DNA of 64,000 nt from contig JAJYDQ010000010.1 of NCBI GenBank assembly GCA_021777225.1, positions 1 to 64,000 of the forward strand, read 5' to 3'. A program made the position numbers and the translations under genes. This stretch comes from Deltaproteobacteria bacterium. GTDB taxonomy: Bacteria > Desulfobacterota > Desulfomonilia > Desulfomonilales > Desulfomonilaceae. A model generated the notes under the pieces. It was not told the DNA's origin. It did no database searches and saw nothing but the letters and a program-made list of their open reading frames with translations. Position 1 is the first letter of the stretch; each line of letters begins with the position of its first letter. Below are positions 1-64,000 of the stretch, one piece after another.

Positions 1-757
1 ATGCTATGACACCCAGGAAGCCTGCGATAATCTAACTCATGAATATCAGGACGAACTTCATCGCCCGGCGTTTCCTTACAAGTTCAAATTCAAGTTTGAC
101 GGTTGTCCTAACGGTTGCGTGGCGTCTATCGCCCGTTCCGACATGTCTTTTATTGGAACATGGAGAGATGACATTCGTATAGATCAGGCTGCGGTAAAGG
201 CTTATGTAGGTGGGGAATTGGCGCCTAACGCCGGAGCTTATTCAGGTAGAGATTGGGGAAAATTCGACATTCAAAAAGAAGTTATTGACCTTTGCCCAAC
301 CGGTTGTATTCGTTGGGATGGATCAAAGCTCGAAATCAACAACAAGGAATGCGTCCGCTGTATGCATTGCCTAAATGTTATGCCTCGAGCTCTTAGAAGA
401 GGTCTGGATACTGGCGCGTCCATTCTGTTCGGCGCAAAAGCCCCTATCCTTGAAGGCGCCCAAATGGCCACACTGACGGTTCCTTTCATGAAAATGGAAT
501 CCCCCTTTGATGAAGCAAAAGAGCTTGTTGAGAAAGTTTGGGATTGGTGGATGGAAGAAGGCAAAAACAGGGAGCGTCTTGGTGAATTGATTCAAAGGAA
601 ATCCTTCCAGGAATTTCTCAGAATCTGCGAACTTGATCCTGATCCAAGAATGGTTGATGAGCCAAGATCCAATCCATACATTTTCTGGAAAGAGGAAGAA
701 GTTGAGGGCGGATGGACCCGAGACATCGAAGCTTTCCGAGCGAAACATCAGAGGTAA
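1..757 (+). CDS. dsrA: Dissimilatory sulfite reductase alpha subunit, 3' part (5' end outside window)
   Basis: DsrA is the catalytic-heterotetramer subunit that, with DsrB, reduces sulfite in the cytoplasm during sulfate or sulfite respiration. The reading frame is open from base 2, so the gene is cut by the window edge; about 250 C-terminal residues remain. Visible features are the GCPNGC motif (bases about 101-118), which holds the CX3C pair for the [4Fe-4S]-siroheme centre, followed by an inserted ferredoxin domain with CPTGC and CVRCMHC near bases 294-375 carrying a second [4Fe-4S] cluster. The C-terminal part is acidic and helical, as usual. It ends 15 bases before dsrB with an AAAGGGAGG ribosome site between them, so dsrA-dsrB-dsrD form one operon. 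An internal GTG at 119 is not the start. Confidence 0.97.
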   Translation, partial: CYDTQEACDNLTHEYQDELHRPAFPYKFKFKFDGCPNGCVASIARSDMSFIGTWRDDIRIDQAAVKAYVGGELAPNAGAYSGRDWGKFDIQKEVIDLCPTGCIRWDGSKLEINNKECVRCMHCLNVMPRALRRGLDTGASILFGAKAPILEGAQMATLTVPFMKMESPFDEAKELVEKVWDWWMEEGKNRERLGELIQRKSFQEFLRICELDPDPRMVDEPRSNPYIFWKEEEVEGGWTRDIEAFRAKHQR

Positions 758-772
758 AGGGAGGTCAACAAG

Positions 773-1891
773 ATGCCTTACGATCCCAGCGAACCGTTGA
801 AAGATAGAATTACTGATATTGGCCCCAGACACTATGGGGAATTCCTACCACCCGTCATCCAAAAGAACAAAGGAAAATGGCTTTATCACGAGATTCCTCA
901 ACCCGGCGTACTCGTTCACGTGGCTGAATCCGGAGATAAGGTTTTCTCCGTCCGCGTAGGCGGATGCCGTTTGATGAGTGTCGAACATCTCAGAGAAATC
1001 TGCGAAATAGCCGACAAATACTGCGGTGGTTATTTAAGATTCACCACAAGAAACAATATTGAGTTTTTAGTTTCTGACGAAGCGAATCTCAAACCGTTAA
1101 TTGATGATCTAAAGAGCCGCAAGTTCCCTGGCGGTTCCAACAAGTTCCCGATTGGTGGGACCGGCGCCGGTGTTACTAATATCGTCCATACCCAGGGTTG
1201 GGCGCATTGCCATACCCCGGCTATTGACGCTTCCGGTGTTGTGAAGTCCGTCATGGATGGAATTTACGAGGAATTCGGTCACATGAGACTCCCTGCTCCC
1301 GTGCGCGTGTCTCTGGCCTGCTGCCTCAACATGTGTGGAGCTGTTCATTGCTCTGATATCGCCATTCTTGGAATCCATCGAAAACCACCTATGGTGGACG
1401 GTGAATGGATCGATAAACTCTGCGAGTTGCCTCTTGCCATCGCCGCATGTCCTACCGGCGCAATTAAGCCCGCAAAAACAGCGGATGGCAAAAAATCGTT
1501 GGAAGTCAACGCTGAACGATGCATGTTCTGTGGAAACTGTTACACCATGTGCGCCGCAATGCCGTTGGCAGATGAGGTTGGAAGTGGAATCGCTATTCTG
1601 GTTGGTGGGAAACTGTCCAACCGTATCAGCAAGCCTAAATTCTCGAAGGTAGTTATACCGTTTATTCCCAACGAGCCCCCAAGATGGCCCTCAACAGTGA
1701 ACGCGGTCAAGAACATTCTTGATGTTTATTCCAAAGACGCCAACAAGTATGAGAGACTTGGTGACTGGGCGGAAAGAATCGGTTGGGAAAGGTTCTTTGA
1801 GAAAACCAATATTCCATTCACCCATCACTTGATTGATGATTACCGTTTTGCTTATACCACATGGCGGCAGTCGACTCAGTTTAAGTTTTAA
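773..1891 (+). CDS. dsrB: Dissimilatory sulfite reductase beta subunit
   Basis: DsrB partners DsrA and carries the functional siroheme site of the enzyme that reduces sulfite. The 372-residue length is normal. It shows the siroheme/[4Fe-4S] cysteine cluster [11 protein letters not shown] near residue 183, an earlier conserved region with RFTTRNN near residue 86, and a ferredoxin domain with CPTGAI and [11 protein letters not shown] around residues 227-262. The ATG at 773 follows a strong GGGAGG site. It lies between dsrA and dsrD in one transcription unit. Cysteine motifs appear intact, so an active enzyme is expected. Confidence 0.97.
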
Positions 1892-1911
1892 TCGGTGGAA
1901 AGGAGCTTTCC

Positions 1912-2163
1912 ATGACCGAGGAAGAAGCAAAAAAATTAATTCTTGAAACATTGCAAGGTAAATCAAAGGCAAAGTCTAAATTTTATCTCAAAGATTTTTA
2001 CGCTATGATTCCTGACATGAAGGCCAGGGAAGTAAAAAACATTGTGAATAGGATGGTTTCCGAGGGCCTTCTGGAATACTGGTCCAGCGGAAGCACAACT
2101 TTAATCGGTTTGAAAGGCATGGGCAAACAACACGGTGAGGAAGACGAAGACTCGTCCTCATAA
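1912..2163 (+). CDS. dsrD: DsrD, allosteric activator of DsrAB
   Basis: This 83-residue protein has the winged-helix sequence typical of DsrD: an N-terminal acidic helix, the core with FYLKDFYAMIPDM (about residues 24-36), then VKNIVNRMVSEGLLEYW and a glycine/threonine wing. DsrD is known to raise sulfite-reduction activity of DsrAB rather than bind DNA. An AAAGGAG site lies a few bases before the ATG. Its presence directly after dsrB marks the reductive type of Dsr system, as opposed to the oxidative type of sulfur oxidisers. The C-terminal tail is rich in Glu, Asp and Ser. The hairpin after it probably ends the operon, so dsrN, dsrC or dsrMKJOP are not in this unit. Confidence 0.95.
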   Translation: MTEEEAKKLILETLQGKSKAKSKFYLKDFYAMIPDMKAREVKNIVNRMVSEGLLEYWSSGSTTLIGLKGMGKQHGEEDEDSSS

Positions 2164-2195
2164 ACTTTATAAAGAAATTTGAATAGCCGCCAATG

Positions 2196-2232
2196 GAGGG
2201 AGATTACAATAAGTGGTCTCCCTCTTCATTTG
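2196..2232. terminator. Hairpin between convergent dsrD and prmA
   Basis: GAGGGAGA (2196-2203) pairs perfectly with TCTCCCTC (2217-2224) around a 13-base loop, followed by a moderately T-rich run. It sits 33 bases after the dsrD stop and before the convergent prmA stop at 2241, so it can serve as the terminator of the dsr operon. Confidence 0.6.
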
Positions 2233-2240
2233 TTATTCTA

Positions 2241-2966
2241 TCAGCGTGTGTTGAAGATAAATCCATTCCATTCATTCAAGCGAATTGTCTGTTCGAGATG
2301 CGCCCCTGGAACTGAAAATTTTTCCTTCACTAACTCAAACATAGAATCCGGTATTCCCGAAAGGATCAAATATTGTTTGCACCGAGAGACAAGTTCCGTC
2401 TTCAATCTGATTAAAACCGGGGCCGCAAGGTTGGCGATTACTATATCAAAATCTGACTGCATAACATCAACGGGGCCAATGTAAAAATCAATTCCCCATA
2501 GTTTCTGTTGAAGACCCGTGCTGGAGTTTAGATTCACATTTCTTTGAGCCAAATGAATAGCGCAAGGATCCAGATCGCACGCAACAATAAAATCGCACCC
2601 TAGAGCCTTGGCCGCTATCGACAGCACACCTGTCCCAGTCCCCACGTCCAAAAACGAAATTGCCCCATCCTGACAGAGCAAGTCACTTATTGTCTTTTCC
2701 AGGAGTTCCAGCCCTATGATTGTTGTCGGATGATTACCAGCCCCGAATGAAGCTCCAGGATCGATTATCAAATCATGTCTATCAATCCGTGGACGCCAAC
2801 TCTCCCAGTATGGGACTATTCTTAAAGACCGGCCAACATCAACCGGAACTATACCACCTGTCCACCCCTTCTCAGCGGATCTCCATTTGTTGGGTCTTTT
2901 CAACGAACCTCCCCCAGTTGAAAATTCAAACTCGTTCGTATAGGGAATAATAGACCACGAACTCAA
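2241..2966 (-). CDS. prmA: Ribosomal protein L11 methyltransferase-like protein (short PrmA)
   Basis: PrmA is an S-adenosylmethionine-dependent methyltransferase that trimethylates ribosomal protein L11. The family signatures are present: PGASFGAGNHPTT near residue 71, the SAM-binding LDVGTGTGVLSIAA near residue 105, the catalytic-loop type NLAAPVL near residue 180, and LSGI further on. At 241 residues it is shorter than the usual 290 or so; the N-terminal substrate-recognition domain is reduced. The start is a TTG at 2966 that overlaps the TGA stop of rng, implying translational coupling. Because the L11-binding domain is cut back, the substrate could be another protein; the methyltransferase assignment itself is firm. 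Confidence 0.82.
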   Translation of the reverse strand: MSSWSIIPYTNEFEFSTGGGSLKRPNKWRSAEKGWTGGIVPVDVGRSLRIVPYWESWRPRIDRHDLIIDPGASFGAGNHPTTIIGLELLEKTISDLLCQDGAISFLDVGTGTGVLSIAAKALGCDFIVACDLDPCAIHLAQRNVNLNSSTGLQQKLWGIDFYIGPVDVMQSDFDIVIANLAAPVLIRLKTELVSRCKQYLILSGIPDSMFELVKEKFSVPGAHLEQTIRLNEWNGFIFNTR

Positions 2967-4498
2967 CCATTTGCTATCTCATATTGTTCCTGATGCAGGT
3001 TTGGGTCAGGGTTGAGTTGCACAGTTGCTCTATGTTTCTTTTGGATCTCCTCCAGTTTTTCACTCTCCTGCTCAAACAGCAATTTCACAACTTCAGGATG
3101 AGCCGTCACTTTGATATCCGGGGGACATCCATCTGCAATTTGTCTCGCTATGGCTCTCAATATTTCGTAACAAACCGTTGTCTGGGATTTCAGAAATCCT
3201 TTACCCTCGCAATAAGGGCAGTGCTCACAAAGAGTACGGGTCAGACTCTCTCGTGTTCTTTTTCGAGTCATCTGAACCAATCCTAACTCGGAAATTTTTA
3301 GTATGTTTGTCTTTTGTTTGTCCTTTTTCAGGGACTCCTGAAGAGTATTGGTTACTTTCTCTCGGTCCGCCGGTCTATCCATATCTATAAAATCGACAAT
3401 AATGATTCCACCTATGTTTCTTAACCGAAGCTGATAGGCTATTTCTTTGGCCGCTTCAAGATTGGTCTTGAGTATTGTTTCCTGCAGGTTACGTTTTCCC
3501 ACGAACCTGCCTGTATTTACATCAATCGCCACAAGCGCTTCCGTAAAATCTATATTGATATATCCCCCCGACTTCAACCAAACCTTTCGCCCCAAAGCTT
3601 TGTTCAATTCCATTTCTATTCCGAAATGATCAAATATTGGCTCTTCGCCATCGTACAATTCTACGCATGGTTTGAGAGAAGGCATGAAGGTATCCATGAA
3701 ATCAAGGATCCTTTGGCACGTTTCAGCCGAATCTACGAGCAATCTAGTTACATTTTCCGTGAAAAGATCTCGAACCCCCCTTAAGCACAAATCAAGGTCT
3801 TCATATATGAGGGACGGAGCTGGGGCCTGTTTTTCCTTTTCGGTAATCCGCTGCCAGGTACCTTGAAGAAAGCCGAGATCAACCTTCAGTTTTTCTTCGT
3901 TTTCATGTTCACTGACTGTCCTGACTATCAGTCCACATTCTTTAGGTTTAATATTCAGTATAATTTCTTTAAGTCTTTGTCTCTCGGCTTCGTTTTCGAT
4001 CCTGCGGGAAATTCCAACATGATCAACAGTGGGCATGAAAACCAGATGCCTGCCAGGTATAGATATATGTGAAGTCACCCTGGCGCCTTTACTTCCAAGG
4101 GGTTCTTTGGAGATCTGAACAAGAATGTCCTCTCCCTCGGTAATAAGTTCCTCTATTGGGGTAGTGAACTCCAACCCTTCCCCAATTTCTTCTTCCTGTA
4201 ATGAAATGTCTTCCGGCTTTTCATGATCCTCTTCGGTTTCTTCATGGACCACCAGGCTAATATTCTGAGGATGATGGTGAACATCACCGACATAGAGGAA
4301 AGCCGCTCTGGGCAATCCTATGTCAACAAAAGCAGCCTGCATTCCAGGCAGCACTTTTATTACTCTTCCTTTATAGATATTACCTACTATTCCCCTTTCC
4401 CCGCGCCGCTCGAGATGGATTTCCGCAACTTGCCCATCTTCTATAAGCGCTAGCCGAGTCTCCCGATCTGTAATGTTCATAACTATTTCGTTACCCAT
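2963..4498 (-). CDS. rng: Ribonuclease G (RNase E/G family)
   Basis: RNase G is an endoribonuclease for 16S rRNA 5' maturation and mRNA decay. The protein begins with the S1 RNA-binding domain (GNIYKGRVIKVLPGMQAAFVD, about residues 40-60, interrupted by an acidic loop), followed by the catalytic DNase I-like domain with IDVNTGRFVG (about residue 328) and IIIVDFIDMD (about residue 370), which supply the metal-binding Asp residues, and the zinc-link CPYC near residue 430. Length is about 511 residues, normal for RNase G and without the long RNase E tail. I place the start at the ATG at 4498 because AAGGGA lies 8 bases upstream; a GTG at 4513 would add five residues. It is translationally coupled to prmA and follows the TIGR03960-type radical-SAM gene, a conserved neighbour. 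Confidence 0.93.
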   Translation of the reverse strand: MGNEIVMNITDRETRLALIEDGQVAEIHLERRGERGIVGNIYKGRVIKVLPGMQAAFVDIGLPRAAFLYVGDVHHHPQNISLVVHEETEEDHEKPEDISLQEEEIGEGLEFTTPIEELITEGEDILVQISKEPLGSKGARVTSHISIPGRHLVFMPTVDHVGISRRIENEAERQRLKEIILNIKPKECGLIVRTVSEHENEEKLKVDLGFLQGTWQRITEKEKQAPAPSLIYEDLDLCLRGVRDLFTENVTRLLVDSAETCQRILDFMDTFMPSLKPCVELYDGEEPIFDHFGIEMELNKALGRKVWLKSGGYINIDFTEALVAIDVNTGRFVGKRNLQETILKTNLEAAKEIAYQLRLRNIGGIIIVDFIDMDRPADREKVTNTLQESLKKDKQKTNILKISELGLVQMTRKRTRESLTRTLCEHCPYCEGKGFLKSQTTVCYEILRAIARQIADGCPPDIKVTAHPEVVKLLFEQESEKLEEIQKKHRATVQLNPDPNLHQEQYEIANG

Positions 4499-4523
4499 AC
4501 CGGTTCCCTTCACCTAAAATGGA

Positions 4524-6998
4524 TCACGACTCGAATTGGACCATTTTTTTTGTTATTCGCAATGACCTCACCTGTTCATCAGATAAACCTAGAACTGAGC
4601 CAATGGCTTCGTAAGGATTAACTGAGCCGGAAGGAGTCATCTTGATTTCTACTATGAGATTTTGATTCGAGAGACTAATAGAAGAAATGTACTGCTTGAG
4701 GTCCCGAACCTTTCTCTTTCGGTCAGGTCCAAATGATATTATCAAACTTTCTTTTTCAAGAAATTGACTCAATCTATCCCTAATACGATCCTCATCAAAT
4801 TCATCGCTTAAAACTATTTCATAGACTACCGACTGAATTCTAGCAGACAAAGGGGCTTCATTCAATGAAGTTTCGCAAATTTCTATAGGTTCTAGCCCGT
4901 TTGGCAGGGTGTTCCTGAGTATTTTGAAAATATCATCCGCATTTGCGACACAATCTTTCAAATCAAAGTCCAAATGTTCCGCGAGACTTTCTATACCTAA
5001 GGCGAGGGGCGGCGAAAATCTCAGTTTTGGGTGTGGATGGAAGCCCCCTGAATAGTCCAGTTGCAAAGTAGCTCGGCGGAACATCCTTTCAAAACATCTG
5101 ACCACATCATGGTGCCCAAGAAATCTCATAGGTCCGGATTTTGAGTATCTCAGCCTGAATCTTCTAATCTTTGATTCAGAACTCTGTTCTCTCCTTGTTT
5201 CCTCATTCGAGAAATCATTTTCTGGTGACATGTTGTGGACTAGAGGAGCTACATTCTCAAAATCGCACACACCGCAACCAACACAATTCCCTGATCGACA
5301 GTCAGCGGTTAACTCACAACCCATGGCTTTGTTCAACTCGCTTATCAGATATGATTTCCTCACCCCCGTCTCGATCGGATCCCACGGCAAGGGCGAATTT
5401 ATTGGCCTTTCACCGAGGTATGAATTCGGGTCCAAACCTAATTCATCAAAAGAATCCATCCATAGTTGAAAATCCAATCGCTCATCCCAACCATCGAATC
5501 TGGCGCCCTTGTTGAACGCCTTCTCAATGACTCTACCCAAGTCTTTATTTCCCCTCGCGAAAACTCCTTCAAGAAAACTGGTTTTAGGATTATGAAATTT
5601 CAATGACGCTGATTTTTTTCGTATGAGGTCCTTTATAAACATTTGGCGTCTGAATGTTTCTTCCAAGGAAATTTGAGCTACCCACTGAAATGGCGTATGG
5701 GATTTTGGCACAAAAGTAGAAATTGAAGCTCTTATCTGTCCGGCTCTCCCCCACCTGGAAGCTTTGAAAAACAAGTCTGCGATTCCCTCCAAATCCTCCT
5801 CAGTTTCGGTCGGTAAACCTATCATGAAATATAATTTGACCGACTTCCAGCCCTCTCTGAAGGCTGATATGACGGCATTTTTTAAATCTTCCTCCGAATT
5901 GCCCTTGTTAATGACTCGCCTGAGTCGCTCTGTTCCCGCTTCCGGAGCCATGGTAAAGCCGGTTTTTCTGACTTTCCTAATTTCGGAAGCTAATTCGGAG
6001 TCAAAAGTGTCTGTCCTGAGAGACGGTAACGAGATTGCTATCTTTTTGTCCGAGAATTCACGAGTTAAAGCCTTTACCAAAGGGCCGATACAGGAATAGT
6101 CTCCAGATGACAAAGACAACAAACCAATCTGGTCCCAGCCGGTCGATTGGAGTAAATCCCTGCTTGTATTCAGTAAACCTTCATGTTGACGTTCGCGAAC
6201 AGGTCTATAAATTATCCCCGCCTGACAGAAGCGACAACCTCGGGTACAACCCCGCGCTATCTCCAAACCTATTCTGTCATGTGTTATATCGCAGAAAGGC
6301 ACAACAAAATTTCGAGGGAACCCAACATTATCCAGATCAGACACTATTCTTCTGGTAATGGTTTCTCCAGATTTATGAAGCGAAGGAACAAAAACTCCAT
6401 GTATCTCCTTTAATTCGGACAAAAGGCCAACCCGATCCCCACGTTTGTTTTTCCAGGATTTAAGCTTGTCACATATCTCGAGCATGACCTCTTCACCATC
6501 CCCAATTAGGAATGCGTCAAAAAAGTCCGACATGGGCATTGGATTGAAACATGCGGGGCCACCCGCTAATATCAGTGGATCTTCTTCTCCTCTGTCCGAT
6601 GAACGGAGGGGAATACCAGCCAAGTCCAGCATTTGCAACACGGTGGTCGCACACAATTCATATTGCAACGAAAATCCGAGTATATCCATCTTGCGGACTT
6701 CGTAGCATGTTTCCAATGTCAACAGAGGAATTCCCCTCTCTCGCATCTGTTGTTCCATATCGGGCCACGGGGCAAAAACCCTTTCAGCATAAATATCCTC
6801 TCGAGAATTGAGAATATTGTAAAGAATCTTCAGTCCCAGGTGAGACATTCCCACTTCGTACACATCCGGGAAAGCCAAGGCTATTCGGACTTCTGTTTGA
6901 TCGGGGTCCTTGTGAACCGAGTTAAATTCTCCACCTATATAGCGCGCCGGTTTCCTGACCACCGACAGAGCCTCGTAATTGATTTTATAATCAACCAT
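4524..6998 (-). CDS. B12-binding radical-SAM protein with C-terminal DUF2344 domain (TIGR03960/TIGR03936 type)
   Basis: This 824-residue fusion starts with a B12-binding-like Rossmann region (DVYEVGMSHLGLKILYNIL, about residues 45-63; LAGGPACFNPMP near 165), then a radical-SAM core with the CX3CX2C cluster in RGCTRGCRFCQAG near residue 255. A short cysteine-rich linker (CRSGNCVGCGVC near residue 568) precedes the DUF2344 domain, which starts at about residue 615 with FLGHHDVVRCFERMFRRA and GFHPHPKLRFSPPLALG. The family is widespread in anaerobes and commonly sits next to rng, as here (11-26 bases apart, same strand), which suggests a role in RNA or ribosome modification; no reaction is established. 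Start ATG at 6998. The family call is firm; the function is unknown. Confidence 0.9.
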   Translation of the reverse strand: MVDYKINYEALSVVRKPARYIGGEFNSVHKDPDQTEVRIALAFPDVYEVGMSHLGLKILYNILNSREDIYAERVFAPWPDMEQQMRERGIPLLTLETCYEVRKMDILGFSLQYELCATTVLQMLDLAGIPLRSSDRGEEDPLILAGGPACFNPMPMSDFFDAFLIGDGEEVMLEICDKLKSWKNKRGDRVGLLSELKEIHGVFVPSLHKSGETITRRIVSDLDNVGFPRNFVVPFCDITHDRIGLEIARGCTRGCRFCQAGIIYRPVRERQHEGLLNTSRDLLQSTGWDQIGLLSLSSGDYSCIGPLVKALTREFSDKKIAISLPSLRTDTFDSELASEIRKVRKTGFTMAPEAGTERLRRVINKGNSEEDLKNAVISAFREGWKSVKLYFMIGLPTETEEDLEGIADLFFKASRWGRAGQIRASISTFVPKSHTPFQWVAQISLEETFRRQMFIKDLIRKKSASLKFHNPKTSFLEGVFARGNKDLGRVIEKAFNKGARFDGWDERLDFQLWMDSFDELGLDPNSYLGERPINSPLPWDPIETGVRKSYLISELNKAMGCELTADCRSGNCVGCGVCDFENVAPLVHNMSPENDFSNEETRREQSSESKIRRFRLRYSKSGPMRFLGHHDVVRCFERMFRRATLQLDYSGGFHPHPKLRFSPPLALGIESLAEHLDFDLKDCVANADDIFKILRNTLPNGLEPIEICETSLNEAPLSARIQSVVYEIVLSDEFDEDRIRDRLSQFLEKESLIISFGPDRKRKVRDLKQYISSISLSNQNLIVEIKMTPSGSVNPYEAIGSVLGLSDEQVRSLRITKKMVQFES

Positions 6999-7105
6999 AT
7001 TATCCTACTCATCATGTTGATATAACTGTTGTTTGTCCTATATACAGTCGTTATCTGATTTCAAAGCCTGTTACTTTCCAACAAAAAAATGTTAACATAC
7101 TATTT

Positions 7106-7372
7106 ATGAGAAATGATCATTCGATTCCCACGTTGATTGGCGCTGTCGTAGCAATAGGATCATTTGTTTCTACGATGTCGAGCCTCCTAAATAACAATTT
7201 TCCCGAAAATGGTTACCAAATTGTCTGGGCATTCCTAATTCTTGGGCCAATCGCAATGGCATCCTGCATGCTCGGTTATGCGGCATGGTGGTTCAGCAAA
7301 TTCCTATCAGCCCTTATTTCAGACCAAGATGATAGAGAACCGGACAAAATTGGTCGTCCTCCGGATCAATGA
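7106..7372 (+). CDS. Small two-helix membrane protein, unknown
   Basis: An 88-residue open frame with two hydrophobic segments: about residues 9-27 (LIGAVVAIGSFVSTMSSLL) and 40-62 (VWAFLILGPIAMASCMLGYA), then a polar charged tail. This predicts a small inner-membrane protein with both ends on one side. I see no strong ribosome-binding site before the ATG and recognise no family. It lies alone between the divergent radical-SAM gene and the CoA-ligase-like gene. Confidence 0.5.
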   Translation: MRNDHSIPTLIGAVVAIGSFVSTMSSLLNNNFPENGYQIVWAFLILGPIAMASCMLGYAAWWFSKFLSALISDQDDREPDKIGRPPDQ

Positions 7373-7391
7373 GGCTTCAATAGGCGACCCA

Positions 7392-7400
7392 CCCCCCCCC
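7392..7400 (+). repeat. Run of nine C in the leader of the CoA-ligase-like gene
   Basis: A homopolymer of nine cytosines lies about 50 bases before the ATG at 7451. Such tracts can slip during replication. It is outside the coding frame, so any effect would be on transcription or leader spacing. No regulatory role is shown. Confidence 0.4.
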
Positions 7401-7450
7401 AATAGCCCGAAACATTGATTTAACGACTTGATTTTCTTCTGGAGCAATTG

Positions 7451-8902
7451 ATGAACGATTTCGAGATTAATCCCTTATATAAGATAATGCACCCAAAAAA
7501 CATAGCGTTTTGGGGCGCGTCCAGCAACTCCATGTCCATGGGTAGCATTCAGTTGGCTAGTCTGCTGATGCTGGGATTTGAAGGCAACGTATATCCTATC
7601 CACCCAAGAGACAAAGAGATCAAAGGATTAAAAGCCTATTCGAGGATCTCCGACGTCCCGGAGAAAGTGGACCTCGCAATACTTGTAATACCCACGGCAA
7701 TCGTAGCCCAGGTCCTTAACGAATGTGGAGAAGCAGGAGTTAAAAGGGCAATCGTTGTTTCAGCGGGCTTCTCTGAAAAGGAAGGAACAGAAGGGAAAGA
7801 ACTCCAGAAGAGGATAGTGGAGGTAGCAGATAGTTATGGAATCAAGTTTCTCGGGCCAAATTGCATTGGTGTCGTAAATTCCTATCTTAAGCTCAACACC
7901 ACTTTCAATCCTTATGACGCTGCCCCTGGTTTCATTGGAATGGCATCTCAGAGTGGCAGCTTTATAACACAGATGTTTGGTCATCTGTCGAAGTTTGGCC
8001 TAGGCTTCAGTCAGGCGTTAAGTCTTGGGAATGAAGCCATGATAGATCTTAGTGATTGTCTCGAATATCTAGCGCAATGTCCTAAAACCAAGGTTATAGC
8101 GCTTTACATCGAAGGCATCAGGAGAGGTCGGCATTTCGTTGAAATCGCCAAAAAAGTCTCCAAAATTAAACCTATTGTATCCTATTATATCGGTGGATCA
8201 GAAGCTGGTAGACGGGCAGGACAGTCCCATACCGGCGCAATGGCCGGTCCGGATCGCCTTTATGATGGAGTATTTCGTCAATGTGGGATAATCAGGGCCA
8301 ATTCTATTGAGGAACTCTTCGACTTCTGTTATGTGCTCGGAACTCAACCACTACCACAAGGGAATCGTTTGGCAATCCTTACACACTCAGGGGGACCGGG
8401 GGCTGCGGCAGCGGACAGCGCTGAAAGGGCCGGCCTGAAACTGGCTGAACTGTCCCCAGTCACATTGAAAGCTCTAGCCCCTTTGCTTCCATATACAGCG
8501 AGTGTCAAAAACCCTGTAGATTTGACATTCGCCAAGAACTTGAATGACTACATGGCGACCCTGCCGAGAATACTCTTAAAGGATGAGCAGATAGACTCAT
8601 TATTCCTGTACTGCCTGATGCCGCAACAACGAGTCATGTTGGGCGTTTTAGGGACCGGACAAGGCCTGGAGCAGGCTCAACAAATTGTCTCGGAATATGT
8701 TAAAGGACAAAGCGCAATCGCTGCCAATTTATCTTTAGAATCTGGTAAACCGGTTGTAGGAGGCACGTTTGGCGACAGATCAGAATTATTTGTTCGTGAA
8801 TTGCAGGACCGTGGCATGACAGTGTTGCCAAGTCCCGAACGTGGTGTCGCCGGCCTCGGCGCTTTATACCGTTACTCAAAATGGAGAAAAACCTTTTCCT
8901 GA
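7451..8902 (+). CDS. CoA-binding / acyl-CoA synthetase (ADP-forming) alpha-subunit-like protein
   Basis: The protein has the three-domain layout of the alpha part of ADP-forming acyl-CoA synthetases: a CoA-binding Rossmann domain (IAFWGASSNSMSMG near residue 15; FLGPNCIGVVN near residue 137), a succinyl-CoA-ligase-like domain with the phospho-histidine motif GQSHTGAMAG near residue 270, and a third domain from LTHSGGPGAAAAD near residue 312. These enzymes interconvert acyl-CoA plus ADP and phosphate with acid plus CoA and ATP. No ATP-grasp beta domain is fused or next to it, so it would need a partner elsewhere. I chose the ATG at 7451 because GGAG lies 6 bases before it; an in-frame TTG precedes it. 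Confidence 0.82.
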   Translation: MNDFEINPLYKIMHPKNIAFWGASSNSMSMGSIQLASLLMLGFEGNVYPIHPRDKEIKGLKAYSRISDVPEKVDLAILVIPTAIVAQVLNECGEAGVKRAIVVSAGFSEKEGTEGKELQKRIVEVADSYGIKFLGPNCIGVVNSYLKLNTTFNPYDAAPGFIGMASQSGSFITQMFGHLSKFGLGFSQALSLGNEAMIDLSDCLEYLAQCPKTKVIALYIEGIRRGRHFVEIAKKVSKIKPIVSYYIGGSEAGRRAGQSHTGAMAGPDRLYDGVFRQCGIIRANSIEELFDFCYVLGTQPLPQGNRLAILTHSGGPGAAAADSAERAGLKLAELSPVTLKALAPLLPYTASVKNPVDLTFAKNLNDYMATLPRILLKDEQIDSLFLYCLMPQQRVMLGVLGTGQGLEQAQQIVSEYVKGQSAIAANLSLESGKPVVGGTFGDRSELFVRELQDRGMTVLPSPERGVAGLGALYRYSKWRKTFS

Positions 8903-8948
8903 CCAGGGTTCATGAAAAAACGACCCGGGGCGTTCTTTATCGATTCTG

Positions 8949-9911
8949 TCAATCTCGGGGAAGTCCGTAGCCATCAGGACATCCCTTGAGATGCCATGAC
9001 CAAAGGGCGTTCCATACTTTTGATCTCTCCCGTATTCTTTCGAAAAGCCCCAAAGTTACAAGATTCATCACACAATAAATTGTCACATTTAGTCCGAGGT
9101 TTATCATCACGATCGTTTTAAGAAAACTCTTAGACATCGACCCATAAAACTTTTCAAAGAACGTGTAACGCGACCTATAAAATTCTATCCTTGCAGCCGA
9201 ACGGTAAGATTTCGCTGAACCTCCCTGAAGATGAAAAGCCTTTGCCAGCGGATCATGCACCACTCTCCAGCCAGACTGACGTAACCTAACAGCCAAATCC
9301 GTCTCTTCAAAAAAGAAAAAATAACTGGGATCAAATCCACCAATTTCTTCAAACGCCTTTCTTCTGATCAGCATCACCGCTCCAATTACAGTCTCAACGT
9401 CCTTTGGCTCAACAAGGCGTTCATTTTTCCCAGGATATCGTTTTGGAAATAGTCGTTTTAGCAGGCTCCTGTTGGTGGTTTCAGTCAAAAGTGTCGGGGT
9501 AGCCTCATACGATGTCTGACGTGTCCCATCATCATTGAGCAATTGTGGTCCAATAAGGGCGATATGTTCATCTGATTGCGCCAATTTCAGCATTCGCTCC
9601 AAACATGATTTGTCGAGAAGAGCATCCGTATTAAGCAATAATACGAACTCACCGGCGCTCATCGAAAAACCGAGATTGTTAGCAACTGCGAAGCCCAAAT
9701 TTTTGCCGGCCTCAAATACCAGGATTTCGGGATATAAACTTCTGATAAGCCTGACGGAGTCGTCGGTAGAACCATTATCCACTACAATTATTTGAGGTGT
9801 TTCATCGATATTTGATTCCAATACCTTGGATATACATCTTGTTAGCAAATCAGACGTATTTCTGTTGACAATGATTACCGACAGTTTAGGGTTGGCTATT
9901 TTTTCAGGCAT
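8949..9911 (-). CDS. Family 2 glycosyltransferase, membrane-associated
   Basis: A 320-residue GT-A enzyme of the rhamnosyltransferase-like subgroup. It shows the nucleotide-sugar site LSVIIVNRNTSDLL at the N-terminus, VVDNGSTDDS near residue 43, NLGFAVANNLGF near residue 72, the metal-binding region LLLNTDALLD (DXD equivalent) near residue 91, and the acceptor-site segment FFFFEETDLAVRLRQSGW near residue 198. A hydrophobic stretch near residues 265-290 probably anchors it to the inner membrane. The role is likely transfer of a sugar to surface polysaccharide or lipid; donor and acceptor cannot be read from sequence. It lies upstream of no obvious polysaccharide cluster; the next gene on its strand is moaA. 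Confidence 0.85.
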   Translation of the reverse strand: MPEKIANPKLSVIIVNRNTSDLLTRCISKVLESNIDETPQIIVVDNGSTDDSVRLIRSLYPEILVFEAGKNLGFAVANNLGFSMSAGEFVLLLNTDALLDKSCLERMLKLAQSDEHIALIGPQLLNDDGTRQTSYEATPTLLTETTNRSLLKRLFPKRYPGKNERLVEPKDVETVIGAVMLIRRKAFEEIGGFDPSYFFFFEETDLAVRLRQSGWRVVHDPLAKAFHLQGGSAKSYRSAARIEFYRSRYTFFEKFYGSMSKSFLKTIVMINLGLNVTIYCVMNLVTLGLFERIRERSKVWNALWSWHLKGCPDGYGLPRD

Positions 9912-9949
9912 TGGAGGACATGTTTAGTGAAGCTTTTCAAAATGTAAGG

Positions 9950-10939
9950 TCAACCGCCGATTGAGTTCATGCCAACACCTATTTTGTTAATATTTGAAAA
10001 CCTACTCGCCGGTTTCGCCAAGACCGCAGCCTTTATATAGGCTTCAATTTCTCTATCATTCGGAGCGGCTCTCAAAAATGATTTCATGTCAATTTCCGTG
10101 GGACTCAACAAGCATGGTCTCAAAGACCCACGGGCAGTCAATCTTATGCGATTACAAGTCCCACAAAAATGGCCTGATACAGGATCAATAACACCAATCT
10201 TTCCCAGTGCTCCGTCAATCTTGAACATTGTGGCCGGGCCGGCCATTTCAGATCGTTCCATGGGCCGCAACTCTCCAAAGACCCTTTCAATAATCTTCAG
10301 CGCTTGCAATGCGCTGAAAGAAGCCGGGGAATTAGGCGGACGGGCCTCGGCGCCAAACGGCATTCTTTCAATGAATCTTATGTCAATAGGTTTCTCGATG
10401 GTCAGTCCGGCGAAATCAGCTATATCAGATTCGTTTATCCCTTTGAGTAAAACAACGTTGATCTTGATAGGGTCAAAACCAATCTCGAGGCATTCCTCTA
10501 TACCTTTAAGGACCCTGTCTAACTCATCAGCGCCGGTTATCGAATGAAAACGGTCTCTTCTAAGGGTATCCAGACTAATGTTGACCCTCTTTAAACCCGC
10601 TTGGTAAAGCCCCTTGGCCATTTCCGGGAGTCTTGATCCGTTAGTTGTCAATGCCACATCTTCAAGGTCGATTTCAGAGTTCAGTCTGGATATAAAATCC
10701 ACAACTCCCCGTCTGACCAATGGTTCGCCACCTGTGACACGGACTTTACGAATCCCCAAATTTCTCGCCGCAATCACGATCCTCAATATTTCTTCATATC
10801 TCAGGATATCCGAATGAGGAACTAATTGGACACCCTCAGCGGGTCTGCAATATATGCATCTGAAATTGCAGAGATCGGTGATTGATACACGGAGGTAATC
10901 GATTGTCCTACCGTGTAGATCAATGAGTTTAGGCGCCAT
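9950..10939 (-). CDS. moaA: GTP 3',8-cyclase
   Basis: MoaA is the radical-SAM enzyme that, with MoaC, converts GTP to cyclic pyranopterin monophosphate in molybdenum/tungsten cofactor synthesis. The N-terminal cluster motif is CNFRCIYC near residue 23, followed by GVQLVPHSDILRYEEI. RVTGGEPLVRRG near residue 66 is the SAM-binding GGEP motif. The second [4Fe-4S] cluster has CGTCNRIRLTARGSLRPCL near residue 258. The chain ends in Gly-Gly, the conserved MoaA tail needed for activity. At 329 residues it is full length. No other moa gene lies in the window. Confidence 0.95.
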   Translation of the reverse strand: MAPKLIDLHGRTIDYLRVSITDLCNFRCIYCRPAEGVQLVPHSDILRYEEILRIVIAARNLGIRKVRVTGGEPLVRRGVVDFISRLNSEIDLEDVALTTNGSRLPEMAKGLYQAGLKRVNISLDTLRRDRFHSITGADELDRVLKGIEECLEIGFDPIKINVVLLKGINESDIADFAGLTIEKPIDIRFIERMPFGAEARPPNSPASFSALQALKIIERVFGELRPMERSEMAGPATMFKIDGALGKIGVIDPVSGHFCGTCNRIRLTARGSLRPCLLSPTEIDMKSFLRAAPNDREIEAYIKAAVLAKPASRFSNINKIGVGMNSIGG

Positions 10940-11061
10940 ATCTTAAACCGTATAAGCAAAGAGTCGAAAACTGTGGTGCGCAAGTTTCATGTTTTTTTAA
11001 AATTAAGTCGTTTCATTTTTATAAGCAAGTTAGAAAATATATTTGTCCTTTCAAAACCATC

Positions 11062-12384
11062 TTACAGTTTTGCCACCAGGTCAACTATTGAAGAGGGGGC
11101 CTTGCCAAATAACCTGATTAAGGGGACTTTGCCCAAAGCCCCTTTATCGAAAATAGCGTCAGGCACCCGACCAAGTTCTTCCATGACATCCTGGACTCCC
11201 CAGGCAAGTGTGCTGCCTTCTTCAAGTTGGAGATCCGGGGGAGTCCTATTTCTGTCAAACTCCGCCACTTTATACCCTAGAGAGCGGATCCTGTTCACCA
11301 ACGTAGCCGAATAGGCGATGCTCATTGCCGCCCGGCGATCTGGATCATACTCCATTGCCGCCAACACAAGATGATGAATTTGACGGGAAGCTCCAAATCT
11401 TGCCCCTTTCAAGGTGTCGATCGTATTCACGAATCGGACAATCCTTCCAGGAAAGGAGGCGACGTCATTTACCGTCTCCGCGTATGGGATCGCGTAAGCC
11501 AGGTTTGACTGCACCTCAGGAATCAGGTAGCCAATGTTGAGACGCTTGAGTCTCTGGAGGGCCTTGTCCAGTTCCTCTATTACATTAGTCCTGGCTATCT
11601 CCCTGGCTATCGAAGCGTAATGATTCAACGGTCCAACACCCTTACCGATACCCAAAGAAAATCGCAAGGCGCGATAAAGATGCCTTTTGGCCTTGTCAAT
11701 GCATTCCATCACAGGCATCCCGCCGGCAAGTAATGTTGATATTGCAGCGGACAATGTACAGCCTGTACCATGCGTGTGACGGGTCCGAACGCGAAGTGTC
11801 TCGAATTCATAGTCCTGGCGACCATCATGAAGAACATCCACCGGCGCATCCCTTAGATGTCCCCCTTTCACAAGGACGTACTTTGGTCCCATTTTTCGTA
11901 ATTTTTTGGCGGCCTTTTTCATATCCGAAACATCTTTTATCTCTATTCCTAAAAAGGTTTCCGCTTCAGGTATGTTGGGAGTGAGCAAATAACAAATCGG
12001 AAAAAGTCTTTTTACGATTGCCTTTTGGCCAGATTCATCTAAAAGAACTGAATTCGTTTTCGAAAGCATTACGGGATCAACTACCAGCTTCTCGACCCTA
12101 TGCTTTGTCAACTGGTCCGCAACGGAGTTTACTATGTCCTCGTTTCCCAGCATCCCCGTTTTTACACAGTCAGCTCCAATATCGCTCAGAACAACGTCAA
12201 TTTGCTTGGCTACAAAATCGGGATCCATGAGCGTAATCGCATGCGCGCCCAACGTATTCTGTGCAGTTAGCGCTGTGATAGCGCTCATGCCATAACCGCC
12301 AAGAGACAAAATGGTTTTAAGATCGGCCTGTATGCCGGCCCCTCCTCCGGAATCTGATCCGGCTATTGAAAGAATCTTGTTCAT
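11062..12384 (-). CDS. thiD: HMP kinase / HMP-phosphate kinase fused to ThiN-type thiamine-phosphate synthase
   Basis: Residues 1-260 are ThiD, which phosphorylates hydroxymethylpyrimidine twice: AGSDSGGGAGIQADLKTI at the N-terminus, VDPVMLSKTN near residue 99, NIPEAETFLG near residue 136, and the ATP-site THGTGCTLSAAIST near residue 206. Residues about 265-440 are a ThiN domain, with AYAIPYAETVNDVASFPGRI (residues about 287-306) and GARFGASRQIHHLVLAAM further on. ThiN replaces ThiE as thiamine-phosphate synthase in archaea and some bacteria. The fusion therefore makes HMP-PP and condenses it with the thiazole phosphate. No TPP riboswitch was found in the 187-base leader. Confidence 0.92.
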   Translation of the reverse strand: MNKILSIAGSDSGGGAGIQADLKTILSLGGYGMSAITALTAQNTLGAHAITLMDPDFVAKQIDVVLSDIGADCVKTGMLGNEDIVNSVADQLTKHRVEKLVVDPVMLSKTNSVLLDESGQKAIVKRLFPICYLLTPNIPEAETFLGIEIKDVSDMKKAAKKLRKMGPKYVLVKGGHLRDAPVDVLHDGRQDYEFETLRVRTRHTHGTGCTLSAAISTLLAGGMPVMECIDKAKRHLYRALRFSLGIGKGVGPLNHYASIAREIARTNVIEELDKALQRLKRLNIGYLIPEVQSNLAYAIPYAETVNDVASFPGRIVRFVNTIDTLKGARFGASRQIHHLVLAAMEYDPDRRAAMSIAYSATLVNRIRSLGYKVAEFDRNRTPPDLQLEEGSTLAWGVQDVMEELGRVPDAIFDKGALGKVPLIRLFGKAPSSIVDLVAKL

Positions 12385-12571
12385 TTCATTCCCCGAACTC
12401 TATAGCCTCTCGATATTTTTTACTGAATCGAGTTTGACATTGTATCAACTACCAGACTATTTTCCAAATGTCACAATCACAAATTTCAGTTCCAGCTTGG
12501 AAAATTCAGTTGAAACAAATTGTGGTAAGATACTTTTATTCTTCAAAAAGGCATGAGCGGAGGCTGACGAG

Positions 12572-14020
12572 TTGAACGAAAACTTGATTAATAAAATGCA
12601 ACCGGCGTCTATTCTTGTCGCTGGAGATGTAATGGTAGACGAATATGTTGTAGGTGAGGTTGAGAGGATTTCCCCAGAATCTCCGGTGCCTGTTTTGTTA
12701 GCCAAGGACAGGCATAGGCGACTTGGAGGCGCTGGAAACGTCGTTAGAAATGTTGTTTCGATGGGAGGCGCCGTAGCTCTGTTTGCCACAGTAGGCTCAG
12801 ACGCGGCAGGAGAGTGGTTCAGAAAACACTGCGCCGAAATCGGGGTGGACACTTTCTGGCTAAAATCCGAAAGATCACGGCCGACAACAATCAAAACCAG
12901 GGTAGTGGCTAGAAATCAGCAAATAGTAAGGATCGACGAGGAATATGACGGACTAATGCCTTTGGAATTAGAAAAGAATGTGCTTGACGACATCAAGTCG
13001 GTGATCCCTCAAGTCAAAGCCGTAATAGTCTCCGATTACGGCAAAGGGTTCCTTTCCGATACCATTCTGAAGAACCTGTTTATGACTGCCCGCTCCGAAG
13101 GCGTTCCATCGCTGGTTGATCCCAAGGGGCTTGACTTTAGTCGATATCGCGGCGCCACTTACGTAACACCCAATATAAGAGAAGCGTCTCTGGCCTCCGG
13201 CGTTGAAATAAGAAGCACCCAGACACTCGAAAAAGCCGGCGCCATACTGCTTGAACTAACCCAGGCCAAAGGTATACTCGTAACTCGCGGGAAAGACGGA
13301 ATTACTCTCGTGACGAGAAACAAAGTTCAGGATTTTCCTGTAAAGCCTGTCGAAATAGTTGATGTTACCGGCGCAGGAGACACAGTGATCGCTACTCTGG
13401 CGCTTGCTATAGCAAGCGGACTTTCTGTAGAAGAAGCCGCCCAAATGGCAAATCTCGCTGCTTCACTCGTCGTGGCTCGGTTCGGAGCAGCCTCGGTGAC
13501 TCTTGATGAAATGCTCAATTCTCTCAGGAATTGGCCTCAAGGAACAAAGATCATTTCGAGAGATGAGGTGGCAAGGGTCGTCAGAAATCACAGGCTGCAG
13601 GGTCAGTCCATAGTGTTCACTAATGGCTGTTTTGACCTGTTCCACATTGGACACCTGGAACTTCTACGTAAAGCCTCAACCTTTGGTGACATCCTGATAG
13701 TGGCTGTCAACTCGGATAAATCAGTCCAGAAAATAAAGGGTATGCAAAGACCGATAGTCAACGAGAACGATAGACTAGAGCTGGTATCAGCGTTGAATTT
13801 TGTGGATCACGTGGTATCTTTCGATGAAGACACCCCATACAATCTTATAAAGGAAATAAAGCCCGACATTCTGGTCAAAGGAGCAGACTGGAAAGGTAAA
13901 AAAGTAATAGGAGACGACATTTTAAACGAACGGGGAGGCAAAGTCCAATTCGTGGAACTTGTAAGCGGCGTTTCTACAAGTTCACTAATAGAAAAAATCG
14001 TCGCGAAAATGCGTAAGTAG
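12572..14020 (+). CDS. hldE: Bifunctional heptose-7-phosphate kinase / heptose-1-phosphate adenylyltransferase
   Basis: HldE makes ADP-D-glycero-beta-D-manno-heptose for the LPS inner core. The N-terminal PfkB/ribokinase domain (about 1-320) has RRLGGAGNVVRNV near residue 50 and the catalytic DVTGAGDTVIATLALA near residue 264. The C-terminal nucleotidyltransferase domain (about 335-482) has VFTNGCFDLFHIGHLELLRKA with the HXGH motif near residue 357 and a later KGADW. The 482-residue length is typical. The start is a TTG at 12572 with a perfect GGAGG 8 bases upstream. The gene indicates that the organism makes heptose-containing LPS. It is divergent from thiD. Confidence 0.95.
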   Translation: MNENLINKMQPASILVAGDVMVDEYVVGEVERISPESPVPVLLAKDRHRRLGGAGNVVRNVVSMGGAVALFATVGSDAAGEWFRKHCAEIGVDTFWLKSERSRPTTIKTRVVARNQQIVRIDEEYDGLMPLELEKNVLDDIKSVIPQVKAVIVSDYGKGFLSDTILKNLFMTARSEGVPSLVDPKGLDFSRYRGATYVTPNIREASLASGVEIRSTQTLEKAGAILLELTQAKGILVTRGKDGITLVTRNKVQDFPVKPVEIVDVTGAGDTVIATLALAIASGLSVEEAAQMANLAASLVVARFGAASVTLDEMLNSLRNWPQGTKIISRDEVARVVRNHRLQGQSIVFTNGCFDLFHIGHLELLRKASTFGDILIVAVNSDKSVQKIKGMQRPIVNENDRLELVSALNFVDHVVSFDEDTPYNLIKEIKPDILVKGADWKGKKVIGDDILNERGGKVQFVELVSGVSTSSLIEKIVAKMRK

Positions 14021-14053
14021 ACTATAAAACAACCCGGGTATTTGTCCTAAATT

Positions 14054-16144
14054 TTATCTTCGGTTTCTGCGGTCTCTCGGGTTTCTTCTTTCCCTCTGAT
14101 TTTGCTGCTGCTCTGGAGCCCTGGCAGGGCGCGGAGGACGTTTGATATCTTCAAGCGCCACGCCTAACGGTCCGCCGGGCACCACTGTAGTCGTTAGTTC
14201 ATTATTGTTCATGACACTTAATGTAATTTGTGGAGTACGGGTATACTCCTCCACAAGTTTTTTCAGACTCGCCACTCTCAGTCCTGTCTCGCCGGCGTAT
14301 TCCACCAACACATCACCGGGGACTATGCCGATTCGGTCAGCAATGCTGCCTTTCTGCACCTCTACAACTTTTACACCGGGTGATGTTTCCAGTTCCTGTA
14401 AACGGGCCAGAATTATTTTCGCGTTAACTGTATCACCCATCTTTCTAAATTCTGATAAAGCCTGAGTGTAAAGCTCCTTACTTTTAAACGTCCGATTTCG
14501 TTCAGCGTAAATTCCAGCAAGGGTGGCTTTCACTCTTGCTATCCATTTGGGATCTTCACGTTCTTGATAAAGTTTCAAGGCTTTTTCCAAGTCTTCTACC
14601 GCATTGTCCCACTGCTGCTGTTGCGCTGCAAACATCGCCTGACGGAACAGCCTGACCCCGTCTTCCTCGCTTGGAGGCATACCGGATGACGATGAAGGCT
14701 CGTAAGATTGACTTGTCTTGTCGAGCGTACTATTCGCAGTTTTAAGAATATCAGAAGGAGAGTTGTCTTCCATCACCACACGAAAGCCAAGGTTCCAAAA
14801 ACTCATCGTCTCACCGGAAAAACCCCTGAAAGCGCACCTGCAATCGGCAGGGCTCGCGAACCAGTTTCCCCCTTTGTTAACTCTACCTGATCCAGTCGCC
14901 GGCCCTTGCGGGTCGTTGATAGGTGACGTTTCATAATAATTTCGGTCGTAATAATCCTGGACCCATTCCATGACATTGCCATCCATGTCGTAAAGACCAA
15001 AACCGTTCGGAGGATAACTCCCAACCGGCGATACATATTCATAACCGTCGTTGACGGTGGTTAGACTCGCTGGGAGCTTTGGGTTTCCATCCCCAAAATT
15101 TGTGTCTCTATCTCCCGGAAGCTTGTTTCCCCAAGGATATCTGACCCATACTGCCCCTCCTCGACAAGCCATTTCCCATTCCGCTTCCGTTGGTAATCTG
15201 TAACGCCGTTTCTCTTTTCGGCTCAACCATTTGCAAAAAGCCTGCGCGTCATTCCAGGAAACAAATACCACCGGTTGGTTATCCGCGATTTTCCATGGAA
15301 CAGAGTCCCACTTCATGTTTTTCTGCGGGACCCATCTGTTGTCCTTGTTGCTGAAAATCATGCCGCCGTCACCTTTTTCAGCATCGGTTTTATACTTCGT
15401 ATCATCTACAAAATCCCTGAATTCCTTCACCGTCACGTCATACGCGCCCATATAAAATGGTTTGGTTATACGAACTGGATGCAACGGGGTTTCATCTTGG
15501 AACCATTGTTTATGTCCTTCGCGCCAAGTCCGTCTAAAAGTGAGTCGGAGCCAGTCCAATTCCTGCTTAGGGCTCCCCATCATGTACTCCCCGGAAGGTA
15601 TCCTGACCAATCTCATGCCGATAGAATTCGTCGAGGCAATCAGTTTCTTAGGGTTTTCCAGCATCATATTAAGTCCCTGCAAGGCCCTAAGCCAGTTGGC
15701 GCAATCGTGGCTTTCTCCGTCATTGCTTTGGCATTCCTTTAAAGCTTGCCTCAATATCTCTGTTGCGCGGACAGTATCACCGGTCAAAGCGAGTTCACCC
15801 GCCTGTCGAATTTGCCGGGATGTTGAATTCGAATGCTGGGCCGACAGGTCTGAATCGAGACTTTGAGCGACTTGGCCTGTTACGGCGCTGGGGAATAATG
15901 ATATCAGGAAGCAGATGAGGCTGAGGACCGTGGACGAGAATCTCGATTTTCCGACTTTCCTATTGTTGATAGCATTCAAACTGGCATAAAAACTCTTTTT
16001 CAGAACTGCGATATGCCTCATACCAGTAATGTCATATTCCTTGAATAAATAACGACATTTTATAACAAGTGGATATAGATATTGTTCAACTATAATATTA
16101 GCTAATCGTTTTATTGAACTAATTTTAATTTTTAAATTAACCAT
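14054..16144 (-). CDS. Exported SUMF1/FGE-sulfatase-domain protein with TPR and PDZ domains
   Basis: The 696-residue protein has a hydrophobic export segment unusually far in (about residues 70-90, ending near SAVTG/Q), a formylglycine-generating-enzyme-like domain (about 175-450: MVRIPSGEYMMGSP-type start, YDVTVKEFRDFV, PVVFVSWNDAQAFCKWLS, RLPTEAEWEMACRGG, NVMEWVQDYYD, GFRVVME), TPR-like helices (about 490-590) and a PDZ domain (about 600-660: GSIADRIGIVPGDVLVEYAG). The C-terminal tail is rich in Arg, Asn and Pro. In the segment aligned with the catalytic cysteines of true formylglycine-generating enzymes (GGNWFASPADCRCAFR), the first Cys is Ala, so sulfatase-activating chemistry is unlikely. 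The ATG at 16144 has AAGGAA upstream; an internal ATG at 16021 is an alternative start. Confidence 0.85.
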   Translation of the reverse strand: MVNLKIKISSIKRLANIIVEQYLYPLVIKCRYLFKEYDITGMRHIAVLKKSFYASLNAINNRKVGKSRFSSTVLSLICFLISLFPSAVTGQVAQSLDSDLSAQHSNSTSRQIRQAGELALTGDTVRATEILRQALKECQSNDGESHDCANWLRALQGLNMMLENPKKLIASTNSIGMRLVRIPSGEYMMGSPKQELDWLRLTFRRTWREGHKQWFQDETPLHPVRITKPFYMGAYDVTVKEFRDFVDDTKYKTDAEKGDGGMIFSNKDNRWVPQKNMKWDSVPWKIADNQPVVFVSWNDAQAFCKWLSRKEKRRYRLPTEAEWEMACRGGAVWVRYPWGNKLPGDRDTNFGDGNPKLPASLTTVNDGYEYVSPVGSYPPNGFGLYDMDGNVMEWVQDYYDRNYYETSPINDPQGPATGSGRVNKGGNWFASPADCRCAFRGFSGETMSFWNLGFRVVMEDNSPSDILKTANSTLDKTSQSYEPSSSSGMPPSEEDGVRLFRQAMFAAQQQQWDNAVEDLEKALKLYQEREDPKWIARVKATLAGIYAERNRTFKSKELYTQALSEFRKMGDTVNAKIILARLQELETSPGVKVVEVQKGSIADRIGIVPGDVLVEYAGETGLRVASLKKLVEEYTRTPQITLSVMNNNELTTTVVPGGPLGVALEDIKRPPRPARAPEQQQNQRERRNPRDRRNRR

Positions 16145-16270
16145 AACAAAATTTCCTTGACAAAACTTTCAATCAGGGGAATTGTAGCAGAGAAAAGGTG
16201 TGAGTCAAGTGAGGACTGAGACCTCTGACTTACGGCCGATCGGTGTCGCGGACGACAAGCCAGAAAAAGA

Positions 16271-16299
16271 TTGACAACATTGATTAAACGTGATAGCGA
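16271..16299 (+). promoter_or_regulatory. Possible sigma-70-type promoter of the serine-rich gene
   Basis: TTGACA at 16271-16276 is a perfect -35 hexamer, with TGATAGC about 15 bases on as a weak -10 candidate. It lies about 100 bases before the ATG at 16395, in the 250-base divergent region. The -10 match is poor, so this is tentative. Confidence 0.3.
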
Positions 16300-16394
16300 T
16301 TAACAAAAGTTTTTTGAATTTATTAAAGGGAGCAACTGTTTTCGATTAGAGAACAGCGAATTTATTCTCGTTCAATGAGGAGGTAACGATTTCA

Positions 16395-16802
16395 ATGAGA
16401 AGATTTGCAGTGACGCTCGCGGTTGTAGGTATGGTTATGTTGTTTGCTTCATACGGCTTTGGATTCTATGCTTGGGCCCCCTATTCTTCCTGGGGCAATG
16501 CGTCATCCAGCAGTAGCAGCAGCAGCGGAAACTATACAGCTAGTTCATCAAGCAGTGGCTATTATTGGCCTGCCAGTTCCTCAAGCAGCAGCGGAACAGT
16601 AGCCTATTGTTGCACCCCAGCTTCTTCTAGCTCAAGCAGTGGTAGTTATTGGCCCACCGCCAGTTCCTCAAGCAGCAGCGGAACAGTAGCCTATTGTTGC
16701 ACCCCAGCTTCTTCTAGCTCAAGCAGTGGCTATTACTGGCCCGCCAGCTCCTCAAGCAGTGGTTATTATCCTGCGAGTAGCTCTTCAAGCGGTTGGTTCT
16801 AA
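16395..16802 (+). CDS. Exported serine/tyrosine/glycine-rich repeat protein
   Basis: This 135-residue protein begins with a clear signal peptide or anchor (MRRFAVTLAVVGMVMLFA, then SYGFGFYAWA) and otherwise consists of runs of 5-8 serines separated by GYYWPA, GTVAYCCTPA or GYYPA. Serine makes up nearly half of the mature part; the rest is Gly, Tyr, Trp, Pro, Ala and two Cys-Cys pairs in identical 29-residue units. A strong GAGGAGGT ribosome site precedes the ATG, and a strong terminator follows, so it is a separate, probably well-expressed unit. No family is recognised. The composition suggests an extended, perhaps surface-exposed or self-associating polymer; function is unknown. Confidence 0.8.
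   Translation: MRRFAVTLAVVGMVMLFASYGFGFYAWAPYSSWGNASSSSSSSSGNYTASSSSSGYYWPASSSSSSGTVAYCCTPASSSSSSGSYWPTASSSSSSGTVAYCCTPASSSSSSGYYWPASSSSSGYYPASSSSSGWF
16572..16642 (+). repeat. 71-bp perfect direct repeat, copy 1
   Basis: The 71 bases are identical to 16659-16729, offset by 87 bases (29 codons), inside the serine-rich gene. The in-frame period means that copy number can change without frameshift. Perfect identity at third positions shows a recent duplication or ongoing conversion. Confidence 0.9.
16659..16729 (+). repeat. 71-bp perfect direct repeat, copy 2
   Basis: Second copy of the repeat at 16572-16642. It encodes the same serine run, the GTVAYCCTPA segment and a second serine run. Confidence 0.9.
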
Positions 16803-16855
16803 GATTAATTTGTGAAAAGACCTTATTCTAGCTTTTTAACCTAAAAAGTTTAGTG

Positions 16856-16892
16856 AAAAAAAGCGATCTTTTGTTTGAGGATCGCTTTTTTT
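16856..16892. terminator. Rho-independent terminator after the serine-rich gene
   Basis: AAAAAAAGCGATC (16856-16868) pairs perfectly with GATCGCTTTTTTT (16880-16892) over 13 bases with an 11-base loop, giving a T-run on the plus strand and, by symmetry, on the minus strand. It ends the serine-rich transcript before the lipoprotein gene. Confidence 0.9.
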
Positions 16893-16916
16893 ATTTTTAT
16901 TAGGTTTGTTTCTACA

Positions 16917-17390
16917 ATGACAAAAAATCTCAGTATCTTTGCCATCTACACATTGTGCTTCTTCTGTCTAGTTCTAATGATTTCCTGTCAGGAAAAAGGA
17001 GTTCAATCGTCATCGGAGGTTCATCCCGAGCTAGTCGGAACATGGGTCCTGACGGCCCGGACCATTCAAGGTCAGGAAACTCCGGCAAAAGATCGTGTTT
17101 TAAAACTGACATTTAGAAAAGATGGGACCTTTGAGACAAGCTATCAAGGGGAGACCAGCCAGGCGTGGGTCCAGGCCGGCCAAGGTGGATATTCCTACAT
17201 TGCTCCAATTTTGTCGTTGCACTGGGATTCAGGGCGGGTGGTCCCTTTGCTGATTACCAATTTAACATCCGAAAGTTTTAGGGCGCATCACGGGCGGGAC
17301 CTCACTCCTTTGAAGGACCAGGAGCCTGACGAAATTTTCATGAAAGTCCAAAACCAAAAGGGCCCGACTCGGAGCGGGGCGCAGCCTTAA
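16917..17390 (+). CDS. Putative lipoprotein, lipocalin-like small domain
   Basis: About 157 residues from the ATG at 16917; a longer frame from 16875 would start inside the terminator and is rejected. The N-terminus is a lipoprotein signal (hydrophobic stretch ending LMISC, with Cys as the probable lipidated residue). The mature part has GTWVLTARTI, then LTFRKDGTFETSY and later IAPILSLHWDSG, a pattern like small beta-barrel domains that begin with G-x-W. No family is firmly recognised. It is convergent with aconitase. Confidence 0.65.
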   Translation: MTKNLSIFAIYTLCFFCLVLMISCQEKGVQSSSEVHPELVGTWVLTARTIQGQETPAKDRVLKLTFRKDGTFETSYQGETSQAWVQAGQGGYSYIAPILSLHWDSGRVVPLLITNLTSESFRAHHGRDLTPLKDQEPDEIFMKVQNQKGPTRSGAQP

Positions 17391-17447
17391 TAGGTATGCC
17401 ATTCGTCCCTGGCAACCTAAAATTACTTATGGGAACGTGCGACTCTA

Positions 17448-19373
17448 TTAGCAACACTCAGCCAGGTTTATCAGGCCCCCAGCCAGTAAGATCTTGCGGT
17501 CTCTTGGCGTTATTTCAAGCTTTACGGGAATTGTCCTGCCGGATCCCAACTCCGTAACACTCAACAAATTTGCTCCCGCCTCCAGGGACTCCCTTATTCC
17601 AGCAATTCTTAACCTGTCACCGGGTTTTATAAGATTGTAATCTTCAGGATTCTCAAATCGCAAAGGCAGTATACCGAAGTTTATCAGATTGGCCTTGTGT
17701 ATACGTGCGAAGCTTTTAACCAGTTTGGCCCTAACTCCCAAGAATCGTGGGGCAATCGCAGCGTGTTCACGCGAAGAGCCCTGTCCATAGTTTTCTCCGC
17801 CAACTACAAACACCGACCCCGCGGCTTTGGCTCGAGCAGGGAAGTCCGGATCGACAATGTTAAAAACGAACTCGCTAATTGCCGGAATATTGCTTCTTAA
17901 AGGCAGAATCTTACTACCAGCGGGCATAATATGGTCAGTGGTAATATTATCTTCGACCTTCAGGGCCACTACGCCTTCGAGATCGTCTTCCAGCGGCCCA
18001 AACTCGGGAAAGGGCTTGATGTTTGGCCCCATCAGTATTTCGATTGATTCTCCGGACTCGGGAGGACAAATAAGATTCTCGTCATTAACGACATACTTCT
18101 CCGGATTTGAAACATCCGGGTATTTACCCAGCTTTCGGGGATCAGTAATTTTTCCGAAAATGGCAGATGCTACTGCTGTCTCCGGAGAACATAGATAGAC
18201 CCTGTCCGGGAAGCTTCCGCTGCGGCCGGGAAAGTTTCTGGGGAAGGTCCGAAGTGAGACATTTCCAGTGCCTGGGGCCTGTCCCATGCCAATGCAACCC
18301 AAACAGCCCGATTGGTGTATGCGTGCGCCGCCTTGGATTAAACTGGTAAGCCCCCCAAATGATGTGACATTCAAGAGCGCCTGACTACTGCCGGGATTGA
18401 TCTCAAAACTTACGTCGGGGTGGCAATGCCTGCCTTCCATGGCCTTAGCCGTAATCATCAGATCACGATAAGATGAATTGGCCGAAGATCCCACTATCAC
18501 TTGATTGACTGGAACACCTTCAATTTCAGAGACCTTAGTCACATTGTCAGGAGAACTTGGAGAAGCAATCATAGGTTCAAGCTCAGAAAGGTCAACACCA
18601 ATGATTTCACAGTAGCCAGCATCTGGGTCAGCCGTTATCTCGGTCCAGGAACCGCCTCTGCCCTGGCTCTCAAGGAATTCCCGCGTCCTTTGATCAGAAG
18701 GGAAAATACTAGTGGTCGCACCCAGTTCAGCTCCCATATTTCCTATGACAGACCTATCCGTTACTGACAGGGTCTCTACCCCCGGACCAAAATACTCGTA
18801 AATCTTTCCTATCCCTCCTTTTACAGACTGACGACGCAGAATCTCCAGAATGACGTCTTTCGCCGAAACCCATGCTTGCAAATGGCCTGAAAGTCTGACA
18901 CCAACAATTCTGGGCATGTTGAGGTAAAATGGAGCGCCTCCCATGGCCATGGCTATATCTAGCCCGCCGGCGCCTATGGCCAGCATGCTCATGCCTCCGT
19001 TTGTGGGAGTGTGGCTGTCAGACCCTAAAAGTGTTTTCCCGGGGACGCTAAAGCGCTCCAAATGCACCTGATGGGATACGCCATTACCCGGGCGGCTAAA
19101 TATTACCCCAAATTTTGCCGCTGCTGTCCTGAGAAACTGGTGGTCATCAGCATTCTTGAAATCTGTTTGAAGGAGATTATGATCCACATAACTTACGGAT
19201 ATTTCCGTCCTGACACGCGGCGCCTTTAAAGCCATGAATTCCAGATAAACCATGGTTCCCGTGGCGTCCTGAGTTAGAGTGTGATCGATCTTTATCGCTA
19301 TTTCCGACCCCGCCTCCATTTTACCTTTGACGAGATGCGCCCCAATGATCTTTTCAGCAACAGTTTTACCCAT
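17448..19373 (-). CDS. acnA: Aconitate hydratase, Aquifex-type
   Basis: Aconitase interconverts citrate and isocitrate through a [4Fe-4S] cluster. The 641-residue length and order match the shorter Aquifex-type enzymes: IKIDHTLTQDATGTM near residue 27, GSDSHTPTNGGMSMLAIGAGG near residue 117, GCLGCIGMGQAPGTGN near residue 355 with two cluster cysteines, then the swivel domain with DNITTDHIMPAGS near residue 475 and GENYGQGSSREHAA near residue 530. The position that usually supplies the first cluster cysteine (GSCTNSS) reads GSSANSS here. It lies in a metabolic group with a hydrolase, hotdog protein, thiolase and asd, all minus strand, and would serve the citrate cycle. Confidence 0.92.
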   Translation of the reverse strand: MGKTVAEKIIGAHLVKGKMEAGSEIAIKIDHTLTQDATGTMVYLEFMALKAPRVRTEISVSYVDHNLLQTDFKNADDHQFLRTAAAKFGVIFSRPGNGVSHQVHLERFSVPGKTLLGSDSHTPTNGGMSMLAIGAGGLDIAMAMGGAPFYLNMPRIVGVRLSGHLQAWVSAKDVILEILRRQSVKGGIGKIYEYFGPGVETLSVTDRSVIGNMGAELGATTSIFPSDQRTREFLESQGRGGSWTEITADPDAGYCEIIGVDLSELEPMIASPSSPDNVTKVSEIEGVPVNQVIVGSSANSSYRDLMITAKAMEGRHCHPDVSFEINPGSSQALLNVTSFGGLTSLIQGGARIHQSGCLGCIGMGQAPGTGNVSLRTFPRNFPGRSGSFPDRVYLCSPETAVASAIFGKITDPRKLGKYPDVSNPEKYVVNDENLICPPESGESIEILMGPNIKPFPEFGPLEDDLEGVVALKVEDNITTDHIMPAGSKILPLRSNIPAISEFVFNIVDPDFPARAKAAGSVFVVGGENYGQGSSREHAAIAPRFLGVRAKLVKSFARIHKANLINFGILPLRFENPEDYNLIKPGDRLRIAGIRESLEAGANLLSVTELGSGRTIPVKLEITPRDRKILLAGGLINLAECC

Positions 19374-19434
19374 CTTTAAATTCCCCTGACCTTTTAGCCA
19401 ATATTAGTAGCGCCTGTTTTATCATCCCACGGTG

Positions 19435-20175
19435 TCACCTCAACATGGGAAGCCAATGTTGAACTGTATTCTTGATCATTTTGTCAGCGCCACCTTTGAC
19501 GATGCGATTGTGACACGGTAAAAGAGTGTCTATTTTGAAATCTGCTATAACCTCCAGCGATTCCTTTAACTTGTTAGGGTCCGCTGAGAACAGGTCATAT
19601 CTACCTATGGCTCCGTCAGCGTAGATAGTGTCTCCGGAAATAAAAATTTTCCGTGCTTCATCATACAATGCTATACTGCCGACACTGTGACCTGGAACAT
19701 GGATTACCTTAAATTCCTGTCCTCCCAGATCCATTATTTCTCCGCCTGCCAGTTTCCGGTCCACTTTGAATTTAAAAAAGCCTTCTGGAATAGAGTATTG
19801 GGACCTAATCATGGATTCAAACATCTTGTTGCCAAAAACAATTCTGTCATCACCTTGTTCCAGGTATGTCGCTTCATCCTTATGGACCCAAAGCTGAATG
19901 TGGGGGGCCTTGTCCAGGAATTCCCGGAGACAGCCTATATGATCAAGATGAGTATGAGTCATTATGATTCTCTTAACCTGTTCTAGGGAGATCCCGTGAT
20001 TTTCCAATTCGCCCAGTTTATAGTCCCCCATTTCAACAATTCCACAATCTATTATGGTCAGATTATTGGAACTAACATCTCCTAATACATAGATGTGTGA
20101 ATCCGGCATAAATCTGTCTCGGCCCGCTACCCACAAGATTCCATCAGTAACTTTTTCTACCACTTTTAGCTCCAT
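19435..20175 (-). CDS. Metallo-beta-lactamase-fold hydrolase
   Basis: A 246-residue MBL-fold protein. The zinc-binding HXHXDH motif is THTHLDHIG near residue 93; later metal ligands are in VPGHSVGSIALYD (His), FISGDTIYADGAIG (Asp) and LLPCHNRIV (His). Such proteins include glyoxalase II and many hydrolases of thioesters or lactones. The lack of flavodoxin or RNA-processing domains excludes FprA and RNase J types. Its place before a hotdog protein and a thiolase makes an acyl-thioester hydrolase plausible, but the substrate is not shown. Confidence 0.85.
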   Translation of the reverse strand: MELKVVEKVTDGILWVAGRDRFMPDSHIYVLGDVSSNNLTIIDCGIVEMGDYKLGELENHGISLEQVKRIIMTHTHLDHIGCLREFLDKAPHIQLWVHKDEATYLEQGDDRIVFGNKMFESMIRSQYSIPEGFFKFKVDRKLAGGEIMDLGGQEFKVIHVPGHSVGSIALYDEARKIFISGDTIYADGAIGRYDLFSADPNKLKESLEVIADFKIDTLLPCHNRIVKGGADKMIKNTVQHWLPMLR

Positions 20176-20208
20176 TCGACCGAAATGGTCTTTTTAGAAA
20201 AATACCAA

Positions 20209-21150
20209 CTACGTAAAAATCCACTCCCAATCGTTATCCGGAATCAGGTTCCTTTTTATTTGATCAGTATATTGTTGCATGATAATCCATTCGCCCCGAC
20301 CAAACGCCACTGGATCTGCGCCTGATCCGTTTACCGCAAATATTGTTCCCTGAGCCATGAAAAATCGAGGAGTGGCCGGGTTACCTCTTATCCCTGTAGG
20401 TTCCGCGACGAACAGGAGTTTTTCGTGATTTTTTACAGGTCTAAGCAGCGAAAACTCCAATCTTACTGAAAGACCGGCAGCTTTGGTCAACATGAACCCC
20501 GCCCACGCCGTATTTTCGTCGAAAATGGATATTAAGGCCGCAGGATGCAACTCGTCTTTGGAAATTAGGAAAGATCCTGCTCTGTCAAAATCTTCGGGAT
20601 CGAATCCCCATGGAACGGAAATCTGAACAATTGAGTCGTTTTGATGAACTCGAAATCGTCTTCTCAAGCCTGGTTCATTTCTGAAATGTCCGCAGACAAA
20701 ACAATTTCTGTAGTAGGGCAACGCCCGAAAATTGTCATAATTACCCAACCACGCAGGCACGGAAACCTCCGTAGATTTCATTGCCATGATTTCAGCTCGA
20801 AGATAAGGCTTTTTGTCTCCATCCTTAGTTATCCTAAGATCCAACGCGTTTTGGGATAAGTCTCGACCATTTATTTCAAAGACCGCCTGGTCCCCGATGA
20901 AAATACCCGATCCCCCAAACTTGAAATTCACCGTCACTGGATAATCAGGTAGTCCCAAATTTCGCCATGCGTCGAGACACAATCCCATGCCCACGCCGCC
21001 ATGAGGAATCCCTAAAAGACCTTCATGTTTAAGTTCAAACTGGATTCTTGACACATGGTTGTGGTTCGATTGTCCCTGGAACTCCATCGGCATAAACGGG
21101 TCTCTTCCCGTTAGGAACGAGTAAGGATTGTCTTTCAAAAGCATTTTCAA
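20209..21150 (-). CDS. Tandem hotdog-fold protein, putative acyl-CoA thioesterase
   Basis: Two hotdog-like halves can be seen in 313 residues. The first holds GIPHGGVGMGLCLDAWRN near residue 46. The second begins with the CFVCG motif (NCFVCGHFRNEPGLRRRF near residue 149), typical of PaaI-like thioesterase domains, and has LHPAALISIFDENTAWAG near residue 202 as its central helix. Hotdog proteins hydrolyse or hydrate acyl-CoA thioesters. It has no close paralogue in the window, and the start ATG at 21150 is unambiguous. It follows the thiolase on the same strand with a 90-base gap. Fold call is moderately sure; the substrate is unknown. Confidence 0.65.
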   Translation of the reverse strand: MKMLLKDNPYSFLTGRDPFMPMEFQGQSNHNHVSRIQFELKHEGLLGIPHGGVGMGLCLDAWRNLGLPDYPVTVNFKFGGSGIFIGDQAVFEINGRDLSQNALDLRITKDGDKKPYLRAEIMAMKSTEVSVPAWLGNYDNFRALPYYRNCFVCGHFRNEPGLRRRFRVHQNDSIVQISVPWGFDPEDFDRAGSFLISKDELHPAALISIFDENTAWAGFMLTKAAGLSVRLEFSLLRPVKNHEKLLFVAEPTGIRGNPATPRFFMAQGTIFAVNGSGADPVAFGRGEWIIMQQYTDQIKRNLIPDNDWEWIFT

Positions 21151-21241
21151 ACCCTATCCGGTAATAATTATTCAAAACTGATCATGGGGCGAAGATTCAA
21201 GTTCAGCTCAGCCCTTGCAATTCGTTATGGCACAAGGCCGA

Positions 21242-22426
21242 TCAACGATCTACAAAAAGTGAAACGGCTTCCCCTCCACCGAGGCATAGTGAGGCCATTC
21301 CAGTTTTCGCGTTGTGAGCCCTCATGGCATATATAAGCGTTGTCAAAACACGCGCTCCGCTTGCGCCGATTGGATGTCCCAAAGCTACGGATCCACCATT
21401 GATATTGCATTTTTGAGTATCTAGTCCTAACTCCTTTATAACTCCTACAGTTGAACCAGCAAAAGCCTCATTGATTTCCATCAGGTCTATCGCTCTTGGA
21501 TCTATCCCTTCCTTAGCTGCCACCTTGGGAATGGAAAGCATGGGCGCCATTAGGACATACTTCATATCTAGACCCGCGCTACCCTGGGCCCCAATTCGAG
21601 CCAGAATTTCCAAACCTTTCCTCTGGGCGACTTCCTCAGCCACAATACATAATGCGCTAGCTCCGTCTGATATTACCGAGGCGTTACCGGCTGTTGCGAA
21701 ACCGTTCTTTTGAAACGCTGGCTTCATCTTGCTCAAAACTTCATACGAAGTTTCCCTTGGGCATTCGTCGGTGTCAAAAACTTTAGGGTCGCCTTTTTTT
21801 TGAGGGATAATTACTGGAGTTATTTCTTCCTTAAATCTTCCCATTTTGATTGATTCCAGACAGCGCTCATAACTTGAAGCAGCGTACCTATCCTGATCTT
21901 CACGTGACACCATATATTTCTCACTGCACAGGTCATTGCTTATACCCATGTGGAAATCATTGACTATATCCCAAAGGCCGTCATGAACCATGTGATCTAA
22001 CAAAACACCATTATTCATTCTGTAGCCAAACCTGGCTTTCTCAAGATAGTATGGAGCGGAACTCATGTTCTCCATACCACCTGCCACCACAATATCAGCA
22101 TCCCCAAGTTGAATCGCTTGTGCCCCCAGCATAATTGCTTTGAGCCCCGACCCGCATACCTTATTTATAGTAAAGCATTGAGTCTCATAAGGAAGCCCTC
22201 CTTGAAGGGCCGCCTGTCTGGCCGGGTTTTGACCATATCCACAAGGCAAGACTTGTCCCATGATCGCTTCGTCAACTTCAGCCTTGTCAATTCCAGCCCG
22301 TTTCACCGCTTCTTCAATAACAAGGCCCCCTAGTCTGGTTGCGCCTATGTTGCTCAAGGCGCCGTTGAAAGATCCTAAAGGAGTGCGGGTAGCACTCACG
22401 ATGACTGCTTCACGTAGCGATTTCAT
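21242..22426 (-). CDS. Acetyl-CoA C-acetyltransferase (thiolase)
   Basis: A full-length thiolase (about 394 residues) that condenses or cleaves acyl-CoA with acetyl-CoA. The nucleophilic Cys lies in NKVCGSGLKAIMLGAQAI near residue 89, the NEAFAG motif near residue 315, the catalytic His in ALGHPIGASGARV near residue 345, and the second Cys in SLCLGGGEAVSLF near the C-terminus. I place the start at the second ATG (22426) because AGGAA lies about 7 bases before it, whereas the first ATG at 22432 is too close. It could act in fatty-acid or amino-acid-derived acyl-CoA degradation or in butyrate-type metabolism. Upstream asd is on the same strand. Confidence 0.92.
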   Translation of the reverse strand: MKSLREAVIVSATRTPLGSFNGALSNIGATRLGGLVIEEAVKRAGIDKAEVDEAIMGQVLPCGYGQNPARQAALQGGLPYETQCFTINKVCGSGLKAIMLGAQAIQLGDADIVVAGGMENMSSAPYYLEKARFGYRMNNGVLLDHMVHDGLWDIVNDFHMGISNDLCSEKYMVSREDQDRYAASSYERCLESIKMGRFKEEITPVIIPQKKGDPKVFDTDECPRETSYEVLSKMKPAFQKNGFATAGNASVISDGASALCIVAEEVAQRKGLEILARIGAQGSAGLDMKYVLMAPMLSIPKVAAKEGIDPRAIDLMEINEAFAGSTVGVIKELGLDTQKCNINGGSVALGHPIGASGARVLTTLIYAMRAHNAKTGMASLCLGGGEAVSLFVDR

Positions 22427-22448
22427 AAACATTTCCTTTCGCTATGGA

Positions 22449-23525
22449 TTACAGATACTTACTGATCAGAATTTCGGCAATTTGTACTGCGTTCAAGGCT
22501 GCGCCCTTGAGAATATTGTCAGACACAACCCATATGTTTAGGCCCTTGTCTATAGACTCGTCGTCCCGAATTCGACCCACCAGCGTAAAATCCTCACCTG
22601 CGGCCAATGCGGTCAACGGGTATTCATTCCTTGACGGATCATCCAGAACCTTCACGCCCGGAGCCTTTCGTAACAGCTCCCTGGCTTCCTGAGCGCCAAG
22701 CTTTTTCTCTGTTTCAATGTTCACAGATTCAGAGTGACCGAAGAATGTTGGTACCCGGACAGTGGTGGCTGTAACTCTAATATTTGGGTCAAGAATTTTC
22801 CCAGTCTCCCACACCATTTTCATTTCTTCTTTTGTGTAGTTGTTAGGCATAAATACATCGATATGCGGTAAACATTCAAATGCGATTCGGTGAGGATAAA
22901 CATTAGTGTCTACTTTGCGAAAAGGTTTGAGCCTTGTCCAAAGTTTGTTTAAACCATCCTCTTTAGTCCAATCAATTTTATTGGCCATCTCTCGGGACTG
23001 TAGCAGCATTTCCTCCAGAGCGTCCTTACCGGTTCCCGAAACGGATTGATAGGTGGAAACTACTATACGTTTGATCTTTGCTACATCGTGGATAGGTTTC
23101 AGCGCCACCAGCATCTGGATTGTAGAGCAATTCGGGTTGGCTATAATGTTCTTGACCGTATAATTGGCAATCTGTTCAGGGTTGACTTCAGGGACCACTA
23201 AAGGCACTTCAGGATCCATCCTGAAGTGCGCAGTGTTGTCTACCACTACACACCCAGCTTGGGCCGCACACGGCGCGAATTTGGCGCTTATTGATCCACC
23301 CGCTGAAAACAGGCCTATGTCCACTCCCTCAAAGGACGATTCTTTGAGTTCCAGGACCGGATATTGCTTCCCATTGAATTCAAGTGTTCTGCCGGAAGAC
23401 CTACCAGAAGCCAGCAGCGCTATATCTTTGACTGGAAAAGACCTTCGTTCAAGGACCTTGAGCATCATGTTACCCACAGCGCCGGTAGCCCCGACAACCG
23501 CAACCTTGTAACCATTTTTTTTCAT
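22449..23525 (-). CDS. asd: Aspartate-semialdehyde dehydrogenase
   Basis: Asd reduces aspartyl phosphate to aspartate semialdehyde, feeding lysine/diaminopimelate, threonine and methionine synthesis. The NADP-binding start is VAVVGATGAVGNMMLKVLE, the active Cys is in NPNCSTIQM near residue 130, and the C-terminal domain has RVPTFFGHSESVNIE near residue 255. I place the start at an ATG at 23525 because GAGGT lies 5 bases upstream; the frame is open to 23579 but the extra N-terminal residues are not typical. About 358 residues. Confidence 0.94.
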   Translation of the reverse strand: MKKNGYKVAVVGATGAVGNMMLKVLERRSFPVKDIALLASGRSSGRTLEFNGKQYPVLELKESSFEGVDIGLFSAGGSISAKFAPCAAQAGCVVVDNTAHFRMDPEVPLVVPEVNPEQIANYTVKNIIANPNCSTIQMLVALKPIHDVAKIKRIVVSTYQSVSGTGKDALEEMLLQSREMANKIDWTKEDGLNKLWTRLKPFRKVDTNVYPHRIAFECLPHIDVFMPNNYTKEEMKMVWETGKILDPNIRVTATTVRVPTFFGHSESVNIETEKKLGAQEARELLRKAPGVKVLDDPSRNEYPLTALAAGEDFTLVGRIRDDESIDKGLNIWVVSDNILKGAALNAVQIAEILISKYL

Positions 23526-23585
23526 CATGTACCTCGGCGACAAATAATTTTCGTTATTTTCCCAAACGGACCTTTTCAAAAAAGC

Positions 23586-23918
23586 CTAATTCTTGGAATG
23601 ACCAGCCCCGTGCGCCTGATTGTCATGAAGCTGGTCCACAGGGATCCGTTGTAATGATATATCCCCAGAGGAGTTGTCCTTCTTAAAAATCCAAATCCTG
23701 CCGGTTTCAGTATCTAGCATAAATGTGTGTCCTTTAATGTTCGGTGAAACAAAAACCTGAAAGCGCCCTGAGCCTGTCAAGTAACCCGAGTTCTCTCCAC
23801 TTTTTACTATCGCAGGGGATAGGTCTTTTCCCAGAGGCCATTGAGCAAAAGCCGTTAAATCGAAAAAGATTAGAAAACAGCCATATATACTCACAGCGAA
23901 GAACAAGCGCTTTATCAT
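23586..23918 (-). CDS. Small secreted protein, unknown
   Basis: A 110-residue protein with a signal peptide (MIKRLFFAVSIYGCFLIFF, cleavage probably after TAFA). The mature part holds GRFQVFVSPNIKGHTFMLD followed by TETGRIWIFKKD, which looks like one blade-type beta repeat, and a His-rich polar tail. No family is recognised. It directly precedes asd on the same strand and may share its transcript. Confidence 0.6.
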   Translation of the reverse strand: MIKRLFFAVSIYGCFLIFFDLTAFAQWPLGKDLSPAIVKSGENSGYLTGSGRFQVFVSPNIKGHTFMLDTETGRIWIFKKDNSSGDISLQRIPVDQLHDNQAHGAGHSKN

Positions 23919-24240
23919 GTTTCACCCTCGCAAGCCACAATTTCTAATTAGTTATACCCATCACAGGGCAAACCGTCAAAGGTGAATTGATGTCACTTTT
24001 TAAGTCAAGACCAACGAACCTTATGATTCTTGTGTCCAAATTGTCCGATCAAAAAAGAACCTGAAGACAAATCCATTAGAATCCTGGATCAGACACTCTT
24101 GACCAAACAGGTGTTTTTGTGTTATCCTTGTCTCAATAATCCAGTATTTTTATGTTTGTAATCATAGTAAGTTACTTTTATTATTAAATATGTAGCTTTA
24201 ATCTGTTTGGAGTAATACCTTTAGGTAGCTATTGAAGATT
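23919..24240. other. Intergenic region of about 320 bases between divergent genes
   Basis: This stretch separates the divergent small secreted protein and the LolA-like gene and must hold both promoters. A TTGACC at 24099 with TTATCC 17 bases on is a weak plus-strand promoter candidate. The sequence becomes AT-rich toward 24200. I see no RNA gene or coding frame. Confidence 0.5.
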
Positions 24241-25023
24241 ATGAAACACAAATTTTTTCTTTTAATCATTTCGATTCTATTGTCCACATGTTTCCTGTCA
24301 ATCGTTTTTTGTGACATGACAGCGGAAGAAATCCTCAAAAAAGTTGCCGAACAGGGGTTCAAAGAAAGTTTTCGGGCAGCCCTGACCATTAAAACTTTCA
24401 AAGCTAAAAAGCCTCCGACTACGCAATCTCTTTGGGTTTGCGGCAAACTGAAAGCCGATCAGGCTGATTTCTTTTTCGATTTTGATGAACCCAAGGAATC
24501 AAGGGGCCTTCGTTTCTTGTTACAGACCGGGCCGGGGCAGGCGCCAAAAATATTCATGTATTTGCCTGCGACTCAAAAAACCATACCCGTCGTCACGGAC
24601 GATCCGTCGTCCGACATTGGAGGAACAGGATTAAATACCGACGATATTCTTGGCTTTGTCCCAAATCCCAGGGAAAAATATTCTATTGCCGGGGAAGAAA
24701 AGGTTGGCGGCCAGGATTGTTGGATTATCAAGATTGTCAAACCCGACGACAAGGGTGAACGCCTCGTCTGGGTTAGTAAACAAAACTTTACCACCTTAAA
24801 ATCTCAGGATATGGATAACAGCAAAAAAATCGACAGGACATACAGGGTAGTAGAGTTCTTCAAGACCGAGGACGGACGGGAATTCCCTCGCGAAGAAGAA
24901 ATCACAATACCAAAAAAGAATATTCGTATTCTTGTTAGACAAGAGAACGCCGTTTTCGGCGTCGAGCTGGCCGACGCTCTCTTTGATCCAAAAAGGTTTG
25001 GGACATACAAGTGGAAAGACTAG
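24241..25023 (+). CDS. LolA-like outer-membrane lipoprotein-sorting-type protein
   Basis: About 260 residues from the ATG at 24241, with a signal peptide (MKHKFFLLIISILLSTCFL, cleavage near FCD). The mature protein has the LolA/LolB-like half-barrel pattern of the 'outer membrane lipoprotein-sorting protein' family: EEILKKVAEQGFKESFRAAL, then KIFMYLPATQKTIPVV near residue 104 and CWIIKIVKPDDKGERLVW near residue 160, ending DPKRFGTYKWKD. Such proteins act in the periplasm in lipid or lipoprotein handling, sometimes with RND-type exporters; none lies here. The next gene, a lipoprotein, overlaps its 3' end, suggesting coupled function. Confidence 0.78.
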   Translation: MKHKFFLLIISILLSTCFLSIVFCDMTAEEILKKVAEQGFKESFRAALTIKTFKAKKPPTTQSLWVCGKLKADQADFFFDFDEPKESRGLRFLLQTGPGQAPKIFMYLPATQKTIPVVTDDPSSDIGGTGLNTDDILGFVPNPREKYSIAGEEKVGGQDCWIIKIVKPDDKGERLVWVSKQNFTTLKSQDMDNSKKIDRTYRVVEFFKTEDGREFPREEEITIPKKNIRILVRQENAVFGVELADALFDPKRFGTYKWKD

Positions 25024-25592
25024 CTAATCCAGATGGAACGATACGTTCCCACGGCATTGGGGCCAACCGGACAAAAGCAAAACCCAATATCACAAGATTG
25101 CTCAAGACCTTTCTTTGTATGGTGATTTCGATCCCTTTGCTTCCAGGATGCGCCTCTATTAGTCGAATGCAGAGCAACATGGATCAAATGACCTATTACA
25201 TGGGGGTAATGGCGTCAGCAATGCCACAGATGGCGTTCAGCACAAAACGAATGGCTGATACGGCCGACAGTCTCCAGCAAAAATCTGATGGAATGATGTC
25301 TGAATTTCATAAAAAAGGAGTCTCCACAGAAAGAGCTGTTCAAAATTATGCCCAAACTTTCATAGATAGCGATAGAGCTGTTATTAAAAATTTACAGGGG
25401 ATCAAAGAAGAATTGGCTCAGTTGAAGCAACCCTATACCTCAACCAAATCATCAGACACAATTTCTAAAAATCAGGAAAGAGTCAATGCTACCCTTTTGG
25501 AACGGATTGGCAAGATTGAAACTCAAATCCAGGCTCTGTCTTCCAAGGTCAACAAAAGCGAAGCGTCGGGACCAACAAATCTAAACCGTTAG
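25011..25592 (+). CDS. Putative lipoprotein with coiled-coil segments
   Basis: The frame from GTG 25011 overlaps the previous gene by 13 bases. An in-frame hydrophobic stretch ends in LLPGCASI, a good lipobox, so the mature N-terminus is that Cys at about residue 47. The mature part is Met- and Ser-rich (MQSNMDQMTYYMGVMASAM), then predicted helical with heptad-like spacing to the end (IKEELAQLKQ, LLERIGKIETQIQALSSKV). The true start may be downstream of the GTG because 46 residues before the lipobox is long. No family is recognised; it probably works with the LolA-like protein at the envelope. Confidence 0.65.
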   Translation: MERLANPDGTIRSHGIGANRTKAKPNITRLLKTFLCMVISIPLLPGCASISRMQSNMDQMTYYMGVMASAMPQMAFSTKRMADTADSLQQKSDGMMSEFHKKGVSTERAVQNYAQTFIDSDRAVIKNLQGIKEELAQLKQPYTSTKSSDTISKNQERVNATLLERIGKIETQIQALSSKVNKSEASGPTNLNR

Positions 25593-25629
25593 TGTTTGAC
25601 ATTCAGTCGTGAAAACTTTCGGCACGGTT

Positions 25630-26787
25630 TTAATGAATTTCCAGGATTACTTCTTTTCCCATGACGCGCAACATCGATGCGATGGACTGCACGCTTCGAC
25701 TCTTGAACCCCATCTCCTGCGGTAGGTTGGGGTTAAGGTGGGCAGGATTTATTGCCTGACCAAGGAAAATGTTAATACAGTCCGCAAAAAGAAACTCTCT
25801 CGCCAGTAAGCTCGAGCCATCACGTAGCCCTGATAATTCATCAATATCTTTAATCTTTTGAAGAATTTCGAGTGTGTGGTTAACAGTGTGAACACCCTCT
25901 GTCACCAAATCAATCCCTTCCATTTTTCCAATCGGTGGAATCTTGTTTGTCATCGTAGACAAATCCACGGTCACGTCCCGTTCGAGGAACTTTGCAAGTA
26001 TGCCCGCCGTGGTTCCTCCACTGACAATTTTTCGACCGGGAAGCGCAAGAAAACGTTTTGCAACTTCAGCGTCGTCCTCGCGTCTGACGGGGGGCCCGAT
26101 CATGAAAGCCCCAAACCTTTTGGGCCGGATCTTGAGTACTCCTACGGTCGTATCGTCACCCGGGCGATCCTCATATAGTTGCCTTGCCTGATCAACCAAT
26201 ATTTGCGCCACTTTTTGGGCTGATACATCTTCATAAACCTGAGTTTCCAGAAATTTGGCAATTTTTTCCCAATCCCAACCGAGGTTTAAGAGACCACCTA
26301 TGCCGGCATGAATTTCTCCGTCACTCACTGTTATGAGCCAATCTCCAGCTTCGGCGTGAACGTGGGCCTCCCGTATTTTTCTTGAACCTATTGTTTTGTC
26401 TTTGTAGTTTAGTTTACTTACGTATCCTCTTTTCAGGAAAAAAGTAGGAGGATTATCAAATTCAGCCAAGTATACTCGTCCGTCCTCCTTGACTTTTAGC
26501 AATGTAAAAGTGCTGTAGGCTATCTTCCTGACCTTACATTCCGGCAATGTGTCCGTGAGGGTTTCTACCACTTCTTCGAGAGGAAGGCCTCTCTCAAGAA
26601 GGCGAGTAGCTATCTTTGTAGTCAATGTAGCTAGAATATTAGCTTTTACCCCACTGCCCAAGCCATCCGACAAAACCATCAGTTTGCCATCGCCTATTGA
26701 AGATACAGAAAGGGAATCTCCGCAAAGGATCTCGCCAAATTTGCAAACAGACGCGCCCCCCGATTCAATGTAAAGAGGCTGGCTCAT
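25630..26787 (-). CDS. SpoIIE-family serine phosphatase (PP2C type)
   Basis: The first 230 or so residues are a PP2C/SpoIIE phosphatase domain: CGDSLSVSSIGDGKLMVLSDGLGSG (residues about 22-46, with metal-binding Asp and the SDGLGSG turn), STFTLLKV, WLITVSDGEIHAG near residue 153 and PGDDTTVGVLKI near residue 210. The C-terminal 150 residues are a conserved extension of unknown role. In anaerobes this protein type travels with a thioredoxin-like [2Fe-2S] ferredoxin and a PAS protein, often near [FeFe]-hydrogenases. Here it overlaps the upstream sensor by four bases (ATGA), and the ferredoxin lies just beyond. It should dephosphorylate a serine on an unknown partner in response to that sensor. 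Confidence 0.88.
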   Translation of the reverse strand: MSQPLYIESGGASVCKFGEILCGDSLSVSSIGDGKLMVLSDGLGSGVKANILATLTTKIATRLLERGLPLEEVVETLTDTLPECKVRKIAYSTFTLLKVKEDGRVYLAEFDNPPTFFLKRGYVSKLNYKDKTIGSRKIREAHVHAEAGDWLITVSDGEIHAGIGGLLNLGWDWEKIAKFLETQVYEDVSAQKVAQILVDQARQLYEDRPGDDTTVGVLKIRPKRFGAFMIGPPVRREDDAEVAKRFLALPGRKIVSGGTTAGILAKFLERDVTVDLSTMTNKIPPIGKMEGIDLVTEGVHTVNHTLEILQKIKDIDELSGLRDGSSLLAREFLFADCINIFLGQAINPAHLNPNLPQEMGFKSRSVQSIASMLRVMGKEVILEIH

Positions 26788-29084
26788 CTGGTCGCTCCCC
26801 CTTCCCCTGCAAGCTTTATCAATTCAAATAAAGCCGCTTTGGTCTCTGCTGTGGTTTCTCCCAGCAAACCTGCAATTTCCTGAGCTACGCGCATCTGCTC
26901 GTGAATAACCTGATGAGCCTTATTAATAGTTTCAGTTTTGAAGACGTCAGCCTGTTGATCTTTCATCACCGTTTCTGTGACGTCCAGCAGCATGAGGACC
27001 CTCAGGTCTTCTTCCGGCAGATTAAAGTTGTAAAGCTTGGCTGTCCTCCCGACTTTTTCCAATTTAAGCCATTGAGAACCTCCGGATTCATCGACGTTAT
27101 CCAGAGGATCTATACCAAAAAGCTCCCTGAAACTTTTTCCCTGAACATCTTCCTGCGATTCTTTGGACGCAAGTTCAAGAAACGCGTGGTTGTTGTATAC
27201 AACTCTGTGGGCGTCATCGGCCAGAGCAATGGCGACGGGTAATTGCTGGAAGATGGTTTCCGCTCTCTGGTCCGCGTGTTCACGTCTAGTCTTGGCCAGG
27301 ATTAGCTTGGTTTGCAGCGCGGTATACACCATTAAGAGTATCTGATGAGGGCCAAATGGCTTGGGGATGTAGTCGTAGGCTCCCAGCTTTACAGTTTCAA
27401 CCGCTTCTTCGGTAGCTTTGAAGGAAGCGCTTAGAATAACGAGAATATCCGGCTGCCTTATTTTAATTTCCTTAAGTAGATCTTTCCCGCCGATATCCGG
27501 CATTTCTATATCGGTGATGATTACGTCATAGAGTTCTCGCTCAAGTTCTGCCAAGGCCTCAGAAGCGGATTGTACGGTTTTTACTGCAAATCCATCATTC
27601 TCAAGCACACGCTCGCAGATCTCCAGAACATTACTGTCAGGATCGGCCATAAGGATTCGTGAACTCGTTAGTGTTGCGCCTTCTCCGGTTGGCACGTCTA
27701 TTAAAGGGTCTGATATATGCGCCATTATGTGCGCCATACCGTCAGCCATCTTTTCTAACGACGCAAGCTTTTTGACCCGTTCAACCTGCTCTCTGGCCTG
27801 GTCAAGTTGACCTGTCTGGTCCGCGACCTTAGAAGCGAGCTGCGATCCCCATTCTTCCAGTTTCTTTCTTGATTCCGCCAAATTCCTGATCATCAAATTG
27901 AATGTGGCCGCAAGTTGACCTATTTCGTCTCTGGCTACGACTGGAACCTCCTGCGTCAAATCGCCTTCAGCAGCCCTTTTTGCGGCATTAAGCATTTGCT
28001 CGAGTGGCCTGTTGATCCAATTGACCAGGAAATAAGATATGGCGCCCATCAAAATGACTCCGCAAAGAGCAATGATGAGGAATGCGCCGACAAGACGATC
28101 AACTACCGATAGAATAGGTCTTTCGAGAGTAGCCACCTGAATAGCTCCAATTACCATGGAATCGTAATCTCGAATCGGTTCGGTAGCTGTCAAATAATCA
28201 TCGTGAAATTCCTTTTCAGATCTGATTACTATTGCTCCGGTCTTGAGAACATTGTCCCTGAGGCTTTGATTCATGAGAAAACCGGTAACAGGAAGTTTGT
28301 CACTGCCCCGAAGAGAAGAACTTATAGCCTTATCTCCTTGAAATAAAGCCACAAACCCTATCTCTTTCTCCGCATACGCCTGATCTTTAAACAAACGTTG
28401 GGAGATACGCTCCACTATCATGTGGTTGTTATTAATTAGAATTCCACCATAAATTATTGCAATCAGCTTGGAATCCTGAAAGACCGGATACGCGGCCTCC
28501 AACGTCATACCTTCCTTTGGAAGACTCGCTCCGAAGCGCTGAGCCAAGGTGGGATTGTCTTCGATCAGTTTCTTGATTTCACTGACCCTGAAACCTGATG
28601 CGCTCTTGCCCGATAATGCGGCTTTGACAACCGGAATGTTGGCTAAGCTCTCGCTTTTAGACTCCAACTGAAAGGCTTGAGCCACCAGCATACCGCTAGA
28701 GTCCACTACAGCCAGAAAGTCAAGGTCGTTTTCCAGATTCATCATTGCCAGACGGTTTCGAATCGCCGGGAAATCCCCAGTTTTGACGAAATCCTTTATC
28801 TTGTCCGATCCCCCGATCATCCGGATTTTGAGTTCAAGGTTTTCTTTGTAGCTGTTTACAATAAATACTGCTGTGGAAAGGTCGCTGGAGACCTTTTTCT
28901 GGGCTTCTTCAATGATAGTGTAGCGGGCGAGACGCATCCCCAGAATTACGGTAAGCAAGCCCACAAAGACAGCGACTCCTAAAAAAGCCCCCAATACCTT
29001 CTGCTTTAATGAAAAATCCTGGGCCCAACGAGTGAAGTCATCCCAGTTTTTCCATGGTACGCGAATGGTCTTTTCCTGGTCCAT
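26784..29084 (-). CDS. HAMP-receiver-PAS sensor protein without kinase catalytic domain
   Basis: A 766-residue membrane sensor. Order: transmembrane helix (about 31-52), extracytoplasmic Cache-like domain (about 55-325), second helix (about 330-355), HAMP (about 355-410), coiled coil, a remnant of a HisKA-like helix (LASLEKMADGMAHIMAHISD), a receiver domain (about 480-600; phospho-acceptor Asp in DVIITDIEMPDIGG; Lys in YIPKPFG), a PAS domain (about 615-705) and a C-terminal helix with RVAQEIAGLLGETTAETKAA. No ATP-binding N or G box is present. The C-terminal helix motif is one I associate with SpoIIE-linked PAS proteins. It probably passes a periplasmic signal to the overlapping SpoIIE phosphatase. 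Confidence 0.85.
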   Translation of the reverse strand: MDQEKTIRVPWKNWDDFTRWAQDFSLKQKVLGAFLGVAVFVGLLTVILGMRLARYTIIEEAQKKVSSDLSTAVFIVNSYKENLELKIRMIGGSDKIKDFVKTGDFPAIRNRLAMMNLENDLDFLAVVDSSGMLVAQAFQLESKSESLANIPVVKAALSGKSASGFRVSEIKKLIEDNPTLAQRFGASLPKEGMTLEAAYPVFQDSKLIAIIYGGILINNNHMIVERISQRLFKDQAYAEKEIGFVALFQGDKAISSSLRGSDKLPVTGFLMNQSLRDNVLKTGAIVIRSEKEFHDDYLTATEPIRDYDSMVIGAIQVATLERPILSVVDRLVGAFLIIALCGVILMGAISYFLVNWINRPLEQMLNAAKRAAEGDLTQEVPVVARDEIGQLAATFNLMIRNLAESRKKLEEWGSQLASKVADQTGQLDQAREQVERVKKLASLEKMADGMAHIMAHISDPLIDVPTGEGATLTSSRILMADPDSNVLEICERVLENDGFAVKTVQSASEALAELERELYDVIITDIEMPDIGGKDLLKEIKIRQPDILVILSASFKATEEAVETVKLGAYDYIPKPFGPHQILLMVYTALQTKLILAKTRREHADQRAETIFQQLPVAIALADDAHRVVYNNHAFLELASKESQEDVQGKSFRELFGIDPLDNVDESGGSQWLKLEKVGRTAKLYNFNLPEEDLRVLMLLDVTETVMKDQQADVFKTETINKAHQVIHEQMRVAQEIAGLLGETTAETKAALFELIKLAGEGGATR

Positions 29085-29099
29085 ATCCCGCCCACCTTC

Positions 29100-29345
29100 T
29101 TAGATTTTTTCGAGTATCTCCTGTTGAAAGATTGCTCTAGCTTCATCTACCGAGTTGGCATGAAATAACTCATCATCTATCAACAAATTCGCCCCGTCAG
29201 TACATTTATCCATACAAAACGATCCCTTTAACTCAACTTTGTTATCGAGTCCTGCGCTTTTAATGGCGTCTTTAAAATAATTGATTATTTCATGGGATCC
29301 CTTGAGATGACAGGCGCTTCCCACACAAATAGTGATCACACGCAT
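29100..29345 (-). CDS. Thioredoxin-like [2Fe-2S] ferredoxin
   Basis: This 81-residue protein resembles the NuoE/HndA-like [2Fe-2S] fold: CVGSACHLKGS near the N-terminus gives two cysteines and SFCMDKCTDG near residue 45 gives two more. AAAGGAG lies about 9 bases before the ATG at 29345, so I reject the TTG at 29354. It sits 16 bases before the sensor gene. In anaerobes such ferredoxins pair with the SpoIIE/PAS genes and can report redox state. No hydrogenase subunit is in the window. Confidence 0.88.
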   Translation of the reverse strand: MRVITICVGSACHLKGSHEIINYFKDAIKSAGLDNKVELKGSFCMDKCTDGANLLIDDELFHANSVDEARAIFQQEILEKI

Positions 29346-29400
29346 ATGGGTCAACTCCTTTCGTGAGCTGTATCAAAAAAACAATTGGACGCCCTAAAAA

Positions 29401-30276
29401 TCATAAAGCTCTCAGAAATTCGGGTCGAAGCGCTCTGGAATCTCTGGAATTAAGAATCGAGTCTATCGCAGACAAAATTTTTTCCTTGTCCATGGGTAAC
29501 GTCGCCCTTACAGGAAGATAATTCGAGGCGTGATTAGACCTGAAAACGCATCTTGTGAACGAAGACTCAGCTATGACAATTCTAAGCTCCTTGATAAGTC
29601 CAAAAGGGTCTGGAAGCTTGAAGGCGCCCTGAGAGAATTCTTCGTGCAACGGTGTGCCTGGAACTAATATAACACTAAGCGCTCCAACAAAATCAGGGTC
29701 CATGTCGGTCAATATCTTTGCGGTACCCTGCGCGTGATCGATGCTTCCCTCGATCCCGCCAATCCCAAGAAGAACTGTTACCGACAGATCTATCCCAGAT
29801 TCTTTAACCCTATGAGCAGCTTCCACAAGCTGTTTATAATCTGAACCCTTACAAATTTTTTTCAACAGTTTCTCATCCCCGGTTTCAACACCCAAGTATA
29901 TGATGCCCAGGTTCAATTCTTTTAGTTTTTTCAACTCATCAACTGATTTCCTAAGTATGTCTTTCGCGTTGGCGTAAACCCCAATTCGTTCCGCTTCAGG
30001 GTGAAACCTGTTTACTAGTTCCATGATTTCCGTCAACCGCTTTTGAGGGACGCATAAAGCATCGCCGTCTGCCAGAAATATGCGGCGGACTGGGCCCATC
30101 TCCGTGGATTCAGCAAGATCCTCAGTGATTTCTTTAATATTTCTAACGGAAAATGGCTTATCAAGGTAGCTCCCACAAAACGAGCACTTGTTGTGACTGC
30201 ACCCTAAAGTAACCTGGATTATGAGGCTCTCCGCCTCGCTGGGCGGTCTATAGACACTTCCTATATATCTCAACAA
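29401..30276 (-). CDS. Radical-SAM protein with a CX4CX2C cluster motif
   Basis: A 291-residue radical-SAM enzyme. The motif is GCSHNKCSFCGSY near residue 25, with four residues between the first two cysteines rather than three; this spacing is typical of one large uncharacterised subgroup. Later parts are IFLADGDALCVPQ (residues about 70-82), GIYLGVETGDEKLLKKICKG type region near 129-150, and DLSVTVLLGIGG near residue 165. It precedes the [2Fe-2S] ferredoxin by about 55 bases on the same strand, so the ferredoxin could supply electrons. Reaction unknown. Confidence 0.85.
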   Translation of the reverse strand: MLRYIGSVYRPPSEAESLIIQVTLGCSHNKCSFCGSYLDKPFSVRNIKEITEDLAESTEMGPVRRIFLADGDALCVPQKRLTEIMELVNRFHPEAERIGVYANAKDILRKSVDELKKLKELNLGIIYLGVETGDEKLLKKICKGSDYKQLVEAAHRVKESGIDLSVTVLLGIGGIEGSIDHAQGTAKILTDMDPDFVGALSVILVPGTPLHEEFSQGAFKLPDPFGLIKELRIVIAESSFTRCVFRSNHASNYLPVRATLPMDKEKILSAIDSILNSRDSRALRPEFLRAL

Positions 30277-30300
30277 CGATTCCCTCCGTCTTATTCCTTA

Positions 30301-30906
30301 CTAGTTGTAGTTGATGCCCTGTTTGACAAATTTATCAAAGTTCTTGATGGCATCCTCATGATCTTTTCCATCCACGTTAAGTAATATATAATATACACTT
30401 TCGGAACCAGGAACCACATATAGTATTTTTTTTTCCGGGATTATCGGGCCAACCATGATCGGGATCTTTTTTCCAGAGATAGGATCTTCGAAGGCAGATT
30501 CAGTCCATCCGGGAGGAATATCATCGACGACTTTACCGTTTTGGGTTTGCAAACGTTTACGCTTGCGAATGTACTTTGTATTAAAGACTACTTTATATGC
30601 TGTTTTGGCGCCAATAGGAACATATTCCTCACGGTCTCCGGGTCTAATCGTTTCGCCTTCAGGGAAAAGCGCCGGGTAATGAATGGCCAGATTTTCTATT
30701 GGCTTGGAAACTGGGGCTTTCCTGATTTCAATGGAGATGTCATCAGAGGTGTCCGAGAGTTTCGCCAGGTTACTATTTTCGCTTACTAAGGGGAAAGGCC
30801 GGTATTTTATCTCGGACATTCCTCTAGGGCCAAAACAGTTCTGAACAAGGATCGCGCTGATCCCCAACGAAATAACCTTAAAAATAATCCTTAGCAAGGG
30901 TGGCAT
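30301..30906 (-). CDS. Probable lipoprotein or secreted protein, unknown
   Basis: A 201-residue protein with an N-terminal hydrophobic segment (LLRIIFKVISLGISAILVQ) ending near NCFG; the Cys could be lipidated although the box is not ideal. The mature part is beta-rich with KTAYKVVFNTKYIRKRKR, PPGWTESAFEDPISGKK and YVVPGSESVYYILLNVDGK. No family is recognised. It lies in the long minus-strand signalling block, 25 bases before the radical-SAM gene, so it is probably co-transcribed and may be the block's envelope component. Confidence 0.6.
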   Translation of the reverse strand: MPPLLRIIFKVISLGISAILVQNCFGPRGMSEIKYRPFPLVSENSNLAKLSDTSDDISIEIRKAPVSKPIENLAIHYPALFPEGETIRPGDREEYVPIGAKTAYKVVFNTKYIRKRKRLQTQNGKVVDDIPPGWTESAFEDPISGKKIPIMVGPIIPEKKILYVVPGSESVYYILLNVDGKDHEDAIKNFDKFVKQGINYN

Positions 30907-30972
30907 TCGTTGTTATGGCCTAAGTTATTGAGTCGCAATGCGACTAACTCTCAGCCTGCATCGCGACTAATC

Positions 30973-31521
30973 CTAATTGCTTACTATATCAGCTACCGTC
31001 AAAAAAAGATCGGATTCTCTCAATACCCCTATCAAATCTCCGTTTTCATATACCGGCAACACTGTAATGTTGTTCGCGTACATGAGTTTGAGGGCCGACA
31101 ACAGGTCCTCTTGCGCCTGGATCAGGCCTCTGACTTTTAGCATCAAATGCTTGACCTTTGTATCAGCGTTTTTTATTACGCGCGCCTGAAAACTCAACCT
31201 GGATTCATCAAGATCCAGACTGTCAGCTTGGGCAAACGCTACTGACACCCCTATGGCTTCGAGCCTTTGCGTTAAACCACCTGCTATTTCAGGAATCAGG
31301 GCTCTTAAAATGGTCCTAAAATCCAGGATCCCCACTAAATGTTTTCTAGAATCTAGAACCAGTATATTACGGTGCCCCGCTTCAGTGCATTTACCTACTT
31401 CTACCTGACAATACACTTTTCTCAAAGCCAAAATTGCTTCAGATAGCGGACTATCTTCATTTGTGACAGCGTAGTCTCCGATCGGCACAAGCAGATCTGT
31501 AACTTTTCTAGTTAGTGGCAT
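30973..31521 (-). CDS. CBS-domain protein
   Basis: A 182-residue cytoplasmic protein with a pair of CBS motifs: about residues 5-70 (VTDLLVPIGDYAVTNEDSPLS..., ILVLDSRKHLVGILDFRTIL) and about 120-180 (VKHLMLKVRGLIQAQEDLLS..., ITVLPVYENGDLIGVLRESDLF). CBS pairs bind adenosyl compounds and sense energy or SAM levels. No enzyme domain is attached. It follows the TauE-type permease and its small membrane partner by 77 bases on the same strand, so it likely gates or reports on that transport system. Confidence 0.87.
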   Translation of the reverse strand: MPLTRKVTDLLVPIGDYAVTNEDSPLSEAILALRKVYCQVEVGKCTEAGHRNILVLDSRKHLVGILDFRTILRALIPEIAGGLTQRLEAIGVSVAFAQADSLDLDESRLSFQARVIKNADTKVKHLMLKVRGLIQAQEDLLSALKLMYANNITVLPVYENGDLIGVLRESDLFLTVADIVSN

Positions 31522-31598
31522 CGTAATTCCCTCACCACAAAATTCAAGGATGTGGCAGAAAGTAATTGAATTGGGTAATTGTAGTCTTCACGCCGAAT

Positions 31599-32027
31599 TC
31601 AGTGTCCGCCTGATCCCAGGATACCACTTGCGGCCAGACTCAGAATTACGGCTTCCAGTAATGAAAAAGCAGCATACAATTTATCGTTGTTCTTCCAAAG
31701 CACCGGCACAATTACCAGAAAGCAGACTATGGTCACACCCGCCAAGAAGGCTATTCCTATAAAATTGATGAAATCACCATATCCCAACATGCTAACCCAC
31801 CACCAACCCTGATGAATGTTGGCGGTTTGCAAATATTCGCCAACACTGAGTGACCAATATTTTGATATTTCCGTGACAGGAATATATGGTTTTATTATTC
31901 CGAGAACATAAAGAGCAAAAGTGGCAAGGATCAGCATCAAGCCAAGATACATGCCTTTTTCCAATATCCCGGCATACACGACTTGTTCCGGAGACGCCTG
32001 CAACGATTTGTGAGGATCGCCTTTCAT
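31599..32027 (-). CDS. Small membrane protein, DUF1634-like partner of TauE/SafE
   Basis: A 142-residue protein with three predicted transmembrane helices: about 27-46 (LGLMLILATFALYVLGII), 85-108 (FINFIGIAFLAGVTIVCFLV) and 117-137 (AFSLLEAVILSLAASGIL). The last two resemble the DUF1634 family, which often stands beside TauE/SafE permease genes. It lies 68 bases after the TauE gene on the same strand. Family membership is tentative; partnership is inferred from position. Confidence 0.65.
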   Translation of the reverse strand: MKGDPHKSLQASPEQVVYAGILEKGMYLGLMLILATFALYVLGIIKPYIPVTEISKYWSLSVGEYLQTANIHQGWWWVSMLGYGDFINFIGIAFLAGVTIVCFLVIVPVLWKNNDKLYAAFSLLEAVILSLAASGILGSGGH

Positions 32028-32095
32028 TTGGATTACTCCTCTAAAGATTATTTTCCTCGACTGTAATTATCGACATTTTTTAGTCGCAACTCGGT

Positions 32096-33052
32096 TTAAA
32101 ATCCCAGTCCCTTGCTCAAGGCTTTTAGACCAGCAAAAGCGAGCATACCGATGACGATCCACCTGACAAGACCCGGCTTTGCAACTCTCAATAGACGTAC
32201 GCCAACAAATGATCCGCCCATAATTCCAACAAGAGAAGGAACCACAATCATTGGAATTACACAGCCCTGGTTCATGTATATCCATGCGGCTGAAGTGTCT
32301 GTAATTGACAGCAAAAACTTGCTGGTCGCAACGCTTATCTTGAGTGGGGCGCCCATGAGTAAATTGAGTACAGGCACATTCGCCCAACCTGCCCCCAATC
32401 CGAACATGCCCGCCATGATTCCTATAGCCACAAACAATATTAACCCCTGCCAGGTCCTGTGAATCTTCCAGTCAATTATTTCACCTGTGCTGGCTTCCTG
32501 GTAAACTCCATAAATCTTTAACACTGAAGATATCGGGTCTGCCTTTGGAACATTTGGAACCGTAGACTTTTTAGCCACCAACATCAAAATGCAGATGCCG
32601 ATAATTGTAACCCCCAAAGCGATCTGCACGACTTGAGTAGGAAGCGCCAAGCCTATCATAGCCCCCAGGATAGCAAATGAGCTAGCTATCAGAGCTACGG
32701 GCATGGCTAGTCTCAAACTTGCCAGATTCATTTTTAGCAAACCTGGGCCAGCCGCTAAAGCTCCAGCCAAAGCCACAAGCAACCCAGCCCCACGTACAAA
32801 ATCCAAATGAAACGGAAAAAAACCGCTGATTATCGGGACAAACAAAACTCCTCCACCTACCCCGCCAAGTACGGCCGCAACCCCCATGACGAAAGTGACC
32901 ACGAGGAGAAGCAGCGGCCAAATCCACCAAGAAAATGACGAAGCGTTGTCCACCACTACCATGCCTTCATTGGCAAAACCGCTGCCAGCCAAAATATCAA
33001 CCGACAATAGGAGCGCTAAACCCCACGCGCCCACTTTACCGGTCCTTGTCAT
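32096..33052 (-). CDS. TauE/SafE-family permease (sulfite/sulfonate-type exporter family)
   Basis: A 318-residue polytopic membrane protein with about eight helices. The first repeat has VTFVMGVAAVLGGVGGGVLFVPIISGFFP (about residues 51-79), the glycine-rich signature of TauE/SafE proteins; the second has FVAIGIMAGMFGLGAGWANVPVLNLLMG (about 205-232). The ends run VPSLVGIMGGSFVGVRLL. Family members export sulfite, sulfoacetate or related anions. In a sulfite-reducing organism, sulfite or thiosulfate is a plausible substrate, but this is inference. It lies between two-component genes and a CBS gene in one strand run. Confidence 0.88.
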   Translation of the reverse strand: MTRTGKVGAWGLALLLSVDILAGSGFANEGMVVVDNASSFSWWIWPLLLLVVTFVMGVAAVLGGVGGGVLFVPIISGFFPFHLDFVRGAGLLVALAGALAAGPGLLKMNLASLRLAMPVALIASSFAILGAMIGLALPTQVVQIALGVTIIGICILMLVAKKSTVPNVPKADPISSVLKIYGVYQEASTGEIIDWKIHRTWQGLILFVAIGIMAGMFGLGAGWANVPVLNLLMGAPLKISVATSKFLLSITDTSAAWIYMNQGCVIPMIVVPSLVGIMGGSFVGVRLLRVAKPGLVRWIVIGMLAFAGLKALSKGLGF

Positions 33053-33193
33053 ATTTCACCTCTTGACAACTCATAATGTTAAAAAACAGCTACCCCTTCA
33101 ACAGGACCGACCCCGACTAGCCATTGACCAACTGTCAGGAAAGTTCGCTTGAAAACGGTGCGGTCAAATAAAATTTTTAGGCCTGTTGAAACG

Positions 33194-33622
33194 TTACCAT
33201 CCTTTGGTTTCTATTATCTTGTCAATCTCAGCCTGGCGCAATTGTGCTTCCTGCTCAGACTTCCGTTTATAGGCCGTCCTGATTTTTTCGGAAAGCTCTT
33301 CAGTCGCCGAAGGTTTCAGCAGGTAATCATACGCCCCGAGTTTCATCCCTTCTATCGCTGTCTCAACTGTCCCATGCCCGGTGAGCATGATAACTTCCGA
33401 AAGCGGCCAGGAAGTTTTGATCTCCTTAAGTGTCAGAACACCACTCTTGCCGGGCATCATGACATCCAGCAGCACAACATCGGCAATTTCTTCCCTCATC
33501 CTTAAAACAGCCTCGTCTCCGTTCAGGGCTACCCTTGTCTTAAATCCCCGAGCTTCCAGACGCTCTGAGAGCAATTCAGCAAATTCCTGCTCATCGTCTA
33601 CAATCAGGACTTTAATCGCCAT
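33194..33622 (-). CDS. Stand-alone response-regulator receiver protein (downstream)
   Basis: A 142-residue receiver with VLIVDDEQEFAELLSERL at the N-terminus (acidic pair), the phospho-acceptor Asp in VVLLDVMMPGKSG near residue 52, Thr in VIMLTGHG and Lys in YDYLLKPSATEELSEKI. A short helical tail follows; no DNA-binding or enzyme domain. It is the last of three stand-alone receivers in this block, so output is probably through protein contact or phosphorelay. It ends 141 bases before the TauE gene. Confidence 0.92.
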   Translation of the reverse strand: MAIKVLIVDDEQEFAELLSERLEARGFKTRVALNGDEAVLRMREEIADVVLLDVMMPGKSGVLTLKEIKTSWPLSEVIMLTGHGTVETAIEGMKLGAYDYLLKPSATEELSEKIRTAYKRKSEQEAQLRQAEIDKIIETKGW

Positions 33623-33635
33623 GGGCCGATTCCTC

Positions 33636-34094
33636 TCATTTGTTTTTGTCGTGTCCCTTCATGATTTCTCGTGCAGAATCAAAATCTCCTTCTTCTGCAA
33701 AAGACGCCGCTACCATAGTTTCTTCAAGTTTTTTCTTATATGCCGCTTTCAATGTCCTCATTAACTGATCTAAAGCTACTGGTTTTCTCAAATACTCGAA
33801 TACCCCAAGCCGGCGCGCCTCAACTTCATCGGCCTCAGACCCATGACCAGTTAGCATGACGACCTGAACCCCGGGGTATGCTTCACGGGCCCTTCTTAAT
33901 ACTTCCATTCCATCCATTCCCGGCATCTTCAAATCAACCAGGAGGACGTCCGGTGGGTCCTCTTCGAGTTTTTTCATCGCTTCTTCGCCGCTCAGGGCAA
34001 CTGAAGTATCAAGGTTACGCATTTGTATTCGTTCATCCAGCGTACGGACGAAATCTTCCTCGTCATCTACCATTAGAACTTTGAATTCTTTCAT
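33636..34094 (-). CDS. Stand-alone response-regulator receiver protein (middle)
   Basis: About 152 residues from the ATG at 34094, which has TGGAGGA 6 bases upstream; the frame to 34139 is rejected. It has VLMVDDEEDFVRTLDERI, the phospho-acceptor in VLLVDLKMPGMDG, VVMLTGHGSEADEVEARRLG and YLRKPVALDQLM. A C-terminal tail of about 25 polar residues follows. No output domain. It lies between the degenerate kinase and the downstream receiver, 13 bases from the latter. Confidence 0.92.
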   Translation of the reverse strand: MKEFKVLMVDDEEDFVRTLDERIQMRNLDTSVALSGEEAMKKLEEDPPDVLLVDLKMPGMDGMEVLRRAREAYPGVQVVMLTGHGSEADEVEARRLGVFEYLRKPVALDQLMRTLKAAYKKKLEETMVAASFAEEGDFDSAREIMKGHDKNK

Positions 34095-34209
34095 TATGTT
34101 CCTCCAGCCATCCAAAAAGGTTGTTTTTCCCCTGTTCAAGTCCCAGTGTTAACTGTACAAAACAATTTTCTTTGTCGGCCAATCGTAAATGGCGCTTCAG
34201 GAATTCAAT

Positions 34210-34854
34210 TTACTGAGAAAAATTTACAATTAGAGAATCTTTTCCTGCGGATGATCCTATTGACGCTCCGTGATTCTTGAACTCATTTTCCAGAGCGTCC
34301 CACTCCGGACCTGCCAATATTTTTTCCAGTAAAAACGAATTTGAAACCGGGGCGTTTATTGTAACGGAAAACCCTTGATTGCCAATTTTACAGCCTACCG
34401 CTTTTAATCTTATTTCGGATCCTTTGCCTATCACTGGCGCAAGAAACTCCAAGATCCTGAAGATCAGCATTCGTGTCGTCAGCGGATTAGAATTTGAAGT
34501 TACCGGCATGTCCGCCTGTTCGACGATAAAATCTACGGCATTTGATCGACTTAATTTTTTGGATAAAATTACTATTTGATTCAAAACCAGGTTTAAGTCT
34601 TCACTTTGGCGCTCAACTTCCGGTACGTGGCTGAATTCATTTAATTGGGCCATAATTTCAGCCCCTCGTATAACCTGATTTTCGATCTTGCCCATTATTT
34701 TTTGGAACTTGTCCTTGTAAGGAAACGCTGATTCATCACACATGCCAAGTAAGTCTTCAGCCAAACCGGATGATTCCCTTATGATTGCAAGGACATTTTT
34801 CATCTCGTGAGTCATGGCCGCTGTTATTTTCCCGATGAAAATGGTTTCTTTCAT
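34210..34854 (-). CDS. Degenerate histidine kinase, possible histidine phosphotransferase
   Basis: A 214-residue protein with a HisKA-type dimerisation helix (KITAAMTHEMKNVLAIIRES, conserved His near residue 16) and a region where an ATP-binding domain would be, but without the N box (LEFLAPVIGKGSEIRLK where NLLLNA is expected) and without G boxes (VTINAPVSNS instead of DNGPG). This resembles proteins such as ChpT or Spo0B that pass phosphate between receivers. It sits between receiver genes, sharing one base (TAATG) with the upstream one. The phosphotransfer role is inferred from the missing ATP site and the position. Confidence 0.72.
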   Translation of the reverse strand: MKETIFIGKITAAMTHEMKNVLAIIRESSGLAEDLLGMCDESAFPYKDKFQKIMGKIENQVIRGAEIMAQLNEFSHVPEVERQSEDLNLVLNQIVILSKKLSRSNAVDFIVEQADMPVTSNSNPLTTRMLIFRILEFLAPVIGKGSEIRLKAVGCKIGNQGFSVTINAPVSNSFLLEKILAGPEWDALENEFKNHGASIGSSAGKDSLIVNFSQ

Positions 34855-35249
34855 TACTTTTCCTGCCCAGCTTCGTCTGCAGACCTTTTTCTGACAGCTA
34901 AACCAATTTTCTCGATTAGATTTTCAATTTGGAGTGGCTTTGTCAAAAAGTCGAAGGCGCCTTGACTTACACCGGAGGCGCCTTCCGCAGTAGAACTCAG
35001 GCCCGTTAGGAGAATAACTTCAATATTCGGATAAAGACCTCTTACTTTTCTCAGGACGGTCGAACCACTCATACCAGGCATCATGAGATCCAGAACCATC
35101 ACATCGGGCTGATAGGTTTCAAGTAGATCAAGCGCCTCTTGTCCGCTGAAAGCAGTATTTACCTTAATTCCTCTCATGCCTAATCGTTCAGCGAGCGTTA
35201 GAGCGAAATCCCTTTCGTCATCAACCAAGAGCACTTTCCAATCATTCAT
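34854..35249 (-). CDS. Stand-alone response-regulator receiver protein (upstream)
   Basis: A 131-residue single-domain receiver: VLLVDDERDFALTLAERLG, Asp in VMVLDLMMPGMSG near residue 53, VILLTGLSSTAEGASG, and FDFLTKPLQIENLIEKI. It begins one base after the sensor kinase gene's stop region (35251) and shares its last base with the next gene, so it is tightly coupled to both. It is the most likely direct partner of the upstream sensor kinase. Confidence 0.92.
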   Translation of the reverse strand: MNDWKVLLVDDERDFALTLAERLGMRGIKVNTAFSGQEALDLLETYQPDVMVLDLMMPGMSGSTVLRKVRGLYPNIEVILLTGLSSTAEGASGVSQGAFDFLTKPLQIENLIEKIGLAVRKRSADEAGQEK

Positions 35250-35250
35250 T

Positions 35251-36981
35251 TCACGTCCCTGCCTGTTCCGGGGATTCTTTCGGTATATAAACCGTAAACC
35301 TCGTTCCTTCTCCTAACCGGCTTTGGACCTCTACGTCGCCACCCAGTCTTTTAATTATTCCGTAGGTTATGGACAGTCCTAAACCAGTCCCCTGCCCGGC
35401 TTTCTTTGTTGTAAAAAAAGGTTCAAATATGTGTTTCAAGGTTTCTTCAGACATGCCTTGACCGGTATCCTCAACAATCACTCCCAGCATTTTGTCATCC
35501 TTCGTAAAACTGGATATGGAAATCGCTCCACCTTTCTCCATGGCGGCTAAGGCATTGTTCAGAAGGTTCAGAAAGACCTGCTGCAACTGGCCCCGATCAG
35601 AAGGGACCCTAGGCAGGTTTTCATCCAGGTCGAGATTTATCGTGACCCCTTTGTAAAGGGCTTCCTTCTCCAGAAATCCGAGGGTTTCCCGTATCACATC
35701 ATTGATATCCAGGATCTGGATTTCGACGTCCATCCTCCTGGCGAACCCCAGTAGTCGATGAGTGATCGTCCGGCATCTTTCCACAGACTGAATTATAGCG
35801 CCTACCAGGCTCAGAAATTTTTCCTTATCAGGGAAGCTCGAGGCGAATTCTATCAAATCTTTAATAAGCCCTGCCTTCTCATTTATTATAGCCAACGGGT
35901 TGTTAACTTCGTGCGCGACTCCAGCGGCCAATCTGCCAATCGATGAAAGCTTGTGGGAATGTTCCATTTCACGCATTGCTAAGAGTCTCTTGTCATCGCT
36001 CTCCTTCATCCGCTTCATCATGATGTCCGTAAGCCTTAGCACCACAACAATTATGGCTACTAAACCGATAAGGAAGACGATCAGAAGGTCTGCCCTGAGA
36101 GTATACCAGGCTTTCATGACCTCGGAACGGGGCTTGATGAGCACAAAAATAAAATCTGAACGGTTAAAATAGGAATATACTAGGAAGATATCCCGTCCAA
36201 GAGTATCCTTTTTCTCAATCACGGCAGGTTCAAAACTTTTTGGTAGCTCCAACGGAGATTGATCCAGCACCTCTCCGTAAAACTTTGATTTGGTCTGAAA
36301 CACACCCTGTCTGTTGATCAAAAAAGCGTCGCTTTCCGGGTCCAAGTTCATAGATGTGATAAGATCATCGAACTTTGCGGTATTTATAGTGGCCCTAACG
36401 ATCCACTCTTTTCCATCATCAGTTATATGCTGGACAGCTATCGCTACATGAGGAAACCGCCTGTACCCCTTGAATACATCACTTATGTATACGCCATTTA
36501 CCTTAACCTGCTCGAACCATCCTTGCCCGGCGTAATTTTTCCCATGCAGATCATAAGGTCCAGCGTAACTGACTTGTGTTCCGCGCGAGTCGATAAGACC
36601 CAGGTCAACAAAACCTTCAAACTCTTTTTTAAGGACCCTAAAAATCCTGTTCAGGTTTTTGTCATCAGCCAATTCTTCATATGTGTAGGCCGAGGCGATA
36701 AAATTGACCGTGGAAAGCCTTCCGGCGAGAAACAATTCAAAAGAATATTTGGCCTTGTTCACCAACGCCCTCATTGGCGCCAATATTTCGTTTCTAAGGG
36801 CCGTCTGATACTCGAAATAATTGATAACGGTCATGAGTGAGAGAGGAACCACAGTAATTATAAGCATTAATGTCGCTATGTTGCGCCTGACTATTCGATA
36901 CCTTTCAGGAGTAGTTCTGTCATCTGGAATGTCAAGAAGGTGAGACAAAATGTCTTTCAAAGGCCTCATGAATATACTCAC
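35251..36981 (-). CDS. Membrane sensor histidine kinase with Cache domain
   Basis: A 576-residue class I histidine kinase: transmembrane helix (about 34-55), periplasmic double Cache domain (about 60-290, with FVDLGLIDSRGTQVSYAGP near 125), second helix (about 300-320), HisKA with GRLAAGVAHEVNNPLAII (His near residue 356), and an intact ATP-binding domain (FLNLLNNALAAMEKGG, VEDTGQGMSEE, FEPFFTTKKAGQGTGLGLSI). Cache domains bind small molecules in the periplasm, here perhaps a substrate of the linked TauE permease. It is the first gene of the minus-strand block; its promoter must lie in 36982-37277. Confidence 0.93.
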   Translation of the reverse strand: MSIFMRPLKDILSHLLDIPDDRTTPERYRIVRRNIATLMLIITVVPLSLMTVINYFEYQTALRNEILAPMRALVNKAKYSFELFLAGRLSTVNFIASAYTYEELADDKNLNRIFRVLKKEFEGFVDLGLIDSRGTQVSYAGPYDLHGKNYAGQGWFEQVKVNGVYISDVFKGYRRFPHVAIAVQHITDDGKEWIVRATINTAKFDDLITSMNLDPESDAFLINRQGVFQTKSKFYGEVLDQSPLELPKSFEPAVIEKKDTLGRDIFLVYSYFNRSDFIFVLIKPRSEVMKAWYTLRADLLIVFLIGLVAIIVVVLRLTDIMMKRMKESDDKRLLAMREMEHSHKLSSIGRLAAGVAHEVNNPLAIINEKAGLIKDLIEFASSFPDKEKFLSLVGAIIQSVERCRTITHRLLGFARRMDVEIQILDINDVIRETLGFLEKEALYKGVTINLDLDENLPRVPSDRGQLQQVFLNLLNNALAAMEKGGAISISSFTKDDKMLGVIVEDTGQGMSEETLKHIFEPFFTTKKAGQGTGLGLSITYGIIKRLGGDVEVQSRLGEGTRFTVYIPKESPEQAGT

Positions 36982-37229
36982 TGCCCAAGAGCAGATGGCT
37001 CCGGGGGGACTTGGTCAGGCTAGTGTTGCAATTTATCAAACAGTCCGTAGTAGTAGAATATCTGTCGAGACGCCAAGTGGTTCTTGATCGCCACATACAC
37101 AGATCGTGTTTTAAATTTATCATAGTTGTGGTCAAAGTTGAAGCTAGAAGCGCACAATTTATAAAAAAAATGAAGTCTGAAGTTACAATCTCAAATTGAT
37201 TCCAATTACTGTTTGAAAGTAATCGCGAC

Positions 37230-37258
37230 TCAAGATATAATTAAAAGTTATATCTTGA
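37230..37258. promoter_or_regulatory. 11-bp inverted repeat before the GT4 genes
   Basis: TCAAGATATAA (37230-37240) and TTATATCTTGA (37248-37258) are perfect inverted repeats around 7 bases, 19 bases before the GTG start at 37278. There is no T-run after it, so an operator or leader hairpin that affects translation fits better than a terminator. Confidence 0.5.
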
Positions 37259-37277
37259 TTGTAAGAGAAAAATACCT

Positions 37278-38513
37278 GTGAGACTACCCAAGATAGCATA
37301 CTTGACACTCTGGTTTCCAAAACCCTCGGAAACATTCATCTTCAGAGAAGTCTTAAATCTATGGGCAATGGATTTGCCTTTGAAGGTCTTTACACTCTAC
37401 GGAGAGCTTAAAAAGGGACTTTCTCCGGAAATGTCTTCGGTCGGGAATGAAAAGGTTGAACATTTAGGCGTTTCCATTTTGAAACATATCCTAGGGGATA
37501 TTGCTTTCTGGATGAAAAGAGAACCATGTACCACAAAGAAACTGTTCAAAACTGTTCCAATTAGGAGGTGGAAATCCATCGAATTTGGCGCTGAGAACAT
37601 CTTCGCTTTCTTGTGCGGGTTTTCTCTGGCCAAACGATTTCTCGAACACCCCTTTGATCACATTCACGCAACCTGGGCTATGGGGCCAGCTACTGCAGCA
37701 TGGGTTACTTCGGCATTGACGGGCATCCCTTTCAGTTTTGCCTGCCGCGCCGGCGATATCTATCCTCCAGATGGGGCGCTTTCCGAAAAAGTAATTGCTG
37801 CAAAATTTATCATTTCCGATAACATGACCAACGTGCCCTATCTTGAAGACATGGTTCCTGAATCAAAAGGTAAAATATTCGGGATCTATAACGGTATCCC
37901 GCTTGAAAAGGCGGCAGAAGCTCCTGTCCTGATGATTCCCCCGTACAGGATCCTCGCCCTGGGTCGCTTTGATCGAATAAAGGCTTATCACGTACTGCTT
38001 CAGGCATCTAAAATCTTAAAAGATTCGGGTCTTAATTTCAGGTTGACGCTTGCCGGCGATGGTCCGAGAAAATTTCAATTGAAGTATTTGACTCGCAAAC
38101 TCGGGTTGACCGATAGGGTCAATTTCCCCGGTTTTGTTCCGTACAATTTGGTGTCTGATCTGTATTGTTCTGCTGACGTGTTCGTTATGTCAAGCGCTGT
38201 TCACTCTACAGGCGACAGAGACGGTTTGCCCACTGTTATTATGGAAGCCCTGACACACAGACTGCCGGTAGTGTCTACGGACGTTTGCGGCATTCCCGAA
38301 GTGATTCAGAATGGAACAACCGGCTTGCTGGTCCCGCAGAATGATCCGGACTCCATGGCCAAAGCGATACTGGCCATGATTCAGGACCGCAATGTAGCGT
38401 TAAATATGGCGAGAAAGGGAAGAGATCTCGTTCTACGAGAGTTCAATCAAGAAAGAAACCACAAAAAAATTTTCGAACTCTTTTTAGATAAAATTGATGC
38501 AACCCAAAATTAG
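37278..38513 (+). CDS. Family 4 glycosyltransferase, first gene of the duplicated pair
   Basis: A 411-residue GT-B enzyme. The N-terminal domain starts IAYLTLWFPKPSETFI, with FIFREVLNL; the C-terminal GT1-type donor domain has RILALGRFDRIKAYHVLL near residue 226, NFPGFVPYN near 286, and the donor-phosphate motif VIMEALTHRLPVVSTDVCGIPEVI near residue 318. It probably adds a sugar to a surface polysaccharide. The start is GTG. A decayed copy of its first 95 codons lies at 39931-40201. It overlaps the next GT gene by 17 bases. Confidence 0.88.
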   Translation: MRLPKIAYLTLWFPKPSETFIFREVLNLWAMDLPLKVFTLYGELKKGLSPEMSSVGNEKVEHLGVSILKHILGDIAFWMKREPCTTKKLFKTVPIRRWKSIEFGAENIFAFLCGFSLAKRFLEHPFDHIHATWAMGPATAAWVTSALTGIPFSFACRAGDIYPPDGALSEKVIAAKFIISDNMTNVPYLEDMVPESKGKIFGIYNGIPLEKAAEAPVLMIPPYRILALGRFDRIKAYHVLLQASKILKDSGLNFRLTLAGDGPRKFQLKYLTRKLGLTDRVNFPGFVPYNLVSDLYCSADVFVMSSAVHSTGDRDGLPTVIMEALTHRLPVVSTDVCGIPEVIQNGTTGLLVPQNDPDSMAKAILAMIQDRNVALNMARKGRDLVLREFNQERNHKKIFELFLDKIDATQN

Positions 38514-39600
38514 TCCGCCATACCGAACGGTTATTATTTTGCAGGACCTGGAATTCGGAGGTACACAAAGGTACGCCATCCATCTGCTGAAACACTTGAA
38601 TCGGGAATTATTCAAGCTTGAACTATGGGTCTTGAGGGGTGGGGAAAACATGTTACCAATGGCTGAATCTAGCGGTGTTCCAGTTAAATACCTGTCAAGA
38701 GATTCATGGGTGACACCTCGAGCGCTCTGGAATTTTTTCTGGAAACTAAGGGACGAAAAGCCCGACGTGCTGTACACAATGACCGCAGTGCCCAATATCT
38801 GGGGACGTGTTTTTGCCGCCATCACCACTAATTCGATTGTAATCGCAAGCTGGCGAGGGAGACAGGAACAACAGTTTGAATCACTTTTATGGAGATTGAC
38901 GGATCGCCTGATATGTAACGCTAACGCGTTAAAGACGCATGTTATCAGAAGGCATCGCGTTGATCCTAAAAAAGTCGCTGTTGCGCCCAACGGCGTGGAT
39001 GTTAATTTCTTCACTCCAGACTCATCTTGCCGAGATCCTTTTCCTACAGTTATCTTTGTGGGGCGTATGGTCAAGGAAAAGGACCCTTTTACCCTGATTG
39101 AAGCTTTCAGCCTTCTACGAAAGCTTGTTCCCGACGCTCGGTTAATCTTAATAGGCCAGGGCTACTTGAATTCAAAACTGCGCCAAAAGGTGGCGGTAAG
39201 TGATTTGGAGGAACACATAGAACTCATTCCGGGCGCAAACGACATCCGGCCATTTTTAAGGCGAGGATGGCTATTTATATTACCATCGGTTTCCGAAGGT
39301 TTCCCTCAGGTCATAATTGAAGCCATGTCGTGTGGTTTGCCTGTGGTGGCCACGTCTGTGGGGGGCATTCCGGAAATAATCGAGAACGGCGTGAGTGGTC
39401 TGCTTGTTGCCCCGCGCTCCCCTGAATCTTTGGCGCAATCTATGGCAAAGCTTTTGTTGGACGACGAAACCCGAAACTTGATGGGCAGAAGAGCGCGAGA
39501 AATCGCCATAGAACGTTTTTCTCTTGAACATGTGGTCAAGATTACCGAGGAAATTGTACTTGCAGCGATCTCGGAAAGGCTCTTGAACCATCCGTACTGA
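38497..39600 (+). CDS. Family 4 glycosyltransferase, copy A
   Basis: A 367-residue GT-B enzyme beginning YRTVIILQDLEFGGTQRYA, where GGTQRY lies in the acceptor domain, then RLICNANALKTHVI, VAPNGVDVNFF near residue 168, VIFVGRMVKEKDPFTL near 188 and the EX7E-type motif VSEGFPQVIIEAMSCGLPV near residue 268. It shares roughly 80 percent of residues with the gene at 40210-41298 by eye, with the same length. ATG at 38497 is preferred over an in-frame TTG three bases before. It overlaps the upstream GT gene, so the two are translated together. Confidence 0.9.
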   Translation: MQPKISPPYRTVIILQDLEFGGTQRYAIHLLKHLNRELFKLELWVLRGGENMLPMAESSGVPVKYLSRDSWVTPRALWNFFWKLRDEKPDVLYTMTAVPNIWGRVFAAITTNSIVIASWRGRQEQQFESLLWRLTDRLICNANALKTHVIRRHRVDPKKVAVAPNGVDVNFFTPDSSCRDPFPTVIFVGRMVKEKDPFTLIEAFSLLRKLVPDARLILIGQGYLNSKLRQKVAVSDLEEHIELIPGANDIRPFLRRGWLFILPSVSEGFPQVIIEAMSCGLPVVATSVGGIPEIIENGVSGLLVAPRSPESLAQSMAKLLLDDETRNLMGRRAREIAIERFSLEHVVKITEEIVLAAISERLLNHPY

Positions 39601-39930
39601 ACCCTCTGGTAATTCTGAATTTCTTTTGCGGCAGAGATGGCTGGGCATTGTAAAAATCAGATTTTTATCCGTGGTCGCTCAAGACTCCCACAGTTGCTTG
39701 TATTAACCGACAAAGGGTTCACTCATTTACACGCTGTTAGTTTCAGTCAAATAACCGGCCGTGGAATACTTCACCGTTGCCCTATGAATTGAGTTTGGTT
39801 TTCAACGAATAAAGATTGTTTCCGTAGGACAGAGCGGGGCGTTCACATATATTCTGGTTTGCGGTTTGAAAGTGGCTAAATATAGTGGTATAGACAAATC
39901 TCATGTATTCGGCCTTGAGAGAAAATTCTG
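39601..39930. other. 330-base gap inside the GT duplication
   Basis: This interval separates copy A from the pseudogene fragment. It has no open frame of note. The last 30 bases resemble the leader of the first GT gene (TGAGAGAAAA before the start), so the duplication extends a little upstream. A short AT hairpin (TAAAAATC/GATTTTTA near 39650-39668) is present; no further function seen. Confidence 0.5.
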
Positions 39931-40201
39931 GTGAAACTTCCCCAAATAGCCTATTTGACACTTTCGTTTCCTTAACTCTCAGAGATTTTCATCTTCAGGG
40001 GATTTCTGGTTCCGGGAAATGGATTTGCAGTTAAAGATCATAACTTTGTATGGTGAGCTTGAAAATGCAATATCCCAGAAAGTGGCTTCAAGCCTTCGTG
40101 AAAAAGTTGAACGTTTAGGGATTTTCTATTTTAAAACGTATGTTGCGGGATGTGGTTTTGTGGATGAAAAGAAGACCGAATCGTACAAAGAGTTTGTTTA
40201 A
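39931..40201 (+). pseudogene. Decayed duplicate of the first GT4 gene (N-terminal fragment)
   Basis: The sequence matches the start of the gene at 37278: both begin GTG, then AA-rich codons for KLPQIAYLTL, and later ATGGATTTGC and a shared stretch around the KVER/KVEH codons. A stop codon occurs within the first 15 codons (CCTTAACTC), and frame shifts and deletions follow. The copy stops after the part matching MKR-type residues near codon 80-95 and is joined directly to the following GT gene, so about 950 bases of the original are deleted. It is a remnant left by tandem duplication of a two-gene unit. Confidence 0.85.
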
Positions 40202-40209
40202 TAAAATCC

Positions 40210-41298
40210 ATGCAAACCAAGATTAATCCACCATATCGAACTGTCATCACGCTTCAGGATTTGGAGTTCGGGGGAACACAAAGATACGCTATCCATCTGC
40301 TGAAACATTTGAATCGGAAATTATTCAAGCTCGAACTATGGGTCTTGAGAGGCGGGGACGACATGTTGTCCATGGCTGAATCTAGCGGTGTGCCAGTCAC
40401 ATACCTTTCGAAAGATTCATGGGTTACACCCAGAGCGCTTTGGAGGCTTTTCTGGAAACTCAGAGACGAAAATCCTGATGTTCTCTACACGATGACTGCT
40501 GTTCCTAATATTTGGGGGCGGATCTTTGCGGCCGCGACCACTGATTCAACAGTGATCGCAAGTTGGCGTAGAACACAGGAGCAACAGTTTGAATCACTCC
40601 TATGGAGATTGACGGATCTCTTGATATGTAACGCTAACGCGTCGAAGACGCATGTTATCAGGAGGCATCGAGTTGATCCCAAGAGAGTCGCTGTTGTGCC
40701 GAATGGCGTGGACATCAATTTCTTCACTCCTGATTCATCTTGCCGAGACCCCAGGCCTACGGTTGTTTTCATCGGACGTTTGGTCAGGCAAAAGGACCCT
40801 TTCAGCCTAATCGAAGCTTTCAGCCTTCTTCGAAAACTTGTTCCCGAAGCTCGGTTAATATTGATAGGCAAAGGTTACTTGAGTTCAAGGATCCAACAGA
40901 AAGTGACCGCAAGCGGATTGTCGGAGCACATAGAACTCATTTCAGGCGCATATGACGTGCGGCCGTTCCTGAGACGCGGATGGTTGCTTACACTGTCATC
41001 AGTTTCTGAAGGGTTCCCTCAAGTTATAATCGAAGCAATGTCGTGCGGTTTGCCTGTGGTGGCCACATCTGTGGGAGGAGTCCCGGAAATCATCGAAAAC
41101 GGCGTTAATGGGCTACTGGTTCAGCCTCACTCACCAGAATCTTTGGCGCAATCTATGGCGAAGATTTTGTTAGACGACGATGTTAGAAATTCGATGTGCA
41201 AAAAGGCGCGCGAAATGGCCACGGAGCGATTTTTACTGGAAAATGTCGTCAAACTTACTGAAGAAATTATACTCGACGTCGTAAGAGCAAAAAGCTAA
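40210..41298 (+). CDS. Family 4 glycosyltransferase, copy B
   Basis: A 362-residue paralogue of the enzyme at 38497, with the same motifs: LQDLEFGGTQRYA, LICNANASKTHVI, VVPNGVDINFF, VVFIGRLVRQKDPFSL, VSEGFPQVIIEAMSCGLPV. Differences cluster in the acceptor side and at the C-terminus, and the reading frame is intact, so it is probably under selection and perhaps has changed acceptor. It has no strong ribosome site apart from AATAAAATCC, and it follows the pseudogene directly. It ends overlapping the convergent unknown gene by four bases. Confidence 0.9.
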   Translation: MQTKINPPYRTVITLQDLEFGGTQRYAIHLLKHLNRKLFKLELWVLRGGDDMLSMAESSGVPVTYLSKDSWVTPRALWRLFWKLRDENPDVLYTMTAVPNIWGRIFAAATTDSTVIASWRRTQEQQFESLLWRLTDLLICNANASKTHVIRRHRVDPKRVAVVPNGVDINFFTPDSSCRDPRPTVVFIGRLVRQKDPFSLIEAFSLLRKLVPEARLILIGKGYLSSRIQQKVTASGLSEHIELISGAYDVRPFLRRGWLLTLSSVSEGFPQVIIEAMSCGLPVVATSVGGVPEIIENGVNGLLVQPHSPESLAQSMAKILLDDDVRNSMCKKAREMATERFLLENVVKLTEEIILDVVRAKS

Positions 41299-41768
41299 GC
41301 TTTGTACCAGTGTCCATTTTCAAGAAGAAAAATCAATACTACTATCTGTTCACTCTCTTTCCCAGATTCATCCTGTATGCGCTCCTTTACAATTACGGAC
41401 GCTATTTTGTCTACATCCGGCAAATCTTTTCTGTCCTGGTTTTCCATAATTTCAGGGGCGAATTTCAACTCGTAGCCAACAATTTTCGCGGGATTCAAGC
41501 GGGCTGACTCAAGGTAATTTTCGTAAGAATAGAATCTTTTGACGATTGATGAGGGAGCCAACAGATTCCATGTCCTATCCGAATTTCTGGACATCTCGGC
41601 TTCGAAATAATCTTTTATTACCGCCTGCAGATCTTCAGATTCCCCCGCCCACAGAAATGACTGCCAGTTTAAAAAAAATGACAGGATGACAGCCGTAACT
41701 CCAAGAATTTTTGAGGTTCGAGCTTTATAGATTTTATTGCGTTGTTCTAGGTAATCCATATCCGACAT
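41295..41768 (-). CDS. Membrane-anchored or secreted protein, unknown
   Basis: A 157-residue protein with a hydrophobic segment at residues 21-41 (ILGVTAVILSFFLNWQSFLW) that may be a signal anchor with cleavage near WAG. The mature part (LQAVIKDYFEAEMSRNSDRTWNLL onward, then PSSIVKRFYSYENYLESA, IVVLIFLLENGHWYKA) has the helix-first then beta pattern of NTF2-like domains with a final W-Y. The last strand motif favours that fold, but no family is certain. It lies before a SYLF gene on the same strand, with a 30-base gap. Confidence 0.6.
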   Translation of the reverse strand: MSDMDYLEQRNKIYKARTSKILGVTAVILSFFLNWQSFLWAGESEDLQAVIKDYFEAEMSRNSDRTWNLLAPSSIVKRFYSYENYLESARLNPAKIVGYELKFAPEIMENQDRKDLPDVDKIASVIVKERIQDESGKESEQIVVLIFLLENGHWYKA

Positions 41769-41798
41769 CAGACAAGAATTATAAACTCGCCTTAAATT

Positions 41799-42497
41799 CT
41801 ATTTTGACACAATGGAATTCAAAGTCTCAGCCAGTTTCACCGCAGCGGGGGAAAGTTGTCCCTGCTTGTGGAAAAATATGTCGATGATCGATACATCGGA
41901 ACCATAATAAGCCTCATTAGCGTCCCAATCAGCCTGTAAAACTGCTCCTTGAACAGTTAGACCTGCGAACAGCCCTCTAACTCTGGAATAAGACAAAATC
42001 CCGGACGATAATGAAATATCGGTATCCGCCGACGCTTCCCGTCCTATTGGACCAGCGGCAACGGAAGCGTCAACTCCAATTGTAAACCTGTTCTTGAACA
42101 AATTTCTGAGGTCAACGTCACTCATGACCAACAGAGTCAACTCCGATGACTGGACACCGATTTGCCACCCGAAACTACCACCGATCAGAGTTACAAACGC
42201 AGGAGGTCCCCATTTCCGGTCCGACGGGTCCCGCCGTAAGGCGACACCTTTACCATACTGCCCACCTATTCCCATGCCCGCTCTGATTACAGAAGGAAAT
42301 ACAATTATAGCTTTGCTACGATTGATCAAATCACGAGGGACCCTGCCGTCAGGAGCTTGAAGCAGTTCAATTATGACTTTTCGAGCATTATTCAAAATAT
42401 TTTCAAGCTCTGGATTCTCTGCGCATACATCGCCGTGCCAAAAACTTTCAATAAAAAACAACAGAATTAGAATTGGCACGGACTTATTTTTATTCAT
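41799..42497 (-). CDS. SYLF (DUF500/Ysc84-like) lipid-binding-domain protein
   Basis: A 232-residue protein with a signal peptide (KSVPILILLFFIESFWHGDVCA). The mature protein is a SYLF domain: AIIVFPSVIRAGMGIGGQYGKGV near residue 66, PPAFVTLIGGSFGWQIGVQ, LLVMSDVDLRNLF and SYSRVRGLFAGLTVQGAVL near residue 176, then YYGSD. SYLF domains bind phosphoinositide-like lipids in eukaryotes; the bacterial form is an exported, probably envelope-associated protein of uncertain role. It diverges from livK. Confidence 0.88.
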   Translation of the reverse strand: MNKNKSVPILILLFFIESFWHGDVCAENPELENILNNARKVIIELLQAPDGRVPRDLINRSKAIIVFPSVIRAGMGIGGQYGKGVALRRDPSDRKWGPPAFVTLIGGSFGWQIGVQSSELTLLVMSDVDLRNLFKNRFTIGVDASVAAGPIGREASADTDISLSSGILSYSRVRGLFAGLTVQGAVLQADWDANEAYYGSDVSIIDIFFHKQGQLSPAAVKLAETLNSIVSK

Positions 42498-42590
42498 TTG
42501 ATAGTCCCCATTGAAATTTAATTCAATGTTTACATGCTTCGGAAAAATTTGGCAATGTGTCCTGAATGAATCGATTTCCCTTTAATTTCC

Positions 42591-42628
42591 TTGACAATTT
42601 GAGACCAGCTCGTTATGTGAATAACGAG
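42591..42628 (+). promoter_or_regulatory. livK promoter overlapped by an 8-bp inverted repeat
   Basis: TTGACA (42591-42596) is a perfect -35 hexamer; 17 bases later TATGTG (42614-42619) can be the -10. CTCGTTAT (42609-42616) and ATAACGAG (42621-42628) form a perfect inverted repeat around GTGA, overlapping the -10. A repressor bound here would block RNA polymerase. It is 44 bases before the livK ATG. Confidence 0.6.
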
Positions 42629-42672
42629 TTCTTTCTTCCCTGCATTCCTTTTAGAAACTTAAGGAGTCGAAA

Positions 42673-43866
42673 ATGAGAATCAGTTCGTTCAGGCTGTTGG
42701 CGATTGTTTCGTCTCTACTAATCAGCATTGGCTTATCATACGCCGCTGAGGGACCAATCAAAGTTGGGGTGGTTTTACCCCTCACAGGTGAACAGGCTAA
42801 ATTCGGAGAGATTGAAAAGAACTCTCTTGTCATGGGGCTGGAGGAAATCAACAAAGCCGGAGGAGTTAACGGCAGGCAAATCGAATTGTTGATTGAGGAT
42901 GACACTGGTAAGCCCGATGTGGGGAGGTCCGCTGTAGAGAAACTGATTTCTCAGGACAAGGTAGTGGCGCTCACGGGAGGATATTCTTCGTCCGTCACTT
43001 ACGCTGTTTGCGCTGTAGCCCAGCAACATAAGACACCATTTTTGGTTAGCACGGGCTCATCGGACAAGATAACCGAGCAGGGATGGAATTTTGTTTTCAG
43101 AATTGCGCCTCCTGTAAGTGAATATCCAAAAGCGCTGAATTCATTTCTTTCGGAAATAGTTAAGCCGCAAAGTGTTGCAATACTCTATGAGAATACTCTT
43201 TTTGGGCAGTCGGGCGCCAAGGAATTTGCCGAGCAATGCGAGAAATCCGGCATTAAGGTCCTTATCAAGGAAGGATACGAAGCCGGGGCCGTTGATTTCA
43301 AGCCACTGCTGATAAAAGTCAAAGCGGCCAAGCCAGACTTTGTCTATATGGTTTCGTACGTCATGGACGCGGCCCTTCTCATGCGACAATCAAAAGAATT
43401 GAATTTCAATCCTAAATTGTTCGTAGGCGGCGGAGCAGGCTTTACACTGCCGGAGTTTGCCAAAAACGCCGGTAACGCGGCTGAGTACGTTTTTTCGGCG
43501 GACCTGTGGTCCCCACAACTACCTTATCCCGGAGCCAAGGAGTATTTTGAGAATTACAAAAAGCGCTACGGAGGGCCTACTGAATATCATGGCGCTGAAG
43601 CTTATGGGTGCGTTTACGTCGTTGCTGACGCCCTGAAACGCGCTAAAGAACTCACGCCCGCCGCCGTCCGGGACGCCATGGCGGCTACTGATCTAATGAC
43701 GGCTTTCGGGCCGGTAAAATTCGTTTCCTATGGCAAGAAAAAACAGCAAAATGCCTTGCCCACCTATCTTGTCCAATGGCAAAAAGGAATTTTAGAGACT
43801 GTCTGGCCTAAGAACGTGGCAACAAAGCCGTATGTGTATCCTGTGCCCGAATGGTCCGGCAGATAG
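42673..43866 (+). CDS. livK: Branched-chain amino-acid ABC transporter, substrate-binding protein
   Basis: A 397-residue periplasmic binding protein of the Leu/Ile/Val class. The signal peptide runs to about SYA/AEG (residue 24). The mature protein starts IKVGVVLPLTGEQAKFGE, with GVNGRQIELLIEDDTGKPD, then the ligand-pocket region GGYSSSVTYAV near residue 97 and the C-terminal lobe EYHGAEAYGCVYVVADAL. A good AAGGAG site precedes the ATG. It opens a complete liv operon whose genes are in the order K-H-M-G-F. The ligand may be an amino acid or another small organic solute such as an aromatic acid or amide. Confidence 0.93.
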   Translation: MRISSFRLLAIVSSLLISIGLSYAAEGPIKVGVVLPLTGEQAKFGEIEKNSLVMGLEEINKAGGVNGRQIELLIEDDTGKPDVGRSAVEKLISQDKVVALTGGYSSSVTYAVCAVAQQHKTPFLVSTGSSDKITEQGWNFVFRIAPPVSEYPKALNSFLSEIVKPQSVAILYENTLFGQSGAKEFAEQCEKSGIKVLIKEGYEAGAVDFKPLLIKVKAAKPDFVYMVSYVMDAALLMRQSKELNFNPKLFVGGGAGFTLPEFAKNAGNAAEYVFSADLWSPQLPYPGAKEYFENYKKRYGGPTEYHGAEAYGCVYVVADALKRAKELTPAAVRDAMAATDLMTAFGPVKFVSYGKKKQQNALPTYLVQWQKGILETVWPKNVATKPYVYPVPEWSGR

Positions 43867-43966
43867 GATTGAATTAGAGCAGTTCCTTACATGATCATTA
43901 GGTTTTTCCCAGATTGATGTTCGGTTGGGAGTTCTCGAGACTGTTTAAAAATTTAAGAACCAAATA

Positions 43967-44842
43967 ATGGACGTATTCCTTCAAACACTTGTCGCAGGCG
44001 TGCTGAAGGGGGGACTTTACGCCCTCATCGGTCTTGGCATGACATTGATCATGGGAGTCATGGGTATCATCAACCTTGCTCATGGACAGTTTATGATGGT
44101 AGCCATGTATATTACTTACGTGTTGTTTCATTTTTTCGGCCTTGATCCATACACAACACTCATCATCAGCATGCCCTCTCTTTTCCTCCTGGGCGTTTTG
44201 ATACAAAAGTATTTGCTCAACCCTTTGATGAAAGTCGAGAGTATACTCCCTGAAAATCAGGTCCTGATGACTGTAGGGATCGCTATGGTCCTTACTGAAA
44301 TCGCAAGATTCATCTTCAGTTCAAACTATCTTTCGGTAAGAACTTCGTACTCTTCTTCAGCTTTCTATCTGGGTGGCATATCTTTTTCCGTCGCTCTAAC
44401 AGTCGCTTTCGGTTTTGCCTGTTTTCTGACCCTCTCTTTGTTCTGGTTTCTTATAAAAACAGATCTGGGGAGGTCCATCAGGGCGGTATCTCAGGATGCA
44501 GAAGCAGCAGAGTTGATGGGGATCGATTCAGGCAGGATAAAAGTCGTCACAATGGGGATTGGGGCCGGCCTGGTAGCCGCTGCAGGGACACTGTTGCTTC
44601 CGATTTACTACCTTTTCCCAGATATTGGTGGACCATTTACCAGAAAGGCCTTTATCATAACGATATTGGGAGGTCTTGGATCCACAGTTGGAGCGATATT
44701 CGGAGGTTTGACCCTGGGCTTGGCCGAATCTTTTGGAGCCACCTACATTGGGATGGATTTTGAGGACCTTGTGGGGCTCGTAATATTCTTGCTGGTCTTG
44801 TTATTTGTTCCCGGCGGATTTAAACGTTTTACCAAGGTTTAG
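43967..44842 (+). CDS. livH: Branched-chain amino-acid ABC transporter, permease LivH
   Basis: A 291-residue inner-membrane permease with about eight helices. It has GGLYALIGLGMTLIMGVMGIINLAHG-type start (residues 17-40), LVLxEI-like helix near 95, and the cytoplasmic EAA-type loop AVSQDAEAAELMGIDSGRIK near residue 166. The end FVPGGFKRFTKV is typical. It follows livK by 100 bases and precedes livM by 6. Confidence 0.93.
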   Translation: MDVFLQTLVAGVLKGGLYALIGLGMTLIMGVMGIINLAHGQFMMVAMYITYVLFHFFGLDPYTTLIISMPSLFLLGVLIQKYLLNPLMKVESILPENQVLMTVGIAMVLTEIARFIFSSNYLSVRTSYSSSAFYLGGISFSVALTVAFGFACFLTLSLFWFLIKTDLGRSIRAVSQDAEAAELMGIDSGRIKVVTMGIGAGLVAAAGTLLLPIYYLFPDIGGPFTRKAFIITILGGLGSTVGAIFGGLTLGLAESFGATYIGMDFEDLVGLVIFLLVLLFVPGGFKRFTKV

Positions 44843-44848
44843 AAATTT

Positions 44849-45856
44849 ATGAAAAGACCTTCCGGTCCATTTCTACTGTTGGTTTTGTTGTTGATATTGC
44901 CTCTCATTCTTAGAGACGCCTATTATCAGCATTTAATGATACTGGTATTGATGTGGGTAGCGATTGGATCGGGATGGAATCTCATTTCCGGTTACACAGG
45001 GCAGGTCCTTTTCGGGGCCGCGGCCTTTTTCGGTTTCGGAGCGTATACCGCGGCTCTTTTGAGCAGCAAGCTAGGAATATCTGCATGGTGGGGACTGCCT
45101 CTTGGCGGAATACTTTCGGTCGCGATAGCTTTCCCGTTTGGTTGGATTTGCTTTCGGCTTCGGGGACCATATTTTGCCCTTGCCACGTTGGCTTTGAACG
45201 AAATTTTTCGTCATATAGCCACTATTTGGGAATCCCTGACTGATGGTATGATCGGAATTCTCGTCATGCAAACGTTTATTTCAAAGCTCCCATACTATTA
45301 TGTGGCTCTTGCTATTGCGATTTTCTCGATCGTAACTGTTGACCTTGTCATGCGATCACGTTGGGGGTATTATTTTGTTTCGATCCGGGAAGATCAGGAC
45401 GCTGCCGAAAGTATGGGCATTGATACGCTGCACTACAAAATGCTCTCCCTGTGTATTTCCGCGTTTCTCATCGGCATAGCGGGCGCTCTTTATACAAATT
45501 ACATGGGATTTATTGACCCCAAGGTGGTTTTCTCTCTTCACGAAATATCAATCATGGCAATATTGGTGGGAATTGTCGGTGGGGTAGGTACGATTTACGG
45601 TCCTCTGGTCGGGGCCTTTATAATGGTCGCAGTTCAGGAGATCTTTCGTACCGGTGGATTTGGTATCCTTCATTTTATCGGCCAATCGACCGGGTGGCCA
45701 TTTATGTCAGGGATAATCAAGTACGTAAGTGAAGCTCATGTTTTGAGTTTCGGAATACTTGTCATAGTAGTAATTCTTTTTTTACCAAATGGAATCGTCG
45801 GAGATTGGTCGCTTATCAGGAAATCTTTGGTCAATTCTAAAAAACCGGCGGTTTGA
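44849..45856 (+). CDS. livM: Branched-chain amino-acid ABC transporter, permease LivM
   Basis: A 335-residue permease with about ten hydrophobic segments. LISGYTGQVLFGAAAFFGFGAY near residue 46 and LRGPYFALATLALNEIFR near residue 108 are LivM signatures; SIREDQDAAESMGIDTLHYK near residue 178 is the coupling loop. Its ATG follows livH closely. The last codons overlap the livG leader. Confidence 0.93.
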   Translation: MKRPSGPFLLLVLLLILPLILRDAYYQHLMILVLMWVAIGSGWNLISGYTGQVLFGAAAFFGFGAYTAALLSSKLGISAWWGLPLGGILSVAIAFPFGWICFRLRGPYFALATLALNEIFRHIATIWESLTDGMIGILVMQTFISKLPYYYVALAIAIFSIVTVDLVMRSRWGYYFVSIREDQDAAESMGIDTLHYKMLSLCISAFLIGIAGALYTNYMGFIDPKVVFSLHEISIMAILVGIVGGVGTIYGPLVGAFIMVAVQEIFRTGGFGILHFIGQSTGWPFMSGIIKYVSEAHVLSFGILVIVVILFLPNGIVGDWSLIRKSLVNSKKPAV

Positions 45857-45864
45857 GGAATATT

Positions 45865-46587
45865 ATGGCTTTTTTCAAAGTCCAGGGAATAGTCAAATTT
45901 TTTGGAGGACTTGCTGCGGTTAATGGAGTCAGTTTTGAGGTAAAGGAAGGAGAAATTTGCGGTTTAATTGGGCCTAATGGCTCTGGGAAAACTACTATTT
46001 TCAATCTTATTAATGGCTACTTTCCGCTCACTAAGGGGGAGATCCAATTTCAAGATGAGAAGATTTCCGGACTCAAGACCCACCAGATCTGTCAGCGAGG
46101 TGTTGGTAGAACATTCCAAGTCGTCAAGCCTTTGAAACGAATGACAGTCCTGGACAACGTGATCGCTTCGGCGTTTCTTCGACATCACCCCCGATCAGAC
46201 GCTATAAAGTTAGCTGAAGAGACTATCGAATTTTGCGGGTTGACTCATTATAAGGACAAGATTGCGAAAAGCCTGCCGATCGCTTCGCGCAAAAGGCTAG
46301 AGATAACTCGAGCTTTGGCTACCCAACCCAAGTTGATCCTTTTGGATGAAACAGCAGCGGGACTCAATCCTCACGAACTTGAGGAAGCCATTGCGTTAAT
46401 AAAAAAAATTCGGGACTCGGGCATTACTATAATCATTGTCGAACATATCATGAAAGTAATAATGACTATTTCTGACCACATTGTCGCCATTAACCATGGG
46501 ATGGTAATCGCCAAAGGGTCCCCTACTGAAGTCGTCTCTAATCCGGAAGTAATTAAAGCCTATTTTGGAGAAGATTATCGTGCTTAA
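45865..46587 (+). CDS. livG: Branched-chain amino-acid ABC transporter, ATPase LivG
   Basis: A 240-residue ABC ATPase. Walker A is GPNGSGKTTIFNLING near residue 37, the Q-loop region follows (RTFQVVKPLKRMTVL), Walker B is LILLDETAAGLNP, and the H-loop His is in IIIVEHIMKV. The signature position reads LPIASRKRLEITRAL rather than the usual L-S-Y-G-x-Q form, a change that may weaken it. ATG at 45865 follows GAGG; an in-frame TTG at 45853 is rejected. Confidence 0.92.
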   Translation: MAFFKVQGIVKFFGGLAAVNGVSFEVKEGEICGLIGPNGSGKTTIFNLINGYFPLTKGEIQFQDEKISGLKTHQICQRGVGRTFQVVKPLKRMTVLDNVIASAFLRHHPRSDAIKLAEETIEFCGLTHYKDKIAKSLPIASRKRLEITRALATQPKLILLDETAAGLNPHELEEAIALIKKIRDSGITIIIVEHIMKVIMTISDHIVAINHGMVIAKGSPTEVVSNPEVIKAYFGEDYRA

Positions 46588-47284
46588 GGTAGAGGGCTTG
46601 AACGTCTCATATGGTGACCTCCAGGTCCTCTGGGATGTATCCTTTGAGGTAAAAGAGGGGGAAATAGTTGTTCTTTTAGGAGCAAATGGAGCAGGCAAAT
46701 CAACTACATTGAAAACCGTTTCGTCGCTTGTAAAACCAACAACCGGCTCAGTGGAATTCTTGGGCGCCAGACTTGACCGGGTCCCATCGCACAAGGTCAT
46801 AAACCATGGCTTGGCGCATGTTCCGGAAGGTCGGCGACTATTCCCAGAGATGACCGTGGAGGAGAACTTAATTGTAGGTTCTTTAACTCGTGAAGCCAAG
46901 GCTAAACGAAAAACGACATTAGAATGGCTTTACGACATCTTTCCTCGACTCAAAGAGCGAATAAAACAACCTGCCGGTACGCTTTCCGGAGGTGAACAAC
47001 AGATGGTCGCAATCGCCAGGGGTTTAATGTCATTACCGAAGCTGATTATGTTTGATGAACCGTCGTTAGGCTTAGCCCCAATAATGGTTACTGAGATATT
47101 CAAGGTAGTTGAAATGGTAAATCGTGAAGGAGTGACGGTGCTACTGGTTGAACAAAATGTCCATCATACTCTCGCCATGTGCAATCGAGCATATGTATTG
47201 GAAAATGGAAGGATCACTCTTTCAGGGACAGGTGAAGAATTTCTGAATAATGATCACATCAAGGAAGCATATCTAGGTATTTGA
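46580..47284 (+). CDS. livF: Branched-chain amino-acid ABC transporter, ATPase LivF
   Basis: A 234-residue ABC ATPase. Walker A is GANGAGKSTTLKTVSS near residue 35, the signature is LSGGEQQMVAIARGLM near residue 136, Walker B is LIMFDEPSLGLAP, and the H-loop is VLLVEQNVHHTL. The GTG at 46580 has GGAG 9 bases upstream and overlaps the livG stop by 8 bases. It closes the operon, followed by a hairpin. Confidence 0.93.
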   Translation: MLKVEGLNVSYGDLQVLWDVSFEVKEGEIVVLLGANGAGKSTTLKTVSSLVKPTTGSVEFLGARLDRVPSHKVINHGLAHVPEGRRLFPEMTVEENLIVGSLTREAKAKRKTTLEWLYDIFPRLKERIKQPAGTLSGGEQQMVAIARGLMSLPKLIMFDEPSLGLAPIMVTEIFKVVEMVNREGVTVLLVEQNVHHTLAMCNRAYVLENGRITLSGTGEEFLNNDHIKEAYLGI

Positions 47285-47386
47285 TTTCCAGTCTTTTAAT
47301 GGGTTTCGGCAGTGGTCTGGAATCAATTGCCAAACTGTCACATGTAAAATATTTACTGCCTAACCGGCGCGGAAAAGAACAATAAC

Positions 47387-47433
47387 CCGGCGCGTAACAA
47401 TTCCATACCAGGATGTACGCGCCGGTTTTGTTT
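47387..47433 (+). terminator. Terminator of the liv operon
   Basis: CCGGCGCGTA (47387-47396) pairs perfectly with TACGCGCCGG (47416-47425), followed by TTTTGTTT. An alternative left arm AACCGGCGCG (47362-47371) can pair with the same right arm, including the first two T. The end overlaps the stop codon of the convergent rpmA. Confidence 0.7.
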
Positions 47434-47701
47434 ATTCCGCCGCTATTGCCACAGGAACTATCGAAACAAGCTTCCGGTGTTTGTCTTTCGCCCGAAATTC
47501 TACGACCCCGTCGATCTTCGCATAAAGAGTATAGTCTTTACCGACACCGACATTGAGACCGGGATGAATCTTGGTGCCTTTTTGACGTACCAGAATATTG
47601 CCGGCACGCACAACCTGGCCTGCAAATCGCTTCACACCGAGGCGCTGACCAGGGCTATCCCGCCCATTACGTGAACTTCCTCCAGCTTTCTTATGAGCCA
47701 T
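47432..47701 (-). CDS. rpmA: 50S ribosomal protein L27
   Basis: L27 contributes to the peptidyl-transferase region of the large subunit. The 89 residues begin [20 protein letters not shown], with no N-terminal propeptide, and continue [19 protein letters not shown] and [20 protein letters not shown]. It follows rplU on the same strand with a 16-base gap, the usual order. Confidence 0.98.
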
Positions 47702-47717
47702 GGCCTATCCTCCGCTT

Positions 47718-48092
47718 TTACGATTGTTGAGATGATTCAGCCTGGATTGGGCTGTCACTCAACTGATCGGATGTATTTCCCAATTGATTAATTTCTTCTA
47801 CCTTTAAGAGAGAATACCATTGACGATGGCCCTGTTTCTTATGATAACCCTGCCGTTTCTTTTTCTTGAAGACAACAATTTTTCGATCGCGAGCGGTCCT
47901 AAGCATTCTTGCCTTTACCGTCACGTTCTCAAGCAACGGGGTACCCCAGATCGGTCCCTCTTCACCCACAACTGCGAGTACTTGTGATAGTTCTACCATT
48001 TCGCCGGGCTCGCCGGGGATCTTCTCGATTTTCAGTTGGTCACCAGGGGCCACTTTATATTGCTTCCCGCCGGTTTGAACGATGGCGTACAT
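47718..48092 (-). CDS. rplU: 50S ribosomal protein L21
   Basis: L21 is a large-subunit protein that binds 23S rRNA. It starts MYAIVQTGGKQYKVAPGDQL, with the L21 signature KKRQGYHKKQGHRQWY near residue 82 and a Ser/Gln-rich tail. The ATG at 48092 has AAGGAGG upstream, so the longer frame to 48110 is rejected. About 124 residues. Confidence 0.97.
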   Translation of the reverse strand: MYAIVQTGGKQYKVAPGDQLKIEKIPGEPGEMVELSQVLAVVGEEGPIWGTPLLENVTVKARMLRTARDRKIVVFKKKKRQGYHKKQGHRQWYSLLKVEEINQLGNTSDQLSDSPIQAESSQQS

Positions 48093-48195
48093 GAAAACCC
48101 TCCTTAACAATAACGTTTTAATAAAACATTATGACGAACAAAAGTCAAGATCAAACGATTTAAACCAGAACTCCCTGAAATGAAGCTCCTACGCT

Positions 48196-48693
48196 TTAAA
48201 AACCAACAGCCCATGGGAATGCCCATGCAAACAGCTTCAGAAAAATTATCGCATAAACGGACGCAAAAAGATCATCCAAGAGAATTCCCCATCCTCCCGG
48301 CGCGTCTTGAATAGCATTTGCTGGAAAGGGTTTAATGATATCAAAAAACCGGGTTGCCAGAAACGCCCAAAAAATTGTAAGCACGGCGCTGGGTGTGGAA
48401 AAGAAAAGAACTGTAAGGAAAAAACCCGCAATTTCATCCAACACAAAAATCCCGGGGTCCTTCTTTCCGCTTCGTTTCTCGGCCCACTCTCCCAACGCCA
48501 CACATCCGAGACACGAAAGGGCGAGGAAAACCAATACGGCTACCCTTTGAAATTCAGGAGCAACCAAAATCCGTATGACCGCGTATATAAAAATGGCCGG
48601 CAGGGTCCCTACGGTCCCTGACGCGACTGGCGAATACCCCAACCAAAACCCGGTACAAATGGCTTCTTTTGTTTTTTCGATGTATTTGTTCAT
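48196..48693 (-). CDS. pgpA: Phosphatidylglycerophosphatase A
   Basis: PgpA removes the phosphate from phosphatidylglycerophosphate in the inner membrane to give phosphatidylglycerol. The 165-residue protein shows SPVASGTVGTLPAI near residue 21, the DEIAGFFLT motif near residue 88, RFFDIIKPFPANAIQ near residue 113 and GGWGILLDDLFAS near residue 133, with three to four hydrophobic helices between. It lies before rplU on the same strand and diverges from the phosphatase gene. Confidence 0.95.
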   Translation of the reverse strand: MNKYIEKTKEAICTGFWLGYSPVASGTVGTLPAIFIYAVIRILVAPEFQRVAVLVFLALSCLGCVALGEWAEKRSGKKDPGIFVLDEIAGFFLTVLFFSTPSAVLTIFWAFLATRFFDIIKPFPANAIQDAPGGWGILLDDLFASVYAIIFLKLFAWAFPWAVGF

Positions 48694-48795
48694 TTTTTGA
48701 TAAAATCCATCCAGTTCTTGAACAACTTCAACGTATACTTGTATACTTTCGTTGGCCCTCTATTCAAACAAGTTTTTTCGGGTAGCCTAAACAAA

Positions 48796-49404
48796 TTGCC
48801 TCCTGTGATCATATTAGCTCGCCACGGACAGACACACTTTAACCAGGCAGGGGTGATTCAGGGCCGATCAGATTCGCCTCTGACACCAACAGGCATTGCC
48901 GAAACTCGAAAAATGCCGGATCTCGTGTCCAAATTTCGACCCCAAGCCATTTATTCCAGTTCTTTGGGGAGAGCTGCTTTTAGTTCTTCAATCTATTCTC
49001 AGATGTTAGGCATACCAATTCATTTTAAGGAAAGTCTTGCGGAGCTTTCCTGCGGGGAATGGGAAGGATCCAGACGAACTGATGTCGTTGGTAATCGGAG
49101 TTCTATAAGGTCTGGCTGGTTTGACCGACCACCATTTGGAGAAAGTTATCAAGATGGTGAAACAAGACTGCGCCCTATTGTCGACGAGCTTTGTTCATTT
49201 ACGGATTATTCATGCAAAATTGTTCTCGCCCATGCCGGTCTTAATAGAGCGCTCATAAAACTAATATTGGGGCTAACTGTGGAAGATAGCTTGTTTATAC
49301 GGTTCCCTCACGATACCGTTTATTTGATTCAACAGGATAAATCTCTGTCCTGGTTGGGATTGTCTACCGGATCAGGACAAGGGTTCCTTCGTGAGATCGA
49401 GTGA
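48796..49404 (+). CDS. Histidine-phosphatase-family protein (phosphoglycerate-mutase-like)
   Basis: The catalytic motif is ARHGQTHFNQAG, followed by GRSDSPLTPTG, the second His region in VLAHAGLNRALI, and the acidic residue in ELSCGEWEGS. This is the branch that includes CobC and broad-specificity phosphatases. About 200 residues from a TTG at 48796, with GGGTAG upstream; the frame is open to a TTG at 48697 but the added residues are not family-like and lack a ribosome site. The start is uncertain. Its 3' end overlaps the convergent methyltransferase by 33 bases. Substrate unknown. Confidence 0.82.
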   Translation: MPPVIILARHGQTHFNQAGVIQGRSDSPLTPTGIAETRKMPDLVSKFRPQAIYSSSLGRAAFSSSIYSQMLGIPIHFKESLAELSCGEWEGSRRTDVVGNRSSIRSGWFDRPPFGESYQDGETRLRPIVDELCSFTDYSCKIVLAHAGLNRALIKLILGLTVEDSLFIRFPHDTVYLIQQDKSLSWLGLSTGSGQGFLREIE

Positions 49405-50298
49405 TTCCCTGTTAATGGATACCGTGGCCGCGGGAAAGGGAGCATGAATCGCAGATTCAAAATGGGCCTTGCTTTTAACGAGCCGTGATGATCGTGCCCT
49501 CACGATAATGTTCCATCCCAAACGGTTGTACGGGAATACTCCGCCGAGGGCACGATCTATCCAGCTTAACGCGTCAATCCTGTAGAATCTTTTTTCAGCG
49601 CTACATGACTTCGGGATTTTGTAAGGTACTATGTAAACTGATCGCCAAGCTTCGCACCCAAGGCCTACAGCTTTCAACTTTCTAGCTAATCCGATCGGAG
49701 TATAAAATCTCAAATGGGTTTCATCCCACCCGAACCATTGTTTATTGTGACGCAAAACACGATGGTACGTCCCCTGAATAGCATAATTGAGTGATAGTGA
49801 ATTCTGGGTGCTTATGACCATAATACCGCCAGGGTTTAGGGCCTTGGACGCTGTAGCCAGGAGAGTGTCGTCATCGGGGGCATGTTCTATGACGTCTTTC
49901 ATGAGAATTACATCAAAGCCACGACGCGCTGTAAACATTGGGAAAGTGTCGCTCCGAACAAATGAGCAATAGTTGGAGACACCTTCAATGTTTGCAAAGT
50001 ACCGGGCAGTTGAAAGAACGGACTCTTCCGCGTCCACACCAATTACTTCTATAGCGCCTGATTTTGCAGCATGCACGGAAAACAGGCCAGCGCCACAGCC
50101 ATAGTCAATTACGCTTTTACCCTTCAGGTCACCCAGCAACTCCCGGACAAACTCGTTTTTTACCTTACTGTAAACCTTGGACTGTTGGTCAAGATACGAA
50201 TTCAGGGCGCTTTCTGGATCGAAAGACCTCAGCCAATGGTCATCGGGGTATCTTTTGGGTTGCGCCGCCATTTTTCCGTAAGTTGGTTCGTCACTCAA
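49372..50298 (-). CDS. SAM-dependent methyltransferase, class I (UbiG-like)
   Basis: A 308-residue methyltransferase. The SAM site is SVIDYGCGAGLFSVHAAKSG near residue 55, VIGVDAEESVLSTA near residue 78, FDVILMKDVIEHAPDDD near residue 118 and LNPGGIMVISTQNSLSLN near residue 140. A long C-terminal extension follows, with HLRFYTPIGLARKLKAVG. Its place among glycosyltransferase and radical-SAM genes suggests methylation of a sugar or lipid-linked intermediate. It follows the GT4 gene on the same strand with a 24-base gap. Confidence 0.85.
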   Translation of the reverse strand: MSDEPTYGKMAAQPKRYPDDHWLRSFDPESALNSYLDQQSKVYSKVKNEFVRELLGDLKGKSVIDYGCGAGLFSVHAAKSGAIEVIGVDAEESVLSTARYFANIEGVSNYCSFVRSDTFPMFTARRGFDVILMKDVIEHAPDDDTLLATASKALNPGGIMVISTQNSLSLNYAIQGTYHRVLRHNKQWFGWDETHLRFYTPIGLARKLKAVGLGCEAWRSVYIVPYKIPKSCSAEKRFYRIDALSWIDRALGGVFPYNRLGWNIIVRARSSRLVKSKAHFESAIHAPFPAATVSINRESLDLTKEPLS

Positions 50299-50322
50299 TT
50301 CTAGATATTTATATTAAACTAT

Positions 50323-51531
50323 TCATAGTGAGGTAGCTTGAGAAACCTCTTTATCGACAAATCTCCTATAAACTTGTTCCCAGTCGTCCCCTTCTTTTTG
50401 CGCTGAGAACTCTCTCATTCTCTCTCTCGCAGACTCTGAAAGACTACATGCCAATTTGAAATTTTTTAGAAGCCGCTCTATTGCTTCGGCCAGTGCTGCT
50501 GAATTTCCAGGCGGTACCAATAGTCCGCTAACTCCGTGCTCAATTAGGTCGCTAACAGCCCCAACATCAGTAGCTATTGTCGGAACGCCAACTGCCAGCG
50601 CCTCCATTAAAATGTTTGGACAACCTTCCGTCACGGATGGAAGAACGAAGATGTCAAGTGTTAACAACCATTCGGATATCGCTTCGTGTGGAACCGGTTC
50701 CAGCAGAACCACGCGCTGTTCGGTTTTAGTTCTTGCGAGAATTTCAGTAAATACCTCTTTTTCTGAGTGTCTCAATAATCCTCGCAATTCCAGATTAACA
50801 TTCCACGATTTAGACAAAATGGCCAGCGCTTTTAAAATATAAGGCAAGCCTTTTGCATACTTAAAGATCCCGGCGCATCCAATTTTAACATTACCGGTTG
50901 GTTCGGGTTTACGCTCCCAGGACTGTTCCGGAACTTCTACTGAATTGTAAATCAAGCAGGATTTTTTACTGATAGGCGATAACGCATTAGCCAATTCGAT
51001 CAGATCTCGACTTAAGCCCACAACAAAATCCGAATTTTCAAGGGCGCTCTTACAAACAGCCACTTTTTCAGGACTAAAGAAATACTTGTTAACATCATTT
51101 CCAACTACACAGGAAATCATCGGTTTATGATATTTTGCAGCCAACAGGCCTGTGACATATCCTACAGGATAAAGGAAAAATGACTGATAAATGTCGTAAT
51201 TCTCTTTTTTCTGAAGAACTTCGAGTGACTGGAACATCATTTGAAGTGACAGGTTGTGAGGGCAATCCCATATATCGCGCCGCGCTTCATTGTATTTTTG
51301 TTTCCCCACAATTATGTCAAAAATCTTTACACCTTTAAAAACATTTACCTTGACGTTTTCGTCGAGCAGAACAATTTTGTCAGGTTCCACAGTAAGACGC
51401 GCCACATGAGTTGCAAACCCCATATTTAGGGAATGAACAGCCACCCTAAAAACTGTTTGAGCCAGTCCACCCCATTGTTCGGGAGGAAATTCCGGGGTAA
51501 CTATCAGTAGTTTTGGCGGGTAGTTTTCCAT
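50323..51531 (-). CDS. Family 4 glycosyltransferase
   Basis: A 402-residue GT-B enzyme: LLIVTPEFPPEQWGGLAQTV at the start is the typical acceptor-domain loop, then KIGCAGIFKYAKGLPYIL near residue 220, PVPHEAISEWLLTLDIFVLP near 283 and EGCPNILMEALAVGVPTIATD near residue 306 (EX7E motif region). It is not a close relative of the duplicated GT genes. It shares a strand with the methyltransferase and probably acts with it on a surface glycan. Confidence 0.88.
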   Translation of the reverse strand: MENYPPKLLIVTPEFPPEQWGGLAQTVFRVAVHSLNMGFATHVARLTVEPDKIVLLDENVKVNVFKGVKIFDIIVGKQKYNEARRDIWDCPHNLSLQMMFQSLEVLQKKENYDIYQSFFLYPVGYVTGLLAAKYHKPMISCVVGNDVNKYFFSPEKVAVCKSALENSDFVVGLSRDLIELANALSPISKKSCLIYNSVEVPEQSWERKPEPTGNVKIGCAGIFKYAKGLPYILKALAILSKSWNVNLELRGLLRHSEKEVFTEILARTKTEQRVVLLEPVPHEAISEWLLTLDIFVLPSVTEGCPNILMEALAVGVPTIATDVGAVSDLIEHGVSGLLVPPGNSAALAEAIERLLKNFKLACSLSESARERMREFSAQKEGDDWEQVYRRFVDKEVSQATSL

Positions 51532-51717
51532 AAACTTAAATGACGTTCATTAAGATTAGTCTCATTTGTGTCGAATGATGACAATCTTTTACCACCTCAT
51601 TGTCAAAACTGGAATAGGGCCGTCAAGCTTTCAATCAGCCAGAATCATATTGTGATTAGTTGATGATCATGTTTTATGATAGAAAATTGGATTTACGTAC
51701 GGATCCACTGTACCAAA

Positions 51718-52761
51718 ATGCGTATCGCCATCATTTTTCATAAAGATCCCTTTGCGCCGCCAACCGGTATCGACTTGGTTAGACTCCGGGCAATTTCCTT
51801 CGGATTTCTGGAACACGGTCTGCGGACAGAGATAATTGCGCCAATACTTCGACCAACAACACTTGACGGCAAAGTCCCTGTCTACGGTTTGGATCGACTC
51901 GGGAACTCGGCCCCTTACGACATAGTTAAAACGTGTTACCATGATTCAATACGACTTGTTCCAAGTGGAACAGGTAACATAGTTTCCCGCATTGTAAGAG
52001 TAGTTGATCACAATCTACCCCGTAGGGATGAACGTTTCAGAGCCAATCTCCTGGAATGTCAGGAGCTGATTCTCAGGAAGGCCCACACGGTAATCTTCAA
52101 CAATGAAGAGAATCGATCCAGATGGCTGAGGATGTACGGTGGATCTGTCCAGACGGCCCTTGTACCCACTGGTTGCCCGTCTGCAATCCCTCCACCGGGT
52201 AAATGTCCTTACGGGACCGACAAAAAAATACTTTTATTTTTGGGCAGCGTAGCATCCCCAAGAATGCTCATAATGCTCAATGAATTAGCTCGGAGCATGA
52301 CAGAAATCGCTGAAATTCATCTTGTAGGGCTCAACAAAAGTTTGATGTACGGGGATGGAACTGACTCCGAATTGGATCCATTAATTGTGACTCATGGCGC
52401 CAAACCCGAGATTGAAACATGGGATTATATCTACCACGCGGACCTGGGATTGGCTTTGGCTACCGGCCCTCATTCTTTTGACAACGATATTTCGAAAATC
52501 TATAGTTACCTGCGCGGAGGCTTGCCTACTCTTTCTGAAGAACCAATTTTGAACAATGAATTGGTGGTAAGTCTTGGATATGGGGATGTATTTGCCTATG
52601 GAGATATGGAAGCGCTTGTATCACGCTGTAAGGCAATTCTGAAGAATCCACCGTTGAAAAGAAGAGATCAGGTGATGCGATTTATGGTCAAAGAACATTC
52701 GTGGGATGAACGGGTCGGACGTTACATAAACCTGTTCAAGAAAATTGTTGCAAATAAATAA
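51718..52761 (+). CDS. Glycosyltransferase-like protein (GT-B type)
   Basis: About 347 residues from the ATG at 51718 (MRIAIIFHKDPFAPPTGIDL); an upstream ATG would add 14 atypical residues. The C-terminal half has ILLFLGSVASPRMLIMLNEL near residue 171, AEIHLVGLNKSL, YIYHADLGLALATG near residue 241 and the donor-site-like ISKIYSYLRGGLPTLSEE. Motifs are more diverged than in the other GTs of the window. It is followed after 28 bases by a radical-SAM gene, so the run from here to 57054 is probably one unit. Confidence 0.7.
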   Translation: MRIAIIFHKDPFAPPTGIDLVRLRAISFGFLEHGLRTEIIAPILRPTTLDGKVPVYGLDRLGNSAPYDIVKTCYHDSIRLVPSGTGNIVSRIVRVVDHNLPRRDERFRANLLECQELILRKAHTVIFNNEENRSRWLRMYGGSVQTALVPTGCPSAIPPPGKCPYGTDKKILLFLGSVASPRMLIMLNELARSMTEIAEIHLVGLNKSLMYGDGTDSELDPLIVTHGAKPEIETWDYIYHADLGLALATGPHSFDNDISKIYSYLRGGLPTLSEEPILNNELVVSLGYGDVFAYGDMEALVSRCKAILKNPPLKRRDQVMRFMVKEHSWDERVGRYINLFKKIVANK

Positions 52762-52789
52762 TGAATGAAGGTCCCCCAAGGCTAATCAA

Positions 52790-54283
52790 ATGAAACTAGC
52801 TCTTGTTCGTCCTCCTTTTTACTCGTTGTTTGGGGTCACTACCCCCAAAATGAAAACTTATCCACTCAATCTTCTCTATCTCGGGTCTTATGTCCGAAAG
52901 AACACCAATTGGGAAGTATCTATAATTGATGGAGAGAATGTTGTTCGTGAAGACACTTCGCCATGTTTTTCAACAACATCTGACCCTGAACTGATTATGA
53001 ACGCTCAAATTCCTAAGATGGAAGCTCTACTCAATGAAAGTGAGAATGAGTTTTGGGACTTGATCGAATCCGAGATCATTTCCCATAAGCCTGACCTCGT
53101 GGGAATTACCTGTAATTCCGGATCTATGGACACTGTAAGGATTTTAGTAAAACGTTTAAAAAATCACGATATTCCTGTAGTCCTTGGCGGAAGCCATCCT
53201 ACCGTTTTACCTCAACAAAGCCTGATCTATACATCTGCCGACATGGCAGTGATTGGAGAAGGTGAGATTGCTCTTTTGGACCTGCTCCATGCGTTTGAAG
53301 GAACCGCCGATTTTTCTGAAGTTAGGTCTTTGGCATGGAGGCGGTCTGATAACGTCATACTAAACTCCAGGGCCGATTTAATACCGGATCTGAATGCTCT
53401 GCCAGCGCCTGACAGGTCATTGATAGATAGAAGCCAATATTATGGTGATGTCATGATGACCGGTCGCGGCTGCCCTTTTGATTGCGCATATTGCGCGTCC
53501 CGAAATATCTGGGGGAAAAAGGCGCGTCTGCGATCCGTAGATTCGATCATAGAAGAACTCAAGGACATAAGGCGCAGGGCTGAAAAATCGCTAGTCGAAT
53601 GCAAAAACGACATAAATGATGTTGACAGTGCGCCTGGGCGCTGGGTAGTAAAAATTCTGGATGATACTTTTACTGTTATTAAATCCCGAACCATGGACCT
53701 CCTGGACGCCATTATAGACAATGGGCTCAATTGCTTCGAGTATACGGGCGGAGTCAGAGCTGACACGCTTGATAGAAAGTTGGTGCAAAAAATGAGACAA
53801 GCGAATTTCAAGCGCGTGACCCTAGGGGTTGAAAGTGGTAGTCCGAGAATTCTCAAGCTCATTAGAAAAGGGGAAAGCAATGAGCAAGTCGTTAAGGCAG
53901 TGAGAATACTCAGGGAAGAGGGCATAAAATCCCACGCATTTTTCATGATTGGCTTTCCCGAAGAAACTCAAGCAGACATAGATCTGAGCAAGAAATTGAT
54001 ACTTAGAGCACAGCCTGATCACGTTGAAATAAACATGGTGACTCCGTATCCCGGGACTGACATCTTTTCGAAAATAATCAAGGATGATCCAAAAACTATT
54101 GACCGGTGGTATCGTTGGTTCCATCAGGGTCTTGCCACACATTCCGAAACTTTAGGTTATGACCTGGACGAGGCTTACAGGAATTTCCTGGAATTTGCGA
54201 AAGAGTATCACGCTTCAAGAAAGATCAGTTCACCAGACGTGGATGAGACTCTAACCAAAGGCGCCAGCTCGGCTGGTCATTAG
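52790..54283 (+). CDS. B12-binding radical-SAM protein
   Basis: A 497-residue protein with an N-terminal B12-binding-like domain (MKLALVRPPFYSLFG, VVLGGSHPTVLPQQSL near residue 125) and a radical-SAM core with the cluster motif GRGCPFDCAYCASRNIWG near residue 224. FMIGFPEETQADIDLSKK near residue 385 is the family's TIM-barrel end. Such enzymes methylate or rearrange unactivated carbon in lipids, sugars or natural products. It is followed by a GNAT-like protein and a second enzyme of this class. Confidence 0.88.
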   Translation: MKLALVRPPFYSLFGVTTPKMKTYPLNLLYLGSYVRKNTNWEVSIIDGENVVREDTSPCFSTTSDPELIMNAQIPKMEALLNESENEFWDLIESEIISHKPDLVGITCNSGSMDTVRILVKRLKNHDIPVVLGGSHPTVLPQQSLIYTSADMAVIGEGEIALLDLLHAFEGTADFSEVRSLAWRRSDNVILNSRADLIPDLNALPAPDRSLIDRSQYYGDVMMTGRGCPFDCAYCASRNIWGKKARLRSVDSIIEELKDIRRRAEKSLVECKNDINDVDSAPGRWVVKILDDTFTVIKSRTMDLLDAIIDNGLNCFEYTGGVRADTLDRKLVQKMRQANFKRVTLGVESGSPRILKLIRKGESNEQVVKAVRILREEGIKSHAFFMIGFPEETQADIDLSKKLILRAQPDHVEINMVTPYPGTDIFSKIIKDDPKTIDRWYRWFHQGLATHSETLGYDLDEAYRNFLEFAKEYHASRKISSPDVDETLTKGASSAGH

Positions 54284-54339
54284 CACGAACCAATAGGTTT
54301 TTGTTAGTCGAGGGTTTTTTCAAGAGAGGCTTTAAAAAT

Positions 54340-55464
54340 ATGGGCGATATAGAAATCTTTCCAGTCAAAACCAGACAGGACATGAGAAAATTCGTAAATT
54401 TACCGTGGTCTATTTATCCACCAAATTCTAATTGGGTCCCACCACTCACAAGTGATTTCAAAAAACTTTTGAACACTAAAAAACATCCTTTTTGGGAATT
54501 TTCGAAACGAGAGTTGTTCGTCGCAGAGAGGGGCGGGCGTCCGGTAGGAAGAATCGCGGCTATAATCGACAACCACTACAATGATTACCATAAAGAAAAA
54601 ATGGGAGCCTGGGGGTTTTTTGAGTGTTTTAACGACCCCGACGCTTCTACCGCCCTTTTTGCTTCTGCTGAAGAATGGGTCCGGTCAAGAGGCATGGAGT
54701 TCGTTAGAGGACCTCTGAATCCTTCTACAAACTACGAGGTGGGGTTACTGGTTGAAGGGTTTGAACACCTTCCCGCAATCATGATGCCATGGAACCATCC
54801 TTACTATTCGGCCTTGGTTCAAAATTCAGGCTACATAAAAGAAAAGGACTTATTCACTTTCAGGGTTTACCAAAACGACCCCGCCGGACCGAGGATTGAG
54901 CGTCTCGGGAAAAGGGTCCTGAGTAAAGGACATGTGACCATTCGAAATATTTCGCGTAAGAATTATGACTCTGATATAAAACTCCTCGCCAGATTGTACA
55001 ATCAGGCGTGGGCCGAGAACTGGGGCTTCGTACCTATGAGTGATGGAGAAATAGAAGATTTGGCCGTTAACCTGAAAAGGGTCCTGGAACAGGATCTGGT
55101 GTTTTTCACGCTATATGACGGAGAACCGGTCGGGGTTGTCATGGTTCTGCCGGACATGAATCCACTACTGAAACAAGCCAATGGAATGATGGGTCTTATC
55201 ACAGGGATTAAATTTTTGCTGAGACGAAAGTTTACAGTGGGTTTTCGGGCCGCGATGGGTGGAGTTAAAAAGGAATTTAAAAGATTGGGGGTTCCCCTAG
55301 TTGTGTTCCACCATTTAGATACGCTTCTGCGCGGTCATGAACAAATTCAATTTTTGGAATGTGGGTGGAACCTCGAAGATAACAGAGATATAAATGAACT
55401 CGAAATTGAGATGGGCGCCAAGAAATACAGTACGTATAGAATTTACAGGAAATCTTTTTCTTAA
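54340..55464 (+). CDS. GNAT-like acyltransferase, large form
   Basis: About 374 residues from the ATG at 54340, with GAGAGG about 10 bases upstream. The first half has FVNLPWSIYPPNSNWVPP, ELFVAERGGRPVGRIAAI near residue 64 and RGMEFVRGPLNPSTNYEVG near residue 123. The second half repeats the GNAT pattern, with ARLYNQAWAENWGFVPMSD and DGEPVGVVMVLPDMNPLL near residue 262. This two-domain family often stands beside B12-radical-SAM genes; its acyl donor and target are not known. It ends immediately before the next radical-SAM gene. Confidence 0.78.
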   Translation: MGDIEIFPVKTRQDMRKFVNLPWSIYPPNSNWVPPLTSDFKKLLNTKKHPFWEFSKRELFVAERGGRPVGRIAAIIDNHYNDYHKEKMGAWGFFECFNDPDASTALFASAEEWVRSRGMEFVRGPLNPSTNYEVGLLVEGFEHLPAIMMPWNHPYYSALVQNSGYIKEKDLFTFRVYQNDPAGPRIERLGKRVLSKGHVTIRNISRKNYDSDIKLLARLYNQAWAENWGFVPMSDGEIEDLAVNLKRVLEQDLVFFTLYDGEPVGVVMVLPDMNPLLKQANGMMGLITGIKFLLRRKFTVGFRAAMGGVKKEFKRLGVPLVVFHHLDTLLRGHEQIQFLECGWNLEDNRDINELEIEMGAKKYSTYRIYRKSFS

Positions 55465-55488
55465 TTGGTCAATATCGAGGGCTACCGA

Positions 55489-57054
55489 TTGAAAATATTA
55501 TTAATTAATCCTGAGTTTCCGGCTTCCTATTGGAGTTTCCCTGAACAACTCAAATTTCTTGGAGCAAAAACCATGAATCCCCCGCTGGGTTTGCTGACTC
55601 TTGCGGCCCTTTTGCCTAAAGATTGGGAAATTCGGCTTGTGGACCTCGCTGCTCAACCAAAATCAGACCTGGACTGGAATTGGCCGGACATGGTGATGAT
55701 TTCAGGAATGTTGATTCAACGAGATAATCTGGTTGAATTGATCAAAGAAGCAAAAAGTAGGGGTAAAACCGTAGTCGTCGGTGGGCCTTATCCGACTTCA
55801 GTTCCGGAAGAACCGCTTGCAGCCGGATGCGATTTTCTGGTTCGGGGTGAGGGCGAAAACACGGTACCATTGCTTTTGGAAAGCATTAAACAGGGGAAAT
55901 TGGGATGTGTCATAGAAAATCCTGAAAAGCCTGACTTGGCATTGTCACCTGTTCCAAGGTTCGACCTTCTCAACCTTAAAAATTATGAGGCTATGGGTAT
56001 ACAGACATCTCGTGGTTGCCCTTTTGGATGCGAGTTTTGTGACATTATAAATTTGTACGGATCAAAACCTAGGTATAAAACGCCTACGCAAGTCGTAAAG
56101 GAGCTTGACATTGTCTATAAGCTTGGTTGGCGAGGCATGATATTTATCTGTGACGATAATTTTATTGGCAGCAGAAAACACGCTGTGGCCCTGTTGAAGG
56201 ACATGGATGTATGGATGAAGTCAAACTCAAGCCCATTTAGCTTTATCACTCAGGCCTCCATTAATTTGGGTCAAGATATTGAATTGATAGATCTCATGAC
56301 TCAACCCAATTTTGCTACTGTTTTTGTAGGATTAGAATCTCCGGACGAAGATGTTTTAGCGGGAGCTAATAAATTTCAGAATATCAGGAATCCTCTTCTT
56401 GAGTCGGTAAATAATATAACCAGGAATGGCCTTACTGTATTAGGGAGCTTCATAATCGGGTTCGACGGAGAAAAACCGGGTATGGGGAAGAGAATTACCG
56501 CCTTTGTAAATGAAACGAATATCCCGATAATAATGTTCAACAAGCTTCAACCTATCCCAAACACAAAACTGTGGGATAGATTAAAAGCTGAAGGCCGGCT
56601 GTTGGAAGGCAAGGATGGTGGAAATTTCATAACATCAGATTTGAATTACATTCCATCCAGACCTGAATCGGAAATTGATCAGGAATTCAGAGAAGTATGG
56701 GATGAACTTTATAATCGATCAAATTTCTTGACACGCGCCTACAAATATTATCTCTCCATGCGTCCTACGAGAAAGGCCGGGGCGAAGAAACAAGGGATCA
56801 AAGTTCCTGAGCCCCCTAAGGAAAGCCCCGGTTTGCGTGCGATGCTGCTGGATGTGAGCCAAATTGTTCGTTTGAGTTGGAGACAGGGTATTGGTGGTGA
56901 CGCCAGACTCCAATATTGGAGACAATTATTTGGTATACTTCAGAAAAACCCCAGTCGGCTAGTCCCTTATCTGACTTCGCTAGTAATGGCGGAAGACTTG
57001 TTCAAGCTGAGAAAAGAAATGCTGTCTGATAAGAATCTTCCAAAACGGGCTTGA
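55489..57054 (+). CDS. B12-binding radical-SAM protein, HpnP-like class
   Basis: About 521 residues from a TTG at 55489 (MKILLINPEFPASYWSF), with CGAGGG 8 bases upstream; the frame to 55465 is less likely. The B12-binding domain has VVVGGPYPTSVPEEPLAAGC near residue 92, and the radical-SAM motif is SRGCPFGCEFCDIINLYG near residue 178, followed by ICDDNFIG and GLESPDEDVLAGANKFQN. The C-terminus is the DUF4070-type extension. The class includes hopanoid C-2 methylase; substrate here is not known. It ends the run just before the tRNA gene. Confidence 0.88.
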   Translation: MKILLINPEFPASYWSFPEQLKFLGAKTMNPPLGLLTLAALLPKDWEIRLVDLAAQPKSDLDWNWPDMVMISGMLIQRDNLVELIKEAKSRGKTVVVGGPYPTSVPEEPLAAGCDFLVRGEGENTVPLLLESIKQGKLGCVIENPEKPDLALSPVPRFDLLNLKNYEAMGIQTSRGCPFGCEFCDIINLYGSKPRYKTPTQVVKELDIVYKLGWRGMIFICDDNFIGSRKHAVALLKDMDVWMKSNSSPFSFITQASINLGQDIELIDLMTQPNFATVFVGLESPDEDVLAGANKFQNIRNPLLESVNNITRNGLTVLGSFIIGFDGEKPGMGKRITAFVNETNIPIIMFNKLQPIPNTKLWDRLKAEGRLLEGKDGGNFITSDLNYIPSRPESEIDQEFREVWDELYNRSNFLTRAYKYYLSMRPTRKAGAKKQGIKVPEPPKESPGLRAMLLDVSQIVRLSWRQGIGGDARLQYWRQLFGILQKNPSRLVPYLTSLVMAEDLFKLRKEMLSDKNLPKRA

Positions 57055-57088
57055 CATAAGAATTCAGTTTGTTAAACTATAAGGATGC

Positions 57089-57165
<77 letters not shown>

Positions 57166-57174
57166 AATGAATAT

Positions 57175-57357
57175 TGAAGGTCACAGGCTTTTAGCTGTGG
57201 CCTTTTTTGCTTTGGCGTTGAAACCGGAATCGAGTTGGCGCTATCGGCCAGGAAGTTCCGTGCCACGATTCATGATCTCTACATACCCAGCGTAACTAAA
57301 CAGCCTGTTACGTTTCTGAGCAGTGATCTCCCTCACAATGCCGAGGCGTTCCAGATG
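57175..57357. repeat. Imperfect direct repeat, copy 1 (with 58638-58816)
   Basis: About 180 bases, from the tRNA terminator into the Fic fragment, recur at 58638-58816 with scattered substitutions, loss of the T-run and a few short indels. A second matching piece links 57548-57585 to 59090-59127. Both copies derive from one Fic gene with its downstream flank. Confidence 0.85.
57179..57208 (+). terminator. Terminator after tRNA-fMet
   Basis: GGTCACAG (57179-57186) pairs with CTGTGGCC (57195-57202), with one G:T, followed by six T (57203-57208). It ends the tRNA transcript 14 bases after the CCA. Confidence 0.75.
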
Positions 57358-57588
57358 CCCTAGGGCCTTGTTGACCGTGGCCGGGGTAATGCCGGTCTTT
57401 TCCACCAGCCGGCCCGACGTGGCGATGGGATGTTCCATCAACTCTCGATGCACTGCCAAAGTTGAGGCCGTTGCCCGCCCAAGCTCACTAATCTTGTCAC
57501 GGTCCCTATTGGACAAATCGAGAAGCTGCTGTGCCGTTTCCAACGCCTGCGTGGTTAGGTGTGGTTTTTCGTCGGGCCGATAGACCAA
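57241..57588 (-). CDS. Truncated Fic-family protein, C-terminal winged-helix fragment
   Basis: The 115-residue frame matches the C-terminal part of Fic-domain proteins: TAQQLLDLSNRDRDKISELG, then the helix-turn-helix region IATSGRLVEKTGITPATVNK and ALGHLERLGIVREITAQKRN, ending YVEIMNRGTELPG. The catalytic Fic domain with HPFxxGNGR is absent upstream; instead an AT-rich non-coding stretch begins at 57589. The start would be TTG with no ribosome site, so this is probably a gene remnant rather than a working protein, although it could still bind DNA. A more decayed second copy lies at 58640-58920. Confidence 0.75.
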   Translation of the reverse strand: MVYRPDEKPHLTTQALETAQQLLDLSNRDRDKISELGRATASTLAVHRELMEHPIATSGRLVEKTGITPATVNKALGHLERLGIVREITAQKRNRLFSYAGYVEIMNRGTELPGR

Positions 57589-57823
57589 GACTTAACTTTT
57601 TAAGGGTCTACCGAGATTGCTAAGCAATTGAGGATGGGGTCTAGAAACGTACAAACTCTATTTTTTAGCATGGTCAAAGACCGGCAGGTTATTTGGATTG
57701 ACAAAGGGAAATACACGGTTTCTGGCATGTAATTCGCCCTATATTACGTGGTTTTCGGCAACATTATGGCTGTTTTAGTAAATATTTTAATGGTTTATAA
57801 TATTACCGCCCCTCTTTTTGGGG

Positions 57824-57932
57824 GATAACATTTGGTTCCTTTTTGTATTTAGTAACTTGTTATTATAATGTTATTTATCAACTTATTAATATACCTAATT
57901 ATTATATAAATTAAATACAGCCAAATGTTATC
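57824..57932. repeat. 12-bp inverted repeat bounding 85 bp of AT-rich DNA
   Basis: GATAACATTTGG (57824-57835) and CCAAATGTTATC (57921-57932) are perfect inverted repeats with an AT-rich interior. The form resembles a small non-autonomous mobile element, or a paired regulator site. No target duplication is obvious. Confidence 0.5.
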
Positions 57933-57984
57933 GTATTCTATTGCGTATAGGGAATTTTTTTGCTTTTAGCGAAATCACTTCTAA

Positions 57985-57998
57985 TGAACACGTGTTCA
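57985..57998. promoter_or_regulatory. 14-bp perfect palindrome
   Basis: TGAACACGTGTTCA is a perfect 14-base palindrome, about 80 bases past the 3' end of the DUF3795 gene. It is long enough for a dimeric regulator; no target gene is evident. Confidence 0.4.
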
Positions 57999-58079
57999 AA
58001 CGCCGGTGATAATAGATGTGTCGAGGTACCCGGATGTCGCCCATTAACCCCAAGATGTTGCGGTTTACCTTTTAATGAA

Positions 58080-58571
58080 TCAGTCCAGATTCAATTGCAC
58101 TTTGCATTGATTACATTTTACTGCGCCCCGGAAAACTTTATTGCCGCATTCGGGACAAATACAGCGGGCCTCTTCGTCTTGAATCCATTTTTCAGTACCA
58201 ACCTCGCGCCGATAAGGGACAGCCTGGAGAATAACCTTCTTGCCGGCAGCCATGGGGAGATTATCAATGTGCTGACAGGGAAATTCAGCGCATTGATGAC
58301 AGCCTGTGTATCCTTTCTCTTTTGTGCAATTCCTGATCTCACACTGGCGACAATGCATAAACTGTTCATCCGATAAGCAGCCACGGCACCGAATGTCTTC
58401 TATTGAAAGCGCTTCGCTGTTAGGGAGTGTGCCCTTGCCGAGAGTGCCTCCCTTGTAAGGATTTACCATCCGCTCCTTTAATTTGATGTTGTTGTCACGG
58501 TGTGCGATGTATATAGGACAGACACCGCAATAAAGACCGCAAGGAGAATTTAGATCGGGATTTGTCGCCAT
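58080..58571 (-). CDS. DUF3795 cysteine-rich protein
   Basis: A 163-residue protein with four cysteine groups: SPCGLYCGVCPIYIA at the N-terminus, IRCRGCLSDEQFMHCRQCEI near residue 60, GCHQCAEFPCQHIDNLP near residue 89, and a zinc-ribbon-like CPECGNKVFRGAVKCNQC at the C-terminus. The first three match DUF3795, a family common in anaerobes with unknown role; the terminal zinc ribbon is a separate addition. The gene is flanked on both sides by Fic remnants, so it may have been carried in with them. Confidence 0.85.
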   Translation of the reverse strand: MATNPDLNSPCGLYCGVCPIYIAHRDNNIKLKERMVNPYKGGTLGKGTLPNSEALSIEDIRCRGCLSDEQFMHCRQCEIRNCTKEKGYTGCHQCAEFPCQHIDNLPMAAGKKVILQAVPYRREVGTEKWIQDEEARCICPECGNKVFRGAVKCNQCKVQLNLD

Positions 58572-59206
58572 AGATTTTGTCCTTCCTGATGTTCTAATCC
58601 GACTTGGGAAACCCTATAATCGCTCACACTACATATAGTGAAGGTCACGGACTTTTAGCTGTGGCGTTGAAACTGGAATCGAGTTGGCTCTATCGGCCAG
58701 GAAGTTTCGTGCACCGATTCATGATCTCTACGTACCCAGCGTAACTGAACAGCCTGTTGCGTTTCTGAGCGGTGATCGAGCTTACAAAGCAATGCCGAGG
58801 CGTTCCAGATGCGTCATGGCGCCTTAAGCAGCGTCGGTATTGGTTCGGGCTGATCATGTATGAACAGTTCGAGCTTGCCCATGCACTCCAGAACCTCTTC
58901 CGCCGGAGGTGGAATTCTCCTGGAGCGTTCGTTTCATGCGTCTCGCCTTGAACCTAAAATAAGATTTGGCTTATTTTAACTTAAAGGCCTATCATAAAAT
59001 ACTTGGTGGGATTGCAAAAAAGCAAGCGGATTTCCAAAACCCACCACGCGATTTTAACGAAGGTGTTTTTCGTTCTTTCACGACACTTGGCGTGGCTAGG
59101 CGCGGTTTTTCGTCGGGCCGAGAGACCCCAATTACAAGGGGTTACTGGTTTTATCATATAGCCTTTTTGGGTTTGCTGTCCACTCTTGACGACCAACCGC
59201 AGTATT
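58572..59206. other. Gene-free interval holding Fic remnants
   Basis: About 635 bases with no intact gene. It holds the second repeat copy (58638-58816), the Fic-domain remnant (58820-58918) and the 38-bp repeat at 59090-59127. The stretch 58930-59089 shows no match inside the window and no clear frame. Confidence 0.65.
58640..58920 (-). pseudogene. Decayed second copy of the Fic gene
   Basis: The minus strand at about 58820-58918 encodes IPPPAEEVLECMGKLELF and IHDQPEPIPTLLKA, matching the segment of Fic domains just before HPFxxGNGR. It is joined directly to sequence matching the C-terminal winged-helix part (58640-58816, repeat of 57175-57357), so the catalytic motif is deleted. Frame shifts are present. 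A further piece at 59090-59127 matches 57548-57585. Together they show a longer Fic gene broken by deletion and rearrangement. Confidence 0.75.
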
Positions 59207-62035
59207 CTATTTGCCTGATAAAACAGATTCCACCGCATCTAAGAGTTGAATCAGTCCAAACGGTTTTTGCACAAATCCCTTTATAAGGGGATTGATTTCT
59301 TTGCGTAACGCATCACTCGGAGAAAAGCCGCTTGCTATCAGCACTCTCACTGTCGGGTCAATCTTTACCAGTTCCATTAGGCAGTCTCTCCCAGACATCT
59401 CCGGCATGAGAAGATCTAATATAATCAGTGATATCTGGTCTTTTTGCTTCCGATAGATATCAAGAGCCTCCTTCCCGTTTGCCGCTATAATTGCAATGTA
59501 ACCAGCGCTAGTTAGAAATTTCTGAGCCAACTCCGCCACCAGAATGTTGTCCTCTACAACTAGGATTGTGTGCATTGCTGCGGATTGAGTTGGTGAATCC
59601 GTCTTCTTCTCCGCAGTAGGTTCAGATTGTATGGCTGGGAAGTAAATTTTGAATTCAGAACCCTTACCTGCTTCGCTCTCACAGATTACGTGACCGCCTT
59701 GCTGTTCCACTATACCTCGCACCACAGAAAGACCGAGTCCGGTTCCCCTTGTTGAGCCTCTTTGTTTCGTAGAAAAGAAAGGTTCAAATATTCGAGCAAG
59801 CGTTTTCCCATCCATTCCTCGACCGGTATCTGACAACGATAGAATCACATATTCACCAGGCTCGACTCCAGGATGAACCAGGCAATATTCGTCGTCCAGC
59901 ATGACGGCCGTAATTCCGATCTTCAGGCGTCCACCGTCCGGCATGGCCTCTGAAGCGTTTATGGCGAGGTTCATGACGACTTGATCTATTTGGTTGGGAT
60001 CGGCATGTATTGTCGAAGGCCCATGTGTCAGGTCGAGATCGATCTTTACAAGTGGTGGCAGAGTTCGAGATAATAGAGGGTTGAGTTCTCTTATCTTATG
60101 GCTAAGATCGAGGTTGACCGGAAATATGGGAGCTTGTTGGCCGAACGCAAGCAACTTGTTGACAAGATCCGCTCCTCCCTGGACTGCTTGAATTATAGTT
60201 TGGAGGTCTTTGTAACTCAAATCACCCTGTTCCTTGTATCCCAAAAGAAGTTGAGAATATCCTAGGATAATCTGGAGCATGTTATTGAAGTCATGGGCTA
60301 TCCCACCGACCAACGTGCCAAGGGCTTCCAGCTTTTGGCATTGGAAAAGCTGGTTCCTGAGAAGTTCCTGATCCTGTTCAGACTTCTTCTTGGCAGTGAT
60401 ATCTTCCATCATTGAGAGAAAGTACATAGGCTCATTTTGCTCGTTTCGAATGATAGTCGCCGTCAGATCAATCCAGGCAATCTCTTTATCTTTCTTGATG
60501 TAACGTTTTTGCATCCTATGATAAGGGATCTCACCTCTGGCTAGGGTCGCCGCTTGAGCAACATCGTGCGCTAGGTCATCGGGGTGTGTAATGTCTACAA
60601 AAGAAAGCTTGGTAAGTTCCTCCGACGAGTATCCAGTTATCTCACATAATCTTTGATTAACAGCAAGCCATCTATAATCAAGACTCGCTATCGCCATCCC
60701 GAACGGTCCTTGCTCAAACACTCTTCGAAAGCGTTGCTCACTCACTTTTAGAGCCTCTGCCGCCCGTTTGCGGTCCGTGATGTCTTCGAATATCCCCAAT
60801 ACGCCAATAATTTGTCGGTGACTATCACGGTAAGGCACCTTGATAGTATGCGCCCATCGATCTTGACCGGCTAGTTGATAGAGTTCTTCAGTGACTGTTG
60901 CCATACCGGTAGACATACAAGCCTCGTCGTCGGCCCGGTACGCCTGAGCCAATTCGTGGGTATGGAAAGCAAAGTCGTCCTTGCCTACGATTTCTTCCGG
61001 GGTGATTCCGAGGTCTGAGGCGTAGTTCCGATTACAGGACAGGTAGACTGAATTGCGGTCTTTAATGAAAATGCGTTGCGGAAGATGCTCAATTAGACTG
61101 CGATGGCGCTCCTCACTCTCAATTAAGGCGTCCTCCGCCAGTTTTCTGGCCTCAGTCAATTGCTTCTCGCGAGTAACGTCGCGACCACATCCCACCGTCC
61201 CAATTAAATTGCCCAGTTCATCAAAAAAAGGCGCTTTGTATACATCAAGGAAAAGCATCCGGCCATTCACATTGCCAAATTCATCAAAACGCTCAGGCGT
61301 TTTGGTAGACATGACTATGGTATCGGAGTCTACACAGATTTCCCCAAAGGTGTGCCAGTCAGCTTGATCAGGATGTTTGGCTCTTTCTCTTTCCGCAAAA
61401 TACATATCTGTTTTGCCAATCGGTTCCTCTGTGTCGAGCGCCTGGAGTAATTTCTGACACATAGCCCTGTTGGTAAAGATAAACTGTCTATTCATATCTT
61501 TTGCCCAGATCATGTCAGGAACGTTGTCACACATGAGGCGAATCATTCCATACAAGGACTTGTACCGCTCCTCGCTGTCCTGTAACACGCTCTGCATTCG
61601 TTTGCGCTCGGTAATATCAGTTCCCGCGCACACAACATATTCTACGTTGCCATTTTGATCCAGCCGAGGAGTCTTGATGATTGATATCCATCTTGGTTCT
61701 CCGACGGCGTTGGGAATCAACTCTTCTGTATAAACGGTTTGTCTAGATTGGAAGGCTTCAGCATTGCTAGCCTCGCAAACAGCAGTCACGTCAGGGCTGT
61801 ATAAATCATGAAGCTTTTGGCCTTCAATTTCTTCGCGTCGTTTACCTAGAAAATCCGCCCGGGACTGGTTGACCAGTCCATGTGTCTCAGCATCGGTCAG
61901 ATACCAGACCTGAGGTTCAATTGTATTCAGAAGTAACGTCTGTTCCGCCGTTTTTCGCTCCAGGTCATGGATAACTTGGCGCAAATCGTTGAGTTCATCG
62001 ATAAGCTGGTCTCGGGTCTTTTCATGATCTTGCAT
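59207..62035 (-). CDS. Hybrid sensor histidine kinase with four PAS domains
   Basis: A 942-residue cytoplasmic protein without transmembrane helices. An N-terminal coiled coil (RDQLIDELNDLRQVIHDLE) leads to four PAS domains at about 40-150, 165-290, 310-425 and 435-555, each followed by a PAC-like segment (for example GILGIFEDITDRKRA near residue 418). HisKA has LGTLVGGIAHDFNNMLQIIL near residue 575 (His and Asp), and the ATP-binding domain has MNLAINASEAMPDGG, LSDTGRGMDG and FEPFFSTKQRGSTRGTGLGL. A C-terminal receiver (about 820-940) has Asp in LIILDLLMPEMSG. It could sense redox or small ligands; no heme or flavin motif is obvious. It is alone, without an adjacent regulator. Confidence 0.92.
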   Translation of the reverse strand: MQDHEKTRDQLIDELNDLRQVIHDLERKTAEQTLLLNTIEPQVWYLTDAETHGLVNQSRADFLGKRREEIEGQKLHDLYSPDVTAVCEASNAEAFQSRQTVYTEELIPNAVGEPRWISIIKTPRLDQNGNVEYVVCAGTDITERKRMQSVLQDSEERYKSLYGMIRLMCDNVPDMIWAKDMNRQFIFTNRAMCQKLLQALDTEEPIGKTDMYFAERERAKHPDQADWHTFGEICVDSDTIVMSTKTPERFDEFGNVNGRMLFLDVYKAPFFDELGNLIGTVGCGRDVTREKQLTEARKLAEDALIESEERHRSLIEHLPQRIFIKDRNSVYLSCNRNYASDLGITPEEIVGKDDFAFHTHELAQAYRADDEACMSTGMATVTEELYQLAGQDRWAHTIKVPYRDSHRQIIGVLGIFEDITDRKRAAEALKVSEQRFRRVFEQGPFGMAIASLDYRWLAVNQRLCEITGYSSEELTKLSFVDITHPDDLAHDVAQAATLARGEIPYHRMQKRYIKKDKEIAWIDLTATIIRNEQNEPMYFLSMMEDITAKKKSEQDQELLRNQLFQCQKLEALGTLVGGIAHDFNNMLQIILGYSQLLLGYKEQGDLSYKDLQTIIQAVQGGADLVNKLLAFGQQAPIFPVNLDLSHKIRELNPLLSRTLPPLVKIDLDLTHGPSTIHADPNQIDQVVMNLAINASEAMPDGGRLKIGITAVMLDDEYCLVHPGVEPGEYVILSLSDTGRGMDGKTLARIFEPFFSTKQRGSTRGTGLGLSVVRGIVEQQGGHVICESEAGKGSEFKIYFPAIQSEPTAEKKTDSPTQSAAMHTILVVEDNILVAELAQKFLTSAGYIAIIAANGKEALDIYRKQKDQISLIILDLLMPEMSGRDCLMELVKIDPTVRVLIASGFSPSDALRKEINPLIKGFVQKPFGLIQLLDAVESVLSGK

Positions 62036-62241
62036 GGCGGGATCCTCCTCACAGGTAGCTTTGCATGTAAGGGGTGGCGGAGTTTTAAGTGTACTATTTT
62101 TCAGTAACTGCCAAATAAAGTATTTGTCAATTTATAATCTTCAGACAGTCCCGTTAAATAAATCTTGACCGAGCAATTAGGTAGAGGTTAGTTTGTGAGG
62201 CATCATTTAAATTAATTTTGGGATTTACTAATTGAACCGGA

Positions 62242-63855
62242 CTAAAGGCGTCCGTCAAGGAAAAGTTCGAAGCCAAGGATTGGGTCGATTGTCCTGTTAG
62301 GATTGATTCCATAATTATTGGCGGATGATGGACTGTCCCACTGAGGAACCGATTTGTCTACGCAAGCATAGTTGAACCACTTTCCTGGCTGCCAGTATGC
62401 TCCCCGCATGTAAAGACGCCAGTTTTCAAGCAGCTTCCATACCATTCCTATATCCAGCTCCCAGCCCAAATCTCTTTCAACAATATTGGGGGTGGGATTG
62501 CCAAAACTTCCTGAGTTTTTAAAAGCCAGGTACCCAAAATTGGTTGGATCAGGTAAGACGTAACCCCAGCCATATCCATCAGATGACCGTCGAGCCACCA
62601 TGACAGAAGAAAGAATATCGAGGTTGCTTGCCACCATGTAATTGGATCGTAATCCCGCAACATTTGAAGCGGACATGTCACGGTAGGAATTTACACCCGC
62701 CCTGTAATATTTTCCCATCAATATGTTGTATGGGTAAAATACCTGGAAACCACTTTCTTCTATCGCCTGAATATAGGGCTGTCTATCTATTAGGACCCCA
62801 TGCCTTCTGTCAGGTCCGGGCATGTGCGCCAGAAGCAGACTAACTTTGGCAGGCCCGGCATAGACCCCTAATTCAAGCATGTAGCGCCACGATTCAATGT
62901 ATGGTGGTTGATAGCTATCGGAAAGAATTCCGGCCCCATTCATATCGTAGCCAGGCCCTAGAATGAAACCATCCATTGCGGGTTGATATTTTATTGTCCG
63001 GTAATACCAGTCAGCCTCCGCGTTAACAACAATCCGACCATCATTGTATTTTAGATAAAGCCAGCCTTCGGATCCCGCTGTGTCTGAAGGAGGAAGCGTC
63101 GATCTATCTTGAACCGTCTTCAAAGCTTCAGGCCCTTCGTGGAAGGCAAAATAGAAACCTCCAACTCCGATATCAACTTTACCAGCGGCATATCTTGCGT
63201 ATCCAAGAACATCTATCGTCCGAGATGAATTTTGATCATCAGGGTTCCAATAAAGAACACTGCCCTGTCTCCTCGGATAAAAACCAGCGCCGAAAGTAAA
63301 AGGACCATAAAAGGTTTCCAATTGAAATAGTTCAACTGTTCTGAGATCCGATTCATATATTTCATCTGCGGTCTCCGCGCTCCCAAACTGTAACCCCAAT
63401 CCCTGCTGGAAACCTCTTTTCCCATAGTAAATCCTCCCCATTGGGGTATCCACGGTCATCCATAACCTGGTCCATCTGCCATCCGAGAAGGTTGTTTCAA
63501 TGTCCGGGTTTTCATAAACCTGATTGGTTGACGTAGCGTCCCGTCCAATCCTGTAAACGCCCCTCACCGCTACAGACTGATTAAGTTTTAAGACCGGAAA
63601 GATAGCCATACGCGTTGATGACAACATCGCGGTTGCCCCCGTTAGCAGCCTCGTCTGAAACCAGCCATTGAGAGGAGCCAGGTCTCCCCCTTTTGAACTC
63701 ATATCAATGTTGAATGGGCCAAAGAACCCTTTAGATCCAGCTTGCGAAGCATAGAGATACCTAAAATTGAGGAGCGATGATTCAATACTGAATTCCCAAG
63801 CAGAAGCGAGGCCAGGCGCTACAATAAGAAATAGGATGGGTAAAGCCACCCGCAT
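62242..63855 (-). CDS. Outer-membrane beta-barrel-type protein, unknown
   Basis: About 537 residues from the ATG at 63855, which opens a signal peptide (MRVALPILFLIVAPGLASAW); the frame extends to 63978 but the 41 extra residues are not export-like. The mature chain alternates aromatic and polar residues as in outer-membrane barrels, with repeated strand patterns such as LWMTVDTPMGRIYYGKRGF, FTFGAGFYPRRQG, DVLGYARYAAGKVDIGVGG and WRYMLELGVYAGPAKVSLLL. It ends PILGFELFLDGRL, without the final Phe. No ligand motif is seen. It may be a porin or an export channel; the family is not recognised. Confidence 0.72.
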   Translation of the reverse strand: MRVALPILFLIVAPGLASAWEFSIESSLLNFRYLYASQAGSKGFFGPFNIDMSSKGGDLAPLNGWFQTRLLTGATAMLSSTRMAIFPVLKLNQSVAVRGVYRIGRDATSTNQVYENPDIETTFSDGRWTRLWMTVDTPMGRIYYGKRGFQQGLGLQFGSAETADEIYESDLRTVELFQLETFYGPFTFGAGFYPRRQGSVLYWNPDDQNSSRTIDVLGYARYAAGKVDIGVGGFYFAFHEGPEALKTVQDRSTLPPSDTAGSEGWLYLKYNDGRIVVNAEADWYYRTIKYQPAMDGFILGPGYDMNGAGILSDSYQPPYIESWRYMLELGVYAGPAKVSLLLAHMPGPDRRHGVLIDRQPYIQAIEESGFQVFYPYNILMGKYYRAGVNSYRDMSASNVAGLRSNYMVASNLDILSSVMVARRSSDGYGWGYVLPDPTNFGYLAFKNSGSFGNPTPNIVERDLGWELDIGMVWKLLENWRLYMRGAYWQPGKWFNYACVDKSVPQWDSPSSANNYGINPNRTIDPILGFELFLDGRL

Positions 63856-64000
63856 GGCTTTGTAATATTTGGGGATTAACGCCTCATTGCCACGTTGACG
63901 GGCGCGCAGTTTCATCAGGATGGTAGAAGCCTTAATATTTCGCGTCCAATACTCGCCATAGAGACCCCAGGACATCAAATATCCGAAAATTTTTACAAGG

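Follow-up and report, generated by a model that had tools for sequence, protein, structure and literature searches.

SerRep, a Serine-Repeat Protein Family of the Desulfomonilaceae and a Candidate Self-Associating Material of the Cell Envelope

Introduction

Low-complexity structural proteins are known from silks and condensate proteins. Silk-like and FUS-type proteins, of low-complexity Ser/Gly/Tyr sequence, are sticker-and-spacer polymers, in which aromatic residues are spaced by serine and glycine runs along an uncharged, disordered chain of variable repeat number. The curli protein CsgF is exported and forms condensates at the cell surface through its Phe residues (PMC10133297). Serine-rich repeat adhesins of the Fap1/GspB type are exported as well, and carry a serine-rich repeat region. 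In the MucE-AlgW and OMP-DegS systems, an envelope protein with an aromatic end is paired with a PDZ protein, and these ligands (YxF or WVF) are aromatic at position -2 (PMC8545111). The FGE-sulfatase fold, which is found in a partner protein discussed below, is represented by GldK/PorK, PvdO and the FGE family.

Here we describe a gene, named SerRep, from a 64,000-nucleotide stretch of DNA (the window) of a member of the Desulfomonilaceae. Like the silk and FUS-type proteins, its product is uncharged and predicted to be disordered, with aromatics spaced by Ser/Gly runs in a variable number of repeats. It differs from them in being bacterial and apparently exported, in having a mature part of only ~110 residues, and in its Pro-Ala after the aromatic blocks, its strict S5G spacer and its fixed GW[FY] end. 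No sequence homology is claimed. With CsgF, SerRep shares a small size, an export signal and aromatic residues, on which the condensation of CsgF depends; however, the two are not related in sequence, and no curli genes are seen in the SerRep neighbourhood. Unlike the Fap1/GspB adhesins, SerRep is small (135 aa), belongs to a Gram-negative host, ends in GWF with no LPXTG anchor, and has no accessory Sec genes (SecA2/SecY2) in its conserved neighbourhood.

An earlier note on this DNA, made from the letters alone, knew of no described family with this pattern, and the searches agree. The best Pfam matches reach 14 bits against cut-offs of 27 and 28.1, NCBIfam gives no match, the PDB holds no relative, and the literature searched contains no description of a protein of this type. 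Within the literature searched, neither this family nor its strict grammar has been described from an anaerobic bacterium, while the general kind of low-complexity structural protein is already known. That the most conserved gene at the locus, family-wide, codes for a silk-like array without charge suggests a dedicated envelope material in the Desulfomonilaceae. As a short natural polymer, SerRep combines a simple grammar (S5G, aromatic block, GW[FY] cap) with length variants and fixed partners.

The SerRep Gene and Its Product

The features of the locus are collected in Table 1. From its N-terminus, SerRep consists of a signal region, the sequence FYAWAPYSSWG at the mature start, eight S(5-8)G units and a C-terminal SSSSSGWF. 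The blocks that follow the serine run and its glycine are NYTA, YYWPA, TVAYCCTPA and SYWPTA in units 1-4, and TVAYCCTPA, YYWPA, YYPA and WF in units 5-8. Serine accounts for 38% of all residues and for 45% of those in the predicted mature part. The longest exact direct repeat in the gene is the perfect, in-frame 71-bp repeat reported earlier. Its period is indeed 29 residues, but the two units, once described as identical throughout, are identical over 24 residues (ASSSSSSGTVAYCCTPASSSSSSG). The serine codons are divided between the AGY family (30) and the TCN family (21), and with both families mixed the array is not a simple trinucleotide expansion.

Table 1. Coordinates of the features of the SerRep locus in the window
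Feature	Position	Strand	Remarks
SerRep ORF	16395..16802	+	135 aa, serine-repeat protein, predicted exported
Signal region, residues 1-23 (MRRFAVTLAVVGMVMLFASYGFG)	16395..16463	+	probable signal peptidase I site between G23 and F24
71-bp exact repeat, copy 1	16572..16642	+	
71-bp exact repeat, copy 2	16659..16729	+	starts 87 bp downstream of copy 1, in frame
SerRep promoter-like element: TTGACA (16271-16276), 17-nt spacer, TG-A-TAGCGA (16294-16299)	16271..16299	+	phylogenetic footprint
5'-UTR hairpin, CTGTTTTC-GATTA-GAGAACAG	16336..16356	+	conserved in 14/15 loci
Shine-Dalgarno AGGAGGT, perfect	16378..16384	+	15/15 loci
Intrinsic terminator, 16-bp stem and T run	16856..16892	+	-19.3 kcal/mol, z -4.3
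Lipoprotein, lipobox LMIS-C, Lipocalin_4-like	16917..17390	+	downstream of SerRep, co-conserved in every locus
FGE-sulfatase-like/TPR/PDZ protein, Arg-rich tail	14054..16144	-	divergent, co-conserved wherever the contig reaches
Promoter-like element of the divergent gene, TTGACT-16-TACAAT, TG ahead of -10	16181..16208	-	conserved between loci

The same grammar is found in the mature orthologues, where S5G spacers alternate with aromatic xxPA blocks and the chain ends in SSSSSGW[FY]; GW[FY] stands immediately ahead of the stop in 13 of the 15 aligned proteins. The pooled mature composition is S 42%, A 12.5%, Y 11.3%, G 9.9%, P 6.9%, W 5.8% and C 3.8%. Lys, Arg, Asp and Glu are all absent from the mature part in 13 of 14 orthologues, and the fourteenth carries one C-terminal Arg. 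With neither Lys nor Arg in it, mature SerRep would escape detection by trypsin digestion. The number of Cys runs from zero (L012 and L013) to ten (L021), and the Cys-free proteins indicate that Cys is not a required element. AlphaFold2 returns one signal helix, at residues 2-24, with a mean pLDDT of 40.7. From residue 31 onward (31-135) the protein is predicted to be disordered, with pLDDT below 50, although such values are expected for low-complexity sequence whatever its function.

The N-terminus carries an export signal, in keeping with the exported protein of the earlier note. In the orthologues, G, A or S at -3 and G or A at -1 precede [FY][FY]AWAP, residues that fit a predicted signal peptidase I cleavage; the segment could alternatively stay as an anchor. 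None of the orthologues has a Cys near the signal end, so SerRep does not read as a lipoprotein itself. Residues 1-23 retain a mean identity of 78% between genera, whereas the signal peptides of the lipoproteins encoded in these loci reach a mean of 33% even with gaps allowed.

Expression Signals

Two of the elements were already called strong in the earlier note, the ribosome site and the terminator, and both are confirmed by the values in Table 1. Across 15 aligned loci the -35 TTGACA is invariant and lies 122-132 nt ahead of the SerRep start; it is followed by a spacer of 16-18 nt and by TA[GC] with a TG before it. AGGAGGT is found at -16/-17 in every one of these loci. The hairpin lies 59-64 nt ahead of the start codon in the 14 loci that have it. 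Its pairs are 93% standard with little covariation, for which reason only its conservation is claimed. A structured RNA element beyond this hairpin was considered and rejected, with no Rfam match at the locus and weak covariation. The hairpin is possibly an mRNA-stabilising element.

Synonymous change is low at the start of the gene as well. Over the first 34 codons dS is 0 against L003 and 0.25 against L005, whereas whole flanking genes have a dS of 0.4-0.6 or are saturated. This suggests a constraint at the nucleotide level too, as would be expected of a highly expressed gene. The low dS of the first codons, the conserved promoter and Shine-Dalgarno sequence, and the terminator together point to high expression of SerRep.

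Conservation and Distribution

Orthologues of SerRep are present in 17 of 18 Desulfomonilaceae genomes. The complete ones measure 104-135 aa with 6-8 units, and L010, for example, is shorter than L007 by 27 residues, so that the variable length between strains that had been foreseen is found among the relatives. Broken frames in homologues had been named as evidence against the gene; all homologues that are complete keep an open frame, and the gene is not refuted. Orthologue pairs with the SerRep of the window give a dN/dS of ~0.02-0.07: dN and dS are 0.003 and 0.177 against L003, 0.003 and 0.154 against L004, 0.055 and 0.824 against L005, and 0.047 and 0.676 against L007. In the same pairs, dN is below that of the flanking genes. 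The SerRep gene of L004 (L004:5001-5396) is that of the Desulfomonilaceae MAG BA410, for which a genome-centric metatranscriptome has been published (PMC11451228). These comparisons of sequence show that SerRep is a genuine gene on which purifying selection acts strongly.

Beyond the Desulfomonilaceae, the searches covered phylum samples of 395 and 297 genomes and all 42 genomes of the class, and no convincing orthologue was found in the Desulfobacterota genomes searched. Three weak matches were judged spurious: one in G288 with a stop codon inside, one in G223 (E 0.017), and one in G022 (8.5e-4) over the 23 signal residues only. A pattern scan of an 84,980-species collection, which reaches close relatives only, returned records titled Desulfomonile, Desulfomonilaceae, Syntrophaceae or Deltaproteobacteria. 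A horizontal element was also considered and set aside, as there is no plasmid match and the locus is syntenic and apparently vertical.

Paralogues were seen in three genomes: L030 (G013:C72:40717-41049), L035 (G010:C1:5334936-5335271) and L036 (G017:C2:107684-107854). They have in common with SerRep the signal region and a motif of WAPYxxWG type, after which comes a looser sequence rich in Gly, Tyr and Ser; the surroundings of the G013 paralogue (L047) hold no FGE or lipocalin gene. The SerRep family is therefore slightly larger than its syntenic orthologues. Genome G010 is probably that of D. tiedjei DSM 6799. This species can be grown in culture and seems to have the SerRep locus, which makes direct testing feasible.

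Partner Genes

SerRep is flanked by the FGE/TPR/PDZ gene and the lipoprotein gene in all loci, as far as the contig extends. The trio stays intact where the aconitase side is gone (L042 and L045) and where HldE is gone (L043 and L046), and both partners have strong orthologues in the same 17 genomes as SerRep. The remaining genome, G015, is 81% complete; it has neither SerRep nor the lipoprotein and gives only weaker FGE-domain matches, so that it lacks the whole locus, whether through loss or because the assembly is incomplete. The 24 other class genomes, outside the family, gave no match to the lipoprotein and, for the FGE/TPR/PDZ protein, a single partial match in the FGE domain. The full-length FGE/TPR/PDZ form was seen only in the Desulfomonilaceae. 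General chromosomal synteny accounts for part of this neighbour conservation. Given the terminator between SerRep and the lipoprotein gene, co-transcription of the two is not needed.

The similarity of the lipoprotein to Lipocalin_4 is weak. The divergent partner shares an FGE-sulfatase fold domain with GldK/PorK, PvdO and the FGE family, but here the fold is joined to TPR and PDZ domains, and the scores against the NCBIfam equivalogs for those groups fall far short of their cut-offs. Its PDZ domain and the G-G-x-L-G-[VI] loop are kept in 14/14 partner proteins, and no protease domain was found in it. Catalysis by FGE depends on a copper-binding Cys pair; in an alignment of human FGE with 14 orthologues of the partner, the first of these Cys is Ala and the second is variable. 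A canonical FGE was rejected on this account. The AlphaFold2 model of the partner is poor (mean pLDDT 44.5).

Self-Associating Envelope Material and Its Alternatives

To us there is about an even chance that SerRep is an abundant, small, exported and self-associating structural protein of the Desulfomonilaceae envelope, of the silk or sticker-and-spacer type. A self-assembling envelope polymer was among the options of the earlier note. Features expected of such a polymer are found in it, namely predicted disorder, no or low charge, and regularly spaced aromatics, and CsgF sets a precedent for an exported bacterial protein that condenses on the cell surface by way of aromatic residues. SerRep would be exported in quantity, with the Tyr/Trp blocks acting as stickers and the Ser/Gly runs as flexible spacers, and its self-association would give a condensate or a fibrous layer. 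Disulphides may harden this layer in the species that have Cys. The PDZ/TPR protein and the lipoprotein would tether or organise SerRep, and the PDZ domain possibly reads the C-terminal GW[FY]. Unequal exchange of the DNA repeats would shift the number of units while function is kept, and such drift is expected of a polymeric material.

The C-terminus also carries a competing explanation, in which SerRep is an envelope signal or assembly ligand whose GW[FY] is read by the partner PDZ, the serine array being merely a flexible spacer. It is attractive in that C-termini are what PDZ domains bind and this end is kept right up to the stop, and the constant divergent pairing and the kept PDZ loop are in its favour. 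As with MucE, whose C-terminal WVF is read by AlgW, and with OMP-DegS, there is a small envelope protein with an aromatic end and a PDZ protein nearby. We nonetheless regard it as rather unlikely: position 0 of SerRep is F or Y, but -2 is Gly where DegS/AlgW-type ligands have an aromatic residue, the PDZ domain belongs to an FGE/TPR protein that has no protease domain, conservation extends to the repeats and the aromatic blocks, beyond what a spacer needs, and the signals of high expression fit a material better than a signal. Less probable again is a mucin-like scaffold with its serine runs O-glycosylated after export, which the earlier note had offered as one option. An uncharged mature part with 42% Ser in long runs would suit it, yet the neighbourhood lends it no support, as a glycosyltransferase is neither adjacent nor co-conserved there; a scaffold would require neither spacers of such near-constant length (mostly five Ser and a Gly) nor aromatic blocks that are conserved, and the features of serine-rich-repeat adhesins are absent.

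The adjoining FGE-fold gene raises another use for the protein, as a substrate whose CxPA motifs (CTPA, CVPA, CMPA), akin to the sulfatase CxPxR, are converted to formylglycine. C-x-P-A does occur in most Cys-bearing units and the FGE-like gene always adjoins SerRep, but the Arg of CxPxR is replaced by Ser (CxPAS only), and the FGE-like gene stays beside the Cys-free L012 and L013. These Cys-free orthologues and the lack of the FGE catalytic Cys in the partner led us to reject the idea as very improbable. Hardly any credence is left for a neutral, functionless low-complexity ORF produced by repeat expansion. The exact 71-bp duplication is recent, as such an origin would have it, but a dN/dS far below 1, mixed serine codon families, intact frames in 17/18 genomes, and a conserved promoter, Shine-Dalgarno sequence and signal region refute it.

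The Desulfomonile Collar

The interest of SerRep as an envelope material is heightened by its occurrence in a group with an unexplained structure, the collar. In cells of Desulfomonile the wall is invaginated in the manner of a collar, which is described as distinguishing the genus (PMC7773648). A trio of genes confined to one family is what a collar gene set would look like, and the material of a ring might well be an uncharged aromatic polymer that associates with itself and has a TPR/PDZ protein to organise it. We know of no gene identified for the collar. That SerRep and its two partners build this ring-like structure is a speculative thought, to which we give only a slight chance.

Other Observations

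Further FGE-domain genes were seen at G000:C81:4045-5085 and G000:C105:184-1074; in relatives, two FGE domains lie within one ORF of ~1000 residues, which is present across the Desulfomonilaceae. Elsewhere in the window, two very similar adjacent glycosyltransferase-like ORFs (38494-39600 and 40210-41298) are apparently a tandem duplication.
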